From Candidatus Krumholzibacteriota bacterium (GTDB lineage Bacteria; Krumholzibacteriota; Krumholzibacteriia; JAJRXK01): DNA of 64,000 nucleotides. The notes below the pieces were generated by a model, which had not been told where the DNA came from, did no database searches, and saw nothing but the letters and a program-made list of their open reading frames with translations. Location of the stretch: positions 1 through 64,000 of the forward strand of contig JAJRXK010000051.1 of assembly GCA_024276305.1 (NCBI GenBank), read 5' to 3'. A program made the translations under genes and the position numbers. How positions within the stretch are numbered: the first letter of the stretch is position 1; each line of letters starts with the position of its first letter. Below, one piece after another: positions 1 through 64,000 of this stretch.

Positions 1-410
<410 letters not shown>

Positions 411-536
411 TTCTGATTTTTCCTCTTCGGAGGACAAGTCGAGAGTCTTCAGGTTCTGTCATGTCTGCTTACCCAATTGCGGTTGTCAAAGAATGATTCT
501 TGCGGATGAGATCTCGGATCTCGCCAGATTGACTTG
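411..536 (+). other. 23S-5S internal transcribed spacer
   Basis: This spacer of about 125 nt holds no tRNA. It begins with a T-rich run and then a perfect hairpin TCCTC-TTCG-GAGGA (421-434) with a UUCG tetraloop. An AAGAAT/ATTCTT inverted repeat follows near 490-502. Both are plausible rRNA-processing structures, which is inference. No protein gene is supported here. Confidence 0.8.
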
Positions 537-651
<115 letters not shown>

Positions 652-660
652 TCCTTGAAA

Positions 661-692
661 GAGGCCCACCCCTTTGGGGGTGGGCCTCTTTT
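661..692 (+). terminator. rho-independent terminator of the rRNA operon
   Basis: The 12-bp stem GAGGCCCACCCC (661-672) closes over a short T-rich loop onto GGGGTGGGCCTC (677-688) and is followed by TTTT (689-692). It lies 10 bp after 5S, which makes it the clear end of the rrn transcript. Confidence 0.95.
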
Positions 693-722
693 CGTTGGGT
701 CGGGCTCGTCTTTGCTGGGCTC

Positions 723-752
723 TTGTCGTGGTCGTCTTCGGCAGGCTATGTT
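723..752 (+). promoter_or_regulatory. candidate promoter for the subtilase gene
   Basis: TTGTCG (723-728), an 18-nt spacer and TATGTT (747-752) give four matches to each consensus hexamer. The site lies about 45 bp before the ATG at 798 and just after the rrn terminator, where a new promoter is needed. This is a by-eye call only. Confidence 0.3.
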
Positions 753-797
753 CTGGGTGTCCGCGCCTCCGGTCAGCTCCCTTGATCTGGCAGTATC

Positions 798-3731
798 ATG
801 GTTTCGCCGATGAATAGCTCACGGGTGATCTGGCTCCTCTTGGTCTTGGGATTGGCATTCCTGGGGCCGGCGGGAGTGCGTGCCGCGGACTATCACGTGT
901 TGATCCAGGCACCCGCGATGGAGGGTGGCTCCCCCGATGGCGCGACGCACTCGGCGCCTGCCTCGTGGCAGCGGCGATTGGAGTCCCGGGGTCTGAGAGT
1001 GCGCCCGCTTCTGTCACCGTCTCTGCGCGCGCGGTGGCAACGGCTTCGGCCGCGGAAGGTGTCGGCTCGGGACCGTCAGGTTCTGGACCGGGTGAGTCGT
1101 TGGGTGCGGGTCAGCTCCGGGGCCTTCGAGGACCGAGCCCTGCGTGAGTGGCTGGCGATGGACCCGGCGGTGGAGGCCTACGAAGAAGTCGGCCTCTCCT
1201 GGCTCAGCGCTTCCCCTGATGACTCTCTGTTCATCAATCAGCTGCCCTTCCTGAGCCAGCTCCAGTTCCCCGCGGCCTGGGACGCTGCCCGGGGGCAGGA
1301 CGGGGGAGTGGTCATCGGAGTGGTCGATGGGGGGACGGAGTGGCGTCACCCCGATTTGGTGGACAATATCTGGTCCAACCCCGGGGAGATCCCGGACAAC
1401 GGAATCGACGACGACGGCAATGGTTTCGTCGACGACCTTCATGGGTGGAATTTCGCCAACGACACCAACGACCCGACCGGCCTGCCGACGCTGTCCTTCA
1501 ATGCTTCGCACGGAACTCACGTGGCCGGATTGGCCGGCGCCCGCACCGACAATGGAGTGGGGGTAGTGGGATCGAGTTGGAATGCTCGCATCCTGCCGGT
1601 GAATGCCTCCCATCCGGAGATCGACGGCGCCATCTCCTTCGGCTATGAGGGGATTCTCTACGCGGCCCTGTTGGGGGCCGATTTCATCAACGTGAGCTGG
1701 GCTCGTCCGGGACGCGAAACGCAGACTCCGCAGCGGGCGAGCATCTTCGAACAGGACATCGTCTCCGCGGCGAGAGCGCTCGGAAGCTTGGTCATCTGTG
1801 CGGCGGGCAACAACGGTCTCGCCGACTTCCCCGCCTACCCGGCCTTCTATCCCTCGACCTTGGCGGTCGCGGCGACGGGATTCTCCCAACCCGAACTGTG
1901 GTTCAGCTCCAACCGTGACTACTGGGTGGATATCGCGGCGCCCGGCGTCCGTTCGCTGTCCACGGTGGCGGGCGGGGGATACGGGATTCTGTCGGGGACT
2001 TCCATGGCTGCCCCGCTGGTGACGGGCATTGCGGCCTTGGTGAAGACCGCCCATCCGGAGTGGGGGCCGGAGAGGATTCGGCAACAGATTCGGTGGACGG
2101 GCTTGGACCTGGACGGCCTCAATTCCTTCGCCGCGGGAAGAATGGGTGGAGGTTTGGTGCAGGCGGCGAGTGCGGTGATCCGGGATCTTCCGGGGGTCCA
2201 TGTCGAATCGTTGCAGATCAGCGATGCCGATGGAGATGGGTTGGCCGAGGGGGGCGAGGTTCTGACCCTCAGCTTCGAATTGGTCAACGAGTCCCGGCGG
2301 ACGGAGAATGTCTTCGTCCGTCTGCTCACCGATGATCCCTATGTGCAGATCCTGGGAGGGCGTTCCACGGTTCGAATCCCGGTGGTCGAGGCGGAGTCGC
2401 GGATCGAGGTGAGGGAAGCCTTCCTGACCTGGCTCAGCCTGCGAGTGCCCCCCGGCCATCGGCCCGTGCTCCGGCTGGAGGTCGAGGCAGAAGGCCGGAG
2501 GTTGGCCAATGTCTTCTATCCCGAGATCGCTCCCCTCGATGCGGTCAGCGCGAATGCGACGATCGAGTATTCCCTGACCGCCAACGGCAAGGTGGGGTTC
2601 AGTATCCTCACCAGCCCCTACGGTCTGGGGGGAGTGGGATTTCGTCGGCCGGGTCAGCGCAGCGTCCTTCTCGGAGGAGGGCTCTTGGTCGGAGACGGGG
2701 AGAGTCGGGTTTCCGACGCGGTTCAATCCGCGCGGCCGGTCGATGCCTTCGAAGACTTCCACCCGCTCCAGGGACAGGGTCTCGGTCGGGCCGTGGGTCC
2801 GGATGCGATCGAAGTGACCGCCACCTTCTCCGACCGGGTTTCTTCGGAACGCTTGGGGATCGGAGTCCATCAACGAGCGTTGGTGTCCCCGGCCGCGGGG
2901 CGCGAGAACTTCGTCATCCTGGACACCGCGGTGGAAGCGCAGTTGGACAGCCTCGTGGGTCTGCGGATGGGATTCCTGGTGGATTGGGAGATGACCTGGT
3001 TGGGAGAGGATCGGGACCGGATCCTCGTCGATCCGCAGAATCGACTGCTCTTGGTTCAGACCGAGACCCCCCGGCCCGAGCTCTCGGCCTGGGCGGGGCT
3101 CGCGGTCCTGGAGGGTCCGGCGGGTTTCGCTTCGGGGTGGATGCACGACATTCCTCCGGCGGAGGCAGACGGGATCCCGAGTCTCTACGATCCCACCAAC
3201 CTGCAGGCGAAGCCGACGAATGCGACGCTGTGGCAGCTCCTGGAGAGTCCACCCGGCGGGGGGAATTCCCCCTTCGGGGCGGTGGCCTCGGTGATGGGAG
3301 TGGGACCCTTCGACCTCCCTCTCGGGGACCGACGCCACTTGACGGTGGCGTGGATTCTGGGAGAAAGCGAAGAGGAGTGCAGGGCCGCGCTGCGGGAAGC
3401 ACGCATCATGTGGAACGAAATGCGGTCGAGAACCGCAGAACCGTCCTCGTCCTTGGTGGAGTTCTTGCCGGCCATCCCCAATCCGATGTTCAGGGAAGGA
3501 CGAATTCGCATCCGCTTGATTCAGGCGGGCGATGTGGAACTGAGCATCTACGACTTGCGCGGTCGCCTCGTTCGGGGTCTGTTCTCAGGATCTCTGGCGG
3601 CAGGCACCCACCAGTTCTTCTGGCGGGGTGAGGACGGGCGGGGTCGTCGCGTGGCGCGTGGAGTCTACCGTCTGCGCCTCGATTCGCCACTGGGACTTCG
3701 CACCCAATCGGTCACTTGGATCGGTCCATGA
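798..3731 (+). CDS. Exported subtilisin-family (S8) serine protease with FlgD-like C-terminal domain
   Basis: This 977-residue protein has an N-terminal signal peptide (hydrophobic LLLVLGLAFLGPAG, likely cleaved after GVRA near residue 29). The S8 catalytic domain carries the Asp in VVDGG (D177), the His in HGTHVAG (H238) and the Ser in SGTSMAAP (S402). A segment of beta-rich sequence without a recognised family follows. The last ~85 residues resemble the FlgD-type immunoglobulin fold common at the C-termini of secreted proteins in FCB-related bacteria (PNPM start, SIYDLRGR, GVYRLRL). The protein is therefore probably an extracellular or surface endopeptidase. No clear Shine-Dalgarno marks the start; the ATG at 798 or the one at 810 gives the same signal peptide. 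It is the first gene after the rRNA terminator and the same strand continues into sppA. Confidence 0.93.
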   Translation: MVSPMNSSRVIWLLLVLGLAFLGPAGVRAADYHVLIQAPAMEGGSPDGATHSAPASWQRRLESRGLRVRPLLSPSLRARWQRLRPRKVSARDRQVLDRVSRWVRVSSGAFEDRALREWLAMDPAVEAYEEVGLSWLSASPDDSLFINQLPFLSQLQFPAAWDAARGQDGGVVIGVVDGGTEWRHPDLVDNIWSNPGEIPDNGIDDDGNGFVDDLHGWNFANDTNDPTGLPTLSFNASHGTHVAGLAGARTDNGVGVVGSSWNARILPVNASHPEIDGAISFGYEGILYAALLGADFINVSWARPGRETQTPQRASIFEQDIVSAARALGSLVICAAGNNGLADFPAYPAFYPSTLAVAATGFSQPELWFSSNRDYWVDIAAPGVRSLSTVAGGGYGILSGTSMAAPLVTGIAALVKTAHPEWGPERIRQQIRWTGLDLDGLNSFAAGRMGGGLVQAASAVIRDLPGVHVESLQISDADGDGLAEGGEVLTLSFELVNESRRTENVFVRLLTDDPYVQILGGRSTVRIPVVEAESRIEVREAFLTWLSLRVPPGHRPVLRLEVEAEGRRLANVFYPEIAPLDAVSANATIEYSLTANGKVGFSILTSPYGLGGVGFRRPGQRSVLLGGGLLVGDGESRVSDAVQSARPVDAFEDFHPLQGQGLGRAVGPDAIEVTATFSDRVSSERLGIGVHQRALVSPAAGRENFVILDTAVEAQLDSLVGLRMGFLVDWEMTWLGEDRDRILVDPQNRLLLVQTETPRPELSAWAGLAVLEGPAGFASGWMHDIPPAEADGIPSLYDPTNLQAKPTNATLWQLLESPPGGGNSPFGAVASVMGVGPFDLPLGDRRHLTVAWILGESEEECRAALREARIMWNEMRSRTAEPSSSLVEFLPAIPNPMFREGRIRIRLIQAGDVELSIYDLRGRLVRGLFSGSLAAGTHQFFWRGEDGRGRRVARGVYRLRLDSPLGLRTQSVTWIGP

Positions 3732-3797
3732 TCCACCCCGGTTGAGGCCCCAGCGCCGCGAGTGGGTGCGGGCAAGAACGTGGGATCGGAGGCATCC

Positions 3798-5600
3798 ATG
3801 ACATCGTTCGGGACATCGTTCGGACCGCCACCGCCGCCGCCGCCTCGGCACCTTCCCCCGCGGGCGGGCAGGAGTCGGCCTCGACGTTGGCTGCGCCGGG
3901 TCCTGTGGGCGGGGGTTTTCGCAGGGGGGCTCTATCTCGGAGTCGCATTCATCTTCGGGCTGCTGGTGGGAGGTGGGCCGGTGATCCACGATGGCGCCTG
4001 GATCGAGATCCGCTTCACTTCGGACTACCCGGAATCGCGGCCGAATCGGACGGGTCTGGAGGGGGCGTTGGGTCGGACTCAGCTCTCGGCCACGGACTTG
4101 AGATACGCATTGGAATCCGCGATGCGGGATCCGCGGATCGAAGGATTGCTGGTGCGTCCGGACGGTTTTCCTGGGTCCTGGGCTCAGGTGGAAGAACTCC
4201 TCCATGCTTTGGACCGGTGGCGGGAGAGCGGAAGGAAGTCCGTCGCCTACTTGGACTTTCCGTCGTCGAGGGCCTATGCCATCGCCCTGGGCGCGGACGA
4301 CATCCTCCTGGCACCCGAGGGGATGTTGGCGACGGTGGGTCTGGAGGCGCGGCTGACCTACTTGGCGGGAAGTCTGCAGAAGCTCGGTGCAGATCCTGAC
4401 TTCGTGGCCATCGGCGACTACAAGTCTGCTCCCGAGCAATTCGAGCGCGTGGATCCCTCCTCGGCGAGTCGAGAGCAGACCGAGACTCTCCTCGACGATG
4501 TGTGGACCTGGTGGCTGGGTCAGGTGGCCATGCGCCGTGGCCTCGAGGTCTCGGCGGTGGAGGGCAACGTGGACCGGTCCCCTCTGGACGCGATCCAGGC
4601 GGTGGAGAGCGGCTTCGTGGATCGTGCCATCGATTTCGGAGACTGGTGTCTGGAGGTCGGTCTGCATCCGGACCGCGATTTCTTCGATCCCCTTGCCTAC
4701 CTCTCCGCCGCGACGGAGGACCACCGCGAACACCAGATCGCGGTGGTCTACGTCGATGGCAGCATTGCGCCGGGAACCCACGGGAACGATCCGGTCTGGG
4801 GTCGAATTGCCGGGAGCGAGACGGTGGTCGAGAGGCTGAGGATGGCGAAGGAGGACGACGGGGTCGAGGCGGTGGTCGTGCGTGTGGATTCCCCGGGCGG
4901 AGCGGCCAGTGCCAGCCATGCGATCTATCGGGAGCTGTGCCGCCTGCGGGAGACCAAGCCCGTGGTGGTGTCGATGGCGGGAACCGCGGCCAGCGGAGGC
5001 TACTACCTCTCGCTGGGCGCGAATGCGATTCTCGCCGATTCGAATACGGTGACCGGATCGATCGGGGTCTTCAGCGGCAAGCTGGTGTTGTCGGAGCTCT
5101 ACGACAAGGTCGGCATCACCCATACGACTCTGAGGCGGGGACGCAACGCCGGCATCTTCGACGATCTGGAGGCCTTCGACCCTGCGCAGCGGAGCCAGAT
5201 TCGAGGGCAGCTCGAGGCCTTCTACGACCGATTCCTGGCCAAGGTGGCCGAGAATCGGGGTCTCGACCTCGAGGCGGTGGAGCGTTCGGCTGGAGGACGA
5301 GTCTGGTCCGGCGCGAGAGCCCAGAGCCTGGGCTTGGTGGACGCGATCGGGGACTTCTCCGCGGCGGTGTCCGAGGCAGAGGCATTGGCCGGCTTGGCAC
5401 CGCGGAGCAGTCGGATCATCGACTACCAGCCGCGACCGGGTTTCTACGAGCAGATACTCTCGGAGTTGTTGGGGCCCTCCACCCGCCTGGCGCGAAGCTT
5501 CGCGGCGGTCCAGGCATGGCTCTCATGGACCGCGGGCACTCCGGCCGCCCTCGATGGTGCCGTCCAGTACCGACTGCCATGGGATTGGCAGCTTCGCTGA
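3798..5600 (+). CDS. sppA: Signal peptide peptidase SppA, long (67K) type, S49 family
   Basis: This enzyme degrades leftover signal peptides in the membrane using a Ser/Lys dyad. The start is placed at the ATG at 3798, five bases after GGAGG (3788-3792); an upstream GTG (3762) is also in frame. The 600-residue product has an N-terminal cytoplasmic Pro/Arg-rich stretch, one TM segment (VLWAGVFAGGLYLGVAFIFG) and tandem S49 domains as in the E. coli long form. The general-base Lys lies in the N-domain (YKSAPE, K209) and the nucleophile Ser in the C-domain (TAASGGYY, S399), close to Lys209/Ser409 of E. coli. Length and architecture are typical. The last 78 bp overlap the convergent minus-strand metalloprotease gene. 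Confidence 0.95.
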   Translation: MTSFGTSFGPPPPPPPRHLPPRAGRSRPRRWLRRVLWAGVFAGGLYLGVAFIFGLLVGGGPVIHDGAWIEIRFTSDYPESRPNRTGLEGALGRTQLSATDLRYALESAMRDPRIEGLLVRPDGFPGSWAQVEELLHALDRWRESGRKSVAYLDFPSSRAYAIALGADDILLAPEGMLATVGLEARLTYLAGSLQKLGADPDFVAIGDYKSAPEQFERVDPSSASREQTETLLDDVWTWWLGQVAMRRGLEVSAVEGNVDRSPLDAIQAVESGFVDRAIDFGDWCLEVGLHPDRDFFDPLAYLSAATEDHREHQIAVVYVDGSIAPGTHGNDPVWGRIAGSETVVERLRMAKEDDGVEAVVVRVDSPGGAASASHAIYRELCRLRETKPVVVSMAGTAASGGYYLSLGANAILADSNTVTGSIGVFSGKLVLSELYDKVGITHTTLRRGRNAGIFDDLEAFDPAQRSQIRGQLEAFYDRFLAKVAENRGLDLEAVERSAGGRVWSGARAQSLGLVDAIGDFSAAVSEAEALAGLAPRSSRIIDYQPRPGFYEQILSELLGPSTRLARSFAAVQAWLSWTAGTPAALDGAVQYRLPWDWQLR

Positions 5601-6554
5601 TTCGAGGGGGCAGGGGCGATTCTGGGGGGCCATCCAAGGCCGATCGATCCAACTCAGGTCGAAACCGCGGGGAAGTGCATAGAGCCGGTGCAGCGCTCTG
5701 ATCTCGTCGTCGTGGGGCTGGTCCACGATCACTGCCCTGCCGTTCACGAGGTGGACGAGGCTGCGACTGTGCCCCCAGAGACCGAGGACATGACCGAATT
5801 CGTGGAGCCAGGCTCGCCGGATGTAGCGCGGGAATTCCAGGGAGAAACGAGGGCTGAGGTGGACCACCAAGCGCAGGGGATTGCGATGGGCATCGCGGTC
5901 GAGAGCTCGGGTGTAGCCGAGCGCGGCCTCTTCGAAGACCGAGCACCGAACCTGGGCGGAGTCCGGATCGGCGACCACACGGAGAACTTCACGGCCGATG
6001 GCGAGGTTCCACCGCTCCATCGCTTCTCGACAACTCAGGCGATAGGGATCGTCTTCGGGCAGGGGGGGAAGGAGGACGCGGACGGGCAGCGTCTCCCACC
6101 TCGCGATCCGCGAGCCGGAGACCGGGTAGAGGAATTCCTGGACCAAGTCGAGGAGGTCGACATAGCCCGATTCCCCAAGGGCATGGGATCGCAGGAGGGG
6201 AGCCCGCAGGACCACCGTCGGATCGAGGGCCCAAGGAAGGGTCAGACGCAGGGGAAAGTAGCTGCGGTCCGGAGCGTGGGGTCGGACCAGGATCTCCGAG
6301 CCGGGCAGGACCACCACGGATGCGGTCCAGCTCCCGGGCCCGACCCGGAACGCGAATTCCCCGTAGCGAATCTGAGCACTCGTGGGCGGGGGCCCCTCGT
6401 CGAGCGGTGTCAGGTCGAGGTGCAGTGGAGCTTCGCCCACGAGTACTCGAGCTTCTGGAATCGGGGAAGGAGCGAGGGGATCGGATTCCTCCGCACAGGC
6501 GGTGAGGGCCAGGGCCAGGAATCCGATCGCAGTGCGCAGATGTCGTCGTGCCAT
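5523..6554 (-). CDS. Predicted lipoprotein zinc metalloprotease (matrixin-like)
   Basis: The 343-residue product starts at the ATG at 6554 and has a short signal sequence ending in the lipobox LTAC (Cys20), so it is predicted to be membrane-anchored. The C-terminal half holds [12 protein letters not shown] (H251, E252, H255, H262). This is the zinc signature of matrixin-like metzincins, with one extra residue before the third His; that WGH variant is one I recall from other bacterial matrixin-like proteins. The N-terminal ~150 residues match no family I recognise. No strong Shine-Dalgarno is visible. A longer in-frame extension upstream exists but would bury the signal peptide. The 3' end runs 78 bp antisense into sppA. 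Confidence 0.8.
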
Positions 6555-6733
6555 GTTGGCGAGCGGAGCACAGATCGCGCCCGTCCCCGAGGGGGCGGCC
6601 GTCGAGGCTCCGAAGGGCCGGGCAGAGGGTGGAGACGACGCTTTGCGCCAGAACGAGCCGCGAGGGGACGATGTCCGTGGAGAGGACGATCGCTGTCCGA
6701 TGGTCGGAACAGAAATCAGCCGGACGGGGTGAA

Positions 6734-6761
6734 TTGACGAGAGTCGCCTCCGTGTTAGAGT
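6734..6761 (+). promoter_or_regulatory. candidate promoter of thiGHS
   Basis: TTGACG (6734-6739), a 16-nt spacer and TAGAGT (6756-6761) lie 45 bp before the thiG ATG. The -35 is near consensus and the -10 follows the TAGnnT pattern seen at other candidate promoters here. I looked for a TPP riboswitch between it and thiG; the leader is too short and lacks the conserved CTGAGA core. Confidence 0.4.
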
Positions 6762-6805
6762 GTGGCTGCGAGCCCGGCTGCGATGGGGTTCCCAGAAAGG
6801 CCACG

Positions 6806-7585
6806 ATGGAAGACACACTAGGCATCGGCGATCGAGACTTTCACAGCCGCCTCCTCCTGGGGACCGGGAAATTCCCCTCGGGCGAATCGATGCGGCGTGC
6901 CATCGAGAGCAGCGGGACCGAGATCGTCACCGTGGCGTTGCGCAGAGTGAACGCGGCCGCCTCGGGAACGGACATCCTCGACCACATCGACGTCGACCGG
7001 GTATTGCTTCTGCCGAATACCAGCGGGGCCCAGACCGCAGACGAGGCCCTGCGTTTGGCCCGTCTGGCCCGTGCGGCCGGCATGCCGGATTGGGTCAAAT
7101 TGGAGGTCACTCCTGACCTTCGCTATCTCCTGCCGGATCCGGTCGAGACTCTGCGGGCCACCGAGATGCTGGTGAAGGAGGGATTCACCGTCCTTCCCTA
7201 CATGCCCGCAGATCCGGTGCTGGCCAAACGTCTCGAGGAGGCGGGAGCGGCGACGGTCATGCCTCTGGGCAGCCCCATCGGCAGCAATCAGGGCCTGCGC
7301 ACCGAAGCGGCGTTGGAGATCATCATCGAGCAGGCCCAGGTTCCGGTGGTGGTGGACGCGGGAATCGGCGCGCCCAGCCATGCCGCGCGGGCCATGGAAA
7401 TGGGTGCCGATGCCTGTCTGGTGAATACCGCGATTGCGGTTGCTGGAGATCCTGCGGCCATGGCCGCGGCCTTCTCCGCTGCGGTGAGGGCCGGGAGAAC
7501 CGCCTACCGCAGCGGACTCGCGGCACCGCGGAACGAAGCCGAAGCGTCGAGCCCGCTCACCGGTTTCCTCGAGGGAGCTCCTTGA
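6806..7585 (+). CDS. thiG: Thiazole synthase ThiG
   Basis: ThiG forms the thiazole phosphate of thiamine from 1-deoxyxylulose 5-phosphate, dehydroglycine and ThiS thiocarboxylate. The 259-residue product has the family's (beta/alpha)8 layout. The Schiff-base Lys lies in WVKLEV (K98) and the phosphate-binding glycines in [12 protein letters not shown] and [10 protein letters not shown]. The start ATG follows AGAAAGG (6794-6800). It is the first gene of thiG-thiH-thiS, with a 4-bp overlap into thiH. The length is normal. Confidence 0.97.
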
Positions 7586-8709
7586 CCCGCTACCAGGATC
7601 TCTTCGATCGCACCGACTTCGACGAGTGGGTCGGTCGGTCGCTCGCCGCCACCGAGGGCGAGGTGAGCGATGCGCTGAACGGGCGCAGCCGCGGGCTGGC
7701 CCGCTTTGCCGCCCTCATTTCTCCCGCCGCCGCTTCGAGGCTCGAGGAACTGGCCTTCCGATCTCGAGCCATCACTCGCCAGCGCTTCGGCCGGGTCATG
7801 CAGATGTATGCCCCTCTCTATCTGAGCAATGAATGCATCGACACCTGTACCTACTGTGGGTTCAGTCGCGAGAGTTCGATTCGCCGGGTGACGCTCGGGG
7901 TCGCGGCAGTCGAGAGAGAGGCGGCGCTATTGCGCGCGCAGGGATTTTCTCACCTTCTCCTCGTGAGCGGGGAGCACCCTCGCATCGTCAGTCAGAATTA
8001 TCTCGAGGAGATCGTGGATCGATTGCGGCCGCAATTCGCCTCCATCGCGATCGAAGTCGCGCCGCAACGGGAAGAGGCCTATCGGCGCCTCGTGGAAGCG
8101 GGAGTCGACAGCGTTACCGTCTACCAGGAGACCTACGATCGCGAGGTCTACGACCGAGTTCATCTGGCGGGTCGGAAGAAGAACTTCGACTGGAGGCTGG
8201 CGACCGCGGAGCGAGCGGCGGCAGCCGGGATCAAGCGCATCAACATTGGAGCTCTCCTGGGATTGGCTCCGTGGCGGCGGGATGCCTTGGCGGTATTCCA
8301 GCATGCCGGCTGGATGCAAAGGGTGTTGTGGAGAACTCAGGTCGCAGTGAGTATGCCCCGGCTTCAGGGAGCCACCGACGCCATCGATGCTCTGCACCCG
8401 GTGTCCGACGCCCAGCTCTGTCAGTACATCTGTGCGCTGCGCATCTCTTTGCCCGATGCCGCATTGGTGCTTTCCACCCGGGAGGATGCGCGGTTGCGAG
8501 ACGGCCTCTTCGGCCTCGGGATCACCCATGTCTCGGCCGGTTCGCACACCGAGCCGGGGGGCTACGAAAGCCCCGATCGTGACGCGGAGCAATTCGACGT
8601 AGCCGACGGTCGTTCGGCACAGGAGGTCGCGCATCGTCTGCGAGATCAAGGCTTCGAAGTGGTATGGAAGGACTGGGAGCCGGTGTTGAGTGGGAGGGCG
8701 ATGGCATGA
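7582..8709 (+). CDS. thiH: 2-iminoacetate synthase ThiH (radical SAM tyrosine lyase)
   Basis: ThiH cleaves tyrosine with SAM to give dehydroglycine for ThiG, the oxygen-independent route. The 375-residue product has the radical-SAM cluster motif CIDTCTYC (C85, C89, C92) following YLSNE. It begins at a TTG inside the thiG stop (TTGA overlap), with GAGGGA (7571-7576) as ribosome site. The choice of ThiH rather than the oxygen-dependent glycine oxidase ThiO suggests low-oxygen compatible thiamine synthesis, which is inference. Other thiamine genes (thiC, thiE, thiF, thiD) are not in the window. Confidence 0.97.
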
Positions 8710-8912
8710 CCATGGAAGTCCGAATCAACGGCCAGACCGAGTGTTACGAAGGACCACTGGCCTTGGAGGAGATCCTGCGGCGCAAGCAGATCGATCGGCG
8801 TTTTCTGGTCGTCGAGCACAACGGACGTGCGGTGGCGCGGGAAGAATTCACGGCCCTCGAGATCTGCGATGGCGATCGCCTCGAATTGGTTCGACCCGTG
8901 GCCGGCGGCTGA
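8706..8912 (+). CDS. thiS: Sulfur carrier protein ThiS
   Basis: This 68-residue ubiquitin-like sulfur carrier ends in the essential Gly-Gly that is adenylated and thiocarboxylated. The N-terminal MEVRINGQ strand and the GDRLELVRPVAGG tail are typical. The ATG at 8706 overlaps the thiH stop by 4 bp; the ATG at 8712 is an equally plausible start giving 66 residues. The gene ends directly against the convergent lipoprotein gene. No thiF follows, so the activating enzyme must be encoded elsewhere. Confidence 0.95.
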   Translation: MTMEVRINGQTECYEGPLALEEILRRKQIDRRFLVVEHNGRAVAREEFTALEICDGDRLELVRPVAGG

Positions 8913-9569
8913 TCAACGCACGGCGGTTCGCTTGGGATCGCCATCTCTCGATACCAACAAGATCGCCACTCCCGCGGCCGCGGCTGCGAGCCAGAACTTG
9001 GGCGACCGAATCGTCGCTCCGGCCAGATTGGGCTCGTGCAGCAATACGCTCTCGACTTCGGCCAACTCGAGTTGGGTCGCATTCTCCCAGTCTTCGTTCT
9101 GGGTCAGGAGAAGGTAGAGCCCGGTGGGATCGAGACGGGCTTGGCTTGGGGGCTCGTCGAGTCGGTAGGTCTGACCGTCCTTCATCACGATCCGCTCAAG
9201 GGGGGGGAGAGTGACGAAAGATCTCAGATCCTCGGGAGTACGGACCTTGGTCCAGTGCAGGCGATCGGCGTCATCCCTCCACTCGATGCCCTCGACCTGA
9301 GCCAGGGACCAGATGGCGGTTCCGAACCGCGATCCGGAGGCGCGGAGGCTGTCCTTGCGCAGACTGAGGGTCTCCTGGCTGGTCAGCGTATAGCTACTGC
9401 CGTCCTCGAAGAGGATCTTCGTCGCGCGGGCGAGGGGGATCGTGGCCCCATCGGCATCCACCGGGGTTCGACTGTAGAGGAGAGGTTGGGCGGAGCAGCC
9501 GATGAAGGCCCCAGCCAGGCCCAGACTCAGCCACAGCGCGGCCGTGCGCAGGTGTGAGATCGAGAGCAT
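8913..9569 (-). CDS. Hypothetical lipoprotein with C-terminal membrane segment
   Basis: I do not recognise a family. The 218-residue product has a signal sequence ending in a lipobox-like FIGC (Cys25). A beta-rich middle (repeated short segments such as ILFEDGSSYTL and IVMKDGQTYRL that look like paired strands of one repeat unit) follows, and then a C-terminal hydrophobic segment (FWLAAAAAGVAILLV) with a short basic tail. The two FEDGSSY/MKDGQTY segments hint at an internal duplication. It is convergent with thiS and divergent from the operon starting at 9694. Confidence 0.75.
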   Translation of the reverse strand: MLSISHLRTAALWLSLGLAGAFIGCSAQPLLYSRTPVDADGATIPLARATKILFEDGSSYTLTSQETLSLRKDSLRASGSRFGTAIWSLAQVEGIEWRDDADRLHWTKVRTPEDLRSFVTLPPLERIVMKDGQTYRLDEPPSQARLDPTGLYLLLTQNEDWENATQLELAEVESVLLHEPNLAGATIRSPKFWLAAAAAGVAILLVSRDGDPKRTAVR

Positions 9570-9636
9570 GGTGCAATCCCCCGAGGAGTGATGGACGCGA
9601 AGTCGGTCCGCTTCATATTGGAGTCGTCGGCTCTCG

Positions 9637-9665
9637 TTTACAAGGGGGGCTCCTTGGTCTAGCCT
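9637..9665 (+). promoter_or_regulatory. candidate promoter of the 9694-16415 operon
   Basis: TTTACA (9637-9642), a 17-nt spacer and TAGCCT (9660-9665) lie about 30 bp before the first start codon. It is followed by a T-rich leader and a strong ribosome site GGAGGTGA. It is the only promoter-like sequence I find for the seven-gene chain, whose members overlap or touch. Confidence 0.45.
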
Positions 9666-9693
9666 CGTTTTTTTCCGATCCGGAGGTGATGGG

Positions 9694-9942
9694 TTGTCCT
9701 TGATCCTGGCTCAGGCGATCCTGGTGGGGGCCGCGCTCTACCTCGCGCTCGGAGGCTTCTTCCTCGTCGGAGTTCTCCTCGGGAGGATGGGGCCGAGGGT
9801 CGGGACCGAGGTGAGCTGGGGGGCTCGTCTCCTCCTGGCGCCGGGGATGGTCATGGTCTGGCCGCTCTTGTGGCGACGCCGGCCCGGAGATCCTCCGCCG
9901 ACCGAGTCGACGGCCCATCGAAGGTCCGAGGCCCGCCGATGA
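9694..9942 (+). CDS. Small integral membrane protein, first gene of lipid/redox operon
   Basis: An 82-residue protein with a TTG start supported by the strong ribosome site GGAGGTGA (9682-9689). It has two hydrophobic segments (LILAQAILVGAALYLALGGF continuing into LVGVLLGR, and LLLAPGMVMVWPLLW) and a short basic cytoplasmic-type tail. I recognise no family. Its stop overlaps the next start (ATGA), so the two are probably translated together. It may be an accessory subunit of the membrane redox protein two genes downstream, which is inference from context only. Confidence 0.75.
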   Translation: MSLILAQAILVGAALYLALGGFFLVGVLLGRMGPRVGTEVSWGARLLLAPGMVMVWPLLWRRRPGDPPPTESTAHRRSEARR

Positions 9943-10436
9943 TCGCGGCCCTGCGTCGCGGCCACCGCAGGGCGGTGGTGGTGGGGTGGATGGTGCTGCC
10001 CCCTCTGGTGCTTCTGGCTTTCTTCGCACGCCCAGTTCCCCTCCGGTCGGTGCTCCCGTCGACATTGATCGAATCCTCCCCGGACCCGAGCCAGGAGTGG
10101 TTCCACTCTTCCGGACTCTTCGAAGAAGTGCCGCTCGACACGAAGATCTCCACGACCACCGATGGCGTCTCGGTGTTGAGCCTGCGGGCCAGGTCGCCAT
10201 TGTCCTTCCCCCAGCTCCTGGTCTACTGGCGGCCGGAGCTTGCCCCTGGGTCCGAAAGCTCCTCGGTGGAGGGTGCCGATCTTCTCGGAATCCTCTCGGG
10301 CCGGGGGGCGCATCGTCTGCTGTTTCCTTCACTGTGGAAGGGAGGGGGGCAGGTGATCCTCTACAGTGTGGGACGCGCGGAGGTGGTGGCGAGTTCATCG
10401 GTGCTTCCGTTCCCCGCACCGGAGGGCCGTCCGTGA
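9939..10436 (+). CDS. Membrane-anchored hypothetical protein
   Basis: This 165-residue protein has a basic N-terminus (LRRGHRR), one TM/uncleaved signal segment (VVVGWMVLPPLVLLAFFA) and a ~125-residue domain predicted outside the cytoplasm. No family is recognised. It is coupled to both neighbours by 4-bp overlaps (ATGA at 9939, GTGA at 10433). Its position directly before the ferric-reductase/Rieske fusion suggests a partner or electron-acceptor-facing subunit, but nothing in its own sequence (no Cys pair, no CxxCH) shows cofactor binding. Confidence 0.7.
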   Translation: MIAALRRGHRRAVVVGWMVLPPLVLLAFFARPVPLRSVLPSTLIESSPDPSQEWFHSSGLFEEVPLDTKISTTTDGVSVLSLRARSPLSFPQLLVYWRPELAPGSESSSVEGADLLGILSGRGAHRLLFPSLWKGGGQVILYSVGRAEVVASSSVLPFPAPEGRP

Positions 10437-11464
10437 CCCACACCTACGTGGCCGTGCAGTGGAATCGACAGAAGCGTCGCTACGACCTGGCGGTCTTGGT
10501 CGCGCTTCTGTCCACACTGGGGGCCTTCGTGGCCCTGGGGAAGTGGGTGCGTCCGCATGCGACGGCAGAGACTCTTCTGATTCGAGGCACCGCGGTGAGC
10601 GCTTGGGCGCTGCTCCATCTGATCCTGAGTCTCGGCCCCTTGTCTCGTCTGGATTCGCGGTGGTTGATTCTGCTCTACAATCGCCGCCACTTGGGAGTCA
10701 CCTTCTTCCTCGTCTGTTCCGCACACGCCGCATTGAGCCTGATGCAATTCCATGGCTTCGGGGACATGAATCCGTTGTTGAGTCTGCTCAGTTCCAATGG
10801 ACGATTCACGAGTCTGACGAATCATCCCTTCCAGCTTCTCGGTGCGGGTGCATGGATCATCTTTCTGTTCATGGCGGTCACCAGTCATGATTTCTGGCTG
10901 GCTCATCTCACCGCGCCGGTTTGGAAGGCGCTCCACATGGGGATCTACCTGGCCTATGCTCTGGTCCTCGGCCATGTCGCTCTGGGGTCGGGACAGAGTC
11001 AGAGTGGGGTCGTGTTGGCGATGGCCGGTGGGGGTGCGTTATGGATTCTGTCGCTCCACTCCTTGGCCGCACTCCGAGAACACCAGGTCGATCGCAGGGC
11101 CCGCGGGCAGCAGAATCGAGACGGCTGGATCGAAGTCCCCTCCCCTCAAGACATCGTGGAGGGGCGCGCGCGGCTGGTCGAAGTGGCCGGCGAACGGGTC
11201 GCGGTATACCGGCGGGGAGAAGAGTATTGGGCCCTTTCGAATGTATGCCAGCATCAGAACGGTCCGCTCGGCGAAGGCTGCATCCTCGAGGGGAAGGTGA
11301 CCTGCCCGTGGCATGGATTCCAGTACGACCCCACCACTGGTGCAGCGCCGCCTCCCTACACCGAGAGGGTGCCGACCTTCGATCTTCGATGGGAAGGCCA
11401 TCGGCTCTACCTTTCGACCGTCGCCCGCCCCGCTCCGTCGCTGTCCACCACCGGAGGACGATGA
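10433..11464 (+). CDS. Ferric-reductase-like transmembrane cytochrome b fused to a Rieske [2Fe-2S] domain
   Basis: A 343-residue fusion. Residues ~15-225 form about six TM helices of the ferric-reductase/MsrQ type with His residues placed for heme b (in ALLHLIL, CSAHAAL, KALHMGIY and VLGHVAL). Residues ~240-335 are a Rieske domain with both ligand pairs present: C272-H274 (CQH) and C291-H294 (CPWH). This is the layout of a membrane electron carrier passing electrons between a heme pair and an iron-sulfur centre. Known relatives of the TM part include MsrQ, which feeds MsrP from the quinone pool. The start is a GTG overlapping the previous stop. There is no MsrP or oxygenase gene beside it; acyltransferases follow instead. 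The substrate is unknown. Confidence 0.88.
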   Translation: MTHTYVAVQWNRQKRRYDLAVLVALLSTLGAFVALGKWVRPHATAETLLIRGTAVSAWALLHLILSLGPLSRLDSRWLILLYNRRHLGVTFFLVCSAHAALSLMQFHGFGDMNPLLSLLSSNGRFTSLTNHPFQLLGAGAWIIFLFMAVTSHDFWLAHLTAPVWKALHMGIYLAYALVLGHVALGSGQSQSGVVLAMAGGGALWILSLHSLAALREHQVDRRARGQQNRDGWIEVPSPQDIVEGRARLVEVAGERVAVYRRGEEYWALSNVCQHQNGPLGEGCILEGKVTCPWHGFQYDPTTGAAPPPYTERVPTFDLRWEGHRLYLSTVARPAPSLSTTGGR

Positions 11465-11465
11465 G

Positions 11466-12218
11466 TTGAGCGGCGACCCGGAGTTCTACGTTGGCCATGC
11501 CGACTCCGTATCGCCGGTCCTCGGGCGCGCGGCGATTCGGCGATGGGCCGCCGTGATGGGGGTGGTGATCTCGGTGGCCCTCGTCTTCGCCGTTGCTCAA
11601 GAGGATCTGCCTCCGAAGTACTTCGAATGGGACCGGGTCCGTTCCTTCGAGGGTCGCATTCGACTGGAGCCGACCCCTCATCTGATGGTCGACCTTCCCA
11701 GCTCGGACCACTCGGTCCGTTTGGCCCTGGTGGGTCCGCGAAAGTCGGGGGCGCGGAGCTTCGTCGAGGAATTCGACGGAGAGCGGGTCCGACTGGATGC
11801 GCACCTCCTCTATCGGGATGGTCGGACCATGGCCGAAGTGGTGCCGGAGTCGGTCCACCGCCTCGGTCGCGGGGCCTCCGATCCGGTGGACTCGGGTCTC
11901 TCCCTGGGCCCGGTGTCTCTCGAGGGCGAGATCGTCGACACCAAATGCTTTCTGGGAGCCATGAATCCGGGGCGGTCCAAGGTGCACCGGGCTTGTGCGG
12001 TGCGGTGCATCTCGGGGGGAATCCCGCCTGCGCTCTGGGTGCGTGGTCAGGACGGGGGTGCGGTGGTATTGTTGGTGGATTCCGAGGGTCGGTCGGTGAA
12101 CGACCGAGTCCTGGGGATGGTGGCGGAGGGAGTGCGAATTCGAGGGGAGCTTTGGCGCTACGATGATCTATTGGTGCTACGCAGTGATCCGGAAGACTAT
12201 CAAAGGTTGAGTCGATGA
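11466..12218 (+). CDS. Membrane-anchored protein with conserved Cys-rich motif, unknown function
   Basis: The 250-residue protein has a single N-terminal TM segment (WAAVMGVVISVALVFAVAQ) and a beta-rich exported part. Near residues 158-190 it has a dense motif with three cysteines (C161, C177, C181), H174, M166 and a GGIPP end, spaced C-x15-C-x3-C. I have the impression of a conserved uncharacterised family but cannot name it. The residues would suit metal or heme/FeS-linked chemistry, which is inference. The start TTG (11466) is chosen for GGAGG at 11453-11457; the ATG at 11461 is out of frame and stops at once. It overlaps olsB by 4 bp. Confidence 0.7.
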   Translation: MSGDPEFYVGHADSVSPVLGRAAIRRWAAVMGVVISVALVFAVAQEDLPPKYFEWDRVRSFEGRIRLEPTPHLMVDLPSSDHSVRLALVGPRKSGARSFVEEFDGERVRLDAHLLYRDGRTMAEVVPESVHRLGRGASDPVDSGLSLGPVSLEGEIVDTKCFLGAMNPGRSKVHRACAVRCISGGIPPALWVRGQDGGAVVLLVDSEGRSVNDRVLGMVAEGVRIRGELWRYDDLLVLRSDPEDYQRLSR

Positions 12219-13057
12219 ACGAGGAAACCCACGCGCCGCTCGTCGGGGCGCTCCAGGACTTGGACTATCCGCAGATGCCCGAATCCCTTCCCCGGTGGGA
12301 GTCGGAAGATGCGAAGTATCGCTGTCGCTTCGCCGCCTCCATCGGCGACTTGGAAGCCGTCCTGCGCTTGCGCTATCGGGTGTTCAACCTCGAGCTGAAC
12401 GAAGGACTCGAGGAGTCTCACCGGTTGGGAATCGACATCGATCGTTTCGATCCGCAGTGTCATCACCTGATGGTCGAGCACCGGGCCACCGGTGAGGTCA
12501 TCGGCACCTATCGTCTTCAGACCCATGCCATGGCGGTCCGAGCCGAGGGCTTCTACTCCGCCAACGAATTCCAATTCGAGATGTGGCCCCCGGGGATCCT
12601 CGAACACGCCACCGAGTGCGGGAGGGCTTGCATCGAGGAGCACCATCGGCACCGGAGCGTTCTTCTCTTGCTCTGGAAGGGATTGGGGGCCTATGTGGTC
12701 CACAACCAGCATCGATACTTCTTCGGATGCTGTTCGCTGACCAGTCAGGATCCCGCGGAGGCCGCCCGAACTCTGGAGTACCTCCGGCAGAAGGGACACC
12801 TGCACCGCGATCTCGACCTGGATCCCCGTCCCGACTACGACTGCTGCGAGGGGCAGCATTCGATCGAAGGGTGGGAATCGGTTCGGCTTCCCACCCTGTT
12901 CCGGACCTATCTGCGTTACGGTGCCCGAATCGTGGGCCGGCCGGCCTTGGACCGAGAGTTTCGCACCATCGATTTTCTGGCCCTGATGGACCTCCAGGAG
13001 CTCGATCCGGTCCGAGTCCTCCGGCAGTTCCAGGTCGATCTCCACCAGCAGACATGA
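12215..13057 (+). CDS. olsB: OlsB-like N-acyltransferase (ornithine lipid-type, GNAT superfamily)
   Basis: OlsB transfers a 3-hydroxyacyl chain to the alpha-amino group of ornithine, the first step of ornithine lipid synthesis. The 280-residue product has the family landmarks: LRLRYRVFN near residue 50, GEVIGTYRL, GFYSANEF, ECGRACIE, and LLLLWKGLGAYVV followed by RYFFGCCSL. The next gene is a PlsC-type acyltransferase, the expected partner (OlsA). The amino acid used cannot be told from sequence; related PF13444 enzymes acylate other amino acids. The start ATG overlaps the upstream stop (ATGA), as does its own stop with the next gene. Confidence 0.82.
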   Translation: MNEETHAPLVGALQDLDYPQMPESLPRWESEDAKYRCRFAASIGDLEAVLRLRYRVFNLELNEGLEESHRLGIDIDRFDPQCHHLMVEHRATGEVIGTYRLQTHAMAVRAEGFYSANEFQFEMWPPGILEHATECGRACIEEHHRHRSVLLLLWKGLGAYVVHNQHRYFFGCCSLTSQDPAEAARTLEYLRQKGHLHRDLDLDPRPDYDCCEGQHSIEGWESVRLPTLFRTYLRYGARIVGRPALDREFRTIDFLALMDLQELDPVRVLRQFQVDLHQQT

Positions 13058-13854
13058 TCGTTCGCTTCCGCGCCGCGACGAGAGCCGTGGTTCTGGCGCT
13101 CTTCTTGGGGGCGTGGTTCCTCCTCTATTGGATGGGGCGGTTGTTCTGTTGGAACTCCCGGTCCCGGCGGTGGTGGAGGCGCCACTACATGCAAGACGGT
13201 GCGCGGATCACCTTGCATCTGCTGGGAGCCCGAGTCGCAGTTCGAGGCCGTGCCCCCGACCGCGCCTGCATCGTGGTCTGCAACCACTTGGGCTATGTCG
13301 ATGTGATCGTCCTGGCCAGTGTGGCCAGAGTGGTCTTCGTATCCCGGGCCGACGTGGAGTCGTGGCCGGGCGTGGGTCCGCTGACCAAGAGCGCGGGCAC
13401 GATATTCCTGGATCGGCAGCGCAGTCGCTCGATTCCCCGAGCTCTCGACAGGATGCGGCGAGCGGTCTCGGACGGGAGCGGAGTGGTATTCTTCCCCGAA
13501 GGAACCAGCAGCGACGGTCGAGATCTCTTGCCTTTTCGGTCCTCCCTCTTTCAGGTGGCCATCGAGATGGGCGTGCCGGTCTGCTGCGCCGCCTTGGCCT
13601 ATCGCACTCCGGCGGGCGAGAGGTCCCCCGAGGAGGCGGTGGCGTGGTGGCAGGATGACCTCGACTTCTTTCCCCATTGTTGGCGTCTGCTCTCGCTCTC
13701 TTCCTTCGAAGCTCGGGTGAGCTTCACCGAGGGTCGGATCGAAGTGTCGGAATCCACGGATCGGCGAAGTCTCTGTACCGAGGCCGAAGGTCGAGTTCGA
13801 CGGGCCCTCCAAGATCTGAAGGCCGATGTGCCGAATGAAGGCGTCGCACGATGA
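13054..13854 (+). CDS. PlsC-type acyltransferase, candidate lyso-ornithine lipid acyltransferase (OlsA role)
   Basis: The 266-residue membrane-associated acyltransferase has an N-terminal hydrophobic segment (VVLALFLGAWFLLYWMGRLF), the catalytic HX4D motif (NHLGYVD) and the FPEGTSS motif. The family transfers a fatty acyl chain to a hydroxyl, as in 1-acylglycerol-3-phosphate or lyso-ornithine lipid. Placement immediately after the OlsB-like gene with a 4-bp overlap supports the OlsA role, but a phosphatidic-acid role cannot be excluded from sequence. The stop again overlaps the next start. Confidence 0.88.
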   Translation: MIVRFRAATRAVVLALFLGAWFLLYWMGRLFCWNSRSRRWWRRHYMQDGARITLHLLGARVAVRGRAPDRACIVVCNHLGYVDVIVLASVARVVFVSRADVESWPGVGPLTKSAGTIFLDRQRSRSIPRALDRMRRAVSDGSGVVFFPEGTSSDGRDLLPFRSSLFQVAIEMGVPVCCAALAYRTPAGERSPEEAVAWWQDDLDFFPHCWRLLSLSSFEARVSFTEGRIEVSESTDRRSLCTEAEGRVRRALQDLKADVPNEGVAR

Positions 13855-16415
13855 AGACCCGAGGGAAGTGGTGGAAGAGGAAGCGGTGGATCTGGGGGAT
13901 CTATTTGCTTCTCCTCGGGCTGCACCAGTGGGGAGGGTTCTCGGACCTGCGAGGTCACGATTCGCCACGCGGTCTTGGAGTCCAGGTGCCGCGCGCGGAG
14001 GGCAGCCGCGACCGTGTCGAAGTTCGCATCACCGAGGACGGGGCCGCGGATGCGCCGGTGCTGCTCTTGGTGGCCTTCGATTCCGACACCGACTCGGAGC
14101 TGGATGCGCAATTGAGGGCGCTGGTTCGGGACCACCGAATTCGGATCTGGCAGGTCGATCTTCGGGCCCTGGCCCAGGAGGTTTCGCCCCCGAGTTTCGA
14201 GGGTCTGGCGTCCCGACTGCGAGCGGTGGTGGAGGCGGAGGGCTCTCCTCCTCTGTCCATGGTGGCGACCGCCGACGCGGCGGCGGTCGCGATCCACTGC
14301 GCATCGGAGCTCGACCCCGCGCCGCAGGCTCTGGTGCTCTGGGGTGGAAGCGGGGTTCAGGAATTCGATCTTCTGGGCAGCCATGAGCTCAACCATGTTC
14401 TCTACTCCCTGCAGTGGGTGTTGCTGACGGCATCGAACGAGCTTCTGCCACACTTCGGAGCCTTGCCATTCTTGGCCCACGCCGCCCAGAACGCACGCAT
14501 CCGCATGCAGAGCGACCGTCGCCTGCTGCGCGACGCCATCCGCCGGTTGGGAATGCCGGTCCTCATCGTCCATCGCGCCCGCGATCCTCATGTCGGAGTG
14601 GCGGTGGCGCGGGAGCACGCCCGCTTGATCCCGCAGGCTCGACTCCAGGTCCTCGGGCCGGGAAGTACGGCTCCTTCGCTCGGTGAGTGGTTGGACGAGG
14701 CGAGGCGAGGCGAAATCCCCCGACGCTCCGACGCCACCGCGGAACGGATCGAGGCTTCTCGGGCCGAGCTGGGTCGCGGAGAGTGGGTCCAAGCCCATGG
14801 TCGAACTCTTGGACTGCTGATCTTTCTTCTGGTCCTGGGCACCTTCATCACCGAAGACCTCACCTCCATCGCCGCGGGGTTGCTCATCGCCGATGGACGA
14901 CTGACCTGGGCGCAGGGCCTGGGTGCGGTCTTCTGCGGGATCTATTTCGGTGACCAGTCCTTGTATTTGATCGGACGCATCGCACGCCGCAACATCGTGC
15001 ACCGGCGACCGTGGAAGTGGGTGCTGCGAGGAGAGGATCTCGACCGGGCGGCTCGGTGGTTCGAAGAGAAGGGGCTGGTCGCCATCCTGCTCACTCGGTT
15101 CATTCCGGGAACGAGATTGCCGACCTATGTCGCGGCCGGAGTGGTTCGGGCTGGCTATTGGCGTTTCGCAGCCTACTTCTTCGTGGCGGTCGCGCTGTGG
15201 ACTCCTCTTCTCGTGGGCTTCTCCGCGCAGGTCGGAGGAGAGGCTCTCGCGCGTCTGCAGGGCTTTCGGCGGGGATCCCTCTTGGTCCTTGCGGTCGTCG
15301 CCTTGGTGATCCTGGTCTGTCTGCGCCTCCTCCTTCCGCTGTTCACCGACCGAGGCCGTCGAGAACTCTGGGCTCGGTGGCAACGGTGGACTCGGTGGGA
15401 GTTCTGGCCGCCGGCAATGATCTACGGCCCGGTCTTGGTTCGAATCCTGGGCTTCGCATGGCGCCATCGGAGCCTTCGGGTGGTCACCGCCGTCAATCCG
15501 GGGATCGCGGCGGGCGGACTGATGGGCGAATCGAAGTTGGCCATCCTCGACGCCCTCGGGGGAGAGGGAGAACACGTCCCTCCTTACCAACGGATTCCTC
15601 CCGGGGATGCTCGATCCCAGCGAGAGGTTGCGGAGGCTTTCCTGAGTCGTGCGGATGTGGGACTGCCCATCGTCATCAAACCGGATTCCGGCGAACGCGG
15701 ACAGGGAGTCGTCGTGGTGCGGCGGCTCGAGCAGCTCGATGAAGTTCTCCGGGGTTCGGGGACGGCGTGGATTGCCCAGCGTTACGTGGAGGGGCTCGAG
15801 TTCGGCATCTTCTATCTGAGGGAGCCGGGAGAGTCGGCCGGTCGGATCTTCAGCATGAATTCCAAGGAGCGATTGTGTTTGCGCGGCGATGGCATCCACG
15901 ACCTCGAACACCTCGTTCTCCACGATCCACGGGCATCCATTCTGGCGAAGATCCACCTTCGGGCCAACGTGGATCGCTTGGGATCCATTCCCGCCGAGGG
16001 CGAGGAGGTGGAGATCGTGGAGATCGGAGCGCATGCCCGCGGGACGGTGTTCCGCGACGCGCGGGATCTGGTGACTCCAGAGCTCACGCGGGCCATCGAT
16101 CGTCTCTCCCGGAGATTCTCCGGATTCCATTTCGGGCGCTATGACGTGCGCGTCCCCGACGTCGAGGCTCTGCGCGAAGGTCGAGACTTTCAGGTTCTCG
16201 AACTCAATGGCCTCACCTCCGAGGCCGCGCACATCTACGAGCCCGGCTTTTCGCTGCGAGAAGCTCGACGGACGCTGACCGAGCAGTGGCGTCTGGCCTT
16301 CGAGATCGGAGCCGCGAATGCCGCAGAGGGCCACCGCCCTTCCACTTGGCGTGAGCTCCTGGATCTGTGGTCGCAATATCGAGAGGCGGCTCGTCAGAGG
16401 CCGCCGGCCCACTGA
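13851..16415 (+). CDS. Three-part fusion: alpha/beta-hydrolase-like domain, DedA/VTT membrane domain, ATP-grasp ligase domain
   Basis: An 854-residue protein. Residue ~12 onward is a TM anchor. Residues ~50-300 look like an alpha/beta hydrolase fold (VLLLVAF strand, VLIVHRARDPHV acid-loop strand), but the nucleophile-elbow region (around residues 137-146, VATADAAAV) has no GxSxG serine, so this part is probably non-catalytic. Residues ~320-500 are a DedA/VTT domain with LTRFIPGTRLP, the family's RxxPGxR-type signature. Residues ~525-835 are an ATP-grasp domain: VIKPDSGERGQG as phosphate loop, then RYDVRV and VLELNG supplying the metal ligands. DedA proteins are known lipid flippases and ATP-grasp enzymes join a carboxylate to an amine. 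After the OlsB/PlsC pair this suggests amino-acid modification and flipping of an aminolipid (inference). Confidence 0.85.
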   Translation: MKTRGKWWKRKRWIWGIYLLLLGLHQWGGFSDLRGHDSPRGLGVQVPRAEGSRDRVEVRITEDGAADAPVLLLVAFDSDTDSELDAQLRALVRDHRIRIWQVDLRALAQEVSPPSFEGLASRLRAVVEAEGSPPLSMVATADAAAVAIHCASELDPAPQALVLWGGSGVQEFDLLGSHELNHVLYSLQWVLLTASNELLPHFGALPFLAHAAQNARIRMQSDRRLLRDAIRRLGMPVLIVHRARDPHVGVAVAREHARLIPQARLQVLGPGSTAPSLGEWLDEARRGEIPRRSDATAERIEASRAELGRGEWVQAHGRTLGLLIFLLVLGTFITEDLTSIAAGLLIADGRLTWAQGLGAVFCGIYFGDQSLYLIGRIARRNIVHRRPWKWVLRGEDLDRAARWFEEKGLVAILLTRFIPGTRLPTYVAAGVVRAGYWRFAAYFFVAVALWTPLLVGFSAQVGGEALARLQGFRRGSLLVLAVVALVILVCLRLLLPLFTDRGRRELWARWQRWTRWEFWPPAMIYGPVLVRILGFAWRHRSLRVVTAVNPGIAAGGLMGESKLAILDALGGEGEHVPPYQRIPPGDARSQREVAEAFLSRADVGLPIVIKPDSGERGQGVVVVRRLEQLDEVLRGSGTAWIAQRYVEGLEFGIFYLREPGESAGRIFSMNSKERLCLRGDGIHDLEHLVLHDPRASILAKIHLRANVDRLGSIPAEGEEVEIVEIGAHARGTVFRDARDLVTPELTRAIDRLSRRFSGFHFGRYDVRVPDVEALREGRDFQVLELNGLTSEAAHIYEPGFSLREARRTLTEQWRLAFEIGAANAAEGHRPSTWRELLDLWSQYREAARQRPPAH

Positions 16416-16450
16416 TGCGGTGATCGCCCTGCGCTTCGGAGACCGCTTCC

Positions 16451-17353
16451 TCAGGGTTCGGCGGACTGAAGGGGAATCGGACGGCCCACCCCGTCGAAGA
16501 TGACGTAGTGGTCGGGGTCGTAGCGTCGAAAGGCCACTTTCGAGTGCTCGACGACCTTCTCGAGGAGGCCGTCGAGCTGAGCCATGGCGAAGGTCGCGAT
16601 CCAGCTCTCCGGAATGGATCCTCCCACGTCTGCGCTCACTCGGTAGGCGAGGAGGGTGCGCTCCCGATCGAGGGCGAAGAGAATCCAGGCCCCCCGGTTC
16701 ATGGGGACGTAGACTGCCTTGGCGAGATCCTCCAGCCGGAGGTCCCCTGCTCGGCCTCCGGCCACGGTCGCCCGGGCGATCTCGGGACCGTTGTCGACCA
16801 GATTCCAGCTGTGTTGCCACACGAATCCCTCCGTCCGCCGGGCCAGATCGGAGTCCTTCTGAAGTTCGATCACCCAGTAGCGGTCGGAGACCGGCCAGGG
16901 GAGCGAGATGTACTGGAACCACAGACTCCCTCCTTCCGCATTCTGCCGCAGTCGGACCTCGGTGAGGAGATCACTCCCCTCGAAATCCGGATCCAGAGCG
17001 GCCAGCCAGACATGAGTTCGGGGAGCCTCGACGAGGGAGTAGCCGACCACCTCTTCGCGGTGGCCCTTCTGGCTGTGCTCGCTGGGGAGAGTCTTGCGCA
17101 CTTTGACGATGCGATGGTTGGCGAGACGATCGAGCTGCTCGGAGTCGAGAAAGGGAAGGGGCGTGTCCGCGAAATCGTTGTAGACTTCCAGCGCTGCAGC
17201 GAGGAGTTCGCGGTCTGTGTACTCGTGCTCCTCGGCGAAGGCAGAGACGACCGACCCGACGACGACTGCAACGACGAGCAGCGCCAGAATGCCGCTGCAC
17301 GGCGTCCTTCCTTTTGCTGGGAGCCGGAGACCATTGACCGATCGTGTGCGCAT
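16451..17353 (-). CDS. Exported START/SRPBCC-like domain protein
   Basis: The 300-residue product begins at the ATG at 17353, has a hydrophobic export signal (GILALLVVAVVVGSVVSAFA, cleavage likely after SAFA) and a ~240-residue domain resembling START/SRPBCC lipid-binding folds (alternating strands with YWVIEL, FVWQHSWNLVDNG, and a C-terminal helix FAMAQLDGLLEKVVEHSK). Such domains bind hydrophobic ligands in a deep pocket; none can be named here. Its start region overlaps the 5' end of orn on the other strand by 20 bp, so the two promoters must lie inside each other's genes or start annotations are slightly long. Confidence 0.7.
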   Translation of the reverse strand: MRTRSVNGLRLPAKGRTPCSGILALLVVAVVVGSVVSAFAEEHEYTDRELLAAALEVYNDFADTPLPFLDSEQLDRLANHRIVKVRKTLPSEHSQKGHREEVVGYSLVEAPRTHVWLAALDPDFEGSDLLTEVRLRQNAEGGSLWFQYISLPWPVSDRYWVIELQKDSDLARRTEGFVWQHSWNLVDNGPEIARATVAGGRAGDLRLEDLAKAVYVPMNRGAWILFALDRERTLLAYRVSADVGGSIPESWIATFAMAQLDGLLEKVVEHSKVAFRRYDPDHYVIFDGVGRPIPLQSAEP

Positions 17354-17933
17354 CCTGCAACCCCTGGTGTGGATGGACCTGGAAATGACCGGGCTCGATC
17401 CCGACCAGGACCGCATCCTGGAAATCGCCGTTCTGGTGAGCGACGGCCAACTCTCCCGAGTCATCGAAGGCCCCGACCTCGTGATCCATCAGCCGGCGGA
17501 AGTTCTCGACGCCATGGACGAATGGAATACGCAACACCACGGCGATTCGGGACTCTCTCGCACGAGTCTCGCCTCATCCGTCGACTGCGCCGAGGCGGAA
17601 CGTCAGGTATTGGACTTCATCACTCCCCTCTGCGAGAAAGGCCAGGCGCCGCTGGCCGGGAATTCGATCCACCAGGACCGGGCCTTTCTGCGTCGCTACA
17701 TGCCGAAACTGCACGACTATCTCCACTATCGCAATGTCGATGTCTCCACCGTGAAGGAGTTGCTCCGGCGGTGGGGGCCCGCGGTTCTGGAGGCGGCACC
17801 GGAAAAGTCCGATCGCCACCGAGCGATGGCGGACATCTACGATTCGATGGCCGAATTGCAGTACTATCGCAAAACCGCCTTCGAATCCGGCCTTCGCTCC
17901 CCGGATTCGAGCGCTGATGCAGAGACACCATAG
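17334..17933 (+). CDS. orn: Oligoribonuclease (DEDDh 3'-5' exonuclease)
   Basis: Orn degrades di- and short oligoribonucleotides, including pGpG from cyclic-di-GMP turnover. The 199-residue product shows WMDLEMTGLD (first Asp/Glu pair), AGNSIHQDRAFLRRYMP (the third motif region) and SDRHRAMADI (His and last Asp), completing DEDDh. The start is a TTG at 17334 after CGGAGA; a GTG at 17346 is an alternative. A hairpin that includes its TAG stop probably terminates transcription. Confidence 0.95.
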   Translation: MTDRVRILQPLVWMDLEMTGLDPDQDRILEIAVLVSDGQLSRVIEGPDLVIHQPAEVLDAMDEWNTQHHGDSGLSRTSLASSVDCAEAERQVLDFITPLCEKGQAPLAGNSIHQDRAFLRRYMPKLHDYLHYRNVDVSTVKELLRRWGPAVLEAAPEKSDRHRAMADIYDSMAELQYYRKTAFESGLRSPDSSADAETP

Positions 17934-17952
17934 CGGGATCACAGTCCCGCTA
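17931..17952 (+). terminator. hairpin terminator of orn
   Basis: TAGCGGGA (17931-17938) pairs perfectly with TCCCGCTA (17945-17952) over a six-base loop and is followed by CTGTGTTT. The stem begins with the orn stop codon itself. The U-tract is weak, so efficiency is uncertain. Confidence 0.6.
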
Positions 17953-18127
17953 CTGTGTTTCTGGGCTGCGTTTCGTAAGCTAGGTCTGGTCGTGGGAGCG
18001 GTGCATGCGGATTGAGGTTGGGCAACCCGTCGGCCATTCACACTGTGAGGTGTCCCGGCTCACGAGCGCTCACGGCGTTCGAGACTGTCGATCTGGGCAA
18101 GGGCAGGACAGCAGAGCTGGGAACGGA

Positions 18128-18158
18128 GGGGGTCACGGGCTACTGTGACCCCCTTCTT
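18128..18158 (+). terminator. rho-independent terminator in noncoding stretch
   Basis: The 9-bp perfect stem GGGGGTCAC (18128-18136) / GTGACCCCC (18145-18153) with an eight-base loop is followed by TTCTT. It could also serve as a bidirectional block between orn and the regulator gene. Confidence 0.7.
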
Positions 18159-18215
18159 GCGTCTGGATTCTGCCATTCTCGGCGGAGATGGAGGTGGAAT
18201 CGCGGAAAGCTTCGC

Positions 18216-18244
18216 TTGCCGCATTGCCGGGCTGTTCCTAAACT
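18216..18244 (+). promoter_or_regulatory. candidate promoter of the AraC-type regulator
   Basis: TTGCCG (18216-18221), a 17-nt spacer and TAAACT (18239-18244). A transcript from here would start at about 18251, one base before the first in-frame ATG (18252). That favours the downstream ATG at 18309 as the true start. Confidence 0.35.
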
Positions 18245-18308
18245 GTGATCCATGGCCGAGTTACGGAGGCTCGGGCTAAGCACGCCGACGGCCCTGGGAG
18301 TTGGACGC

Positions 18309-18878
18309 ATGACGGATGAAGGTGGAGTTCCCCACGTCTGCGGAGATCGTTGTCTGCCGAGTTTCTTCCTGACCCTGGAATCGAAGTTGGATTCTCCGCT
18401 TCTCCAGCGGGCATTCGATGAATTGAAGGCCGATCCGTCGGCCTTTGTTTCTGTGGGGGAATGGGCGAACAAGGTCGGGGTCTCCCGGGAGCACCTGACC
18501 CGGTCGATCAGCCCGATCATCAATCCGCATGCCCTCTTGCAGGCCTCGCGGGTCGCGATCGCACTCACCCGATTGGCCCAGCAGGACAAGTTGCGGGCGG
18601 GTGAGGCCCTCGACGCGATGGGCTATTCCAGTCGCGCCCACGCCTTTGCCGTGTTCAAGAAGACCACCGGTCTGACTCCCACACAGTTCTGGAGTCGGGT
18701 CCAGAAATCTCGAGTGAATGCCGTCGATCACTCGGAATGCGTCGTCGACTACTGTCCGCTCGTGGGCGCGGTCCTCGACCGCTTCTGGCGAGCCTTCCCC
18801 GGGAGTGCGGGGGCGGCCGCTGCGCAGTCCGACGCCAGGCCCGAGACGGCGGAAGGCCCGCGCGCCACCGGCACCTGA
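18309..18878 (+). CDS. AraC-type helix-turn-helix regulator
   Basis: The 189-residue product has a C-terminal AraC/XylS DNA-binding domain with both helix-turn-helix units: [18 protein letters not shown], and the second around [31 protein letters not shown]. The N-terminal ~40 residues are too short for a normal ligand-binding domain, and the protein ends in a Cys-containing stretch and a Pro/Ala-rich tail. The start at 18309 is preferred because GGGAG lies eight bases before it and the likely promoter overlaps the earlier ATG (18252). It precedes ahcY on the same strand by 76 bp; a regulatory link is possible but unshown. Confidence 0.75.
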
Positions 18879-18954
18879 ATTTCGCTGCTCTGCTCGCTTT
18901 CGAGGGCCACCCGCGACCCTCGTTCACCTGAGGATACTTGTGCTTGGAGGCACG

Positions 18955-20412
18955 ATGAACACCACCGTTTCCGATCGACCCGCCTACAGAGTCGCAGACC
19001 TTTCTCTGGCCGAATTCGGACGCAAGGAGATCCGCTTGGCGGAGCACGAGATGCCCGGGTTGATGGCCCTCCGTGCGCGGCACGCCCAAGAGCGTCCCCT
19101 GGCCGGAGCCAAGATCATGGGGAGCCTGCACATGACGGTGCAGACGGCCGTGCTCATCCAGACCCTGGTGGATCTGGGCGCGGATGTGCGTTGGGTGAGT
19201 TGCAATATCTTTTCGACCCAGGACCACGCGGCCGCGGCGGTGGTGGTGGGTCGCGAGGGGACGGTGGCCGAGCCCAAGGGGACACCGGTCTTCGCGTGGA
19301 AGGGGGAGACCCTCGAGGAATACTGGTGGTGCACTCGTCAAGCCATCGAGTGGCCCGACGGGAGTGGCCCCGACCTCATCGTCGACGATGGAGGAGATGC
19401 CACGATGCTCCTCCACAAGGGGGTCGAGTACGAGAAGGCGGGCGCAGTTCCCGACTTCGATCCCGAGACCGAAGCCGAAGAGTGGGGGGTCGTTCTCGAC
19501 CTCCTGCGCCAGGAGCTCAGCCAGGGCGGCCAGAACTACCATCGTCTGGTCGAGAACATTCGCGGCGTGAGCGAAGAGACGACGACCGGAGTGCACCGGC
19601 TCTATCAGATGGCCAATGACGGAACCCTGCTCTTCCCCGCGATCAACGTGAACGACTCGGTGACCAAGAGCAAGTTCGACAATGTCTACGGTTGCCGTCA
19701 TTCCCTCCCCGACGGACTCGCACGGGCCACGGACGTGATGCTCGGAGGCAAGGTGGCCGTGGTGTGCGGATTCGGGGAAGTGGGCAAGGGTTGTGCGGAG
19801 GCTCTCCGAGGTCAGGGCAGCCGGGTGGTGATCACCGAGATCGATCCCATCTGTGCGTTGCAGGCGGCGATGCAGGGATACCAGGTGGCTCGCCTCGAGG
19901 ACGTCCTCGACAGCGCCGACATCTTCATCACCACCACGGGGAACAAGGATGTCATCCGCGCGGACCAGATGGCCCGAATGAAGGACAAGGCCATCATCGG
20001 AAACATCGGACACTTCGACAACGAGATCGACATGGCGGGACTGGCCAAGATTCCCGGAATCGAACGCATCAACATCAAACCGCAGTATGACGAATGGCGT
20101 TTCCCCGATGGCCACAGCGTGATGATTCTGGCCGAAGGCCGCCTCTTGAACCTGGGTTGCGCGACGGGGCATCCCAGCTTCGTCATGTCGGCGAGCTTCA
20201 CCAACCAGACGCTGGCCCAATTGGAATTGTGGCAGCACGGCAAGGACTACCCCAAGGAAGTGACCATGCTTCCCAAGAAGCTCGACGAGGAAGTGGCCCG
20301 TCTGCACCTCGATCAGCTCGGAGTTCGACTCACCGAGCTGACGCCGGATCAGGCGGACTATATCGGGGTGCCTCTGGAAGGCCCTTACAAGCCGGACTAC
20401 TACCGCTACTAG
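18955..20412 (+). CDS. ahcY: Adenosylhomocysteinase (S-adenosylhomocysteine hydrolase)
   Basis: AhcY splits S-adenosylhomocysteine to adenosine and homocysteine with bound NAD, relieving product inhibition of methyltransferases. The 485-residue product is the long bacterial form with the ~40-residue insertion (around residues 160-200). Visible landmarks are [11 protein letters not shown], the catalytic VTKSKFDN lysine, the NAD motif CGFGEVGKG, and the C-terminal KPDYYRY that reaches into the neighbouring subunit. The start ATG follows TTGGAGG (18943-18949). No SAH riboswitch is apparent in the 76-bp leader. It is convergent with topA, 8 bp apart. Confidence 0.97.
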
Positions 20413-20420
20413 GGTCGCGG

Positions 20421-23090
20421 TCAGTTCGTCTCGGGGCTGCTCTCGACGAGTTCACCGACGGGCTGGGGAGGATCCGCTTCGGGAAGGGGTTTGCCCTTGG
20501 CGTCGGTGAGCACCGTCCCATCGAGGGTGCGAATCACCGGGATGGGATGCTTGCGGCAGTGAGCGGCGAGTTTCTTCTCGAGTTCTTCGCGCACCGCGTC
20601 TTCGAGAGTCTTCCATCCCATCCGGCCGCGGCATTTCGGAAAGCGTGAGCACCCGAGCCAGGGTCCGCGGGCCCCGTCGCGCAGATTCATGGGGGATTCA
20701 CACTTCGGGCATTGGAGCTCCGTGACCAATGGGGGCTGGTTGGGCGCGCTCACCTTGCCGCTCTTCTTGTCGAGGTTCAAGATCCCGTCACAGGGGTCGG
20801 TCTCGTCACCATAACGAGTGCAGCCCAGGAAGGGACCGAAGCGACCGGTGCGCTTGAGCATGGGGGCGCCGCACTTGTAGCAGGCCACGTCGACGATCTC
20901 GGCTTCTTGAGGTTTCCCCTCACGGTCGATGGGGCTGGCCCAGCGGCAGTCGGGATAGCGGGAGCAGGACAGGAAACGACCGTTCTTTCCGAAGCGATAC
21001 ACAGTGTCCGCGCCACATTCTCCGCAGCGGTATTCCTTGGGCGCCGGACGGGTTTCGGCTTTGGCATGCCCCAATTCTTCGTGGGCCTTTTCGAGGCGGT
21101 CCCGGAAGGGCCCGTAGAACTGCGCGAGCATCTCGACCCAGTCGAGGTGGTTCTCCTCGATCTGATCGAGTTCGGTCTCCATCTCCCGCGTGTAGTCGAC
21201 GTCCATGATCTTGGGGAAGGCCTCGACAAGCTTGTCCGTGACCACTTCGCCCAGGTCGGTGGCGTAGAACCTGCGTTGGATGTTCTCGACGTACTTGCGA
21301 TCCTGGATCACCTGAATGATCGAGGCATAAGTGGAAGGCCGGCCGATGCCGCGAGCCTCGAGAGTCTTGATGAGGGAGGCTTCGGAGTAGCGGGGTGGCG
21401 GCGGAGAAAAGCGCTGCCGGGGTTCGATGGCAAAGGGAGCGGCGCTGCGTCCTTCCTCGATCGCGGGGAGGGTCTGTTCCTCGCTCGAGGTGGGGACTCC
21501 GGAGACGCGGTAGAATCCGTCGAAGGCCAGCACTCTTCCCGTCGCCTTGAACACCACGGGGCGGTCGGGATCGACGCCCCCTTCGATCAGGGCGGTTGTC
21601 GAATCCCACTGCGCGGGCGTCATTTGGCAGGCCACGAAGCGTTCCCAGATCAGGCGGTAGAGCTTGAATTGATCCGCGGTCAATGCCGACTTCACCCTCT
21701 CCGGAGGAAAGCGCAGGGAAGTGGGGCGGATGGCCTCATGGGCCTCTTGGGCCTGCTTGTTCGTCGATCCGAAGAAATTGGGCTTCTCGGGGAGGTAGCG
21801 CGGACCGAACTCCTGTGCGATGAAGTCGCGGGTCATCGAGAGAGCCTCGCCGGCGATGTGCGTGGAGTCGGTACGCATGTAGGTGATGAGGCCCGTCGGA
21901 CCTTCCCCCGGAATGTCCACGCCTTCGTAGAGGGCTTGCGCGGTCCGCATGGTGCGTCGTGCCGCGAAGCCGAGTCGTGAGGAGGCCGCCTGCTGCAGGG
22001 TCGAGGTGATGAAGGGGCTCGAAGGACGAGTGTTGGTGCGCTTGGTCTCCAGACTCTTGACGCGGTAGCTCACATCCTCTGCAACCTGTCCACTCACACT
22101 CCGGAGGACCTTCGCCGGACCCTTGCCCTTGGGGTCCTCTCTTTCGGAGACCTCGAGCTTGGTGAGGCCCGCCAGCGCGGCGACCTCGCAGACCTTGGGC
22201 GTGAGATCAGGGGCGGGAGCGTCGGGATTCTCGGCCGAACTCTGAGCCTGAATCTGGAATTTCTCTCCGGCGACTTCGACGAGCTCGGCCCGGAAACCCT
22301 CTCGCTCTGCCAACCAGGCGTTGAGTTCCTTGCGCGTCGGACCTTTGCCCTTGGCGTCCACCTTGGCCCGGGCTTCACGCCACTCGGGTCCGAGGGCGGC
22401 GGCGCGGTCGGAGGACAGGTGGAAGCAGGCCGAGACGTCCCAGTGCTCATCGGGGACGAAGGCACGGATCTCTCGTTCCCGCTCGACCACCAGCCGGACG
22501 GCCACCGACTGAACTCGACCCGCGGAGAGGCCTCGGGCCACCTTCTTCCACAGGAGGGGAGAAACCTGGTATCCGACGATGCGGTCGAGGATCCGCCGGG
22601 CCTGCTGAGCGTTGACCCGCTCCATGTTCAAGGGATGGGGATTGGCGAAGGCCCGTTGGATCTCCGATCGGGTGATCGCGGAGAAAATCACCCGTTGGGC
22701 CTGATCGGCCGGAATCCCCAGCTCCTGGGCCAGGTGCCAGGCGATGGCCTCTCCCTCGCGGTCGAGATCCGTCGCGAACCAGACCTTGGTGGCGTTCTTG
22801 GCGGCCTTCTTGAGGTCGGTGACGGTCTTCTTCTTGCCGTCGAGGACCTGGTAGGTGGGTCGGAAGTCGTGGTCGAGATCGATTCCGGGGACCGGCGACT
22901 TGTCGCCCTTGGGCGACTTGGTGGGGAGATCCCGGATATGGCCCACGCTGGCCAGGACCACGAAGTCGTCGCCCAGATACTTATTAATAGTTCGGGCCTT
23001 CGAGGGGCTCTCGACGATGACGAGTTGTTTGCCCTCGGTGCTGGGGAGGCGTTGGGCCTTGGTCTTGCGGCTGCGGGTCTTCTTGGCCAT
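20421..23090 (-). CDS. topA: DNA topoisomerase I (type IA)
   Basis: TopA relaxes negative supercoils through a 5'-phosphotyrosine intermediate. The 889-residue product has the N-terminal TOPRIM domain (VIVESPSKA, then DLDREGEAIAWH with the metal-binding acids), the catalytic Tyr in YMRTDS (about residue 404) and three C-terminal four-Cys zinc ribbons (starting at YRCGECG, VACYKCG and LQCPKCE). The start at MAKKTRSRK (23090) is preferred; the frame stays open upstream to 23285 but that part is Ala/Gly/Pro-rich and lacks conserved sequence. Length is typical of bacterial TopA. Confidence 0.96.
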   Translation of the reverse strand: MAKKTRSRKTKAQRLPSTEGKQLVIVESPSKARTINKYLGDDFVVLASVGHIRDLPTKSPKGDKSPVPGIDLDHDFRPTYQVLDGKKKTVTDLKKAAKNATKVWFATDLDREGEAIAWHLAQELGIPADQAQRVIFSAITRSEIQRAFANPHPLNMERVNAQQARRILDRIVGYQVSPLLWKKVARGLSAGRVQSVAVRLVVEREREIRAFVPDEHWDVSACFHLSSDRAAALGPEWREARAKVDAKGKGPTRKELNAWLAEREGFRAELVEVAGEKFQIQAQSSAENPDAPAPDLTPKVCEVAALAGLTKLEVSEREDPKGKGPAKVLRSVSGQVAEDVSYRVKSLETKRTNTRPSSPFITSTLQQAASSRLGFAARRTMRTAQALYEGVDIPGEGPTGLITYMRTDSTHIAGEALSMTRDFIAQEFGPRYLPEKPNFFGSTNKQAQEAHEAIRPTSLRFPPERVKSALTADQFKLYRLIWERFVACQMTPAQWDSTTALIEGGVDPDRPVVFKATGRVLAFDGFYRVSGVPTSSEEQTLPAIEEGRSAAPFAIEPRQRFSPPPPRYSEASLIKTLEARGIGRPSTYASIIQVIQDRKYVENIQRRFYATDLGEVVTDKLVEAFPKIMDVDYTREMETELDQIEENHLDWVEMLAQFYGPFRDRLEKAHEELGHAKAETRPAPKEYRCGECGADTVYRFGKNGRFLSCSRYPDCRWASPIDREGKPQEAEIVDVACYKCGAPMLKRTGRFGPFLGCTRYGDETDPCDGILNLDKKSGKVSAPNQPPLVTELQCPKCESPMNLRDGARGPWLGCSRFPKCRGRMGWKTLEDAVREELEKKLAAHCRKHPIPVIRTLDGTVLTDAKGKPLPEADPPQPVGELVESSPETN

Positions 23091-23167
23091 GGTCTCCACG
23101 GAGGCTGCGGTCACTGCGCGTCCCGGGGCGGAAGCTGCCTGGGGGCGGATCTGAGACGGATGCGGGA

Positions 23168-23197
23168 GAGCTAAGGAGCTGGGCCGGGCCTTGTCAA
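23168..23197 (-). promoter_or_regulatory. candidate topA promoter
   Basis: On the minus strand a perfect TTGACA (23197-23192) is followed after 18 nt by TAGCTC (23173-23168), or after 17 nt by TTAGCT. It lies about 75 bp before the topA start. A perfect -35 in GC-rich DNA is noteworthy; the -10 is weak by the E. coli standard. Confidence 0.4.
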
Positions 23198-23371
23198 GAG
23201 CCCTCGATCCGGGACCGGGGTCTGGCGTTGCCCCGAAACCCACGCAAGACCCGCGCCGTAGCCCAGTGGCGGCGATCTGCGCCAACTGGGGCCTTGGGGG
23301 AACCGGGGGGGCGGAGGGAGCCCCCGACGGGTGGCTCGCCGCTGCCAGAGCTTTGGCCGGAGGGGGAGACG

Positions 23372-24922
23372 ATGCAGGTCTGGGAGGTGATGGTCGTGGC
23401 AGGGGCGGGGGTGGCCGCCGTGGTCCTGGGCGGGTTGATTCGTCGGGGCCGGAGCTTTCGGGAGAGGCTCTTCCGCTGGCTTCTGGTGGCGGCCTTGGTT
23501 CCCACCCTCTTGGTCAGTGGTCTGGCCGGGTGGGGCTACTCCCAGGCGATCGATCTGCTCCAGGCGCCCGGCCTGCTCCAGCCCACCGAGGGCGGACTCG
23601 TGCTGACGCGTCACCTCCTTGGAGGCCTCGAGAGTGCCGCCGAGGAGTCTCTTCGCGGCTGGAGTCGGAATCTTCGGGAAGACCCCGCTCGGGCGGATTC
23701 GGCGGATGTGCCGGGGCGGGGCAGAGTGTGGGTGGTGGGGGTGAGCGACGGCGAGCTGCTCTGGCCCGCGAATCGCTCCCAGGCCGAGACCTTCGCCTCG
23801 ATCTCCACTTCGTGGCCGGAGCCGGAAGACCTTCCCTGGAGTGGCTGGGATGGGGGTCAGCAGGTGCTGGCCGCCCGGGCGGTGGAGTGGGGTGGGAGGC
23901 CTGCGGTGGCCTGGTGGGTCCACGAGTTGCCTCAGGATGTCGCGGAGGCGGTGCAGGCGGTGCAGCAGGGCAGTCGAGGTCTGCACCAATTGCAGCTCTA
24001 CTACGGCAGCTTGGTGCGCCAACAGGGGTTGGTGGTGGCGGCTCTGGCTCTGGTCCTGCTCACGTTGGCGTCGCTCTGGCTCAGCCGGCACTTGGCCGAC
24101 CGGCTGGCCCGCCCTCTGGCCGAGCTCTCGGATGCGACGCGCCGAGTGGCCGCGGGCGAGAGGGACATCGTCTTTCCCGATCTGGCCGAGGACGAGGTGG
24201 GGGCGCTCCAACGATCCTTTGTGGAGATGGCCGCGGCCCTCGAGAGGAGCGAAGGAGAGCTCCGTCGGTCGGAGCGTCTGGCGGCATGGAGGCAGGTCGC
24301 ACGCCGACTGGCCCATGAGATCAAGAATCCTCTCACCCCGATCCACCTGGCGGTGCACCGCTTGCGTTCGAGAGTCGAGGGAGAAGAGCTGGAGGAGGGT
24401 CTCGACGTGATTCTCGAGGAGACGGCGCGGCTCCAACGTTTGGCCGAGGACTTTTCGACCTTCGCCCGGCTCTCGACTCCGCGCCCCCGTCCGGTGGAAT
24501 TCGCGGAGCTCCTGGAGCACAGTCGAAAGCTCTATGCCCCGGATCGGCGACTGGTCGGAGAGGCCATCGATCGCGAAATCCAGGTCCGAGCCGATGCGGG
24601 GCAGCTGGGACAGGTCTTGGCGAATCTTCTCCGCAACGCGGTCGAGGCGAGTCCGCAGGGGAGCGATCTGCACATCCGTTGGAGTCTCGAGGACGAGTTC
24701 TTCGTCTTCGAAGTGGAAGACGAGGGTCCCGGTTTGCCCCCGGAGGGTGATCGGGTCTTCGAGGTGGACTTCACGACCAAGAGCTTTGGGACCGGACTGG
24801 GACTTCCGATCTGTCGGCGCATCGCCGAAGATCACGGTGGAAGGGTGGAGGCCGTGCGCGGACGCGGGTCCGGCGCATGCTTCCGCCTGCGCTGGCCTCG
24901 GGCCATGGAGACGATCGAATGA
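23372..24922 (+). CDS. NtrY-like membrane sensor histidine kinase
   Basis: The 516-residue kinase has an N-terminal membrane part (two close TM segments, an extracytoplasmic sensor of ~170 residues, then VVAALALVLLTLASLWL), a HAMP linker, a DHp helix with the phospho-acceptor His in HEIKNPLTP, and a HATPase domain with NLLRNAVEA, DEGPGLPPE and GTGLGLPI. HEIKNPLTPI is the H-box style of the NtrY/NtrB group. The start ATG follows GGAGGGGGAGA. The ATGA overlap with an NtrC-type regulator makes them a cognate pair. The signal sensed is unknown. Confidence 0.93.
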   Translation: MQVWEVMVVAGAGVAAVVLGGLIRRGRSFRERLFRWLLVAALVPTLLVSGLAGWGYSQAIDLLQAPGLLQPTEGGLVLTRHLLGGLESAAEESLRGWSRNLREDPARADSADVPGRGRVWVVGVSDGELLWPANRSQAETFASISTSWPEPEDLPWSGWDGGQQVLAARAVEWGGRPAVAWWVHELPQDVAEAVQAVQQGSRGLHQLQLYYGSLVRQQGLVVAALALVLLTLASLWLSRHLADRLARPLAELSDATRRVAAGERDIVFPDLAEDEVGALQRSFVEMAAALERSEGELRRSERLAAWRQVARRLAHEIKNPLTPIHLAVHRLRSRVEGEELEEGLDVILEETARLQRLAEDFSTFARLSTPRPRPVEFAELLEHSRKLYAPDRRLVGEAIDREIQVRADAGQLGQVLANLLRNAVEASPQGSDLHIRWSLEDEFFVFEVEDEGPGLPPEGDRVFEVDFTTKSFGTGLGLPICRRIAEDHGGRVEAVRGRGSGACFRLRWPRAMETIE

Positions 24923-26280
24923 GCCAGAACTCCCGTGCTGCAGGTCGGATCCTCGTCGTCGATGACGAACGCAATGTGCGGCGGTTGCTCGTGGAAGTGT
25001 TGGGGGATGAGGGATACCAAGCCTCTGCGGTCGAAGGGGTGGAGGGCCTGCGTCGGCAGCTCGACGAAGGGGATGTCGATCTGGTGCTCCTCGACGTGTG
25101 CTTGCCCGGTGAGGGGGGCCTTCAGTGGTTGCGCGAGACCCCCCGTCGACCGGCGGTGATCATGATGAGCGGTCACGCGACCATCGACGACGCGGTCGAG
25201 GCCACCCGCTTGGGGGCGCTCGACTTCTTGGAGAAACCGATTTCCGGCGAGAGACTCCGCATCTCGGTCCAGAATGCACTGCAGATCCGGAGGCTCGAGC
25301 GCGAGAACGCTCGGTTGAGGGCACAGGGCTCGGCCTCTTCGGAGATGATCGGCGACGGCAATGCGATGCACGAGCTACGGCACTTCATCGATCGGGCGGC
25401 ACCCACCGATGCCACCGTTCTCATCACCGGCGAACACGGGACGGGCAAAGAACTCGTGGCCCGGGCACTGCACCTGGAATCGCCCCGATGCGAAGGGCCC
25501 TTCGTGAGGGTGAACTGCGCCGCGATCCCCCGAGATCTGCTGGAGTCCGAACTCTTCGGACACGAGCGTGGAGCCTTCAGTGGTGCAGTGGAGCGTCGTC
25601 GGGGGCGCTTCGAAGTCGCCAGCGGAGGCACTCTGCTCCTCGACGAGATCGGAGACATGGAAGTTGCTCTTCAGTCGAAGCTCCTGCGCGTGTTGGAAGA
25701 GCGTGAACTCACCCGTGTCGGAGGTGAGAAGTCCTTCGAGGTGGACGTGCGGGTCTTGGCATCGACCAATCGCGATCTTCCGGAGCTCGTGAGCGAAGGC
25801 CGCTTTCGGCCGGACCTCTACTATCGCCTGAATGTCCTGACCGTCGACCTTCCTCCCCTGAGGGACAGAAGGGAGGACATCCCACTCCTGGCCGAGGCCT
25901 TCGTGGCCGAGTTCGCGGAGCGCCACGGACGATGCTTCACCGGCTTGCGGTCCGTGGCCCTCGACGCTCTGCTCCAGCACGGTTGGCCGGGCAACGTGCG
26001 AGAGCTGCGCAACGTGATCGAGAGAGCGGTGGTCTTGTCCGAGGGTCCGTGGATCGAAGCCGACGACCTGGGTCTCTCTCTCGGCGGCGACTTCTCACCC
26101 GCCTTCGATGGCGGTGGCCCGCTCCGCCAGCGGATCGATCACTTCGAACGAGAGCTGATCCTCCACACCCTCGAGGAGTCCGGGGGGAACGTGGCGGAGG
26201 CTGCACGTCGTCTGCAGACCGATCGCGCGAACCTGTATCGCCGGATGCGCAGGCTGGGGTTGCGGGCTTCGAGCCGGTGA
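24919..26280 (+). CDS. Sigma-54-dependent response regulator, NtrC/NtrX type
   Basis: The 453-residue regulator has a receiver domain (VDDERNVRR, phospho-acceptor Asp in LVLLDVCLP, Lys in FLEKP), a central AAA+ domain (Walker A GEHGTGKE, Walker B LLLDEIGD) and a C-terminal Fis-type helix-turn-helix (NVAEAARRLQTDRANLYRRMRR without its ends). The sigma-54 contact loop reads GAFSGA instead of the canonical GAFTGA. It overlaps the kinase gene by 4 bp. Downstream lie a direct repeat and the outer-membrane barrel and DUF4390 genes, a neighbourhood also typical for NtrYX elsewhere. Confidence 0.95.
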   Translation: MSQNSRAAGRILVVDDERNVRRLLVEVLGDEGYQASAVEGVEGLRRQLDEGDVDLVLLDVCLPGEGGLQWLRETPRRPAVIMMSGHATIDDAVEATRLGALDFLEKPISGERLRISVQNALQIRRLERENARLRAQGSASSEMIGDGNAMHELRHFIDRAAPTDATVLITGEHGTGKELVARALHLESPRCEGPFVRVNCAAIPRDLLESELFGHERGAFSGAVERRRGRFEVASGGTLLLDEIGDMEVALQSKLLRVLEERELTRVGGEKSFEVDVRVLASTNRDLPELVSEGRFRPDLYYRLNVLTVDLPPLRDRREDIPLLAEAFVAEFAERHGRCFTGLRSVALDALLQHGWPGNVRELRNVIERAVVLSEGPWIEADDLGLSLGGDFSPAFDGGGPLRQRIDHFERELILHTLEESGGNVAEAARRLQTDRANLYRRMRRLGLRASSR

Positions 26281-26318
26281 TGTCCGAAGGACACGGGCGT
26301 GTCGGAAGGACCCGCGCC
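26281..26318 (+). repeat. imperfect 19-bp tandem direct repeat, possible operator
   Basis: TGTCCGAAGGACACGGGCG (26281-26299) is followed immediately by TGTCGGAAGGACCCGCGCC (26300-26318), identical at 15 of 19 positions. The first copy also contains the palindrome TGTCC-GAA-GGACA. It lies just after the response regulator stop and about 180 bp before the barrel gene, a reasonable place for an activator site. Confidence 0.4.
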
Positions 26319-26494
26319 GGCGCTCCCCGAGTCCCGGAAGTGCTTTGGTCGGTGATCGACTCAATCCTCTGTAACAAAACCGGTTATGAGCCGTCGAGAT
26401 CCTGCGTTGGCCGCAGGGGAGCGGAGGAACGGGCCTTGCGCTCACCGGAGTACGCGGCATCTCGTGGGGAGATTCGCCGGGGGAGGAAGGCCTG

Positions 26495-28123
26495 ATGTCT
26501 CGTTTCGGCGTGGTGGGGATTGCAGCCGCGATCCTCGTGCTTCTGGGGAGCGTGAGTTCATCGAACTCCGGATCTCACTTCGAGTTGAACCTGGGCAGCG
26601 GTGGGCACCCATCCCATTCTCATCATCGGAGCTGGGGGTTCGAGGCCGGGGGAGACGACGCGATTCCCTTCTTCGACCACGACGTCGAAGTTCTGCGGCC
26701 TCGCGGGGGGCTTCGGCGACTTCGGGACCGACGAAGTGCGCAGCGGCCGCGAATGCACGAGGGGATGCTGCGTCTGCGATACCTCGATCGGGGCTACGCG
26801 CGAGTGCTCCTGCAGAGTGAAGATCGCGACTGGCAGCGGGTGGAAATGCATCGTCGCGAGGGCGACCGAGTCTGGGAGATCGAGATTCCTCCGGCCGAAG
26901 ACGTGTTTCGCTATCGCTTCGTTGTGGAATACGAAGATGGACGCGAGCGCTTTCGCGTCGATCCCTCTCACACCGGAAGGGAGCGGGTGGAGGAGCGAGG
27001 GTGGGTGAGTGTACTTCGTATCGACCGAGACGGGACTCTGCAGTGGCCGGATTCGGGTTCCTGGCGTTCCGAATGGTCAGAGGATTCCTACGATCTGGAC
27101 TTCGTGCGGGAGCTCCAAGTCGACTACCAACGCGTGGATGGCTGGTTGGTGTCGACCCGGCCCCGCTTCGAGTCGAGGTCTCGCTGGTCTCCGATGGTGG
27201 CTTCGACGGTGGGCTATGGCTTCAAGAGTGACCGCTGGACTACGGCGGTCTACCTCCTCCAACCCCTGAGTCCGCGGCGGGAATTACGGGCCGTCCTCGC
27301 CGCCTACGATCGCACCGACTTCACGGATCGCACGGGAGTGAGCGGATTCGAGAATCTTTTCTCCACTCTGCTCTTTCGCGAAGACAACCGCGATCACTAC
27401 CGGCGTCGAGGCGCTTCATTGGGTCTCGAAGCCGACTGGCGTCGTCGGGCCTTGGCCCGGGTGGAGTTCCGTTGGGACGACTACGAGTCCCTCCCGCGTA
27501 TCGTTCGGGCTGGATGGGGGGGGCGCGACGACTTCCTCCCCAACCTTCCGGTCGACGAGGGACGCATGCGATCTCTCTTCGTGCGCATCAGGATCGGAGA
27601 TCCGCTGCGCCACTTCTTCGTGGGTTACGAGTGGAGTGCCCCGGCGTGGTCGAGCGACTTCGACTTTCAGCAACTCATGTTGCGCTTGCGAACCCGGATG
27701 AAGCTGGGGAGGGCCAATCACCTGGACTTTCGTGTGCAGTGGGCGGGGAATCTGGCCGGCCGTCTACCCCTGCAGAAGCGCTATCTGCTCGGTGGAATCG
27801 GGACCATCCGGGGATATCGCTACCAGTCCGTGCTCCAGGGGGTGCAGGGCGATCCGGCTTCCTATGGAGGCGAGCAGATGATCCTGGCCACCGCAGAATA
27901 TGTCCTGGGGGACGAGGGCTCTCTGCAGCTGGCCCTCTTCGGGGATACGGGAATGGCCTATGTGGATCGGCGTGCGGCCATCGATCCTTCGGAGTGGAAG
28001 AGCAGCGCGGGAATCGGAGTGATCCTCGGCGACATGGACGGAGTGAGGCTCGACCTCATCCGCACTCTCGACTCCGATGCCGGAGACTTGGTCCTGCAGG
28101 GAAGATGGGAGCGAGCCTTCTAG
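26495..28123 (+). CDS. Outer-membrane beta-barrel (Omp85/surface-antigen type) with N-terminal CBM48-like domain
   Basis: The 542-residue product has a signal sequence and then an ~90-residue early-set/CBM48-like beta domain (ARVLLQSEDRDWQRVEM, VWEIEIPP, FRYRFVVEYEDGRERFRVDP), the fold used by AMPK and branching enzymes to bind glucans. The C-terminal ~350 residues are a barrel of alternating aromatic strands. They include RYLLGGIGTIRGYRY, the Omp85-superfamily loop-6 type motif, and end in a terminal Phe suited to BAM-mediated insertion. It has no POTRA repeats. The start ATG has GGGAGGAAGG upstream. It touches DUF4390 directly. The function is unknown. Confidence 0.82.
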   Translation: MSRFGVVGIAAAILVLLGSVSSSNSGSHFELNLGSGGHPSHSHHRSWGFEAGGDDAIPFFDHDVEVLRPRGGLRRLRDRRSAQRPRMHEGMLRLRYLDRGYARVLLQSEDRDWQRVEMHRREGDRVWEIEIPPAEDVFRYRFVVEYEDGRERFRVDPSHTGRERVEERGWVSVLRIDRDGTLQWPDSGSWRSEWSEDSYDLDFVRELQVDYQRVDGWLVSTRPRFESRSRWSPMVASTVGYGFKSDRWTTAVYLLQPLSPRRELRAVLAAYDRTDFTDRTGVSGFENLFSTLLFREDNRDHYRRRGASLGLEADWRRRALARVEFRWDDYESLPRIVRAGWGGRDDFLPNLPVDEGRMRSLFVRIRIGDPLRHFFVGYEWSAPAWSSDFDFQQLMLRLRTRMKLGRANHLDFRVQWAGNLAGRLPLQKRYLLGGIGTIRGYRYQSVLQGVQGDPASYGGEQMILATAEYVLGDEGSLQLALFGDTGMAYVDRRAAIDPSEWKSSAGIGVILGDMDGVRLDLIRTLDSDAGDLVLQGRWERAF

Positions 28124-28792
28124 ATGGCGAATCGATGGCATGGGACGGGCGCTTCTCTGTGGCCGCTGGGCATCCTCTTGATCCTCGGCCTGGCCCCGGC
28201 TTCGCTTCGGGCGGCGTCGGTGGAGGTCGTTCGAGCGGAGGGTCGTCTGTGGGTGAGCTTCCGGGTGGATGACCTCTTCGGGGAGGGGGTGTGGTCGTCG
28301 TTGCGCTCCGGTCTTCCCTGCCGCATTCGCCAGCGGGCCAGCCTGTGGCAGCGGCGCAGTGCTCTGTGGGATCGCCGGGTTGCCGAGCTGCGAGAGGAGT
28401 ATCGGATCGTCTACGATCTCATCGACGAGACCTACGACCTGTTCGACGTCGAAGGGCTCCTCGAGTCGGAGCTCGATCCTCCCGAGATCACCGAACGCAT
28501 GAGTGCCATGCCTTTCACCCCGTTGGTGGAAGAGAGCATTCTGCTTTCCTCTCAGCACTACTACGTGACGGTGGAAGTCGAAGTGCAGCCGCTCTCGGTG
28601 GAGGAGGTGCGTGACCTCGAACGTTGGCTGAGCGGAAGCTTGCGGGGAGGCAGCGGATTGGGAAGGATCTCCTCGCAGGTGATCGGGCTCTTCAAGAGTC
28701 AAGTGGGTCTGGGCGAACGTCGCCGAGGTGCGCGCTCGGCCGACTTCGAAGCAGAGTCGGTGAACGAGATGCCATTCGACGCCGACGGCTGA
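28124..28792 (+). CDS. DUF4390 family exported protein
   Basis: The 222-residue product has a cleavable signal (PLGILLILGLAPASLRA) and the DUF4390 pattern: an early LWVSFRVDDLF, SLRSGLPCRIRQRASLW, the acidic YDLIDETYDLFD, and HYYVTVEVEVQPLS. DUF4390 proteins are commonly encoded beside NtrY/NtrX-type sensors; here the kinase pair is two genes upstream. It starts at the base after the barrel stop, so the two are surely co-transcribed. Biochemical function is not known. Confidence 0.85.
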   Translation: MANRWHGTGASLWPLGILLILGLAPASLRAASVEVVRAEGRLWVSFRVDDLFGEGVWSSLRSGLPCRIRQRASLWQRRSALWDRRVAELREEYRIVYDLIDETYDLFDVEGLLESELDPPEITERMSAMPFTPLVEESILLSSQHYYVTVEVEVQPLSVEEVRDLERWLSGSLRGGSGLGRISSQVIGLFKSQVGLGERRRGARSADFEAESVNEMPFDADG

Positions 28793-28798
28793 GGAAGC

Positions 28799-29569
28799 TC
28801 AGCGCCCTTCTTTGGCGCGGATGGCTTCGTAGGCCTCCTGGATTTCCCGGAAGCGTGTTTCGGCGAAGTGGACGAATTCCTCGGGGAGCCCCTTGGCAAC
28901 GACCTTGTCGGGGTGGTATTCCGTCACCTTCTTGCGGTAGGCGGAGCGGACCTCCTCGAATGACGCATCGGGTCCGAGACCGAGGGTCGCATAGTGTCGG
29001 GTGAAGTCTTCGGATTGGGTGCCGAGAATCTGTTCGAAGCCTTCGAGTCCGATGCCGAAGATCTCCGCCGCTTGTTGCAGGAGCTCTCTCTCCCCGGGAT
29101 GCAGTTCTCCATCGGCCATCGCCAGTCGCACGAGCATGTCGAGCATGGCGTGGAGCATCTGGGCTTCGCGGTGGAAGAGCGAGTAGAACTGCCGGGCGAA
29201 TTCCTCGAAGGGGGTCGGAGACTCCTTCGCGGCCCGGAACACCCGGACCGCGAGTTGTTCGGCGGTGGGGTCGAGTTGGAGTTCCTGACGCATGAAGGTC
29301 CGAGTGAGAGCGATCTCGGATTCGCTCACTCGGCCATCGGCCCGCGCCATCTTCGCGAGCATGGAAAAGGTCGAAAGGAAGAAGGCGGCCTGAGCCTGTT
29401 CCTGGGGATTTCCCGCGCGTGGACCGGGGCCCTCCATCCGGCCCAATTTCGCGTTGCCCGGGATCTGTTCGCCCAGGCCGTGGCCGAGGGCCGCGCCGGC
29501 GATGGCGCCGAGCGGTCCGCCCAGCGCGAGCCCGACCATGCCTCCGAGGATCGATCCCATCAGCCCCAT
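28799..29569 (-). CDS. DjlA-like protein: TerB-type domain plus C-terminal J-domain
   Basis: The 256-residue protein starts with a Gly/Ala-rich hydrophobic segment (LGGMVGLALGGPLGAIAGAALGHGLG, here split: two glycine-zipper halves). A TerB/DjlA-N helical domain (MARADGRVSESEI and LAMADGELHPGERELL, the paired acidic motifs) follows, and then a J-domain with YATLGLGPDASFEEVRSAYR and the HPD tripeptide. DjlA is a membrane-linked DnaK co-chaperone. It is the last gene of a minus-strand group GNAT - AIM24 - djlA, 17 bp after AIM24, and converges on DUF4390 six bases away. Confidence 0.9.
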   Translation of the reverse strand: MGLMGSILGGMVGLALGGPLGAIAGAALGHGLGEQIPGNAKLGRMEGPGPRAGNPQEQAQAAFFLSTFSMLAKMARADGRVSESEIALTRTFMRQELQLDPTAEQLAVRVFRAAKESPTPFEEFARQFYSLFHREAQMLHAMLDMLVRLAMADGELHPGERELLQQAAEIFGIGLEGFEQILGTQSEDFTRHYATLGLGPDASFEEVRSAYRKKVTEYHPDKVVAKGLPEEFVHFAETRFREIQEAYEAIRAKEGR

Positions 29570-29586
29570 TGAAACTTCCTCCGGTC

Positions 29587-30375
29587 CTATTGCTCGAAGA
29601 TGCGCGACACGCCGCCGAGGATGGATCCTTCACCCTTGGAGTCTCCTCCCGCGCGTGGCGCGTGGGCCAGGATCCGATCCGCCAGGCGGGAGAAGGGCAA
29701 GCTCTGCAACCAGACGCGCCCCGTGCCGCGGAGCGTGGCGAGGAAGAGCCCCTCTCCTCCGAAGAACATCGACTTCAGACCGCCGGCTCTCTGAATGTCG
29801 TAGTCGATGCCCCGGCTGAAACCGACGATGCATCCGGTGTCCACGCGCAGGGTCTGTCCCCGCAGATCCTTCTGCACCACGGTCCCCCCGGCGTGGAGGA
29901 AGGTCATCCCGTCGCCGTGGAGCCGCTGGAGGATGAAGCCCTCGCCGCCGAAGAAGCCCGCGCCGAGGCGCTTCTGGAATGCGATGCTCACTTCGGTGCC
30001 GAGAGCCGCGCAGAGGAAGGCATCCTTCTGACAGTAGATCTCCTGCCCGGGGATCTGCTTCATGTCGATGGGGACGATCTTCCCGGGGTAGGGCGCAGCG
30101 AAGGCCACCCGCTGCTTGCCCACTCCCGCATTGGTGAAATGGGTGATGAAGATCGACTCTCCGGTGAGGACGCGCTTGCCTGCCCCCAGGACCTTCGAGA
30201 AGAAGCCCTGATCGGGGGACGAGCCGTCGCCGAGCTTGGCCTCGAATTCGATCGTCTCGTCCATGTAGTTCATGGCTCCGGCCTCGGCAATCACCGTCTC
30301 GGAGGGGTCGAGCTCGATCTCGACCATCTGCAGATCGTCTCCGAGGATTTCGTAGTCGACTTCATGGCACTTCAA
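29587..30375 (-). CDS. AIM24/TIGR00266 family protein
   Basis: The 262-residue product matches the AIM24 family of double beta-sandwich proteins: IVPIDM, repeated [24 protein letters not shown] segments, and VDTGCIVGF. The family's molecular role is unknown; in mitochondria AIM24 is linked to MICOS and membrane organisation. The start is a TTG at 30375 backed by AGGAGG eight bases upstream; the nearby ATG is out of frame. Its pairing with a DjlA-like gene suggests a membrane-stress or chaperone context (inference). Confidence 0.9.
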
Positions 30376-30415
30376 GGTCTTGCCTCCTGATTCGAGTTGC
30401 CGTTTCGATTCGAGA

Positions 30416-30934
30416 TTACGAAGGAAAGCGGTGGTTGGGTTCCGCAGAAAAGACTCGCGGCCCTCTCTCCCCGTCTTCGGGTTGGAGAGCGCGGGTCATG
30501 AGATAGTGAGGCCCGATCCCCTCGATCTCGAAGCGATCGCCACGAATGGAGAAGCCGTGGGCCTGGTAGAAGGGACAGGCTCCGATCCGCGCATTGCACC
30601 AGAGCTGGGCAGGGGAGACCCGGGCCGCGTAGCGCAGACTCGCTCTCAGGACGGCGCTTCCGGCGCCTTGTCCGCGGACCTCCGGCGCCGAAGCCATCCC
30701 CCTCAACCGCCACTCTCCTGCCCCGGCGTCCGTCGGATGCGCCTGAAGGTACACACTGGCCACCGCCACGACGGATCCGTCCTGGTCCACGGCGGCGAAA
30801 TGCCGCGACCGACTCTCTTCATCCCCGGGATAGACGAGATCTTCGGCCCGCTGATGCGGCCGGAGAACTCGTTGGCGCAGATCGCGCACTTCTGCCGCTT
30901 CGACGATGAAGACTTCGAAGGGATTTCGCTTCAA
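30416..30934 (-). CDS. GNAT family N-acetyltransferase
   Basis: The 172-residue product is a single GNAT domain: RQRVLRP at the first helix, [19 protein letters not shown] strands, and the acetyl-CoA loop [28 protein letters not shown] is the usual late motif. The layout resembles ElaA/YitI-like small acetyltransferases. The TTG start at 30934 follows GGAGG at the proper distance. The frame stays open far upstream, but that is antisense to lhgO. It is divergent from lhgO with a 96-bp gap. The substrate is not predictable. Confidence 0.85.
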
Positions 30935-31030
30935 CTCGGAACCTCCACGGGCCAGTATGCCCGAGGATCGCGTTGGTGGCGAGTTCGGACCTCGCCGCGG
31001 TGGCCGGAGATTCGACGGGAGGTGTCGGGC

Positions 31031-32230
31031 ATGCGTTGGGTCGATGTCACAGTCGTGGGCGGAGGCATTCTGGGCCTGGCCACCGCACGCGAGGTCTGCC
31101 GCCGGAGACCTCGGCTGCGGGTGCGGCTGATGGAGACGCAGCAGGGTCTCGGTCGCGGCCAGTCGGGGCACAACAGTGGAGTTCTGCATTCGGGGATCTA
31201 CTACGAACCCGGTTCGCTGAAGGCGCGTCTGTGTCGGCGCGGGAGAGCGGCGATGCTCGACTACTGTCGGGCCAAGGGAATCGACCACCGTGTCGACGGC
31301 AAGCTCCTCGTGGCCAATAGCGAAGAGGAAGTGGAGAGATTGGGGCACTTGGTCGATCGGGGTCGGGAGAATGGCCTGGTGGGCCTGCGGAGGCTCAGCG
31401 CCGAGGAGACCCGGTCGCGGGAGCCCGAGGTCCGGGCCCTCGAGGCCGCACTGGTTCCCGAAGCGGGGGTGTTGGACTACCGGGAGGTGTGCTGAGCCCT
31501 CGCCGAGGAACTCCGCCGAGGGGGAGTGGAAGTTCGGACCGGCACTCCACTGGTGGCGGTTCATTCGGTCGAGGGCGGACTCGAGTTGGAGGGTCCGGTC
31601 GAGAGTTGGGGCACGCGCCATCTCTTGAGCTGCGCCGGGCTCTATGCCGATCGGGTGGCTCGCCTCTGTGGAGCGCGACCTCGGGCGAAGGTGATCCCCT
31701 TCCGGGGAGAGTACTATCGCATCCGGCCCGCACGACTGGTGCACGCCTTGGTGTACCCGGTGCCCGACCCTCGCTTTCCCTTCTTGGGAGTTCATCTGAC
31801 CCGAGGGGTCGATGGAGACCTTCATGCGGGACCCAATGCGGTTCTGGCCCTCTCGCGTGAGGGCTACCGGAGGCAGGACATCTCGGTCTGCGACAGTTTC
31901 GAAGTCCTGACCAATCCCGCCTTCTGGAAACTGGCGCGTCGGCATTGGCGGAGCGGTCGCGACGAAATGATGCGGTCGCTGATCGCTTCGGAGTTCTTGG
32001 CCGAAGCGCGTCGACTGCTTCCGGCCTTGAAAGGGTCCCATCTGGAACGCGCCGGGGCCGGAGTGCGGGCTCAGTTGCTCGATTCCTCGGGCGCGTTGGT
32101 CGATGATTTCTGCTTCGAAGAGTCTCCGCACGCGCTCCACGTGCTCAACGCTCCGTCGCCGGCCGCGACGGCCGCGTTGGCCATCGCCGAGGAGATTGTC
32201 GATCGTGTGGAGGCAGCGGGGTGGTTCTGA
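31031..32230 (+). pseudogene. lhgO: L-2-hydroxyglutarate oxidase (LhgO-like) interrupted by an in-frame TGA
   Basis: The intact frame would encode a ~399-residue FAD oxidase of the DAO family that returns L-2-hydroxyglutarate to 2-oxoglutarate and feeds electrons to the membrane. The N-part has the FAD motif VVGGGILGLATA and HNSGVLHSGIYY; the C-part has the family segments GEYYRI, FPFLGVHLTRGVDGDLHAGPNAV (two adjacent pieces) and GAGVRAQLLD. Between them, at 31493-31495, a TGA follows DYREVC and the same frame continues with ALAEELRRGG, exactly as in uninterrupted homologues. A CGA-to-TGA change explains it. A 6-bp hairpin begins two bases after the TGA (31497-31522). An independent restart would begin near 31526 but would lack the FAD site. 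Confidence 0.85.
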
Positions 32231-32271
32231 ACCGGCTGCATCGATCAGAATCCCGACTTCGACTTCGAAGA

Positions 32272-33333
32272 CTAGAAGAAATGCTTGGCGAGACCGAGGA
32301 TCCCCTGCTTCCAGGGGGCCCGGTGGGAGACGCCACTGCTGCCGGCGAAGTGTTCGAGATTCTCCAGGTACCACTCGAAGTTCCGGATCAGAGCCTGCTG
32401 GTTGGAGAATCGCGGCGCGAAGCCCAGGACTCGCTGCGCTTTGTCGATGCTGACGAAGGAGTCTTCGGCCGCGGTCTCGTAGACCCACTTGTAGAGTGGA
32501 GACAGGCGGAGAGCCTCGAGCAGCCGGAGAGTCCAGATCACCGGCCGCGCGGGGAAGCCCACGATTCTCTTGCCGTGTCCCGCCGCATCGAGCACCGCCT
32601 GATAATCTTCACGCATGGTAGTGAACTCGGCCGCACCGATGTTGAAGACGTCATTCACCTTCTCCTCGGGGAGCTCGAGGCAGAGCAGGATCGCATCGCA
32701 GAGGTCCGAGACGTCGAGGAGTTGGTAGCGATTGTTGCCGCTGCCGATCATGGGGAAGGAGTGTCCATCCTTGGCCCAATCGTAGAGGAGGGCGAAGACT
32801 CCTAGGCGCTCGGGACCGATGAAGCTCTTGGGACGAAGGATGGGCACGCAGAGTCCCCGGTCTCGAAAACTGGCGCAGACCGCTTCTGCCTCCACTTTGG
32901 CGATCCCGTAGGGCCCCACGCCGTCGAGGGGATCGTCCTCGAGGAGGGGATGGTGGTCGGGGATCCCGTAGACCGCAGTGGAAGAGATGTGCACCGCGCG
33001 GCGCACTCCATGGGCCAGGGCGGCTTCCATCACGTTGCGGCTGCCGTCGAGATCGGTCGAGAGGATGTCCTGCTCACTGTAGAGAGGCAGGGCAGCTGCG
33101 GTGTGAACCACGAGAGAGCAATCCTCGAGGGCGCGGTCCACCGCCTCACGGTCTCGAATGTCGCCCCGGAACTCTCGAATCCGGTCTTTGCAATCCGGGT
33201 AGTCGAAGGGCGCCAGGTCCAGGGTGCTGACTTGGTATCCGGTGCTCAAGAGTTGGCGCACCAGATTGATTCCCAAGAAGCCGGCGCCGCCGGTGACCAG
33301 GACTCGCGCGGGTTGCCTCGAGGATTCCGTCAT
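32272..33333 (-). CDS. NAD-dependent epimerase/dehydratase (extended SDR)
   Basis: The 353-residue product has the N-terminal nucleotide motif VTGGAGFLG, the acid after the second strand (TLDLAPFD), the SSTAVYG serine and the YGIAK catalytic Tyr-Lys. The C-terminal region (PARPVIWTLRLLEALRLSPLYKW in two parts) resembles 3-beta-hydroxysteroid-dehydrogenase or nucleoside-sugar-type epimerases that act at membranes. The ATG at 33333 is preferred over an in-frame GTG at 33345 because GGAG lies at the right distance. It lies downstream of the SSS symporter gene, with a 63-bp gap; whether they share a transcript is unclear. The substrate is unknown. Confidence 0.88.
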   Translation of the reverse strand: MTESSRQPARVLVTGGAGFLGINLVRQLLSTGYQVSTLDLAPFDYPDCKDRIREFRGDIRDREAVDRALEDCSLVVHTAAALPLYSEQDILSTDLDGSRNVMEAALAHGVRRAVHISSTAVYGIPDHHPLLEDDPLDGVGPYGIAKVEAEAVCASFRDRGLCVPILRPKSFIGPERLGVFALLYDWAKDGHSFPMIGSGNNRYQLLDVSDLCDAILLCLELPEEKVNDVFNIGAAEFTTMREDYQAVLDAAGHGKRIVGFPARPVIWTLRLLEALRLSPLYKWVYETAAEDSFVSIDKAQRVLGFAPRFSNQQALIRNFEWYLENLEHFAGSSGVSHRAPWKQGILGLAKHFF

Positions 33334-33396
33334 GGTCGTCTCCACGATGGGGGCCGAAGATGGGAGCAGCGGCAGTAGCCCCTAATACTAGTCCCC

Positions 33397-34896
33397 TCAG
33401 ATCTCTTCGCCATCGCTGCCGCGATACCTCCACTCGCTGCGGGCCGCAGCCACCCCCGCCGCCACCAGGAGCGTCATTGCCGCGCCGGCGGCGCAGATCC
33501 AAATCCCCAGGCTGAGCTGCGAGCTGTGGGCGGCTCGCAGCTCGAAGAGGAGCACGCTCACGAAGCCGACGCTCACCCCTGCCAGGGCCGCCCCTGCACT
33601 GACTCTCCGCGGCAGCAGAGCCAGCAGGAAGAGCCCGAGCATGGGGCCCGCGAAATAGGCCATGTACCTCACGGCGAGGGCGAGGAGCGTACCCTGACCA
33701 GCGACGTAGAGGGCCGCGGCGATGGCCAGGATTCCCCAGCCCAGGGTGAGGAAACGGGCCAGCTTCAGCTGACTCTTCGCCGAGAGAGGAGTGCGGCGGT
33801 AGCGCTCGATCACATCGTGAACGCTGGCGGTGGCGAGCGAGTTCAAGGCCGAATCGAGGCTCGACATGGCCGCGGCAAAGATCGCAGCCACGAGCAAGCC
33901 GACCACTCCCGGCGGGAGTTCGCGGGCGATGAAGTGGGGGAAGACCGCATCGGCGGCCAGCTCTTCGGGCAGGACGTGAGCTCCGGAGTGGTAGAAGCCG
34001 TAGAGCAGGACTCCGAGGAGCAGGGTGAGGGCAGTTACCACCAAGCCGACCGCCCAACCACTGAGGGCAGCGAGCTGGGCATCCCGCACACTGCGACAGG
34101 TGAGATAGCGTTGGACCGGCTGTTGGTTGGTGCCGGCCACCGAGAGCGAGAGAATCCCGTAGCCCACCACTGCGCCCAGCACCGATCGAAGGGAATGCCA
34201 GGGCTGGGCCGGATCGATGACCTGCAGACGACCCGCGTCGGAGGCGATCGCCCAGACCTCGGGGAGTCCCCCCTCGAAGGCGCCCCCGATGCGGAAGATG
34301 CAGAGGCCCAGGCCGATGACCACCACCGCCAATTGCAGAGCGTCGGTCCACACCACCGCGGTGATTCCTCCGAGCACGGTGTAGAACATCGCCACCAGCC
34401 CCACCGCGACGATGGCCCAGGAGAGGTCCACGCCGATCAGGGTGGCGAGGGCCAGAGCCGGTCCGTAGACCAGGACTCCGGTCCGCAACAATACCTGGGC
34501 CTGGAAGAGCAGGCTCGCGGCGAGCCGGATGCGGTGATCGAAGCGATCCTCGAGGAACTCGTAGGCGGTGGTGAGATCCCGACCGCGGAACGCGGGGACG
34601 AAGAGCAGGGTCACGACCACGATCGCCAGCAAGTCTCCCAGCTGCAACTGCAACCACAGGAGCCCGTGGGAGTAAGCTTCGCCGGGGGCCCCCAGGAGGG
34701 AGGCCGCCGAGAAGGCGGTGGCGAGGATCGATGCGCCGACCAGGGGCCAGGGAAGGTCCCGTCCGGCCAGAAAGTAGGATTGGTCGTCTCGCTGGCGCCG
34801 GCCAGCCCAAATTCCGACCCCGATCACCAGGAGCCCGTAAGCCACCACGATCCCCAGGTCCAGAATCGAAAAAATCTTCATCGAAGAGGCTTTCAT
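33397..34896 (-). CDS. Sodium:solute symporter (SSS) family transporter
   Basis: The 499-residue protein has about 13 TM segments and the SSS landmarks: YFLAGRDLPWPLVGASILATAFSA (split across TM1-2), GGITAVVWTDALQ, and AAIFAAAMSSLDSALNSLA in the Na+-site helix. It is an inner-membrane sodium-driven transporter; whether it moves sugar, proline, acetate or another solute cannot be told. Starts at 34896 or 34881 are both possible, and neither has a clear ribosome site. It is divergent from the GAPDH pair. Confidence 0.92.
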   Translation of the reverse strand: MKASSMKIFSILDLGIVVAYGLLVIGVGIWAGRRQRDDQSYFLAGRDLPWPLVGASILATAFSAASLLGAPGEAYSHGLLWLQLQLGDLLAIVVVTLLFVPAFRGRDLTTAYEFLEDRFDHRIRLAASLLFQAQVLLRTGVLVYGPALALATLIGVDLSWAIVAVGLVAMFYTVLGGITAVVWTDALQLAVVVIGLGLCIFRIGGAFEGGLPEVWAIASDAGRLQVIDPAQPWHSLRSVLGAVVGYGILSLSVAGTNQQPVQRYLTCRSVRDAQLAALSGWAVGLVVTALTLLLGVLLYGFYHSGAHVLPEELAADAVFPHFIARELPPGVVGLLVAAIFAAAMSSLDSALNSLATASVHDVIERYRRTPLSAKSQLKLARFLTLGWGILAIAAALYVAGQGTLLALAVRYMAYFAGPMLGLFLLALLPRRVSAGAALAGVSVGFVSVLLFELRAAHSSQLSLGIWICAAGAAMTLLVAAGVAAARSEWRYRGSDGEEI

Positions 34897-34984
34897 CGGA
34901 GAGCCGCAGACGCTAGCATGCTCCCGGCGTTCGGCACAAGGCGGGACCTTCCCGCCCTTCCGTCATCATTCTCTAGGAGGAACC

Positions 34985-36007
34985 ATGACCGTCCGAGTGG
35001 GCATCATGGGCTTCGGCCGTATCGGCCGGAACATATTTCGAATCCTGCACCCTCGGGAAGACATCGAGGTCGCAGCCATCGTCGACATCGCCGATCCGAA
35101 GGGCCTCGAGTATCTGTTGAAATTCGACACGGTGCACGGCCGTTTTCGCGAGCCTCTCCACGTCGAGGGCGACGCGATGTACGCCAAGGGGCGTCAGATC
35201 CGGATGATCACCGCCCGGGAGCCCGGCGCAGTGGATTGGGCGGCCTTGGGGGTCGACGTGGTGGTCGAGGCCACGGGGCAGTATCGGACACGGGAGTGGC
35301 TGCAGAAGCACCTGGACCGCGGAGCGAGGCGAGTGATTCTGACCGTACCTCCGAAGCAGGGTGAGGAGCTCGATGCCCTCATCGTGTCGGGGGTGAACGA
35401 CGCAGATCTCCAGCCGGAACACCGCATCATCAGTGCCGCATCGTGCACCAGCAACGCGGTGGTTCCCATCCTCAAGGTGCTGCACGAGAACTTCGGCATC
35501 GAGCACGCCTTCATGAACAGCGTGCATGCCTACACCAACGACCAACGTCTCGCGGACGTTCCGGGCAAGGACCTGCGTCGCAGCCGGGCCGCGGCGGAGA
35601 ACATCGTTCCCACGAGCACCTATTCTCCGACCGGGATCGGCAAGATCCTCCCGGAGCTCGAGGGCAAGCTCACCGGAATGGCCCTCGCGGTTCCAGTCCC
35701 CGACGGCTCGACCGTCGATCTGACCGTGCACATGTCGAGAGAGGTGAGGCGCGAGGAAGTGAACAGCGTGGTTCGCAGCGCGGCGGAGACGGTCTTCTCC
35801 TCGATCGTGGAGTACAGCGAAGATCCCTTGGTCAGCAGTGACATCATCGGCAACTCGCACTCGGCGATCTTCGATGGTCTGTCCACGATGGTCATGGGCG
35901 GAGATCTCGTGAAGTGTTTGATCTGGTACGACAACGGATGGGGCTATTCCATGCGAGTCGTCGAACTCATCGTGCGTCTGCAGCAGATGTCCACCTCGCC
36001 GGTTTGA
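34985..36007 (+). CDS. gap: Glyceraldehyde-3-phosphate dehydrogenase-like protein, divergent paralog
   Basis: The 340-residue product has the GAPDH fold: GFGRIGRNIFR NAD motif, catalytic Cys in SAASCTSNA, HAYTNDQRLADVP, RRSRAAAENIVPT and WYDNGWGYS. It differs from the canonical active site SCTTNC (SCTSNA here) and from the usual AINDL nucleotide loop (AAIVDIAD here), so cofactor or substrate choice may differ. Erythrose-4-phosphate or NADP-preferring enzymes are alternatives. AGGAGG sits just before the ATG. A standard paralog follows 11 bp downstream, so the pair is one transcript. Confidence 0.93.
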   Translation: MTVRVGIMGFGRIGRNIFRILHPREDIEVAAIVDIADPKGLEYLLKFDTVHGRFREPLHVEGDAMYAKGRQIRMITAREPGAVDWAALGVDVVVEATGQYRTREWLQKHLDRGARRVILTVPPKQGEELDALIVSGVNDADLQPEHRIISAASCTSNAVVPILKVLHENFGIEHAFMNSVHAYTNDQRLADVPGKDLRRSRAAAENIVPTSTYSPTGIGKILPELEGKLTGMALAVPVPDGSTVDLTVHMSREVRREEVNSVVRSAAETVFSSIVEYSEDPLVSSDIIGNSHSAIFDGLSTMVMGGDLVKCLIWYDNGWGYSMRVVELIVRLQQMSTSPV

Positions 36008-36018
36008 AGGAGTCCAAG

Positions 36019-37020
36019 ATGCCTAGAATTGCGATCAACGGATTCGGCCGGATCGGCCGCAGCGTATTCCGTATCCTGAGCCAGCGTGAGGAATTCGAGG
36101 TCGTGGCGATCAACGACATCGGTCCGGACGAGAGCCTGGCCTACCTCTTCAAGTACGACACGGTGATGGGCACCTATCCCGGGCCGGTGCGGCTCGAAGA
36201 TGGTCGGCTCCATGCCGGGAATCAGTCTCCGATGATGACCGCGGTCCGGAATCCGGAAGACCTGCCCTGGGCGGAGAACGACATCGACGTGGTGATCGAG
36301 TCCACGGGAATCTTCCGCACCCGCCAGCAGCTCGAGAAGCACTTCGCAGCGGGGGCCAACAAGGTTCTCCTGACCGTCCCGGCCAAGGATCCCATCGATG
36401 CGACCATCGTCCTCGGAGTCAATGACGAACAGTTGGCCGCCGAGCACCGCATCGTCAGCAACGCTTCGTGCACCACGAACTGTCTGGCTCCGGTGGCCAA
36501 GGTTCTGCACGACAGTTTCGGAATCGTGAAGGGGGTCATGACCACTGTCCATGCCTACACCAACGATCAGCGTTTGGCAGATGTGCCACACAAGGATCTC
36601 AGACGCAGTCGAGCCGCGGCGGAGAACATCATTCCCACCACCACCGGGGCCGCCAAAGCGGTGGGGATCGTGCTTCCCGAGCTAGAGGGCCGCCTCGACG
36701 GGATGGCCATGCGGGTTCCGGTTCCCGACGGGAGCGTTGTGGATCTCGTGGCGATGCTCGAGAAGGATCCGAGTGTGGAGGAGATCAATGCTGCGGTCGA
36801 AGAGGCAGCGAATGGCCCGATGCGCGACATTCTGGAGTACTGTACCGAACCGGTGGTCTCGAGCGACATCATCGGCAACCGTCACTCGAGTATCTTCGAC
36901 TCGTTGGTGACCCAAGTCGGAGAACGCAGCATGGTACGGATCCTGAGTTGGTATGACAACGAATGGGGTTATAGCAACCGAGTCGTGGACCTCGCCCTTC
37001 GTCTGGCGGAGATTCGCTGA
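36019..37020 (+). CDS. gap: Glyceraldehyde-3-phosphate dehydrogenase, canonical
   Basis: This enzyme oxidises and phosphorylates glyceraldehyde 3-phosphate in glycolysis. The 333-residue product has INGFGRIGRSVFR, AINDIG, the active-site NASCTTNC, HAYTNDQRL and WYDNEWGYSNR, all canonical for the NAD-dependent enzyme. GAAGGAG precedes the ATG at 36019. It follows the divergent paralog directly and is itself followed by a hairpin terminator. The next gene, glucan phosphorylase, is also a glycolytic feeder. Confidence 0.97.
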   Translation: MPRIAINGFGRIGRSVFRILSQREEFEVVAINDIGPDESLAYLFKYDTVMGTYPGPVRLEDGRLHAGNQSPMMTAVRNPEDLPWAENDIDVVIESTGIFRTRQQLEKHFAAGANKVLLTVPAKDPIDATIVLGVNDEQLAAEHRIVSNASCTTNCLAPVAKVLHDSFGIVKGVMTTVHAYTNDQRLADVPHKDLRRSRAAAENIIPTTTGAAKAVGIVLPELEGRLDGMAMRVPVPDGSVVDLVAMLEKDPSVEEINAAVEEAANGPMRDILEYCTEPVVSSDIIGNRHSSIFDSLVTQVGERSMVRILSWYDNEWGYSNRVVDLALRLAEIR

Positions 37021-37023
37021 TTC

Positions 37024-37046
37024 GCGTCGGATCGGCGCTCGTTTTT
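37024..37046 (+). terminator. hairpin terminator after the GAPDH pair
   Basis: GCGTCG (37024-37029) pairs with CGGCGC (37033-37038) over the loop GAT, with one G-U pair, and is followed by TCG and TTTTT (37042-37046). The stem is short, so read-through into glgP is possible. Confidence 0.5.
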
Positions 37047-37074
37047 CTCAGCCCTCGTCTATGGTGGTTTGACC

Positions 37075-39252
37075 ATGAACATCCCTTGTCTGCGCGTGGC
37101 AGATATCGAGGTTCCTGCGATGGTGGGTGGGCTCTACGAGCTCGCGTACAATTTCTGGTGGTCCTGGAACCCGAGGGCCCGGAGACTCTTCGATTCCATC
37201 GACTCCAAGGCCTGGAACGAGTATCGCAACCCGGTCGAGTTGCTCATCAATCTGGATCGCGCGCGTTGGGAGGTGATTCTCCAGAGTGAGACCTTGCTGG
37301 AGACCTACAACTCCGTGATGAGGGAGTTTCGGTCCTACTGTGACGACACTCAGGACACCTGGTTCGCACGGCATCACGGCGATCACAGTGATCGTACCAT
37401 CGCCTATTTCTCCAGCGAGTACGGGCTGAACGAATGCTTCAACATCTACTCGGGGGGACTCGGAGTCCTGAGCGGAGATCACTGCAAGGCGGCGAGTGAT
37501 CTGGGGCTGCCCTTCGTAGCGGTGGGGTTGCTCTATCGACGGGGCTACTTTCGGCAGGCGGTCGATGCCGACGGGCGTCAGCAGCACATCTATCCGATCT
37601 ACGATTTCACACGACTCCCGGTGCGACCGGTGGCCGGTCCCGCACAGGCCCCGGTGGTCGTCGAAGTGGACTTCCCCGACCGGAAAGTCCGAGCCAAGGT
37701 GTGGGTGGCTCAGGTGGGACGGGTACCCCTTCTGCTTCTCGACACGGATCTGCCGCAGAATCATCCTGCTGACCGTCCCATCACCAGTCAGCTCTACGTG
37801 CGGGGACGCGAGATGCGTTTGGTTCAGGAACGGTTGCTCGGCGTAGGGGGGGTGAAGGCCCTGCGAGCTCTGAGCATCGATCCGTCGGTGTGGCACATCA
37901 ACGAAGGACATTCGGCCTTCCTCCAACTCGAGCGTCTGCGAGAGCTGGCCTCGGCCGAGGGTCGTCATCTGCCGGAGCATTTCGATCGGGTCCGTCAGGA
38001 CTCCATCTTCACGACCCACACTCCGGTTCCGGCGGGCAACGAGCAGTTCGATCCGGCGTTGGTGCAGAAGTACTTCGAAACGGACTGCGCGCAAATGCAG
38101 ATGTCCACCGAAGAATTGATGTCTCTGGGCAGTGCAGAACCGGGGGTCGAACGACCCGATTCCTACAACCTGACCGCCTTGGCCATTCGCACCACTTCTC
38201 GAGTCAATGGAGTCAGCAAGCTCCACGCTCGCGTGAGCCAGGAGATGTGGAGCGGGGTGTTGGCCGAATGCGGAGGATCGAAGGAAGTAGCCGCGGTCAC
38301 CAATGGAGTCCACACCGCGACTTGGCTCGGGCCCGAACTCCTCGAACTCTACAACCGTCACCTCGGTTTCCGTTGGCGGGAGGAGATGGACGAGTTCCGG
38401 AGTTTCGATCAGGTCCTCGAATTGGACGGGGCTCGAGTGTGGGCGGCCCACGAAGCGCAGAAGGAGCGGTTGGGTCGGATGCTGCGGCGTTCCCTGGGAG
38501 TGCAGCTGGCGAGGCACGGATGTTCCCCGGACGAGCTGAGGCATGCGGCCAACGCCTTTGATCCTCACGCGCTGACCATTGGCTTCGCCCGGCGCTTCGC
38601 GACCTACAAGCGTGCGTCCTTGGTCTTCAGCGACATGCAGCGAGTGCGGACGATCCTCGAGTCGACGGACCGACCGGTGCAGATCATCCTTGCCGGGAAG
38701 GCGCATCCCGCGGATCACCCGGGACAGGAATTGATCCAGAGCATCTACCAGCTCAGCCAGACCGGGGTGCTGGAGGGACGGATCTTCTTTCTCGAGGACT
38801 ACGACATGCGGATCGGACGTCTGATGGTGCAAGGCGTCGATGTGTGGTTGAACACCCCGCTGCGCCCCATGGAAGCCAGCGGGACCAGTGGGCAGAAGGC
38901 GGGAGCCAACGGTGTGCTCAACTTCAGCATTCTCGACGGCTGGTGGCCCGAGGCCTACGACGGTCTCTGCGGCTGGGCGATCGGGGACGAAGACGGGCCC
39001 GAGGATCCGGAATTGCGCGATCAACAGGATGCCGAGTTGCTCTACGCCACCTTGGAGGAAGAGATCGTTCCTCTCTTCTATCGGCGCAACGAAGCGGGAC
39101 TTCCCGAGGAGTGGGTGATGCGCATGAAGCATGCGATGGCGCGGATCACTCCTCGCTTCTCGGCCTCCCGGATGGTGGAGGACTACGTGGAGTGGGGCTA
39201 TCGTCCAGCCATGGAGGCGAGCGAGGTGGGGAGCGGACCCGGAGTCGGATGA
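37075..39252 (+). CDS. glgP: Alpha-glucan (glycogen/maltodextrin) phosphorylase
   Basis: GlgP releases glucose 1-phosphate from alpha-1,4-glucans with pyridoxal phosphate. The 725-residue product belongs to the shorter Thermotoga-type class with the N-terminal NFWWSWNPRARRLF segment. It shows SSEYGLNECFNIYSGGLG, HINEGHSAF, FTTHTPVPAGNEQF, GFARRFATYKRA and the PLP lysine in EASGTSGQKAGANG. That last motif has Gln-Lys and Ala-Gly-Ala where GMKAALNG is commoner, but the lysine is kept. The start ATG has only a weak GGTGG nearby. It overlaps the next gene by 4 bp. Confidence 0.95.
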   Translation: MNIPCLRVADIEVPAMVGGLYELAYNFWWSWNPRARRLFDSIDSKAWNEYRNPVELLINLDRARWEVILQSETLLETYNSVMREFRSYCDDTQDTWFARHHGDHSDRTIAYFSSEYGLNECFNIYSGGLGVLSGDHCKAASDLGLPFVAVGLLYRRGYFRQAVDADGRQQHIYPIYDFTRLPVRPVAGPAQAPVVVEVDFPDRKVRAKVWVAQVGRVPLLLLDTDLPQNHPADRPITSQLYVRGREMRLVQERLLGVGGVKALRALSIDPSVWHINEGHSAFLQLERLRELASAEGRHLPEHFDRVRQDSIFTTHTPVPAGNEQFDPALVQKYFETDCAQMQMSTEELMSLGSAEPGVERPDSYNLTALAIRTTSRVNGVSKLHARVSQEMWSGVLAECGGSKEVAAVTNGVHTATWLGPELLELYNRHLGFRWREEMDEFRSFDQVLELDGARVWAAHEAQKERLGRMLRRSLGVQLARHGCSPDELRHAANAFDPHALTIGFARRFATYKRASLVFSDMQRVRTILESTDRPVQIILAGKAHPADHPGQELIQSIYQLSQTGVLEGRIFFLEDYDMRIGRLMVQGVDVWLNTPLRPMEASGTSGQKAGANGVLNFSILDGWWPEAYDGLCGWAIGDEDGPEDPELRDQQDAELLYATLEEEIVPLFYRRNEAGLPEEWVMRMKHAMARITPRFSASRMVEDYVEWGYRPAMEASEVGSGPGVG

Positions 39253-40526
39253 GACTCCCTCCCTCCATCCTCTCTCTCGCCATCGGACTCGCGGCCGGGA
39301 TGGCCCTCGGCGCTGAGGCGGGCCGAGCCGAGGAGGGCCCGCGTCCGGTTTCGGTCTGGACCCGGGACCGGGTGGTGTCGGTCCTCCACGGACGATGGAG
39401 TCGGTTGCGCACTCCGCATTTCCGGGTGTTCACGGATCGTGGCGCGTCCCTCGACGCAGTGGAACTCCGCGGCCTCGAAGCCGATTTCCGGGATATTTCG
39501 GAGCAGTTGAAACTCCTCTCCTCCGCTCTCGATTCGCTGCGGCAGCATCCCATCCTGCTCTTCTACACGCAGCGTTCGGAAGTCGTCGGTCGGTTGGCGG
39601 GAATGCCCGCCGAAGGGGTGTCCTTTCCCGAGTTCGGGATCATCGTGACGGCACGTTTGCCCCACGCCCATGAGGTCGCCCACATTCTGGCCTATGCGGC
39701 CACCGGTTCCGGAGAGGCTCGGACCGCTCCCATTCTTCAGGAGGGCCTCGCCACTTGGCTCGGGGGCACAGTGGACGCCTCTCCGGAGGTGGAACTGGCG
39801 GCGGGCTTGAAGGCGGTCCGGTCCCGGGGGATCGATCTGCGAGAGTTCCTGACTCCTCGCGCCTTTCACGAATCGTCTCTCGACCAGCATGATCGCTATG
39901 CGATCGCGGCTCTCTTCTGCGATTTCCTGATCGAGAGCTACGGGTGGGCCGACCTGCGGGGGCTCTACCACTTGCTCGCCGCGGATGCGCGAGAGCTCGA
40001 ACGGCGCCCGGCCGGGGCCGTGGCTCTCCAATTCGAAGGGTGGACCGGTCGGTCCTGGGACCGGCTCGTCGGAGAATTCCGGCGGTGGAGTTGGAGTGTG
40101 CAGCGGGGAGGCATCCGCATCGAGGAGGGGGAGTTCGAGGCCTCCGGGGTGAGGAGAGAGGGAGACCTCGAAGTGGGTTGGGGTTGGGAGGACGGCGATC
40201 TCGTGGTCGACTTCCGCTCTCTGGAGGGTTGGGCGGTGGATGCGGAGATGCTCTGGGGTCCCCTGCTCACCTCTCCGGTGGACGTGGATGCGGAGCAGCC
40301 CGCCTGGCGAAGGTGGGGACTCCGGGTGCGACCCGAGGGGGCCGAGCTCACCGACCACCGAAGACGCCGGAGTCTGGCGGTGTCGATCGAGACTCCGGAC
40401 TCTCCCGAGCGATGGCGATTGCGTCTGGATTCTGAGGTTCTGGAGGGTGTCGAAGCCCCCGAAGATGTCCTTCTCTTCGTCACTCCACGCTTCGATCCCG
40501 GGATCAGTGCCGAGAGAGACGACTGA
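39249..40526 (+). CDS. Exported gluzincin-like (peptidase MA) zinc protease
   Basis: The 425-residue product has a signal peptide (LSLAIGLAAGMALG) and a zinc site HEVAH (H141, E142, H145) with the third ligand Glu 20 residues on (EGLATWL, E165), the gluzincin pattern. FRVFTDRG before it and YAIAALFCDFLIESYGW after it are the usual flanks of DUF2268/peptidase-MA-like proteins. The C-terminal ~140 residues look beta-rich without a recognised family. The ATGA overlap with glgP suggests co-transcription although no functional link is evident. Confidence 0.8.
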   Translation: MRLPPSILSLAIGLAAGMALGAEAGRAEEGPRPVSVWTRDRVVSVLHGRWSRLRTPHFRVFTDRGASLDAVELRGLEADFRDISEQLKLLSSALDSLRQHPILLFYTQRSEVVGRLAGMPAEGVSFPEFGIIVTARLPHAHEVAHILAYAATGSGEARTAPILQEGLATWLGGTVDASPEVELAAGLKAVRSRGIDLREFLTPRAFHESSLDQHDRYAIAALFCDFLIESYGWADLRGLYHLLAADARELERRPAGAVALQFEGWTGRSWDRLVGEFRRWSWSVQRGGIRIEEGEFEASGVRREGDLEVGWGWEDGDLVVDFRSLEGWAVDAEMLWGPLLTSPVDVDAEQPAWRRWGLRVRPEGAELTDHRRRRSLAVSIETPDSPERWRLRLDSEVLEGVEAPEDVLLFVTPRFDPGISAERDD

Positions 40527-40534
40527 CCGGCGGA

Positions 40535-41407
40535 TCAGGACCTTCGAGCTCGGTCCACATCTTCATGGTACACGCGTTGGAGGCGGCGGGTGATCGGTCC
40601 GGGCTGTCCGTCGGCGACCGTCGAGTTGTCGATGCCGATCACCGGTACGATCTCCTTGATCGAAGCGGTGAGAAACACTTCGTCTGCGATGAGCAAGTCC
40701 CGCAATTCGAATCCCACTTCGTCGACCGCGAGTCCCTCCCCACGGCAGAGTTCGAGAACCGTGTCGCGGGTGATCCCCGGGAGCAAGCCCAGCCTCGTCG
40801 ACGGAGTCCGAAGTCGGCCCTCGTGGACCAAGAAGACATTGCTGGCGGATCCCTCGAGTACCTTTTGCTGGCGATTGAAGAGGATCGCCTCTTCGAATCC
40901 GCTGCTCAGCGCGAAGCGCTGGGCCATGACCGAGGGCAGGTAATTGAGGGACTTGATGAGGGGGAAGTTGCCGCGCGCGAAGCTGTTCTGGAGAGTCAGC
41001 ACGCGAACTCCCCGCTCCTGCATCGTGGCCACCGTGGAGTCGACGGCCTGCGCGGTGATGAAGACCACGGGATGCACTTCCTCGGGATGGCTCCGGCGCG
41101 GGTCGGTGTCGGGGTCGCCACCTCGCGAGATCTGGGTGCGAACCCGGGCGTCCACCTCCTTCAATTGGTTGGCCTCGAGGAGCTCTTCGATCCGTGCCCG
41201 CCAGAGATCCGCATCGCGGTCGAAGGGGAGTTGGAGCAGTTCGGCCTCTCGCTCGAGGCGGTCGAGGTGTTCGTCGAAACGATAGAGGAAGCCCTCGTAG
41301 CTGCGCAGAGTGTCGAAAATCCCATCTCCGTAGAGATAGGCCGCGTCGAAGGGGGAGACTCGGGCCGCTCGCGCTTCGATGAGTTCTCCGTCGAGATGGA
41401 CGATCAA
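40535..41407 (-). CDS. pabC: Class IV aminotransferase, probable aminodeoxychorismate lyase PabC
   Basis: Fold-type IV PLP enzyme of 290 residues with FDAAYLYGDGIFDTLR, the PLP lysine in PLIKSLNYLPSV, EAILFNRQQKVLEGSASNVFLV and ELLIADEVFLT-type late motifs. Branched-chain and D-amino-acid aminotransferases share this fold, but the 4-bp overlap with pabB points to aminodeoxychorismate lyase, which makes p-aminobenzoate for folate. The start is a TTG inside the pabB stop with AAGGAG upstream. It is the last gene on this strand before the convergent peptidase gene. Confidence 0.9.
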   Translation of the reverse strand: MIVHLDGELIEARAARVSPFDAAYLYGDGIFDTLRSYEGFLYRFDEHLDRLEREAELLQLPFDRDADLWRARIEELLEANQLKEVDARVRTQISRGGDPDTDPRRSHPEEVHPVVFITAQAVDSTVATMQERGVRVLTLQNSFARGNFPLIKSLNYLPSVMAQRFALSSGFEEAILFNRQQKVLEGSASNVFLVHEGRLRTPSTRLGLLPGITRDTVLELCRGEGLAVDEVGFELRDLLIADEVFLTASIKEIVPVIGIDNSTVADGQPGPITRRLQRVYHEDVDRARRS

Positions 41408-42816
41408 GACACCGACTCCTTGGAGTGGAGGGCGTCCCCACTCGAGCTCGCACGAGTCGCCTCTTGGAGCGACTCGAAGAAGGACGCAGACTTCCACTGC
41501 ATTTCTTCGTATTCCCGCGCCGGGTCCGAATCGAGGACGATCCCCCCGCCGCAGCCGAAGTGGACGCGGTGATCCTGCCATATGGCGGTGCGGATGGCGA
41601 TGTTCCAGTCGGCATTTCCCAAGATGTCCACGTAACCGATGCTCCCGGTGTAGGGTCCGCGCTCCTCGGCTTCGACTTCGGCGATGATCTCCATGGTCCG
41701 GCGCTTCGGAGCTCCGGTGATCGAGCCGGCCGGGAAGAGGTCGGCCAGAACGCGCCCGCGCGAGGCGTCGTCGACTCGTGCGCGGATGGAGCTGATCAGG
41801 TGAACGAGCCCCCGCAGGTGGATGGGTTTGGCGAAGTCCGCAACCTCCACCGAGCCGTAGCGAGCGCTTCGGCCCAGGTCGTTGCGGCAGAGGTCTACGA
41901 TCATCACGTGTTCGGCCCGGTCCTTCTGGCTGGCGAGAAGGTGGGATTCGGCCCCAGCTCCGGCGGGCCAGGTTCCCTTGATGGGGGCGGTCTCGGCCCG
42001 TTCCCCCCGCATGCGAAGGAGGAGCTCGGGGCTGTGGCAGCTGATCGCAGCCCGTTCGTGGCGCAGGAAGGCGGAGAAGCAGACGGGATTGTTCCGACTT
42101 TCGTGCCGGTAGGCCAAGAAGGGATCGAGGTCGCTGCGGGCGCTGGCGAAGCCGGTCAGGTTGACCTGATAGCTCTCCCCGGACCGCAGATGCGACTGAA
42201 TGGTCTCCACCGCCGCTCGGTGCCAATCAGCATCGATGCCCTCGACCGCTCCGGTCCGGACCGAAACTCCGGATTCGCACTTCCTCCTTGCCTTCAATTC
42301 CTCGGCCGCCTCTTCCCACCGCTGCGGCAGGTCCACTGGATCCGAGTCGAAGAGAGGGGATTCGGCGACCACCAGGAGCGGTAGGTCGAGGTGGGGACCG
42401 AAGACCAATGCGCGGTCGTAAGCGCCGAGCCAGATGTCCTCGAGGTCGAAACGGGAGTGGCCGCTCCGCCTCAGACCGCGTCGCAGGTGGGTCGCCTCGT
42501 AGCCGAAGTAGCCCGCCAGTCCGCAGAATGCGGGAGTGGTGGTCGGGTGGTCTCTTCGGGGCTGGGCCGCGAAGATCGTCTCGATCAGGTCGCGGTCCGG
42601 ATCGAGGAAGAGAGGGGGAACCTTCCCGGTGGGTTGTCGGCGGCCGTCGCGGTCCTGACGGAGGATCCAGCGGGGAGAGGTGAGGAGGGCGCTGCAGGCG
42701 CGCCCTCGCCACTCGCGTCCTCCCTCGAGGAGCAGACATCCGGGCGCCGAGGCCCAGGCTTCCACTGCGAGGGCGGGGTCGAGGTCGAGGGGTGCAGAAT
42801 GGAGCTGGGACATCAT
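41404..42816 (-). CDS. pabB: Aminodeoxychorismate synthase component I, PabB
   Basis: PabB aminates chorismate for folate synthesis. The 470-residue product has the chorismate-binding domain with PIKGTWP (the active-site Lys that separates PabB from TrpE's PIAGT), DLCRNDLGR, VHLISSI, GSITGAPKRRTMEII and GPYTGSIGY. The glutaminase partner PabA is not in the window. Start codons 42816 and 42813 are adjacent Mets; no clear ribosome site is seen. It is followed by pabC with a 4-bp overlap. Confidence 0.95.
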   Translation of the reverse strand: MMSQLHSAPLDLDPALAVEAWASAPGCLLLEGGREWRGRACSALLTSPRWILRQDRDGRRQPTGKVPPLFLDPDRDLIETIFAAQPRRDHPTTTPAFCGLAGYFGYEATHLRRGLRRSGHSRFDLEDIWLGAYDRALVFGPHLDLPLLVVAESPLFDSDPVDLPQRWEEAAEELKARRKCESGVSVRTGAVEGIDADWHRAAVETIQSHLRSGESYQVNLTGFASARSDLDPFLAYRHESRNNPVCFSAFLRHERAAISCHSPELLLRMRGERAETAPIKGTWPAGAGAESHLLASQKDRAEHVMIVDLCRNDLGRSARYGSVEVADFAKPIHLRGLVHLISSIRARVDDASRGRVLADLFPAGSITGAPKRRTMEIIAEVEAEERGPYTGSIGYVDILGNADWNIAIRTAIWQDHRVHFGCGGGIVLDSDPAREYEEMQWKSASFFESLQEATRASSSGDALHSKESVS

Positions 42817-42894
42817 GGACGAGGGCGGGGGATCCCGGATGGATCCAGCCCGCCCCCAGGGAGCTTAGACTCCGCCCCGATGTGGCGCCAGCCC

Positions 42895-43707
42895 CTAACC
42901 CAGCAAGCTGTCCGAGGTCGGTGGGGGCACGGGGGTGGTGGAGAAGATGTCCTCGTTCAGGAGAATCTGTTTGGCCCGGACGATCCGCCCCAGTTCCTCG
43001 GCCAGATCCATGCTTTCGCCGGCCAGGCTCATGGTGTGGCGAGTTGCTTCCGCCGCGGCGTCCAAGTCGACGAGAGCTGCCGCGATCGCGCATTCGATGA
43101 GTTTGGCGGAGACCTCGGCATTCGCCTCCTGCTCGAGGACCCGGCGGCAGCGTTCGGTCGCCGCGTCGATCTGCTTCTGGGCGAGCTCCACGTCGGCGAG
43201 ATTGAGCTCGGCTGCGATATAGCCCGGGCGCATGCGGAGGGCGGCTTCGAAGCTCTGCCGGGCCTGCTCCCACTCGCGGAGCTGGAAGTGGAGGACGCCG
43301 ATGTTGTTGCGGATCTCCGGATCCTGCGGATCGAGCTCTGCGGCCCGCTGGAAATCTTCCAGAGCGCCCACATTGTTGCCACCCTCGAACCTCATCAGTC
43401 CTCGGTTGTACCAGGGGTTCGCGGTGTCGGGAGTCAGTTCGGCGGCGCGGCCGAAGGCGGCTTCGGCCTCTTCCCGCAGCCCCATCGCCGCGCAGATCGC
43501 CCCGAGATTGTTGAACACTTCGGGGATCTGGGGATTGGAGTCGGCGATCTCCCGAAAGGCCTGTAGACCGGCCTCCAGGTCCCCCCTCTCGATACTCTCC
43601 TTGGCTCGAGAGATGGCGTCGACCAGGGCGGTGGAGCCAACATCCTCGGTGAGCTGCATCTCTGTCGCCTCCGCTGAGGTAGGATGGAATTCGGTTCCCT
43701 TGTTCAT
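42895..43707 (-). CDS. Tetratricopeptide repeat protein
   Basis: The 270-residue soluble protein carries about four consecutive TPR units from residue ~35: ALVDAISRAKESIERGDLEAG, NNLGAICAAMGLREEAEAAFGRA, NRGLMRFEGGNNVGALEDFQ, and NNIGVLHFQLREWEQARQSF. A fifth weaker helical segment follows. It has no signal peptide or enzymatic domain. The ATG at 43707 follows GGAGGAGG. It is transcribed away from nuoA and ends 78 bp before pabB on the same strand. Role unknown; TPRs are protein-binding scaffolds. Confidence 0.88.
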   Translation of the reverse strand: MNKGTEFHPTSAEATEMQLTEDVGSTALVDAISRAKESIERGDLEAGLQAFREIADSNPQIPEVFNNLGAICAAMGLREEAEAAFGRAAELTPDTANPWYNRGLMRFEGGNNVGALEDFQRAAELDPQDPEIRNNIGVLHFQLREWEQARQSFEAALRMRPGYIAAELNLADVELAQKQIDAATERCRRVLEQEANAEVSAKLIECAIAAALVDLDAAAEATRHTMSLAGESMDLAEELGRIVRAKQILLNEDIFSTTPVPPPTSDSLLG

Positions 43708-43757
43708 GCGTCTTCCTCCTCCGGATGGCAGCGTGCCTTCCGGCTGACCGGGACCCA

Positions 43758-43773
43758 TACAAGGCCTGTGCCA
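43758..43773 (-). promoter_or_regulatory. sigma-54-like promoter candidate for the TPR gene
   Basis: On the minus strand TGGCAC (43773-43768), five bases, then TTGTA (43762-43758) matches the -24/-12 layout TGGCAC-N5-TTGCA except that the -12 GC is GT. It lies about 50 bp upstream of the ATG. An NtrC-family activator is encoded elsewhere in the window. The off-consensus -12 makes this weak. Confidence 0.25.
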
Positions 43774-43791
43774 GGGTCACAGCATGGGCCG

Positions 43792-43820
43792 TTGACAGGG
43801 TATCGGCTTCTGGTTAGCTT
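43792..43820 (+). promoter_or_regulatory. candidate promoter of the nuo operon
   Basis: A perfect TTGACA (43792-43797), a 17-nt spacer and TAGCTT (43815-43820) lie about 115 bp upstream of nuoA in the 228-bp divergent gap with the TPR gene. It is the best vegetative promoter match in the window. Confidence 0.5.
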
Positions 43821-43935
43821 TCGGCCGCAATTGGGCCGGAGTGGTCGTGGTTGGCCGCTCCCTCTGGGCTCTGGCCGCGCGTGGGGCGGGAGTTCCAGCA
43901 GGTCCGCGTCGCGGTCCTCGTGCTCTCGAGGCATC

Positions 43936-44304
43936 ATGAACGCCTACGTGCCGATTCTTGTAGTGATGACCATTGCGGTGGTCTTCTCGCTTCTGTTCTT
44001 GGTCCTGTCCAAGCTGCTGGGTCCGTCTCGACCGGATCCCGAGAAGCTGACGGCCTACGAGTGCGGGGTTCCGACTCGTGGCTCGACGAATCTTCGCTTC
44101 TACGTGCGATTCTACGTGGTGGCCCTGCTCTTCCTTCTCTTCGACCTCGAGGCGGCGTTCCTCATCCCTTGGGCGGTGAGTTTCCGGAGCTTCGTGGCAG
44201 ACGGGGTCGGCTATTCCATGTTTGCGGCGATGACCGTCTTCTTCGGGCTCCTCGTCGTCGGTCTCGTCTATGAATGGCGCAAGGGGGCTCTCGAATGGGA
44301 GTAG
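43936..44304 (+). CDS. nuoA: NADH-quinone oxidoreductase subunit A
   Basis: The 122-residue membrane subunit has three TM segments and the conserved loop YECGVPTRGSTNLRFYVRFY, whose cysteine lies near the quinone channel, then LFLLFDLEAAFL. It is the first gene of the complex I operon. No strong ribosome site precedes the ATG at 43936. Its end overlaps nuoB by 10 bp. Confidence 0.97.
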   Translation: MNAYVPILVVMTIAVVFSLLFLVLSKLLGPSRPDPEKLTAYECGVPTRGSTNLRFYVRFYVVALLFLLFDLEAAFLIPWAVSFRSFVADGVGYSMFAAMTVFFGLLVVGLVYEWRKGALEWE

Positions 44305-44801
44305 CACTCGAGCATCCGTCGAATTACATCACCACCAAGTTGCGGCAGGCCGTGAATTGGGGGCGGAAGTACTCCCTGTGGCCGATGCCCTACGGGACCG
44401 CGTGCTGCGCCATCGAGTTCATGGGGACGGTGGGGGCCTTCACCGATATTTCCCGTTTCGGGGCAGAAGCGGTGCGTTTCAGCCCCCGCCAGAGCGATCT
44501 GCTCCTGGTCGCCGGGACCATCTCCTACAAGCAGGCTCCGATTCTGAAACGGATCTACGCCCAGATGGCCGAACCCAAGTGGGTGGTGGCGATGGGCGTC
44601 TGTGCGAGTTCGGGGGGATTCTACGACAACTACGGAACGGTGCAGGGGATCGACACGCTGATTCCCACCGACCTCTACGTGGCGGGGTGTCCGCCGACTC
44701 CGGAGAATCTGCTGAGCGCGCTCGTTCAGCTCCAGGAACGGGTGGATCGTGAAGGGCTCGAAGTGTTGAAGGAGCGCCACCGTGACAGCCAAATCGCTTG
44801 A
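44295..44801 (+). CDS. nuoB: NADH-quinone oxidoreductase subunit B
   Basis: NuoB carries cluster N2, the last iron-sulfur centre before quinone. The 168-residue product has all four ligands, C37, C38, C103 and C132, with the same spacing as E. coli NuoB. YGTACCAIEFM, GVCASSGGFYDNY and GCPPTPE are canonical. The ATG at 44295 lies inside the end of nuoA; an in-frame ATG at 44274 would add seven residues. It overlaps nuoCD by 20 bp. Confidence 0.97.
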   Translation: MGVALEHPSNYITTKLRQAVNWGRKYSLWPMPYGTACCAIEFMGTVGAFTDISRFGAEAVRFSPRQSDLLLVAGTISYKQAPILKRIYAQMAEPKWVVAMGVCASSGGFYDNYGTVQGIDTLIPTDLYVAGCPPTPENLLSALVQLQERVDREGLEVLKERHRDSQIA

Positions 44802-46509
44802 GCTGCTGCAGCAGCGCTTCGGGGCGGAGCTCGTCGAGGTCGATGACTACCTCGGGGACGCCAGCGTCACGGTGCGCAAATCGGCGGTGCATGAGGTGCT
44901 GGCCTTCTGCAAGGACGAGCCCACTCTACGCTGCGACCTGCTGCTCGACATCGCCGGAGTGGACCACCCCGAGCGTGAGGAACGCTTCGAGGTGGTCTAC
45001 CTGCTTCGGTCCCTGCAGACCGGGACCCGTTTGCGCCTGAAGACCACCGTGGCCGACGGAGATGCGGTGAGCACGGTGAGCGATCTCTGGCGCAGCGCCA
45101 ACTGGGCCGAGCGCGAAGTCTACGATCTCTATGGCGTTCGCTTCGAGGGGCACCCCGATCCGCGTCGCATTCTCTGTCATCACGAATTCGAAGGGCATGC
45201 GCTGCGGAAGGACTACCCTATCGGGAAGGGGCAGATGTGCTATGTCCCGGAGGCCCTGCTGACGGATCAGCAAGTGGAAGGCAGTCATGCTCTGGACGTC
45301 GAGAGCAGATCGGGCCAACTCCAGAACGTCGACGGCGAGATCGCTTCCGACCTCCTGGCCATCAACCTCGGGCCGAGCCATCCGGCCATGCACGGGGCTC
45401 TGCGCGTGGAGGCTCTCTTGGACGGCGAGACCATCGTCGACGCTCGTTCCGAGATCGGATATCTCCATCGCTGTTTCGAGAAAGAGGCGGAGGACCACAC
45501 CTGGCAGCAGATCATTCCCTATACCGATCGCCTCAATTACGTGAGCGCGTTGACCAACAACGTGGCTTATGTCCATGCGGTCGAAAAGATGCTGCAGCTG
45601 GAGGTTCCGGAGCGGGCTCGGGTCATTCGGGTGATCGTCTCGGAGATGGGCCGGATCATGGACCACCTGGTCTGTGTGGGAACCAACTTGGTGGACATCG
45701 GGGCCCTCACCAACTTCTGGTATTTCTTCAACGCCCGCGAGTACATGTACGAAGTGGTGGAGCGGCTCTGCGGTGAGCGTCTGACCACCTCCTATACTCG
45801 TATCGGCGGGCTCTACCGCGATCTCTACGAGGGTTTCGAATCCGATCTGCGTTTCGCATTGACCAAGGTGGCCGAAGGGGTGAAAGACGTCACCGGCTTG
45901 GTGCAGCGCAACCGGATCTTCATGGACCGCGCGATCGGGGTCGGGGCCATGAGCGCCGAAGATGCCATCGATTGGGGCTGGACCGGACCCTGCCTCCGTT
46001 CCACTGGCGTCGACTACGACGTGCGCAAGGCCTTCCCCTATCTGGGCTACGAGACCTACGATTTCGATATCCCGGTGGGAGAGAATGGCGACTGCTACGA
46101 CCGGATCCTTTGCCGGATCGAAGAAATCCATCAGTCGATGCGAATCATCGATCAGGCCTTGAAGCGCCTTCCCGACGGACCCATCCAGAGCCCAGATCGT
46201 CGAGTTGCACTTCCTCCGAAGGACGAGGTGTACAACTCCATCGAGGGCATGATGAATCACTTCAAGCTGGTATTCGAAGGGATCCAGGTTCCCGCCGGCG
46301 AAGCCTATGGATTCATCGAGGGAGCGAATGGCGAGTTGGGTTTCTACATCGTCAGCGACGGTTCCGGAAATCCCTACCGCATGAAGGTGCGCCCGCCCTG
46401 TTTCCCGATCTTTTCCTCCTTCACCGAACTCGTGAAGGGGCAGATGGTGGCCGACGCCATTGCGACTCTCGGTGGTCTGAACATCATCGCAGGGGAGTTG
46501 GACCGATGA
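44782..46509 (+). CDS. nuoCD: NADH-quinone oxidoreductase fused subunits C and D
   Basis: A 575-residue fusion of the 30-kDa (C) and 49-kDa (D) peripheral-arm subunits, as in E. coli and several other lineages. The C part (residues ~1-150) has WAEREVYDLYGVRFEGHPDPRRIL across two pieces. The D part has NLGPSHPAMHGALR, EIGYLHRCFEKEAE, the quinone-site region, and KVRPPCFPIFSS at the end. The start is a GTG overlapping nuoB by 20 bp, so translation is probably coupled. Confidence 0.97.
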   Translation: MTAKSLELLQQRFGAELVEVDDYLGDASVTVRKSAVHEVLAFCKDEPTLRCDLLLDIAGVDHPEREERFEVVYLLRSLQTGTRLRLKTTVADGDAVSTVSDLWRSANWAEREVYDLYGVRFEGHPDPRRILCHHEFEGHALRKDYPIGKGQMCYVPEALLTDQQVEGSHALDVESRSGQLQNVDGEIASDLLAINLGPSHPAMHGALRVEALLDGETIVDARSEIGYLHRCFEKEAEDHTWQQIIPYTDRLNYVSALTNNVAYVHAVEKMLQLEVPERARVIRVIVSEMGRIMDHLVCVGTNLVDIGALTNFWYFFNAREYMYEVVERLCGERLTTSYTRIGGLYRDLYEGFESDLRFALTKVAEGVKDVTGLVQRNRIFMDRAIGVGAMSAEDAIDWGWTGPCLRSTGVDYDVRKAFPYLGYETYDFDIPVGENGDCYDRILCRIEEIHQSMRIIDQALKRLPDGPIQSPDRRVALPPKDEVYNSIEGMMNHFKLVFEGIQVPAGEAYGFIEGANGELGFYIVSDGSGNPYRMKVRPPCFPIFSSFTELVKGQMVADAIATLGGLNIIAGELDR

Positions 46510-46560
46510 GCATCGAGACCAGAAGACTCCGTGGTGCCGATCGCGAACGAGGCAGATGCC

Positions 46561-47130
46561 ATGAGTGAAGAACATCAGGACGCCGTGCCCGAAGTGGATG
46601 CTTCCGATGCTGCAGCCGACGCGGTGGCGGTGACGGACGATCCGACGAAGGCCTTCTCCTTCTCGCCGGAGCGAGAGAAGAAGTACGAGGAGATCGTGCG
46701 TCGGTACCCGACACGCTTGAGCGCCATCATGCCCATGCTCTGGTTGTGCCAGGACGAGTGGGGATGGTTGAAGCCCGGGGTCCCCGAATGGGTGGCGGCT
46801 CGGTTGGAGGTGCCCATCTCCCGGGTCTACGAGATCATCTCCTTCTACACCATGTACTACACCGAGAACCCGGGGACGTACAATCTCCAGGTCTGTCGAA
46901 ACATCAGTTGTCACATGGCGGGATCCGGCAAGATCACCAAGCACCTCTGCAAGAAACTCGGTGTGGGTCTCAACGAGACGGATTCCGAAGGACGCTTCCG
47001 GGTCGAGGAAGTGGAGTGCCTCGGGGCCTGCGGGATGGGGCCCATGATGCAAGTCGGCAAGGACTTCTACGAGCACCTGACCGAGGAAAAAGTCGACGAG
47101 CTCATCGAGCAGTGGAGGCGCGATGGCTGA
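46561..47130 (+). CDS. nuoE: NADH-quinone oxidoreductase subunit E
   Basis: NuoE holds the [2Fe-2S] cluster N1a in the NADH-oxidising module. The 189-residue product has ligands C112, C117, C153 and C157 (CRNISC and CLGAC). The ~45-residue N-terminus is acidic and Ala-rich and not conserved. The ATG at 46561 is preferred; a GTG at 46531 is in frame. It overlaps nuoF by 8 bp. Confidence 0.96.
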   Translation: MSEEHQDAVPEVDASDAAADAVAVTDDPTKAFSFSPEREKKYEEIVRRYPTRLSAIMPMLWLCQDEWGWLKPGVPEWVAARLEVPISRVYEIISFYTMYYTENPGTYNLQVCRNISCHMAGSGKITKHLCKKLGVGLNETDSEGRFRVEEVECLGACGMGPMMQVGKDFYEHLTEEKVDELIEQWRRDG

Positions 47131-48442
47131 TTGCCCGAAGATCTTGAGCGCACGTTTCGAGGAACCGGACTCGCACACCCTCGCGGTGTACGAGTCTCAC
47201 GGTGGATACACCGCTCTGCGCAAGGCGCTCACCGAGCTCGACCCGGATCGAGTTCGGGAAGAAGTCAAATCGGCCGGTTTGCGAGGACGGGGAGGAGCGG
47301 GATTCCCGACCGGGGTGAAGTGGGGCTTCGTGCCCCAGAACACGGGCAAGAAGGTCTACCTCTTGGTGAACTCCGACGAGAGCGAGCCGGGCACCTTCAA
47401 GGACCGATACATTCTCGACTACGACCCGCATCTGATGATCGAAGGCGCGATTCTGTCGAGCTTCGCGATTCACTCGAATGATTGCTTCATCTACATCCGG
47501 GGAGAGTATGGCTGGTTGGTCGACCGCGTGCAGGCTGCGGTCGACGAGGCCTATGCCAAGGGTTACCTGGGAAAGAACATCTTGGGCAGCGGCTACGATC
47601 TGGAAATGATCGTGCACAAGGGCGCTGGCGCGTATATCTGCGGGGAAGAAACCGGTCTGATCAACAGCCTCGAGGGCCGCAAGGGTCAGCCCCGAATCAA
47701 GCCTCCCTTCCCCGCGGTGGTCGGATTCCTGGATTGTCCGACGATCGTCAACAATGTCGAAACCGTGGCTGCGGTTCCGTGGATCGTGAACCATGGCGCT
47801 GCCGAGTATCGCAAGGTCGGGACCGAGAAGAGCCCAGGGACCAAGCTCTTCAGCCTCAGCGGTCCGGTCAAACGTCCAGGCGTCTATGAAGTGCCGTTGG
47901 GTTTGCCCCTCGAGGACCTGATTTTCGGCGAGGACTACGGACAGGGAATGCGCGACGGCATCGAGCTCAAGGCCTGCATTCCTGGAGGGTCCTCGGTCCC
48001 CATCCTGACCGCCGAAGAGACTCTGGACGTCAATCTCGACTACGAGTCGCTGGCGGAGAAGGGTACCATGTTGGGCTCGGGTGGATGCATCGTGATCGGG
48101 GACGACGCGAACATGCCGGAGCTGTTGAAGGTACTCCTGCGCTTCTATCACCACGAGTCCTGCGGTCAGTGCACTCCGTGTCGAGAGGGCACGGGGTGGC
48201 TCGACGAACTCGTGGGTCGGCTCATCGACGGGCGTGGTCGCCCCAACGATCTCGAGCTCATCGAGAAACTCTGCTCGGGGATGGCGGGTCTGACGATCTG
48301 TGTGCTCTCGGATGCAGCGGTGATGCCCACGAGAAGTTTCATCCAGAAATTCCGCGCCGATTTCGAAGCATTGCTGCCTCGAACTCAGCAGCCCGAGGCC
48401 TACGTTCCCACTACCAGCGCCGCCGAACTCGGCCGTCGCTGA
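47123..48442 (+). CDS. nuoF: NADH-quinone oxidoreductase subunit F
   Basis: NuoF binds NADH, FMN and the [4Fe-4S] cluster N3. The 439-residue product has the FMN/NADH glycine-rich site GLRGRGGAGFPTG, NSDESEPGTFKDR, GAYICGEETGLI, and the N3 ligands C347, C350, C353 (CGQCTPC) and C393. Length and motifs are standard. It overlaps nuoE by 8 bp and leads to nuoG after 16 bp. Confidence 0.98.
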   Translation: MADCPKILSARFEEPDSHTLAVYESHGGYTALRKALTELDPDRVREEVKSAGLRGRGGAGFPTGVKWGFVPQNTGKKVYLLVNSDESEPGTFKDRYILDYDPHLMIEGAILSSFAIHSNDCFIYIRGEYGWLVDRVQAAVDEAYAKGYLGKNILGSGYDLEMIVHKGAGAYICGEETGLINSLEGRKGQPRIKPPFPAVVGFLDCPTIVNNVETVAAVPWIVNHGAAEYRKVGTEKSPGTKLFSLSGPVKRPGVYEVPLGLPLEDLIFGEDYGQGMRDGIELKACIPGGSSVPILTAEETLDVNLDYESLAEKGTMLGSGGCIVIGDDANMPELLKVLLRFYHHESCGQCTPCREGTGWLDELVGRLIDGRGRPNDLELIEKLCSGMAGLTICVLSDAAVMPTRSFIQKFRADFEALLPRTQQPEAYVPTTSAAELGRR

Positions 48443-48458
48443 GCAACGGGGAGAAGTC

Positions 48459-50064
48459 GTGGCAAAGATCATCGTCGACGGCAAAGAGCACGAGTGCGAG
48501 GAAGGGCAGAATCTCTTCCAGGCCATCAAAGCGGCGAAGGGCAGGCCGTTGCCGCACTTCTGCTATCATCCCGCTCTTCCAGTGGCGGGTGTGTGCCGGA
48601 TGTGCCAGGTGGAGATCGAAGGTGTTCCCCGCCCCGTGATCGCCTGCAATGCTCAGGTGAAAGACGGGATGGAGGTGCGCACCGAGACCGACCGCATCGC
48701 CGATGTCGTCCAGCAGATCCTGAACTTCCACCTTCTGCACCACCCGGTGGATTGTCCGGTCTGTGATCAGGCCGGGGAGTGTGCGCTGCAGGATCAGTAC
48801 ATGAACTACGGTCTATACGAGGCCTCGGTCGACGTAGAGGACAAGATCCACAAGGACAAGGTCAAGCCCATCGGCGAGCTGGTGATGCTCGATGCCGAGC
48901 GATGTGTGCTCTGTGCTCGATGCACCCGCTTCACTTCGGAGATCACCAAGACCCACGAAATGGGGATCTTCAATCGAGGCAACCACGCCGAGATCGATGT
49001 CGCGCCGGGTCGGACTCTGGACAACAACTACTCGCTCAACACCGTGGATCTGTGCCCGGTGGGCGCACTCACGAGTCGTGATTTCCGATTCAAGCGGCGG
49101 GTGTGGTGGCTCGAGAACACCCCGAGCGTCTGTGCGGGCTGTGCCACCGGTTGCAACATGACCATCGACCACAGTGAGGGCACCGTCTATCGCTGCCGGC
49201 CACGCCCCAATGTCGAGGTGAACAGCTACTGGATGTGCGACGAAGGCCGTCTCCTGTACCACCGTCTTCACGATGAGGATCGCCTCAGGACTCCGGTGGT
49301 GGCGGCCGAAGAGGGACCGCGGACGGTGGATTGGGACGAGGCCTACGCCCGAGTGCAGTCGCTGCTGACCGCGGACGGAGGAGAGACCCGACGAGTGGCG
49401 GTGATCGCGAGTGCTCACGCCACCGTAGAAGAGCTTCATGCCTTGGGGCGTTTCGCCGACGGGATCGGAGCGGCCAAGATCGGCTACCGTCTCGAGGGCA
49501 GTGAGATGGGCGAAGCGGACGATCTTCTGGTGTCCGCCGACCGAACGCCGAATGCAGAAGGCGCACGGCGTTTGGGTTGGTCGCAGTTCTTGGGGGAAGA
49601 GCTGCGCGCGCAGGCTTCGTCCGACACTGTGCTGTTGGTGCTCAAGAACGACTTCGCGGCCTTCGACGAGAACGGGGTGGACTTGCTGAGCGCCTATGCG
49701 GGCGTGGTGGTGCTCGGGACCCATCAGGATGCGACCATGGATTTGGCCGACGTGGGGCTGCCCGTCTTGAGCTACGCCGAGAGCGATGGCTTGTTCGTCA
49801 ACGAGAAGGGGCGTGCTCAAGAGCTGCACGCGTCCATCGCGGGTCCGGAGTCGGCCCGCCACGCGGTCGTGGTGTTGGCGGAGCTGGGACGGTTGTTGGG
49901 CAAGGAGTTCGGTTGGGAGGACCCTGCTGCGCTGCGCCGGGACCTCGTGGCCACGGAGGCGGGCTGGGGCGCATTGGCCACCGGGATCGACCGCACGGGA
50001 GTTCTCCTCGACGTGGTCAGCGATGGTGCAGCGATCGGTGCGGAGAGTGGATCGGAGGGTGGCG

Positions 50065-50072
<8 letters not shown>
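48459..50072 (+). CDS. nuoG: NADH-quinone oxidoreductase subunit G, short form
   Basis: The 537-residue product carries the N-terminal ferredoxin domain for N1b (CRMCQVEIEG), the His/Cys set for N5 (HPVDCPVCDQAGECALQD), the N4 ligands (CVLCARC) and the N7 set C225, C228, C232, C260 with the same spacing as E. coli NuoG. The remaining C-terminal part is a shortened molybdopterin-oxidoreductase-like domain, so the protein is far smaller than the ~900-residue E. coli form. The frame is clean to its stop; nuoH starts within it (8-bp overlap). Confidence 0.95.
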
Positions 50073-51360
<1,288 letters not shown>

Positions 51361-51369
51361 GAGATTTCG

Positions 51370-51891
51370 ATGGCCTACTCGGTACATGGACCCAAGGCGG
51401 TCAGCGGTGGAGCGGGAGCGAGGCTTCGGCGAGGGGAAGCGTTCTACCTCGTCGAGATTGTCCGGGGCATGGCCATTACCATGCGTCATCTGCTCTACAA
51501 CATGTTTCATTCGTCGACGATGCCGACTCTCGAGTATCCGGATGAGCGCCCCGAGCACGGGCCTTGGTTGCGAGGCCGGCATCGGTTGATGAAGAGGGAA
51601 GACGGTTCGCCGCGGTGCGTGGCGTGCCAGATGTGTGCGACGATCTGCCCCGCCGATTGTATCAGTATCCTCGCCCAGGATGACGACCGTCCGGATGTCG
51701 AGAAATCTCCGGAGAGTTTCGAGATCAATCTTCTGCGCTGTGTTTACTGTGGCATGTGCGTCGAAGCCTGTCCCTGTGACGCGATTCGGATGGACACCGG
51801 CATCTTCGAGTTGGCTGCGGACAGCCGCGAAGCGTTCATCGTCGACAGGGAGTTTCTCCTCAACAATACGACCGATGGGGTGAATCGCTGA
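51370..51891 (+). CDS. nuoI: NADH-quinone oxidoreductase subunit I
   Basis: NuoI carries clusters N6a and N6b. The 173-residue product has two complete [4Fe-4S] motifs: C83, C86, C89, C93 and C124, C127, C130, C134. YPDERPEHGPWLRGRHRL is the usual entry segment. AGGAGAT precedes the ATG. The stop shares one base with the nuoJ start (TGATG). Confidence 0.97.
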   Translation: MAYSVHGPKAVSGGAGARLRRGEAFYLVEIVRGMAITMRHLLYNMFHSSTMPTLEYPDERPEHGPWLRGRHRLMKREDGSPRCVACQMCATICPADCISILAQDDDRPDVEKSPESFEINLLRCVYCGMCVEACPCDAIRMDTGIFELAADSREAFIVDREFLLNNTTDGVNR

Positions 51892-52454
51892 TGCAGGGCC
51901 TCTTTTTCTACCTATTCGGCACGGTGGCGGTGATCTCTGCGTTGCTCACGATTACGCGGCGTGACCCAGTGACTTCGGCATTCTGGTTGATCTTCTGCTT
52001 CCTCAATGTCGCGGCACTCTTCGCCACTCTGAGCGCGCACTTGATCGCGGTGCTTCAGATCCTGATCTACGCCGGTGCGATCATGGTGTTCTTCCTCTTC
52101 GTGACCATGTTTCTCGGCAAGGAGAAGCGATCAGCGGAGCGTCCGAATCCGGTGGTCTTCGGGGTGGGCGTGCTGACCGTCGGTGCGATCGCCGGAGGGC
52201 TGATGCGTTTGGTCCGAAGTGGGTCCCACGATTTCGGTGAGGTCGGACCGGAGCATGGCACCATCGAGGCGGTGAGTCGATTGTTGCTCAGCAACTATCT
52301 CTTCGCCTTCGAACTCACGGGATTGCTGCTCACGGTCGCCATGGTGGGGGCGGTGCTCCTGGCCCGACGCGAGGCCAAGGGCGCTCGCGCAACGAGAACT
52401 CCGGCCGGAGCGCCGTCGGGACCGGCAGGGGTCGAGGAGGTTGCCGATGCCTGA
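51891..52454 (+). CDS. nuoJ: NADH-quinone oxidoreductase subunit J
   Basis: The 187-residue membrane subunit has five TM helices. The third contains AVLQILIYAGAIMVFFLFVTMF, including the pi-bulge Tyr/Gly region conserved in NuoJ. A Pro/Ala-rich cytoplasmic-type tail follows the last TM. It begins on the last base of nuoI and overlaps nuoK by 8 bp. Confidence 0.96.
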   Translation: MQGLFFYLFGTVAVISALLTITRRDPVTSAFWLIFCFLNVAALFATLSAHLIAVLQILIYAGAIMVFFLFVTMFLGKEKRSAERPNPVVFGVGVLTVGAIAGGLMRLVRSGSHDFGEVGPEHGTIEAVSRLLLSNYLFAFELTGLLLTVAMVGAVLLARREAKGARATRTPAGAPSGPAGVEEVADA

Positions 52455-52782
52455 TCTTCAGTCCTTGGGCGATAATCTTCAGGTAGGGCTCGAGCACTAC
52501 CTCACCTTGAGCGTGATGTTGTTTTCGATCGGTACCCTCGGAGTCATCTTCCGGCGCAACGTGCTGGTCATGTTCATGTCGGTCGAGCTGATGTTGACTT
52601 CGGTGAACATCAGCTTGGTGGCGTTCAGCCGCTATCTGGATGACCTCAATGGCCACGTGCTCGTGTTGTTCGTGCTCGCGGTGGCGGCAGCGGAAGCGGG
52701 CGTGGGTCTGGCGATCCTCGTCGAAATCTTCAAGAAGCGGGACACCGTCGATGTGGACGAGTTCCGCCAGCTGATGGAGTGA
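52447..52782 (+). CDS. nuoK: NADH-quinone oxidoreductase subunit K
   Basis: The 111-residue proton-channel subunit has three TM helices with the two conserved acidic residues in MSVELMLTSVN and AAAEAGVGLAILV. The ATG at 52447 follows GAGGAGG by six bases; the in-frame TTG at 52441 is less likely. The stop lies 7 bp before nuoL. Confidence 0.96.
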   Translation: MPDLQSLGDNLQVGLEHYLTLSVMLFSIGTLGVIFRRNVLVMFMSVELMLTSVNISLVAFSRYLDDLNGHVLVLFVLAVAAAEAGVGLAILVEIFKKRDTVDVDEFRQLME

Positions 52783-52789
52783 CGGTCCA

Positions 52790-54784
52790 ATGCACGAGAG
52801 CACAGAGATTCTTCGTTGGATCGTCGCTCTGCCCCTGATCGGTGCGGCGCTCAACGGCTTCCTGAACCGGCGGTTGCCCGAAGCGGTGGTTTCGGCCATC
52901 GGCATCGGCAGTGTTGCGGTATCTTTCGGACTGGCGCTGAAGGCCTTTTTCCTGCTGCGCGCTCTGCCTGCCGAAGGCCGGATCCTCCACGATTTCGTCT
53001 ATCAGTGGATCCCGGTGGGAGACCTGCAAGTGGATGTGGGCTTCACCTTGGACCCGCTGTCGGGGGCCATGTTGTTGCTGGTCACCGGGGTCGGGCTTCT
53101 GATCCACATCTACAGCAGCGGCTACATGCACTCCGATGGCGGCTTCGGACGATACTTCGCCTATCTGAACCTCTTCGTGTTCTCGATGCTGATCCTCATC
53201 ACCGCCGACAACCTGCTCCTTCTCTTCGTGGGATGGGAGGGCGTGGGTCTCTGCAGTTATTTGCTGATCGGGTTCTGGTTCCACGAGATCGCCAACAGCG
53301 CCGCGGGCAAGAAGGCCTTCATCGTCAATCGCATTGGGGACTTCGGGTTCTTGATCGGGATCTTCGTCATCGTCCGCGCGCTCATGGGCCACGTTGACGA
53401 GGGTGCCAATATCCTGGCCTTTTCGACGATGGCCGAGCACGCAGATCTCCTGGCGCCAGTGGCGACCTTGGCGGGCCTTCTGCTATTCGTCGGAGCGACC
53501 GGGAAGAGCGCCCAGATCCCTCTCTTCGTGTGGCTGCCGGATGCGATGGCGGGCCCCACTCCCGTCTCGGCCCTGATCCATGCCGCGACCATGGTGACGG
53601 CGGGCGTGTACATGATGGCCCGGATGAGTTTCCTCTACGATCTCACCCCGGTGGCTCTGTCCGTGGTGGCGGTGGTGGGAGCGCTCACGGCTCTCTTCGC
53701 GGCCACGATCGGGCTGGCCCAGACCGACATCAAGAAGGTCCTGGCTTACTCGACGGTCAGTCAACTCGGCTACATGTTCCTGGCCTGTGGCGTCGGCGCC
53801 TACGGAGTCGGAATCTTCCACGTGTTGACCCATGCGTTCTTCAAGGCTCTTCTCTTCCTGGGCGCGGGGTCGGTGATCCACGGGATGCATCACGAACAGG
53901 ACATGCGGCAGATGGGCGGACTGCGCAAGTACATGCCGCTGACCTTCATGACGATGATGGCCGCCACCCTGGCCATCGCGGGGATCTTCCCCTTCGCCGG
54001 ATTTTTCTCCAAGGACGAGATCCTCTACAAGGCCTGGTTGCAGAGCCCCGCGCTGTGGTTGGTCGGCTTTCTCGCAGCGGGCCTGACGGCCTTCTACATG
54101 GCGCGCCTGATGGCGATGACCTTCTTCGGGGAGTGTCGGGCCCCGGACGAGACCAAGCGGCACCTGCACGAGTCTCCTTGGTCGATGGTAGGACCGCTGG
54201 TGGTATTGGGCATCTTGTCGCTGGTCGGCGGCTGGATGGGCTGGCCCGAATTCCTGGGCGGAAGCAACGCCATCCATCACTGGTTCGCTCCGGTCTTCGA
54301 GCACGGAGCCGCCCACGGAGTTGCGGCGACCGAGGTTGTTCACCTAGTCGAAGGTGGAGCGGCGGAGGGTGGTCACTCCGTGGCGCTGGAGTGGACGCTT
54401 GCCTTCCTGTCCTTGGGATGGGCCGCGCTCGGTCTCTTCGGCGGTTTCTTCGTCTACCTGAAGAGACCCGATCTCCCGGGACGGGCGCAGCAGTGGGTCT
54501 CCGGGATTCCCCATCGCCTGATCGAGAACAAGTACTTCGTCGACGAGATCTACGATGCAGTGATCGTGTGGCCCATCCACCGCTTGAGCGAGACCTTTCT
54601 CTGGCGTGTTGTCGATGCGGGAATCATCGATGGGCTCATGGTCAACGGAGTGGGGCGCTTCGTGGGCCTCGTGGGTCAGTTGTTGCGTCTGGTGCAGAAT
54701 GGGCTCCTGCGCTGGTACGCGTACTCCTTTGCCACCGGAGTGCTGGTGATCGTCATCTACGTGGCCCGGCACTACACGGGATAG
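52790..54784 (+). CDS. nuoL: NADH-quinone oxidoreductase subunit L
   Basis: The 664-residue antiporter-like subunit has the Mrp-type core: GWEGVGLCSYLLIGFWF, the channel lysines in AATGKSAQIPLFVWLPDAM (GATGKSAQ here), HAATMVTAGVYM and AQTDIKKVLAYSTVSQLGYM in pieces. The C-terminal amphipathic lateral helix plus last TM is present. Its normal stop is TAG (54782-54784). Confidence 0.98.
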   Translation: MHESTEILRWIVALPLIGAALNGFLNRRLPEAVVSAIGIGSVAVSFGLALKAFFLLRALPAEGRILHDFVYQWIPVGDLQVDVGFTLDPLSGAMLLLVTGVGLLIHIYSSGYMHSDGGFGRYFAYLNLFVFSMLILITADNLLLLFVGWEGVGLCSYLLIGFWFHEIANSAAGKKAFIVNRIGDFGFLIGIFVIVRALMGHVDEGANILAFSTMAEHADLLAPVATLAGLLLFVGATGKSAQIPLFVWLPDAMAGPTPVSALIHAATMVTAGVYMMARMSFLYDLTPVALSVVAVVGALTALFAATIGLAQTDIKKVLAYSTVSQLGYMFLACGVGAYGVGIFHVLTHAFFKALLFLGAGSVIHGMHHEQDMRQMGGLRKYMPLTFMTMMAATLAIAGIFPFAGFFSKDEILYKAWLQSPALWLVGFLAAGLTAFYMARLMAMTFFGECRAPDETKRHLHESPWSMVGPLVVLGILSLVGGWMGWPEFLGGSNAIHHWFAPVFEHGAAHGVAATEVVHLVEGGAAEGGHSVALEWTLAFLSLGWAALGLFGGFFVYLKRPDLPGRAQQWVSGIPHRLIENKYFVDEIYDAVIVWPIHRLSETFLWRVVDAGIIDGLMVNGVGRFVGLVGQLLRLVQNGLLRWYAYSFATGVLVIVIYVARHYTG

Positions 54785-54796
54785 GGAGGGGCGCGG

Positions 54797-56347
54797 ATGT
54801 CCATGATCGAGTCACACCTGCTCAGTTGGGTGATCTTCCTGCCGCTCATCGGCGTGGGACTGCTACTGCTGTTGCCGCGACGTAACGATCGAATGGCTCG
54901 GAACATCGCCTTCGTGATCCTAGTGCTCGACTTTCTCTTGAGCCTCAAGCTCGTGATCGGATTCGAGCCGACGGCAGCCCTCCAATTCGTCGAGCGCAAG
55001 ACCTGGGTGGCCACCTACGGAATCGACTATCACGTCGCCATCGATGGAATCAGCCTGTGGTTGGTGATGCTGACGACCTTCCTGGGGCCGCTCATCGTAT
55101 TGAGCACGTGGTCGGCGGTCACCGAGAGGGTCCGCGAATTCATGATCTTCTTCTTGGTGCTGCAGACCGCGATGATGGGAACCTTCTGCGCCCAAGACCT
55201 CGTGCTCTTCTACATCTTCTGGGAGTCGGTGCTCCTACCGATGGCTCTGATGATCGGGATCTGGGGAGGTGCCCGCCGGATCTACGCTTCGGTGAAGTTC
55301 GTCCTCTACACGATGGTGGGCAGTGTGCTCATGCTCGGAGCCATCTTCTACCTCTACCACCAGACCGGCGGATTCTCCTTGGCCGGGGTGAGAGCCGTGA
55401 ATCTGAGCCCTTTGCAGCAGGCGTGGCTCTTCGGAGCGTTCACCGTCGCCTTCGCGGTGAAGGTCCCCCTGTTCCCGGTGCACACCTGGTTGCCCGATGC
55501 TCATGTCGAAGCGCCCACCGCAGGGTCGGTGGTCCTCGCCGGAGTCATGCTGAAAATGGGAACCTACGGCCTGATTCGCTTCTCGATTCCCCTCTTTCCT
55601 CTGGCCGCGGCCAAGTACGCGCCATGGCTGGCGGTGCTGGCGGTGATCGGAATCGTCTACGGAGCACTCGTGGCAATGGTGCAACGAGATGTGAAGAAGC
55701 TTGTGGCCTACAGTTCGGTAAGCCATCTGGGATTCGTGGTGCTGGGTCTCTTCGCCATGACTTCCGAGTCGGTGGTCGGAGCCATGTACGTGATGCTGGC
55801 ACACGGTTTGGCCACCGGAGCCCTCTTCTTGCTCGTGGGCGTGATCTACGAACGACGTCACACTCGGGCGATCAAGGATTTCGGAGGACTCGCCCACGTC
55901 ATGCCGTTGTTCACGGTGGCTTTCATGATCGCCACCCTGGCCAGTGTGGGCCTTCCGGGCATGTCTGGATTCATCGGGGAGTTCTTGGTCCTGCTGGGGT
56001 CGTTCAAGAGTTCGAGCCTGCCAGCAGCGAGAATCTTCGCGGCGGTGGGCGCGACGGGAGTGATCCTGGGAGCGGTCTATATGCTGTGGATGGTCCAGCG
56101 AGTCTTTTTCGGGCGCTGTGACAATCCCGACAATCAGGGTCTTCGTGATCTGAATCTGCGAGAGATCTGCGTATTGGTTCCTCTGATGATTCTCATGTTC
56201 GTCATGGGTGTGTTTCCCAAGCCTTGGATCTCGACCATGCAACCATCCGTGGATGCTCTGCTCGAGCGTCATGTGGAGCGCGTCGAGGCGCATGTCGCCC
56301 CAGATCTCCGTACCGTCTGGCTCAGCCGCGAGGAGGAGCAGCGATGA
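54797..56347 (+). CDS. nuoM: NADH-quinone oxidoreductase subunit M
   Basis: The 516-residue antiporter-like subunit has FYIFWESVLLPMALMIGIWG with the conserved channel Glu, AFAVKVPLFPVHTWLPDAHV with the Lys, and MVQRDVKKLVAYSSVSHLG. GGGAGGGG precedes the ATG. The stop overlaps nuoN by 4 bp. Confidence 0.98.
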   Translation: MSMIESHLLSWVIFLPLIGVGLLLLLPRRNDRMARNIAFVILVLDFLLSLKLVIGFEPTAALQFVERKTWVATYGIDYHVAIDGISLWLVMLTTFLGPLIVLSTWSAVTERVREFMIFFLVLQTAMMGTFCAQDLVLFYIFWESVLLPMALMIGIWGGARRIYASVKFVLYTMVGSVLMLGAIFYLYHQTGGFSLAGVRAVNLSPLQQAWLFGAFTVAFAVKVPLFPVHTWLPDAHVEAPTAGSVVLAGVMLKMGTYGLIRFSIPLFPLAAAKYAPWLAVLAVIGIVYGALVAMVQRDVKKLVAYSSVSHLGFVVLGLFAMTSESVVGAMYVMLAHGLATGALFLLVGVIYERRHTRAIKDFGGLAHVMPLFTVAFMIATLASVGLPGMSGFIGEFLVLLGSFKSSSLPAARIFAAVGATGVILGAVYMLWMVQRVFFGRCDNPDNQGLRDLNLREICVLVPLMILMFVMGVFPKPWISTMQPSVDALLERHVERVEAHVAPDLRTVWLSREEEQR

Positions 56348-57804
56348 GCTGGTCCGATGTCTCTCTCATCGCCCCCATGGTCTGGCTTGTGCTGGGCGGG
56401 GTTGCAACTCTTCTGGTCGATGCTTTCGTGCCTCGGAAGGGGCAGGGCCACCTGCTGATCACCTCCTTGGTCTTCGTGGTGTTGGCGCTCGCTTCATTGG
56501 GACGAGGATCCGATGGAACCGAAGCATTTGGGGGAGCTCTGGCCATCGACTCCTTCGCCAACTTCTTCCACCTGACCTTTCTGGTCGTGGCTCTGATGAG
56601 CCTCGCCGTTGGGTCGGTCGTCTTCGCTCGCGAGGAGAAGCCCGTCGCGGAGTTCTATCCCCTGATTCTGTTCTCGACGGTGGGGATGATGGTCATGGCT
56701 TCGGCGCTGGACCTGGTGACTCTCTTCGTCGGCCTCGAAACGATGTCCATCGCCCTCTACGTTCTGTCGGCTTCGCAGCGCCACAGTCTGTTCAGCAGTG
56801 AGGCGGGTTTCAAGTACCTCCTGTTGGGGGCCTTCAGCTCGGCCTTCTTGCTCTTCGGAATCTCGTTGATCTACGGGGCGACCCAGACCTTCCATCTCCC
56901 GACCATCTTCGAACGAGCCCACGCGGCGGGTGGAATCTCGATGTACGCGGTGTACATGGGGGGATGGGCTCTGATTCTGGTCGGATTGGCCTTCAAGGTG
57001 GCGTTGGTTCCCTTCCACATGTGGACTCCCGACGTCTACGAAGGTGCGCCGTCTCCGATCACCGGATTCATGGCCGCTGGCGTGAAGGCCGCGAGTTTCG
57101 CGGTTCTGCTGCGGGTGGTGTGGACGGCGTCGGATGGTTTCTTCTCCGAGGCGGCTCCGCTGATGGCGGGCCTGGCCATTCTCACCATGAGCTTCGGCAA
57201 TGTGGTCGCGCTCGCCCAGACGAATTTGAAGCGCATGTTGGCCTACAGCGCGATCGCTCACGCGGGCTACATCTTCGTGGGTCTCTGTGCGACCTCCCTG
57301 CGGGTGGGAGATCCGGCAGCAAAGGGGATCCTCTTCTATCTGTTCAGTTACGCCCTCATGAATGTAGGGACCTTCGCTTTGGTGTCTCTGGTGAGTGGCC
57401 GCGATGGGGAACGCTGTGATCTGGACGGATTCCGGGGACTCGCACGGCGCAATCCGCTGGTGTCGGCGACGATGGCCATCCTGCTTCTGAGTCTGGCCGG
57501 AGTGCCGCCCACCGCTGGCTTCTGGGGCAAGTTCTACATCTTCGAAGCCGCCATGCGCGAGGGGCACACCACCCTGGTGGTCATCGCGCTGCTGAACAGC
57601 GCGGTGGCGATGTACTACTACCTGCGGGTGATCGTGGTGATGTACATGCGCGAGCCCGAGGGGGAGGCCTACGATGGGCACAGCCCTCAGATCCTGGCCA
57701 CCATTGCCGCCGCCGCGGTGGCCATCCTCTGGATCGGCCTCTTTCCGGGTCCCGTATCGGAGTTGGCGCGGCTGGGAGTGACCGCGCTGGCCCATTCCTT
57801 CTGA
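56344..57804 (+). CDS. nuoN: NADH-quinone oxidoreductase subunit N
   Basis: The 486-residue antiporter-like subunit closes the complex I set. It has FVGLETMSIALYVLSA, VALVPFHMWTPDVYEGAP with the channel Lys just before, and AQTNLKRMLAYSAIAHAGY. LSLAGVPPTAGFWGKFYIF is the usual late motif. The next gene starts two bases after the stop, so the transcript probably continues into non-nuo genes. Confidence 0.98.
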   Translation: MSWSDVSLIAPMVWLVLGGVATLLVDAFVPRKGQGHLLITSLVFVVLALASLGRGSDGTEAFGGALAIDSFANFFHLTFLVVALMSLAVGSVVFAREEKPVAEFYPLILFSTVGMMVMASALDLVTLFVGLETMSIALYVLSASQRHSLFSSEAGFKYLLLGAFSSAFLLFGISLIYGATQTFHLPTIFERAHAAGGISMYAVYMGGWALILVGLAFKVALVPFHMWTPDVYEGAPSPITGFMAAGVKAASFAVLLRVVWTASDGFFSEAAPLMAGLAILTMSFGNVVALAQTNLKRMLAYSAIAHAGYIFVGLCATSLRVGDPAAKGILFYLFSYALMNVGTFALVSLVSGRDGERCDLDGFRGLARRNPLVSATMAILLLSLAGVPPTAGFWGKFYIFEAAMREGHTTLVVIALLNSAVAMYYYLRVIVVMYMREPEGEAYDGHSPQILATIAAAAVAILWIGLFPGPVSELARLGVTALAHSF

Positions 57805-57805
57805 G

Positions 57806-59758
57806 ATGCAGAGGGGCACCGGCCGCGTGCCCGCGCGCCCTCTCGGTGCGGGACCGGTGGTGCTTCTCGGGGCGGCCTTCGCCTACGCAACCTTCGAATT
57901 CCTGTGGCAGGCCTACGTTTCGCCGCCCGATCCGTCGCTGCCGGGAGGGACGGGGGCGAGCTGGCCCATGATGGCTGCTCTCGCCGCGAGCGTCATCGTT
58001 CTGCCCGGCATGGTGGCGCGACTGCTGCTCTGGAAGTGTCGATCGGTGGGGGCCACCGCCACGGTCCTGGCGGCGGGTCTGGTGCCGACGACGGTGGTGG
58101 CACTGGATCATTGGTCGCAAACCCACGAGTGGGCCTGGATGGGAGCCGCCCAGGGTGGGTTCAGCCACGGAATTCGTCTCTTGGCGGCATCCTTCCTTCT
58201 GGGACTCACCCTCGCGGGGAGCGCGGCGTGGGTCTGCCGCCGTTGGCAAGGGCCGCGGTGGTCTCTGGAGACCGCGGTGGTGGTGGCCTTGGTCTCCCCC
58301 CCGGCCTTCTGGGCCCTGAGGCCCGTTCCCGAACAGATGATTCCCGCTTCCGAGATGACCACCGTCCGCCCCAATGTGTTGATCCTGACCATCGATACCC
58401 TTCGGCAGGATGCTCTCGGAGCCTATGGGGGACCGCCGGCCGCCACTCTCGATTCGTTGATCGCGACCGGGACCCGCTTCGACGGTTGGTCCGTCGCGTC
58501 GTGGACCCGACCGTCGATGGCGAGTTTCTTCAGTGCGGTGGCTCCGACCGGGACCGGCGTGGATCGCGACCATGCCATGCGAGAGGATCTCAGGACTTGG
58601 GTGCAGAGATTGGAGGAGGAGGGATATGTCACCGCGGCGGTGACCGCCAATCCTCACCTGCGCGCGCGCTTCGGTTTCGACCGTGGCTTTGGTTACTTCG
58701 ACCACGCGGACCATGTAGAGTGGTTGTCCCCGGTGATCCGCTCCTTCTGGGGAATCTGGCTGCAGCGGCAGTTGGTGGAACGGTGGGAGAGCGATCGGGC
58801 GGATCATGTGGTCGACCGCGTGCGCTACTGGTGGGAGAAGCGGCGGCCGAAAGATCGGCCGTGGCTGTTGTGGGTCCATTTCATGGACCCCCATTTGCCC
58901 TACCACCTGCGTGGACCCCGGGGAGAGAAGGACCCTCCGGAGGAGCCGGAGTGGTTGGCGGATCTGGGCTCCGAGTTCCAGGATGGCTTCTTCCGCGATC
59001 TCCCCGCGGTACGAGAAGGCCGGGCGCTCCAGAGCGAGACGGCGCGGAAAGCCCTGCGCCAGCTCTACCAGCGAGAGGTTCTCTTTGCCGATCGTCAGAT
59101 CGGGAAGATGTTGCGATGGATGCGCTCGTCGAAGGCGACTTCGGACTTGGTCTGGGTCCTCACCAGCGATCACGGGGAAGAGTTCTGGGACGACGGCGGT
59201 TACGAACACGGCCACACCTTGCATCGCAGCGTGCTGCGGGTCCCTCTGGCCCTGGGAGGCGCGGGTCTCTTTGCAGCCGGAGAACGGGGAGGGACGATGC
59301 GTCTGAGCGATGTGGGTCCCACTCTGCTGGCGTCTCTGGGGGTGGAGGGATTCGATCCGTCGGCGGGAGCACTGGTCGAGGACTTCGACGACACTCTTCG
59401 GGCCATGGTGTTGGGGCAGGATCTTCAGGCTCTGCCGGAGATGGCTGGAAGCTCTTCGTGCTCGTGGCCCCAGCTTCTGGCCGAGGGGATGTTCTACGGG
59501 CCGCCCCAGACCCGGCTGGTGCGAGTGGACGGCCTCGACCTCTTGCGGCGGGACGATGATCAACAGGTGGTGAGGCGGTGGCGTTGCGATGGCCAGGGTC
59601 TGCCGTAGACGGTCGACTTCTCCGATCTGCCCCCGGCCGATCGCAGCCGCTTTCTGGAGATCGATCTCTGGAGGGAGCGGGCCCGGGCCCGGGCGCTTCG
59701 AATCGAGAACGATCCGGAGCTCGATCGTCGACTGCGGTCGTTGGGATATCTCAAGTGA
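57806..59758 (+). CDS. Five-TM sulfatase/alkaline-phosphatase-fold transferase, in-frame TAG at 59606
   Basis: Five N-terminal TM helices (residues ~14-180) precede an alkaline-phosphatase-superfamily domain starting at NVLILTIDTLRQDALGAYGG. The nucleophile position of CxPSR sulfatases is Thr here (SWTRPSMAS, T234), as in the phospho-transferases LtaS and EptA, with LTSDHGEEF and EHGHTLH as metal ligands. Architecture and nucleophile suggest a head-group transferase rather than an FGly sulfatase. Translation stops at TAG 59606-59608 (600 residues), but the frame continues 49 codons to TGA 59756-59758 and ends in RLRSLGYLK, the usual tail of this family. The next gene's GTG overlaps that later stop, so the long form looks ancestral. 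Confidence 0.85.
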
Positions 59759-61398
59759 GGCCATGGTGGCATCAGCCGTGGAGAGCCTCTGGGTGGAGAT
59801 GGGTGGGGTTGGGTCTTGCCGTGGGGTCGGTACCACTCCTGCTGGCCCGGCTACGACCTGCGATCGAGGTCGTCACCGCACATGGCGGGACCGATTCGAT
59901 GGTACAGGCCGCCTATCTTCACCACGCCCTGAGCTCGCTTCCCTGGAGCCCACAGTTCTGGCATCTGCCGATCTTCTGGCCGACTCCCTGGACTCAGCTC
60001 ATGCTCGATCCCATGGTGGCCCAGGCCTTCCTGCTGCGCCTGGTCTGGTGGGGGGCCGGATCGCAGGTCGCCCTCGACGCCAATCTGCTCTTCGTGCTGA
60101 CCCTGGCTTCTGGCTTCTGGGGCATGGCACTCTTGGCTCGACGCTGTGGTCTCCGGGGCGGAGCCGCCATCCTGGCGGGAGTGGTCTACGTCCTGGGGCC
60201 CTTTGCGGTGGGTCACTGGCAACACCTCAATCAGCTGCCCTCGGCCTGGATTCCCGTCGCCCTCTGGGCCTGGTTGTCTCTGGTCGATTCGGGAAGGTCT
60301 GGGCGTGAGCGAATCGGTGCTTCGGCGGTGCTGGTGCTCTGCGTGTCCTTGCAACTCTCGTCGAGCGTGTACATGTCCGCCACCCTGGGGGTCGGACTCG
60401 TGCTCACCGCCGCGATCCACCCTCCGCGGGATCGGATGAGCCGAATCCTGGCTTCGGCGGCGGCCATCCTCGCCTCCGCAGCCGTCGTGTCGTGGGCGCA
60501 GCTCTTCCTCAGGGCCCGGAACGAAGTGGAGGGCTACGGAAGGTCGGTCTCCGAGACCGGACCCTTGCAGGCCCGCCTCTTCGACCTCCTCAATGCGCCC
60601 CAGAGTCACCTCCTGGGCTGGCCAGGCCATGACCTCGCACGTCCGGCCCTCTACCCCGGCCTGCTCTGGTTGGGCGTGGCGGGATTCGGACTGTGGCAGT
60701 TGTGGCCGCAGTCCCGACGGCGCTTCGCATGGATCCTGACCCTCGGAGGAGCGGGGATGGTCCTGGCGGTGGGACGAACCCACCCCTAGCCCGGGATCGG
60801 CGAGGTGCCCATGCCCTTCGGTTTTCTGCAGGACCATCTCGGCTTCTTGAGTGCGTTGCGGGATCCCTCCCGCTTTTTTCTTCTGAGCCATCTGGCGTTG
60901 ACCTTGGCCGGAGCGATGGGTTGGCAGCACCTGCGAAGAGGAGGTCGCGGAGTCGGGCTGGCGGTACTCCTGTTCGCGGGGGTGGATCTGGCTCCGGGGC
61001 TCGCCGATCGCATTCGCATCGATCCTCCGCCGGAGGATCGAGAGGTCCTGGATTGGTTGGCGGATCGAGCGGCACCTGCGGTTTGGACTTTCTACCCCCT
61101 GCCCTGCGAGGAGAGAATGGAGTCGTTGATCGATGCTCGGGCCACTTTGTGGGCCTCTCTCCGGGGCATTCCGACGATCGGGGGGAGTGCGGGATTCGTG
61201 CCGCCGGCCGTGCGCGACTTGCGCCGGGCCTGTTGTGGCCAAGGCCTCGACCAAGTGATTCCCCTGCTGGCGGAGCGAGGGGTGCAGTGGGTGATCGTGC
61301 CTCGTCCCTCGATGGAGGAGGGCGCAGCTCCAGCCCTGAAGGTGGCCTATTCCAACCGGAGTTGGGAAGTCTATTCGATGCCGGAGGATGCCCCATGA
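59755..61398 (+). pseudogene. GT-C-like polytopic membrane protein interrupted by in-frame TAG at 60787
   Basis: The full frame encodes ~546 residues. The N-part has about ten TM helices with an early acidic loop GGTDSMVQAAY and GHWQHLNQLPSAWIPVALW, the layout of GT-C/YfhO-like membrane proteins that handle lipid-linked sugars. After TAG (60787-60789, following GRTHP) the frame continues PGIGEVPMPFGFL, then LRDPSRFFLLSHLALTLAG and a soluble C-terminal domain, parts normally present in the same family. The GTG start overlaps the long form of the previous gene (GTGA) and the final TGA overlaps the next ATG. Both junctions support one original gene. As read, the stop removes about 200 residues; a separate start near 60805 is unlikely to make a working protein. 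Confidence 0.75.
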
Positions 61399-62294
61399 GT
61401 TCGAGCCCGGAGCGACTGGAGTGGTTGCGTCAACTCCTTCTCGACGCCGGTCGGTTGCATGCAGAGCAGGCGGCGCGACGACGTGAACTGGTGGTGCGCC
61501 ACAAGGGGCGGGTGGACTTGGTCACCGAAGCCGATCGGATCATCGAGGACTTCGTGGTGGGGCGTATTCGGGAGACCTTTCCGCAGGATGCGGTGGTGGC
61601 CGAAGAGCGCGACTTGGAGACCAGCGATCGGGGACGGGCTGCGACCTGGTACGTCGATCCGATCGACGGCACTACGAACTTCGTCCACGGCCACCTCTTC
61701 TCCTGTATCTCGGTGGCGCGGTGGGAGGGATCGGATCCGGATCTGGGAGGAGTCTTCGCCCCGGAGCTCGACGAACTCTACCTGGGTCGGGTGGGAGGCG
61801 GAGCGTGGCTGGAGAGGCCTCTTCGCGGCCCGCAGCGGGAGCGCCTCGAGGTGAGTGCGCGGACCGAAATCGACGAGGCATTGGTGGCCACCGGCTTTCC
61901 CTATTCGAGGGGCGCCTTGGCGCGTCTCAACCTGGAGCTCACGGCGAGGGTGCTCGCCAGCTGCCAGGGGATTCGTCGAGCGGGATCCGCGGCTCTGGAT
62001 CTCTGCTGGGTGGCCGCGGGGCGCCTGGATGTCTACTGGGAGTTCGCGCTGAAACCCTGGGATGTCGCGGCCGGTCTGATCATCGCCGGGGAGGCCGGAG
62101 CTCGACTCGGCGACTTCGAGACCGAGTGCCTGCCCCTCTCCGGGAGGCGGGTCTGTGTCGCCACTCCGGCCCTTTTCGATCCGATCTTGCAATTGTTGGG
62201 CGAGGGGCACGAGAATCCCACCCTCGATGTCCTGGCGCCACCGAGCACCGCTCCCGTACCTCGGCGGGGTCCTCTCCCCGGAGATGAAGAATGA
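61395..62294 (+). CDS. Inositol monophosphatase family phosphatase
   Basis: The 299-residue Mg2+-dependent phosphatase has the two metal motifs AEERDLE (Glu pair) and DPIDGTTNFVHG, and the late KPWDVAAG with the third Asp. FPYSRG and GSAALDLCWVAAGRLDVYWE are typical. Substrates in the family include inositol phosphates, fructose 1,6-bisphosphate, histidinol phosphate and PAP; sequence alone does not decide. A ~30-residue C-terminal tail is extra. It is coupled to the preceding interrupted gene by an ATGA overlap. Confidence 0.92.
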   Translation: MSSSPERLEWLRQLLLDAGRLHAEQAARRRELVVRHKGRVDLVTEADRIIEDFVVGRIRETFPQDAVVAEERDLETSDRGRAATWYVDPIDGTTNFVHGHLFSCISVARWEGSDPDLGGVFAPELDELYLGRVGGGAWLERPLRGPQRERLEVSARTEIDEALVATGFPYSRGALARLNLELTARVLASCQGIRRAGSAALDLCWVAAGRLDVYWEFALKPWDVAAGLIIAGEAGARLGDFETECLPLSGRRVCVATPALFDPILQLLGEGHENPTLDVLAPPSTAPVPRRGPLPGDEE

Positions 62295-62331
62295 ACCCTC
62301 CGACTTTCGGCCACCCCCGATGGGAGCTCCG

Positions 62332-62670
62332 ATGACCGACAGTTCCGAAGTACTCGTGGTCTTCACCACTTTTCCCGAAGAGACCGCGGCGGCCGAATGC
62401 GTCGAGCGACTCGTCGAAGAACGATTGGTCGCCTGTGGACAGATCGCTTCGACCGGCATCCGATCGTTCTACCGATGGGAAGGAGAGCTCCGCCGCGAAG
62501 AGGAGGTGCTCGTTCTCCTCAAGACCAGCATCGCCCGGTGGGAGTTGCTCCAATCTCGACTCATCGATCTGCACCCCTATGATGTCCCGGAAATCGTGGC
62601 GGTCGATGCCCGGGCGAGCCAGGCCTATGGCGCGTGGCTCCACCGGGCTTGCAGCCCTCAACCGGACTGA
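62332..62670 (+). CDS. cutA: CutA family divalent-ion tolerance protein
   Basis: The 112-residue product is a full CutA: VLVVFTTFPEETAAAECVERL, RLVACGQI with the conserved Cys, SFYRWEGEL, EVLVLLKTS and HPYDVPEIVAV. CutA forms very stable trimers of ferredoxin-like fold; its role in metal tolerance is debated. The ATG at 62332 has GGGAG upstream; an in-frame ATG at 62284 would add 16 non-conserved residues and overlap the phosphatase gene. Confidence 0.95.
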   Translation: MTDSSEVLVVFTTFPEETAAAECVERLVEERLVACGQIASTGIRSFYRWEGELRREEEVLVLLKTSIARWELLQSRLIDLHPYDVPEIVAVDARASQAYGAWLHRACSPQPD

Positions 62671-62683
62671 GTCCCCTCCGTGG

Positions 62684-62713
62684 TTGGCCCCGACCGAGGG
62701 TCTGTGATAGGGT
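62684..62713 (+). promoter_or_regulatory. candidate promoter of the NhaC-type gene
   Basis: TTGGCC (62684-62689), an 18-nt spacer and TAGGGT (62708-62713) lie about 45 bp before the GTG at 62757. The -10 again follows TAGnnT. Confidence 0.3.
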
Positions 62714-62756
62714 CCGCGGGTTCGTCCCGCCATCGCCCTCTCTTCGGAATGCGGTC

Positions 62757-64000
62757 GTGACCTCGCTCTCGAGACCGATCCAACTGCTGCCGTGCTTGCT
62801 CCTGCTGGGAGCGATCCTTCACCTGCCCACCGCTTCCGCCACGGAGTGGGAACTCTCCCTTCGATCCGAGCACCAGCCACTGCAGGGGAAGTCCATCCGG
62901 ATCACCCTGCAGATCCGGGATGACCACGCCACCGCCTACGAGGGCAGAGCAACGCTCGAAGTGAGCGGGGACTGGCGGTCCGATGACGACGGTCGAAGTC
63001 TCGGCGGGACGGTTCTGACCTTCGAGGATGGCACCGCCGAAGTGGGGCCCTTCCACCTCCGAGCGGGCGATGGAAGTTTCGAGTGCAGATTGGAAGATGG
63101 AACTACGGTGGAGGCCCGGGTGCGGATGGTGCATCCGCTCTGGGCCTTGGTCCCCCCTCTGCTGGCCATCGCTCTGGCCCTTTGGTTGCGCCAGGTCTAC
63201 CTGGCCCTGACTGCGGGGGTCTTCTCGGGAGCCTGGATCATCTACGGCTCGCCGCTCGATGGTTTCACTCACGCCCTGAAGGATGTCGTGGTGGGATCGG
63301 CCACCGACCCCTTTCAGGGCGCGATCCTGATCTTCACCGCGACCTTGGGAGGAATGGTGGGGGTGATGGCCAAAGCCGGAGGAACCCACGGCATGGTCGA
63401 GGCCGCCCGGCGTTGGATCCGGGGACCGAAGAGCGCGCAGGCCGCGACCGCGATTCTCGGCGTCCTCATCTTCTTCGACGACTATGCCAACACCTTGCTC
63501 GTGGGCAACACCATGCGACCGGTCACCGACCGGATGCGAGTTTCGAGGGAGAAGCTGAGCTATCTCGTGGATTGCACTGCGGCTCCGGTGGCCACGGTTG
63601 CGGTGCTCTCGACCTGGGTGGGCTATCAGGTCGGACTCATCGGGGATGGACTCGAATCCATCGGTCGATCCGACATCAGCCCCTACGCTCTCTTCGTGCA
63701 GAGCATTCCCTATTCCGCCTACTCTTGGTTCGCACTGGCATTGGTGGGCTGGATCGTGATCACCCAGCGGGACTTCGGCCCGATGCTGCAGGCGGAGCGA
63801 AGAGCGCGGAGAACGGGGGCGGTCCTCGGACCGGGCGCCCGGCCGCTCATCGACGAGAGTGCGGGGGACATGGATCCAGCCGAGGGGGTTCCCCGACGTG
63901 CCCACATCGCGGTCCTTCCGGTGCTGACCGTGCTCCTCGGCACGGTGGCCGGTCTCTATTTCGATGGGCGGGCCTCTCTGGTGGCCAAGTCGGGAGTTGC
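62757..64000 (+). CDS. NhaC-type Na+/H+ antiporter with N-terminal exported beta domain (partial)
   Basis: The gene runs off the right edge, with 414 codons visible. The GTG start gives a signal peptide (LLPCLLLLGAILHLPTASA) and an ~85-residue beta-rich extracytoplasmic domain (WELSLRSEHQPLQGKSIRI onwards). Transmembrane segments of an NhaC/ArsB-fold antiporter then begin at LWALVPPLLAIALALWL. FFDDYANTLLVGNTMRPVTD and the following VDCTAAPVATVAVLSTWVGY are diagnostic of the NhaC family. An exported domain before the transporter is unusual among the NhaC proteins I know. The ion and partner are not shown by the sequence. Confidence 0.85.
   Translation, partial: MTSLSRPIQLLPCLLLLGAILHLPTASATEWELSLRSEHQPLQGKSIRITLQIRDDHATAYEGRATLEVSGDWRSDDDGRSLGGTVLTFEDGTAEVGPFHLRAGDGSFECRLEDGTTVEARVRMVHPLWALVPPLLAIALALWLRQVYLALTAGVFSGAWIIYGSPLDGFTHALKDVVVGSATDPFQGAILIFTATLGGMVGVMAKAGGTHGMVEAARRWIRGPKSAQAATAILGVLIFFDDYANTLLVGNTMRPVTDRMRVSREKLSYLVDCTAAPVATVAVLSTWVGYQVGLIGDGLESIGRSDISPYALFVQSIPYSAYSWFALALVGWIVITQRDFGPMLQAERRARRTGAVLGPGARPLIDESAGDMDPAEGVPRRAHIAVLPVLTVLLGTVAGLYFDGRASLVAKSGV

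What the first reader, a model, noticed from the sequence alone, without database searches (positions are those of the whole stretch)
9694..16415. Seven-gene overlapping operon joining membrane electron transfer to aminolipid synthesis and a DedA/ATP-grasp fusion
Seen: six junctions, five overlapping by 4 bp and one with a 1-bp gap; a single promoter-like site; products in order are small TM protein, anchored protein, ferric-reductase/Rieske fusion, Cys-motif anchored protein, OlsB-like, PlsC-type, and hydrolase-like/DedA/ATP-grasp. Known: OlsB/OlsA make ornithine lipid, DedA proteins flip lipids, ATP-grasp ligases join carboxylates to amines. Inference: the operon makes an acyl-amino-acid lipid, modifies it with a further carboxylate or amino acid, moves it across the membrane, and couples this to quinone-linked redox chemistry. 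I know of no described pathway with this set.
Basis: partly seen in the sequence, partly recalled or inferred. Interest (0 to 1): 0.8.

Follow-up and report, generated by a model that had tools for sequence, protein, structure and literature searches.

The report
Conserved aminolipid operon with redox genes
Seven tightly packed genes, kept together in several unrelated bacterial phyla, probably make an unusual amino-acid-containing membrane lipid, extend or modify it with a ligase fused to a lipid transporter, and tie this to an electron-transfer unit in the membrane; no such pathway is described in the papers searched.

Summary
The seven genes are real and arranged as reported: five 4-bp overlaps and one 1-bp gap. 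The claimed promoter was not recovered. The same order recurs in another Krumholzibacteriota genus, in Acidobacteriota and in Verrucomicrobiota. In 247 Acidobacteriota genomes, 22 of 24 with the YedZ-Rieske gene also carry the ATP-grasp gene, against 3.5 expected; in 241 genomes of the Verrucomicrobiota phylum it is 5 of 5. In several genomes the parts lie at separate loci, which argues for one system. Genes 5 and 6 are nearest to OlsB and OlsA but far below the ornithine-lipid equivalog cut-offs, so the amino acid is unknown. Gene 7 is hydrolase-DedA-ATP-grasp; its ligase domain is nearest to cyanophycin synthetase, GshAB and Ddl. In the window's genus the hydrolase has lost its nucleophile Ser. 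Gene 3 is a YedZ/MsrQ-type haem protein fused to a Rieske ferredoxin; gene 4 is an anchored tandem OB-fold protein with three invariant Cys. The wider module also contains DinB-like and TANGO2 genes, absent from this operon. Best reading: an undescribed variant of aminolipid biosynthesis. Product and redox step are inferred.

The parts
9694..9942 (+). gene 1, small one-TM protein (82 aa, TTG start), no known family
   Evidence: homologue upstream of gene 2/3 in G003 and in Acidobacteriota and Verrucomicrobiota loci
9939..10436 (+). gene 2, N-terminally anchored protein, no known family
   Evidence: homologues in L015, L025, L034, L041, L163, L164, L173
10433..11464 (+). gene 3, YedZ/MsrQ-like six-TM haem domain fused to a C-terminal Rieske [2Fe-2S] domain
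   Evidence: PF01794 38.7 bits, PF00355 61.8 bits; R84, H98, H168, H181 and C272, H274, C291, H294 invariant in 6 of 6
11466..12218 (+). gene 4, one-TM anchor plus two OB-like barrels, the second with three invariant Cys
   Evidence: alignment A9, AF2 pLDDT 81, Foldseek OB-fold hits; no Pfam or NCBIfam family
12215..13057 (+). gene 5, OlsB-like N-acyltransferase (PF13444)
   Evidence: PF13444 3.4e-29; OlsB models 121 and 117 bits, below cut-offs 320/350; only PF13444 protein found in the genome
13054..13854 (+). gene 6, OlsA/PlsC-type O-acyltransferase
   Evidence: PF01553 8.6e-25; OlsA models 143 and 133 bits, below cut-off 300; HX4D (NHLGYVD) and FPEGT motifs
13851..16415 (+). gene 7, fusion: N-terminal TM, hydrolase-like, DedA/VTT and ATP-grasp domains
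14019..14705 (+). degenerate alpha/beta-hydrolase-like domain (approximate limits)
   Evidence: nucleophile elbow ATADAA where most homologues have GFSMGG; His region lost
14859..15227 (+). DedA/VTT domain, residues 337-459
   Evidence: PF09335 57.4 bits; E335/D336 and R416/R422 near-invariant
15363..16412 (+). ATP-grasp ligase region, residues 505-854
   Evidence: profile hits to cyanophycin synthase and GshAB; AF2 pLDDT 93; Foldseek

Best explanation
This is a conserved biosynthetic and transport operon for an uncommon amino-acid-containing membrane lipid. Step 1 (inferred from family): the gene 5 product N-acylates an unidentified amino acid with a 3-hydroxyacyl group. Step 2 (inferred from family): the gene 6 product O-acylates it, giving an OlsB/OlsA-style diacyl aminolipid. 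Step 3 (inferred from fold and linkage): the ATP-grasp domain of gene 7 activates a carboxylate, most simply the free carboxyl of the aminolipid, as an acyl phosphate and joins it to an amine, giving a dipeptide-type or head-group-extended aminolipid. Step 4 (inferred): the fused DedA domain carries the lipid between leaflets. Step 5 (least certain): genes 1-4 form a membrane electron-transfer unit in which a cytosolic Rieske ferredoxin domain passes electrons through a YedZ-type haem b to the anchored, extracytoplasmic, Cys-bearing tandem-OB protein, which would reduce or oxidise something on the outer face, perhaps the exported lipid. Shown here: domain content, conserved residues, gene order across phyla, and genome-level co-occurrence. 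Not shown: any substrate, product, direction of transport or redox partner.
For: Domain assignments. ATP-grasp fold next to peptide-bond-forming ligases. DedA charge pattern kept. OlsB-like genes lie in 28 and PlsC-like in 24 of 53 ATP-grasp loci (52 distinct) from Acidobacteriota, Planctomycetota, Verrucomicrobiota, Rhodothermales and Krumholzibacteriota. Operon-type OlsB and ATP-grasp co-occur in 24 of 25 Acidobacteriota genomes, hypergeometric 2e-23, not corrected for relatedness. Gene 3 and ATP-grasp co-occur in 22 of 24 and 5 of 5. Parts are found at separate loci of one genome: G380, 1.6 Mb apart; G202, with g1-g2-g3-g4-OlsB-PlsC about 550 kb from DinB-TANGO2-DedA-ATP-grasp.
Against: No substrate or product evidence exists. 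OlsB/OlsA equivalog cut-offs are not met. OlsB and PlsC were not seen next to the ATP-grasp in about half of the loci, some truncated. Genes 1-4 are near it in only about a quarter, and three g3-bearing genomes lack it: G509, G529 and the 84%-complete G027. In relatives genes 1-4 also neighbour Rieske-TPP and Rieske-glutamate-synthase-like genes, so their role may be broader. Foldseek TM-scores for the ATP-grasp are only about 0.4-0.56.
Confidence: 0.5

Rival explanations
1. Two systems share one transcript: genes 1-4 are a general membrane redox unit (MsrQ-like, for envelope repair or respiration), and genes 5-7 are the lipid system. They are co-transcribed without a common reaction.
For: Genes 1-4 occur as a block without the lipid genes nearby (L165, L171, L173, L175, L181), and neighbour Rieske-TPP and Rieske-GltS genes. 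G509, G529 and G027 have gene 3 with no ATP-grasp match.
Against: Co-occurrence of gene 3 with ATP-grasp in 22 of 24 and 5 of 5 genomes even when unlinked. Gene blocks are exchanged between the two halves in G202 and G344.
Confidence: 0.3
2. Genes 5-6 make a plain ornithine-type lipid and gene 7 is a transporter-ligase acting on another molecule, such as undecaprenyl-phosphate-linked envelope precursors or a peptide.
For: The DedA domain keeps the acidic and basic tips described for undecaprenyl-phosphate flippases (PMC10127716). ATP-grasp relatives include D-Ala-D-Ala ligase. OlsB/PlsC are not beside the ATP-grasp in about half of the loci.
Against: The UptA equivalog cut-off is not met (48 bits against 250). 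No peptidoglycan genes are among the recurrent neighbours, while acyltransferases are.
Confidence: 0.15
3. The system makes or handles a small N-acyl amino acid or thiol metabolite rather than a bulk membrane lipid. The DinB-like partner recalls thiol-dependent DinB enzymes (own knowledge).
For: DinB-like genes in 37 of 53 loci. PF13444 includes synthases of N-acyl amino acids such as FeeM.
Against: The window operon lacks DinB. A PlsC-type O-acyltransferase and a DedA domain point to a diacyl membrane product. The FeeM match is below its cut-off.
Confidence: 0.05

Closest known systems
Ornithine lipid synthesis, OlsB/OlsA (and glutamine/glycine lipid analogues GluB, GlsB/GlsA)
   Same: Adjacent N-acyltransferase (PF13444) and PlsC-type O-acyltransferase genes; both best match OlsB and OlsA models; two-step aminolipid scheme as reviewed in PMC11631085
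   Different: Far below equivalog cut-offs; joined to a DedA-ATP-grasp ligase, a YedZ-Rieske protein and an OB/Cys protein, none of which was found in the descriptions of those pathways searched here
Flavolipin / Gly-Ser dipeptido-lipids of Bacteroidota
   Same: An N-acyl, O-acyl amino acid carrying a second amino acid on its carboxyl is the product class proposed here (PMC12479983)
   Different: Their second ligation enzyme was not named in the text read; no ATP-grasp, DedA or redox genes were found described with them
Cyanophycin synthetase / GshAB / D-Ala-D-Ala ligase ATP-grasp enzymes
   Same: ATP-grasp fold, Lys, P-loop and Glu/Asn positions
   Different: Soluble enzymes on soluble substrates; here the ligase is fused to a membrane transporter and preceded by a conserved EFWP helix; structural similarity is moderate
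MsrQ/YedZ and FRD-Rieske proteins
   Same: Arg plus three haem His signature; the FRD+Rieske architecture has been noted before (PMC3591440)
   Different: No MsrP-like molybdoenzyme in the operon; the partner is an uncharacterised tandem-OB, Cys-motif anchored protein
DedA COG0586 (undecaprenyl-phosphate flippases)
   Same: VTT domain with the acidic and basic tip residues
   Different: The fusions named for COG0586 in the passages read are rhodanese and PAP2; an ATP-grasp fusion is not mentioned there

Membership tests
Ornithine lipid synthesis (OlsB/OlsA) | OlsB equivalog score (cut-offs 320/350 bits) | tested here: not met
   120.9 and 116.5 bits; relatives 122-137 bits
Ornithine lipid synthesis (OlsB/OlsA) | OlsA equivalog score (cut-off 300 bits) | tested here: not met
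   142.6 and 132.9 bits
Ornithine lipid synthesis (OlsB/OlsA) | Produces ornithine lipid | not testable with these tools
   needs lipidomics
Aminolipid N-/O-acyltransferase pair (broad class) | Adjacent PF13444 and PF01553 proteins with acyltransferase motifs | tested here: met
   PF13444 3.4e-29, PF01553 8.6e-25; HX4D and FPEGT present in gene 6
DedA/VTT family | PF09335 over its cut-off, with reentrant-helix acidic and basic residues | tested here: met
   57.4 bits against 33.9; E335/D336 and R416/R422 near-invariant
Undecaprenyl-phosphate flippase UptA | Equivalog score (cut-offs 250/300 bits) | tested here: not met
   48.2 and 41.7 bits
ATP-grasp superfamily | Fold and nucleotide-binding residues | tested here: met
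   Foldseek E 8e-10, probability 1.0; profile E 2.8e-9 to cyanophycin synthase; K610, E784, N786; but no single Pfam ATP-grasp model reaches its cut-off
alpha/beta-hydrolase (active enzyme) | Ser-Asp-His triad | tested here: not met
   Ser and His lost in the window copy; G001 lacks the Ser; kept in most fused homologues
YedZ/MsrQ family | Arg replacing the first haem His plus three His | tested here: met
   R84, H98, H168, H181 invariant in 6 of 6; criterion from PMC3591440
MsrPQ system | MsrQ equivalog score (cut-off 130) and an MsrP partner in the operon | tested here: not met
   42 bits; no MsrP among the seven genes
Rieske ferredoxin domain | CxH...CxxH ligands and PF00355 over its cut-off | tested here: met
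   61.8 bits against 20.3; C272, H274, C291, H294 invariant

The most novel reading that the evidence does not exclude
A new multi-phylum lipid pathway. An OlsB/OlsA-like pair makes an aminolipid, a membrane-bound DedA-ATP-grasp enzyme adds a second amine through ATP-driven ligation and exports the product in one polypeptide, and a dedicated YedZ-Rieske/OB-Cys electron chain redox-modifies it outside. TANGO2 and DinB homologues would serve the same pathway in other lineages.
Probability: 0.3. Interest if true: 0.8.

Novelty: new variant of a known kind. Interest (0 to 1): 0.62.

Why it matters
If right, it adds a third enzymatic step, a built-in transporter and a redox unit to the two-step aminolipid scheme, in phyla that are common in soil and sediment but poorly cultured. 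It offers a candidate enzyme class for adding a further group to N-acyl amino acids, such as a second amino acid on dipeptide lipids. It also places bacterial homologues of the human disease protein TANGO2 in about half of the ATP-grasp loci examined (27 of 53), often beside acyl-amino-acid genes, which is a testable clue to what that family does.

Tried and rejected
First alignment attempts contained a dummy row (A6) and were redone (A2, A7). A g4 reference with a stop codon was rejected and corrected. The L194 reference gave no family and was probably out of frame; it is disregarded. A defence-system reading (PADLOC) gave no hits. PDB sequence search for gene 4 found nothing useful; Foldseek gave only generic OB-fold hits. 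Whether the Rieske-TPP, Rieske-GltS or PLP enzymes belong to the window system was considered: the Rieske-TPP gene was not found in G000 and the other two were not found in the window, so they are not claimed as parts. TANGO2 was not found in G000 by two searches, though one search missed one divergent TANGO2 that tblastn found in L164, so absence is likely, not certain. DinB absence from the rest of G000 was not tested. Literature searches for DedA, ATP-grasp and ornithine lipid together found no paper describing the set; the library lacks most subscription journals.
Full report
OBSERVATION. Five junctions overlap by 4 bp and one has a 1-bp gap. The sigma-70-type scan gives no promoter-like site in 9400-16700, so that detail is not confirmed. 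The operon lies in contig C34 of a 3.5-Mb draft genome, G000. Its same-family relative G003 corresponds to a record titled Candidatus Krumholzibacteriota (L023), so the window is assigned to that phylum by inference.

CONSERVATION IN NEAR RELATIVES. G003, a different genus of the same family, has all seven genes in the same order, with a DinB-like gene between genes 6 and 7. G001, same genus, keeps only OlsB-PlsC-fusion at this place. The full fusion was not found in other genomes of the class that were searched.

CONSERVATION ACROSS PHYLA. One scan of 84,980 species genomes with the fusion alignment gave 38 loci in Acidobacteriota, Planctomycetota, Verrucomicrobiota, Rhodothermales, Krumholzibacteriota and, as ATP-grasp without DedA, gammaproteobacteria such as Solimonas marina. 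Neighbourhood comparison shows a recurrent module. Of 53 ATP-grasp loci (L020 and L170 appear to be the same record, so 52 distinct), 50 have DedA fused, 37 a DinB-like gene, 28 OlsB-like, 27 TANGO2, 26 the hydrolase domain fused, 24 PlsC-like, 15 gene 4, 13 gene 3, 11 YHS and 11 DoxX. These are lower bounds because many contigs are short. L025 (Verrucomicrobia) has g1-g2-g3-g4-OlsB-PlsC-DinB-TANGO2-DedA-ATP-grasp in a row. L162 and L167 (Acidobacteriota) have the window's order with the hydrolase fused and no DinB or TANGO2; gene 2 was not detected in either.

CO-OCCURRENCE. In 247 Acidobacteriota genomes gene 3 is in 24, ATP-grasp in 36 and both in 22 (hypergeometric 6e-20). Operon-type OlsB (285 bits or more) is in 25, of which 24 also have ATP-grasp (2e-23). 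In 241 genomes of the Verrucomicrobiota phylum gene 3 is in 5, ATP-grasp in 25 and both in 5 (8e-6, or 8e-4 without the two genomes that seeded the search). These values are not corrected for relatedness, and many Acidobacteriota hits look like one clade. More telling are genomes where the parts are unlinked yet both present. G380 has g1-g3-g4 and OlsB-PlsC-DinB-fusion 1.6 Mb apart on one contig. G202 has g1-g2-g3-g4-OlsB-PlsC about 550 kb from DinB-TANGO2-DedA-ATP-grasp. G344 has g1-g3-g4-YHS-DoxX-DinB-TANGO2 on one contig and the fusion on another.

WHAT THE PARTS ARE. Genes 5 and 6 match OlsB and OlsA models best but at less than half of the equivalog cut-offs, and so do their relatives. 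They belong to the aminolipid acyltransferase class with an unknown amino acid. Gene 5 is the only PF13444 protein found in the genome. The ATP-grasp domain gave a confident AF2 model (pLDDT 93). By profile and fold it is nearest to cyanophycin synthetase, GshAB and Ddl, enzymes that join a carboxylate to an amine. Lys610, Glu784 and Asn786 are near-invariant. The DedA domain keeps an acidic pair and two Arg, features associated with proton-driven flippases of the COG0586 subfamily (PMC10127716); the UptA equivalog test is not met. The N-terminal hydrolase domain keeps its Ser in most fused homologues, but the window copy reads ATADAA at the nucleophile elbow and has lost the His region; G001 lacks the Ser too. 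Here it is probably structural or regulatory.

THE REDOX HALF. Gene 3 has the YedZ signature (Arg84 in place of the first haem His; His98, His168 and His181 kept) and a Rieske domain with all four ligands (criteria in PMC3591440, which also shows FRD+Rieske as a known architecture). Gene 4 is a single-anchor protein with two OB-like barrels (pLDDT 81). Its second barrel carries a motif with three invariant Cys, an invariant His and an invariant Met. It matches no Pfam or NCBIfam family and no solved structure by sequence. In relatives genes 1-4 also neighbour Rieske-TPP and Rieske-glutamate-synthase-like fusions. Rieske-TPP was found in 14 of 24 gene-3-bearing Acidobacteriota but not in G000, so the redox unit may have more than one client.

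MECHANISM. Family knowledge and linkage favour N-acylation, O-acylation, ATP-driven ligation and DedA transport of an aminolipid. Shown: domains, residues, synteny, co-occurrence. Inferred: substrate, ligation to the lipid carboxyl, direction of transport, and the redox step. TANGO2 being an acyl-CoA-binding protein in human cells (PMC11867700) fits an acyl-lipid setting for the wider module.

VERDICT. The pathway claim is plausible but unproved. I rate it a new variant of the aminolipid-synthesis kind, interest 0.62.

Noticed in passing
L030:3958-4683, L025:9153-9887, L163:8396-9121, L042:9030-9713 and others: Bacterial TANGO2/NRDE homologues sit next to a DinB-like gene and the DedA-ATP-grasp gene in 27 of 53 loci, often with OlsB/PlsC-like genes; possible functional clue for the TANGO2 family.
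   Followed up: partly
L014:4607-6568 (-), L015:2286-4355 (-), L168:11823-13499, L171:239-2194 (-): Rieske ferredoxin domain fused to a TPP-dependent pyruvate oxidase/acetolactate-synthase-like enzyme, adjacent to the cluster in several relatives and found in 14 of 24 gene-3-bearing Acidobacteriota genomes.
   Followed up: partly
L164:11338-13017, L168:10171-11835, L171:2199-3404 (-), L175:6988-8721 (-), L177:2955-4625: Rieske domain fused to a glutamate-synthase-like FMN domain (PF01645) beside genes 1-4.
   Followed up: partly
L015:1126-2286, L014:3447-4586: Cys/Met-metabolism PLP enzyme (methionine gamma-lyase-like) next to the Rieske-TPP gene in both Krumholzibacteriota relatives; not found in the window.
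   Followed up: partly
window 14019-14705: Hydrolase domain inside the fusion has lost Ser and His in the window copy and Ser in G001, while most other fused homologues keep GxSxG: pseudoenzyme drift in one genus.
   Followed up: yes
window 1-652: The window starts with the 3' end of a 23S rRNA gene and a 5S rRNA gene.
   Followed up: no
L051:8078-12040 (Solimonas marina): Hydrolase, DinB-like, stand-alone ATP-grasp, YHS and DoxX genes in a row in a cultured gammaproteobacterium; a practical test organism.
   Followed up: partly
window 11925-12008 (gene 4, second OB domain): Motif GEIVDxKCxLGxMxPGxxKxHxACAxxC in an anchored OB-fold protein that matched no Pfam or NCBIfam family; metal or redox role unknown.
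   Followed up: partly

Follow-up and report, generated by a model that had tools for sequence, protein, structure and literature searches.

The stretch of DNA analyzed here (the window, 64,000 nucleotides from a Candidatus Krumholzibacteriota bacterium) carries on its forward strand a long fusion gene directly preceded by two acyltransferase-like genes of the ornithine-lipid type. The features of the locus are as follows.

10421..11464 (start approximate), + strand: ferric-reductase-like transmembrane plus Rieske protein, a cassette member in other phyla
11556..12218, + strand: Cys-containing protein with a hydrophobic N-terminus and a conserved K-C...H-R-A-C-A-x-R-C-x-x-G-G-x-P-P pattern, a cassette member in other phyla
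12215..13057, + strand: OlsB-like N-acyltransferase (Pfam PF13444), overlapping the OlsA-like gene at ATGA
13054..13854, + strand: OlsA/PlsC-like O-acyltransferase (Pfam PF01553), its stop overlapping the start of the fusion (ATGA)
13851..16415, + strand: 854-aa fusion of membrane anchor, α/β-hydrolase-like, DedA/VTT and ATP-grasp parts (ORF, Pfam, homology, alignment)
13887..13943, + strand: N-terminal hydrophobic anchor, residues ~13-31, behind a K/R-rich stretch (sequence, hydropathy)
13986..14750, + strand: α/β-hydrolase-like part, residues ~46-300 (alignment, hydrolase profile)
14778..15350, + strand: DedA/VTT domain, residues ~310-500, with E335, D368, R416 and P419 kept (Pfam, alignment)
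15363..16412, + strand: ATP-grasp part, residues ~505-854, with a hydrophobic segment past EFWP, then GESK (K562), K610, R763-x-D765 and E784-x-N786 (profile, alignment, hydropathy)

The fusion ORF opens with ATG, closes with TGA and encodes 854 residues. Full-length relatives in genomes G001 (45% identity, E = 2.3e-194) and G003 (42% identity, E = 7.0e-187) rule out a chance origin, and homology also decides the strand: an antisense ORF of 1107 aa (13599..16922) overlaps the fusion where GC content is 0.65 (14001..16000), and long antisense ORFs are common at such GC. The first-pass annotation of this DNA had described a three-part chain of this length, and both the ORF and its architecture are confirmed. 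The N-terminal anchor is weak in the window (hydropathy below 1.2) and stronger in G001 (1.52), G003 (1.38) and G271 (1.92). Single-sequence prediction of the full chain yielded no confident structure (mean pLDDT 39.4, pTM 0.25). Searching genome contigs with the single fusion protein returned one locus, L014 on an archaeal contig, where only the DedA part was matched; a profile search of viral contigs gave no relative of the fusion, and a phage collection gave no match to it. A role in anti-phage defense was considered and rejected, as PADLOC matched neither the fusion nor the two genes just ahead of it.

The DedA/VTT part is the sole domain of the fusion to pass a Pfam cut-off (PF09335 at residues 337-459, scoring 57.4 bits where 33.9 are required). 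Its RFIPGTR signature, earlier described as intact, is borne out by alignment: R416 and P419 are invariant in all 19 aligned VTT domains, together with E335, D368 and G430, and we take the invariant acidic and basic residues to be the conserved functional core of DedA. The DedA part is likely a lipid flippase. It resembles UptA-type DedA transporters in having a VTT domain above the Pfam cut-off and differs from them in score, UptA being its best NCBIfam match at 48.2 bits, below the equivalog cut-off of 250.

No Pfam ATP-grasp cut-off is passed by the window fusion (best, RimK, 16.9 against 21); the other single-sequence matches, likewise below cut-off, were to TTL, ATP-grasp_3 and cyanophycin synthetase (2.8e-6). 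Eight further ATP-grasp-containing proteins gave sub-cut-off Pfam matches or none, those of Vibrio and Variovorax including D-Ala-D-Ala ligase, and the one exception is the G271 fusion, which narrowly passes CPSase_L_D2 (20.6 against 19.8). A family profile of 23 sequences matched solved RimK/cyanophycin-type ligases (8fxh at 3e-13, 7ta5 at 4.2e-12 and cyanophycin synthetase 7txv at 2.6e-8), with KP, GDG and E-x-N motifs aligned between profile and solved enzymes, which substantiates the first-pass call of an ATP-grasp ligase. The motifs RYDVRV and VLELNG, named as intact in that call, also hold up: R763, D765, E784 and N786 are invariant in three related triple-fusion proteins. Across all 23 sequences G-R-x-D and E-x-N-G are invariant, as are the equivalents of Lys610, presumably catalytic, and of Asp765, Glu784 and Asn786, presumably metal-binding. 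In each of the four separate ATP-grasp proteins examined, residues 27-47 include a stretch of moderate hydrophobicity, whose hydropathy (1.28-1.59) lies below the stricter membrane-segment line of 1.6.

Of the three domains of the window protein, the hydrolase has diverged furthest. A profile built from G001, G003 and G271 (a three-sequence search) matches window frame 0 at 3.4e-35, and the proteins of G001 and G003 pass PF00561. In the window the Ser-His-Asp triad is incomplete: Ala141 replaces Ser, the catalytic His is absent, Asp245 is kept, and the HGxPG loop is not. The serine had already been noticed as missing from the VATADAAAV elbow, and alignment of this motif with VGFSMGGGV of the G003 orthologue places Ala141 at the nucleophile position; the G001 hydrolase has Gly in the Ser column, with Gln beside it. 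A frameshift as the source of the loss was rejected, since only frame 0 of the three forward frames matches the hydrolase profile. Loss of the nucleophile is confined to the window's genus among 11 aligned hydrolases, 9 of which (three of them from Paracoccus) keep the Ser, so that the missing nucleophile is not inherent to the architecture. The earlier suggestion that the hydrolase part binds substrate only therefore holds at most for the window's genus and fails for the architecture as a whole. The family likely retains, for the most part, a hydrolase as a third activity. In the window's genus the domain looks catalytically dead and drifting, and the pathway there would thus lack a trimming step or keep the domain as a scaffold. 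Since the separate hydrolases of four genomes have signal-like hydrophobic N-terminal stretches by hydropathy, the separate hydrolase is probably periplasmic; the Paracoccus hydrolase L023 has no predicted membrane segment, which counts against this placement there. As an internal control, the ATP-grasp part and the hydrolase part were compared by profile and showed no relation to each other.

The triple fusion occurs in four genomes including the window's, which form one group (100/100) and extend outside the window's phylum (G271). The domain units also occur as DedA-ATP-grasp fusions and as separate neighboring genes: VTT and ATP-grasp in Vibrio, Photobacterium and Salinivibrio, and ATP-grasp, hydrolase and VTT in Paracoccus. 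In Paracoccus denitrificans PD1222 these three genes are PDEN_RS24485, PDEN_RS25810 and PDEN_RS24475, respectively. It had been allowed that the architecture might prove to be a common annotated family. This was not borne out: the shorter DedA-ATP-grasp fusion does appear in annotated Azospirillum records, such as AZL_RS33690 of Azospirillum sp. B510, but with no label other than "VTT domain-containing protein". Counting the window's own locus, the cluster contains an OlsB-like gene at 12 of 13 genome loci; it does so in three of seven plasmid genera as well, and gene orders differ. G257 was left out of these counts, its match being weak and partial, close to the end of a contig and unaccompanied by any other module. 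In the window's phylum, PF13444 (OlsB) was found in 3/78 genomes and the ATP-grasp in 3/80, the same three with one cluster each; a single event may account for this co-occurrence. Within G355's phylum, the ATP-grasp is present in 8/68 genomes, OlsB above the Pfam cut-off in 18/68, and strong OlsB (E < 1e-20, a threshold chosen after the table was viewed) in 10/68; a strong OlsB adjoins the ATP-grasp in all eight carriers (hypergeometric 6e-9, kinship ignored). Two genomes of that phylum, G442 and G449, have strong OlsB without the ATP-grasp, and OlsB thus does not require it. The retrieved stretch around the ATP-grasp contains no OlsB-type gene in Azospirillum, Paracoccus, Komagataeibacter and Salinivibrio (4/7 plasmid genera) or in G111, so the lipid on which the ATP-grasp acts may be a more general one; in Komagataeibacter neither VTT nor OlsB lies near the ATP-grasp. 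In Variovorax the order is ATP-grasp, OlsB, LplT, the last scoring 446.5 where its NCBIfam equivalog requires 297, and a profile search of this 17-kb stretch found no VTT. Variovorax LplT would be the displacement counterpart of VTT.

In the window, the OlsB-like and OlsA-like genes both pass their Pfam cut-offs and have OlsB (120.9 against an equivalog cut-off of 320) and OlsA (141.8 against 300) as best NCBIfam matches. Because these scores fall far under the equivalog cut-offs, the amino acid of the lipid may not be ornithine. The Cys-containing protein (longer frame, 11313-12215) had no Pfam match and no NCBIfam match. The OlsB/OlsA-like genes lie directly upstream of the fusion with overlapping start and stop codons, and the core residues of the ATP-grasp and DedA parts are kept; gene context across phyla supports the ornithine-type lipid substrate named at first pass. 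We infer substrate, activity and topology from sequence. On our preferred reading, for which we consider the chances evenly balanced, the fusion couples a ligase for lipid head groups to a dedicated translocase and works in an aminolipid pathway of the ornithine-lipid type. The OlsB/OlsA pair would build an acyloxyacyl amino-acid lipid in the inner leaflet, where the ATP-grasp part, kept at the membrane through a hydrophobic segment of its own, would use ATP to convert a carboxylate to an acyl-phosphate and then link the lipid to a small molecule by an amide bond. Either an amine could be joined to the free α-carboxyl of the lipid, the position at which taurine is coupled in ornithine-taurine lipid, or an amino acid could be joined to the amine of the lipid. 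The fused DedA domain would then move the product to the outer leaflet, so that the lipid might be modified and translocated in a single step, as suggested at first pass; there the ancestral α/β-hydrolase, probably periplasmic, might cleave or trim it in the manner of AcvB.

Alternatively, the product of the ATP-grasp could be a dipeptide or a modified amino acid, a soluble head group for OlsB to acylate, leaving DedA to move the finished lipid, so that ligase and flippase stand at opposite ends of the pathway. The closest solved relatives, a RimK-domain protein and cyanophycin synthetases, are peptide-type ligases, and the D-Ala-D-Ala ligase matches in Vibrio and Variovorax and the adjacency of OlsB fit as well; yet fusion to a flippase places the ligase at the membrane, a placement that a soluble product would not need, and the four separate ATP-grasp versions carry a moderate hydrophobic segment. 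We consider this route unlikely. It is quite improbable that the relatives' α/β-hydrolase is an OlsI-type acyltransferase adding or exchanging an ester-linked fatty acid rather than a head-group hydrolase, given that a PlsC/OlsA-like gene is already present at seven of the eight genome loci where a hydrolase is found, whether separate or fused (G111 is the exception), and that separate hydrolases carry signal-like stretches in four genomes. Highly doubtful, too, is a DedA that serves as an ordinary undecaprenyl-phosphate or phospholipid recycler beside an ATP-grasp that modifies a cell-wall precursor, with OlsB/OlsA merely co-regulated. UptA as the best match, the name "D-alanine--D-alanine ligase" given to the separate ligase in some records, and the four plasmid genera with no nearby OlsB-type gene would suit such a role, but the UptA score falls short of its cut-off, the OlsB link recurs across genome loci and three plasmid genera despite differing gene orders, and no cell-wall gene was noticed among the identified cassette members. 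A scheme in which lipid synthesis falls to the neighbors, the ATP-grasp part has degenerated into a sensor and only DedA transport is left agrees with the failure of the window protein to pass any Pfam ATP-grasp cut-off but is very improbable given four core residues invariant in 23/23 sequences, unlike the decayed hydrolase.

A lipid head-group ligase with its own translocase would have a parallel in LpiA, described as a head-group transferase/translocase with the AcvB α/β-hydrolase (PMC13135905). If our reading is right, the division of labor is the same, since MprF/LpiA combines transferase and translocase with a periplasmic AcvB/VirJ-type hydrolase encoded alongside. In the window, however, an ATP-grasp replaces the aminoacyl-tRNA transferase, DedA replaces the MprF flippase domain, the hydrolase is fused in one chain, and the fusion clusters with OlsB/OlsA-like genes, whereas MprF/LpiA acts on phosphatidylglycerol. 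LPG_synthase_C (PF09924) had no match in the window's own genome (97.87% complete; as a control, it was present in 7/14). DedA fused to an MprF soluble domain is mentioned in PMC11980842; such fusions likewise join DedA to a lipid head-group enzyme, which in the window is an ATP-grasp instead. By analogy, our best reading is of an ATP-dependent, tRNA-independent counterpart of MprF/LpiA plus AcvB, assembled from unrelated parts. More tentatively, and with the balance against it, we suggest a tRNA-independent MprF-like machine in which an ATP-grasp lipid ligase, embedded in a DedA translocase, would synthesize a conjugated ornithine-type lipid (e.g., ornithine-taurine) and export it, within an apparently undescribed cassette that is patchy across phyla and whose genes number up to eight (Rieske-ferric reductase, Cys-containing, DinB-like, TANGO2/NRDE-like, DedA-ATP-grasp, OlsB, OlsA and α/β-hydrolase).

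The upstream genes share PF13444 and PF01553 with the OlsB/OlsA ornithine-lipid pathway, and the covered portions of its literature do not name ATP-grasp, DedA, hydrolase, Rieske, Cys-containing, DinB-like or TANGO2-like genes as parts; we found no description of a DedA-ATP-grasp architecture in the open-licence PMC papers searched. Cerilipin, an ornithine-taurine lipid with a second head-group residue, is reported from Gluconobacter cerinus, and its extra bond is of a kind that an ATP-dependent ligase could form. Gluconobacter belongs to the Acetobacteraceae, as does Komagataeibacter, which carries the ATP-grasp; a link between cerilipin and this family is our guess, and no gene assignment for cerilipin was found in the literature portions covered. 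Those portions also gave no answer as to how aminolipids are transferred to the outer leaflet or what builds larger head groups, for both of which a ligase joined to DedA beside OlsB/OlsA-like genes is a testable candidate. Such a ligase would connect certain DedA proteins with one particular lipid pathway, and it suggests that a team of synthase, flippase and hydrolase like that of LpiA and AcvB can be assembled in another way. If the reading is true, the enzyme behind the second bond of ornithine-taurine-type lipids would also have a candidate gene. The cassette, common to distant bacteria, appears to make ornithine-type membrane lipids, and this points to an undescribed route of building and moving them.

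DinB-like and TANGO2-like (TANGO2/NRDE-like) genes recur as neighbors within the cassette. They may give a biochemical setting for their families and, if our reading is true, would place bacterial relatives of TANGO2 in a lipid pathway.

The region under study comprises the features below, the third of which is an open reading frame in which an alpha/beta-hydrolase-like part, a DedA/VTT domain and an ATP-grasp part follow one another in one chain (hereafter, triple fusion).

8913-9569, - strand: lipoprotein-like protein
10421-12218: Rieske-ferric reductase and unannotated Cys-containing protein
13851-16415, + strand: triple fusion, 854 residues
16451-17464, - strand: unannotated protein, convergent to the fusion

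DedA/VTT is the sole domain of the fusion above its Pfam cut-off (residues 337-459, 57.4 bits vs 33.9), and the equivalents of E335, D368, R416, P419 and G430 are invariant in all 19 aligned VTT domains. As a single sequence, the ATP-grasp part gave sub-cut-off matches throughout. A profile built from 23 relatives and compared with solved structures matched solved ATP-grasp enzymes, with a RimK-domain protein at the top (8fxh, 3e-13) and cyanophycin synthetases also among them (2.6e-8). Invariant in all 23 sequences are the Lys of P-x-x-x-K-P, GDG, G-R-x-D and E-x-N-G (K610, R763, D765, E784 and N786 in window numbering); a second lysine, K562 in G-E-S-K, is nearly so.

Full-length relatives occur in G001, a genome of the same genus (45% identity), and G003, of the same family (42%). 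The family was found in 3/80 genomes of the window's class and phylum and was absent from G002, a genome of the window's own family. Across 387 genomes, most of them outside the phylum, seven matched: the window's own, G001, G003, G271 (a further triple fusion), G355, G111 and G257, the last a weak match left out of the counts. Family members were present in 8/68 genomes of G355's phylum, 1/5 of G271's class and 1/5 of G111's phylum. A plasmid collection gave 28 matching records from seven genera, and the 13 examined represent all seven. A tree built from 23 ATP-grasp parts places all four triple fusions in a single group (support 100/100), that of G271 included, even though its genome and the window's are related only at domain level.

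Clusters were read with profiles built in this analysis (E up to 1e-4) and tblastn.

Gene content of the loci compared (G-numbers, genomes; genus names, plasmid stretches)
Window: Rieske-ferric reductase, Cys-containing protein, OlsB, OlsA, triple fusion; ATGA overlaps join the last four
G003: window's order, with a DinB-like gene ahead of the fusion
G001: OlsB, OlsA, fusion; Cys-containing protein not found at the cluster, Rieske a partial match on the opposite strand
G271: OlsB, OlsA, DinB-like, fusion; Rieske and Cys-containing genes not found at the cluster
G355: Rieske-ferric reductase and Cys-containing protein, DinB-like, NRDE/TANGO2-like, DedA-ATP-grasp, OlsB, OlsA, hydrolase
G439, G419, G432: G355 order without hydrolase in the available stretch (G439 contig terminates shortly past OlsA)
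G440, G423: G355 order to the contig end past OlsB (G423 contig starts within the Cys-containing gene)
G410: DinB-like through hydrolase in G355 order; Rieske and Cys-containing genes not found at the cluster
G412: ATP-grasp (cut), OlsB, OlsA, hydrolase
G111: DedA-ATP-grasp; divergent hydrolase the sole cassette neighbor
Vibrio, Photobacterium: DedA, ATP-grasp, DinB-like, NRDE, small genes, OlsF-like
Salinivibrio: DedA, ATP-grasp, DinB-like, NRDE
Variovorax (L025 6092-11080): heme-oxygenase-like iron enzyme, methyltransferase, ATP-grasp, OlsB, LplT
Komagataeibacter: ATP-grasp adjoining genes annotated iron-containing redox enzyme and methyltransferase
Paracoccus: ATP-grasp, hydrolase, DedA
Azospirillum: DedA-ATP-grasp fusion

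An OlsB-type gene lies in the cluster at 12/13 genome loci (window included), and an OlsA-type gene at 10, two contigs stopping before it. VTT is fused or adjoining at 12 (the exception, G412, is cut), and hydrolase is present at 8. Among the 13 plasmid stretches, VTT occurs in 10, hydrolase in 3 (Paracoccus only) and an OlsB-type gene in 3, from three of the seven genera; no OlsB-type neighbor was found within the stretch fetched for the other four. Within the window's phylum, PF13444 occurs in 3/78 genomes, the same three as the fusion, a co-occurrence that may reflect one inherited event. In G355's phylum, PF13444 is above cut-off in 18/68 genomes and at E<1e-20, a line chosen after the table was seen, in 10/68. 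All eight ATP-grasp genomes are among these ten, with both genes on one contig (hypergeometric value 6e-9, uncorrected for relatedness), and ATP-grasp is absent from the remaining two, G442 and G449. The OlsB link is seen again, in differing gene orders, in Vibrio (OlsF-like protein, 428.2 bits on the OlsF model, cut-off 620), Photobacterium (OlsF-like gene matched solely by our OlsB profile) and Variovorax. The fusion family is very probably tied to the lipid pathway.

From the observed architecture, motifs and gene context we infer a ligase-then-flippase mechanism, which we consider about evenly balanced between right and wrong. OlsB and OlsA would make an amino-acid lipid on which the ATP-grasp part would form an amide, the DedA part would carry the amide-bearing lipid across the membrane, and the hydrolase would act once the lipid is translocated. 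In Variovorax, where VTT was not found in the stretch, LplT (446.5 bits vs cut-off 297) adjoins ATP-grasp and OlsB, which is consistent with a lipid translocase being required. All four separate ATP-grasp versions tested carry a moderately hydrophobic segment. A hydrophobic signal-like stretch precedes the hydrolase part in the separate hydrolases of G355, G111, G410 and G412 and is absent from the Paracoccus hydrolase tested (L023). The ornithine-taurine lipid reported from Gluconobacter (PMC4484230, PMC6669457, PMC12493201) offers a chemical precedent. LpiA (synthase and flippase) and the periplasmic alpha/beta hydrolase AcvB are reported to be encoded by a single operon (PMC13135905), by analogy another form of the synthase, flippase and hydrolase team proposed here. 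The MprF synthase domain was not found in the window's own genome.

The first-pass annotation had described the hydrolase-like part as lacking its nucleophile. This holds for the window's genus (Ala141 in the window, Gly in G001) and does not extend to the family, as Ser is retained in 9/11 aligned hydrolase parts, three of them from Paracoccus. The catalytic Asp (D245) is retained in all 11, and the catalytic His column is absent from the window alone. A frameshift as the cause was ruled out: of the three forward frames, frame 0 alone matches the profile of related parts. Against the other three triple fusions, the window's hydrolase part shows 29-31% identity (39-41% among themselves), its DedA part 39-55% (38-44%) and its ATP-grasp part 46-49% (43-47%), so that the latter two are about as close to the other fusions as those are mutually, or closer. 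Ser and His are lost without a frameshift and identity is lower than for the DedA and ATP-grasp parts, so in the lineage of the window the hydrolase part is undergoing decay or has been put to another use.

Rieske-ferric reductase and the Cys-containing protein, which bears C-x15-C-x3-C together with HRACA and GG-x-PP, accompany the aminolipid cassette in two phyla. Both occur at the retrieved loci L044, L047, L057, L060, L061 and L062, and the Cys-containing gene only at L058; in G355 and G419 the two share one open frame. The pair could provide a redox tailoring step. DinB-like and NRDE/TANGO2-like genes adjoin DedA and ATP-grasp genes at L024 (9057-10361), L026, L032, L033, L044 and L057-L062. 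The DinB-like proteins score just under Pfam cut-offs, and both NRDE proteins tested pass that of TANGO2 (PF05742). The DedA and ATP-grasp neighborhood may give bacterial TANGO2 relatives a functional context.

By annotation, Komagataeibacter (L035) has counterparts of Variovorax's first three genes (L025 6092-11080), with ATP-grasp divergent from the other two. The Azospirillum thermophilum record (L022 7359-9016) splits the DedA-ATP-grasp region into two annotated genes that overlap and lie in different frames; compared with other Azospirillum, this is either a broken frame or an assembly error. The protein convergent to the fusion has no Pfam or NCBIfam matches and was not found in 17 other loci searched; its G001 counterpart (53% identity over 251 residues) lies downstream of the fusion. 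That of the lipoprotein-like protein (35.5% over 200 residues) lies upstream of the G001 cluster.
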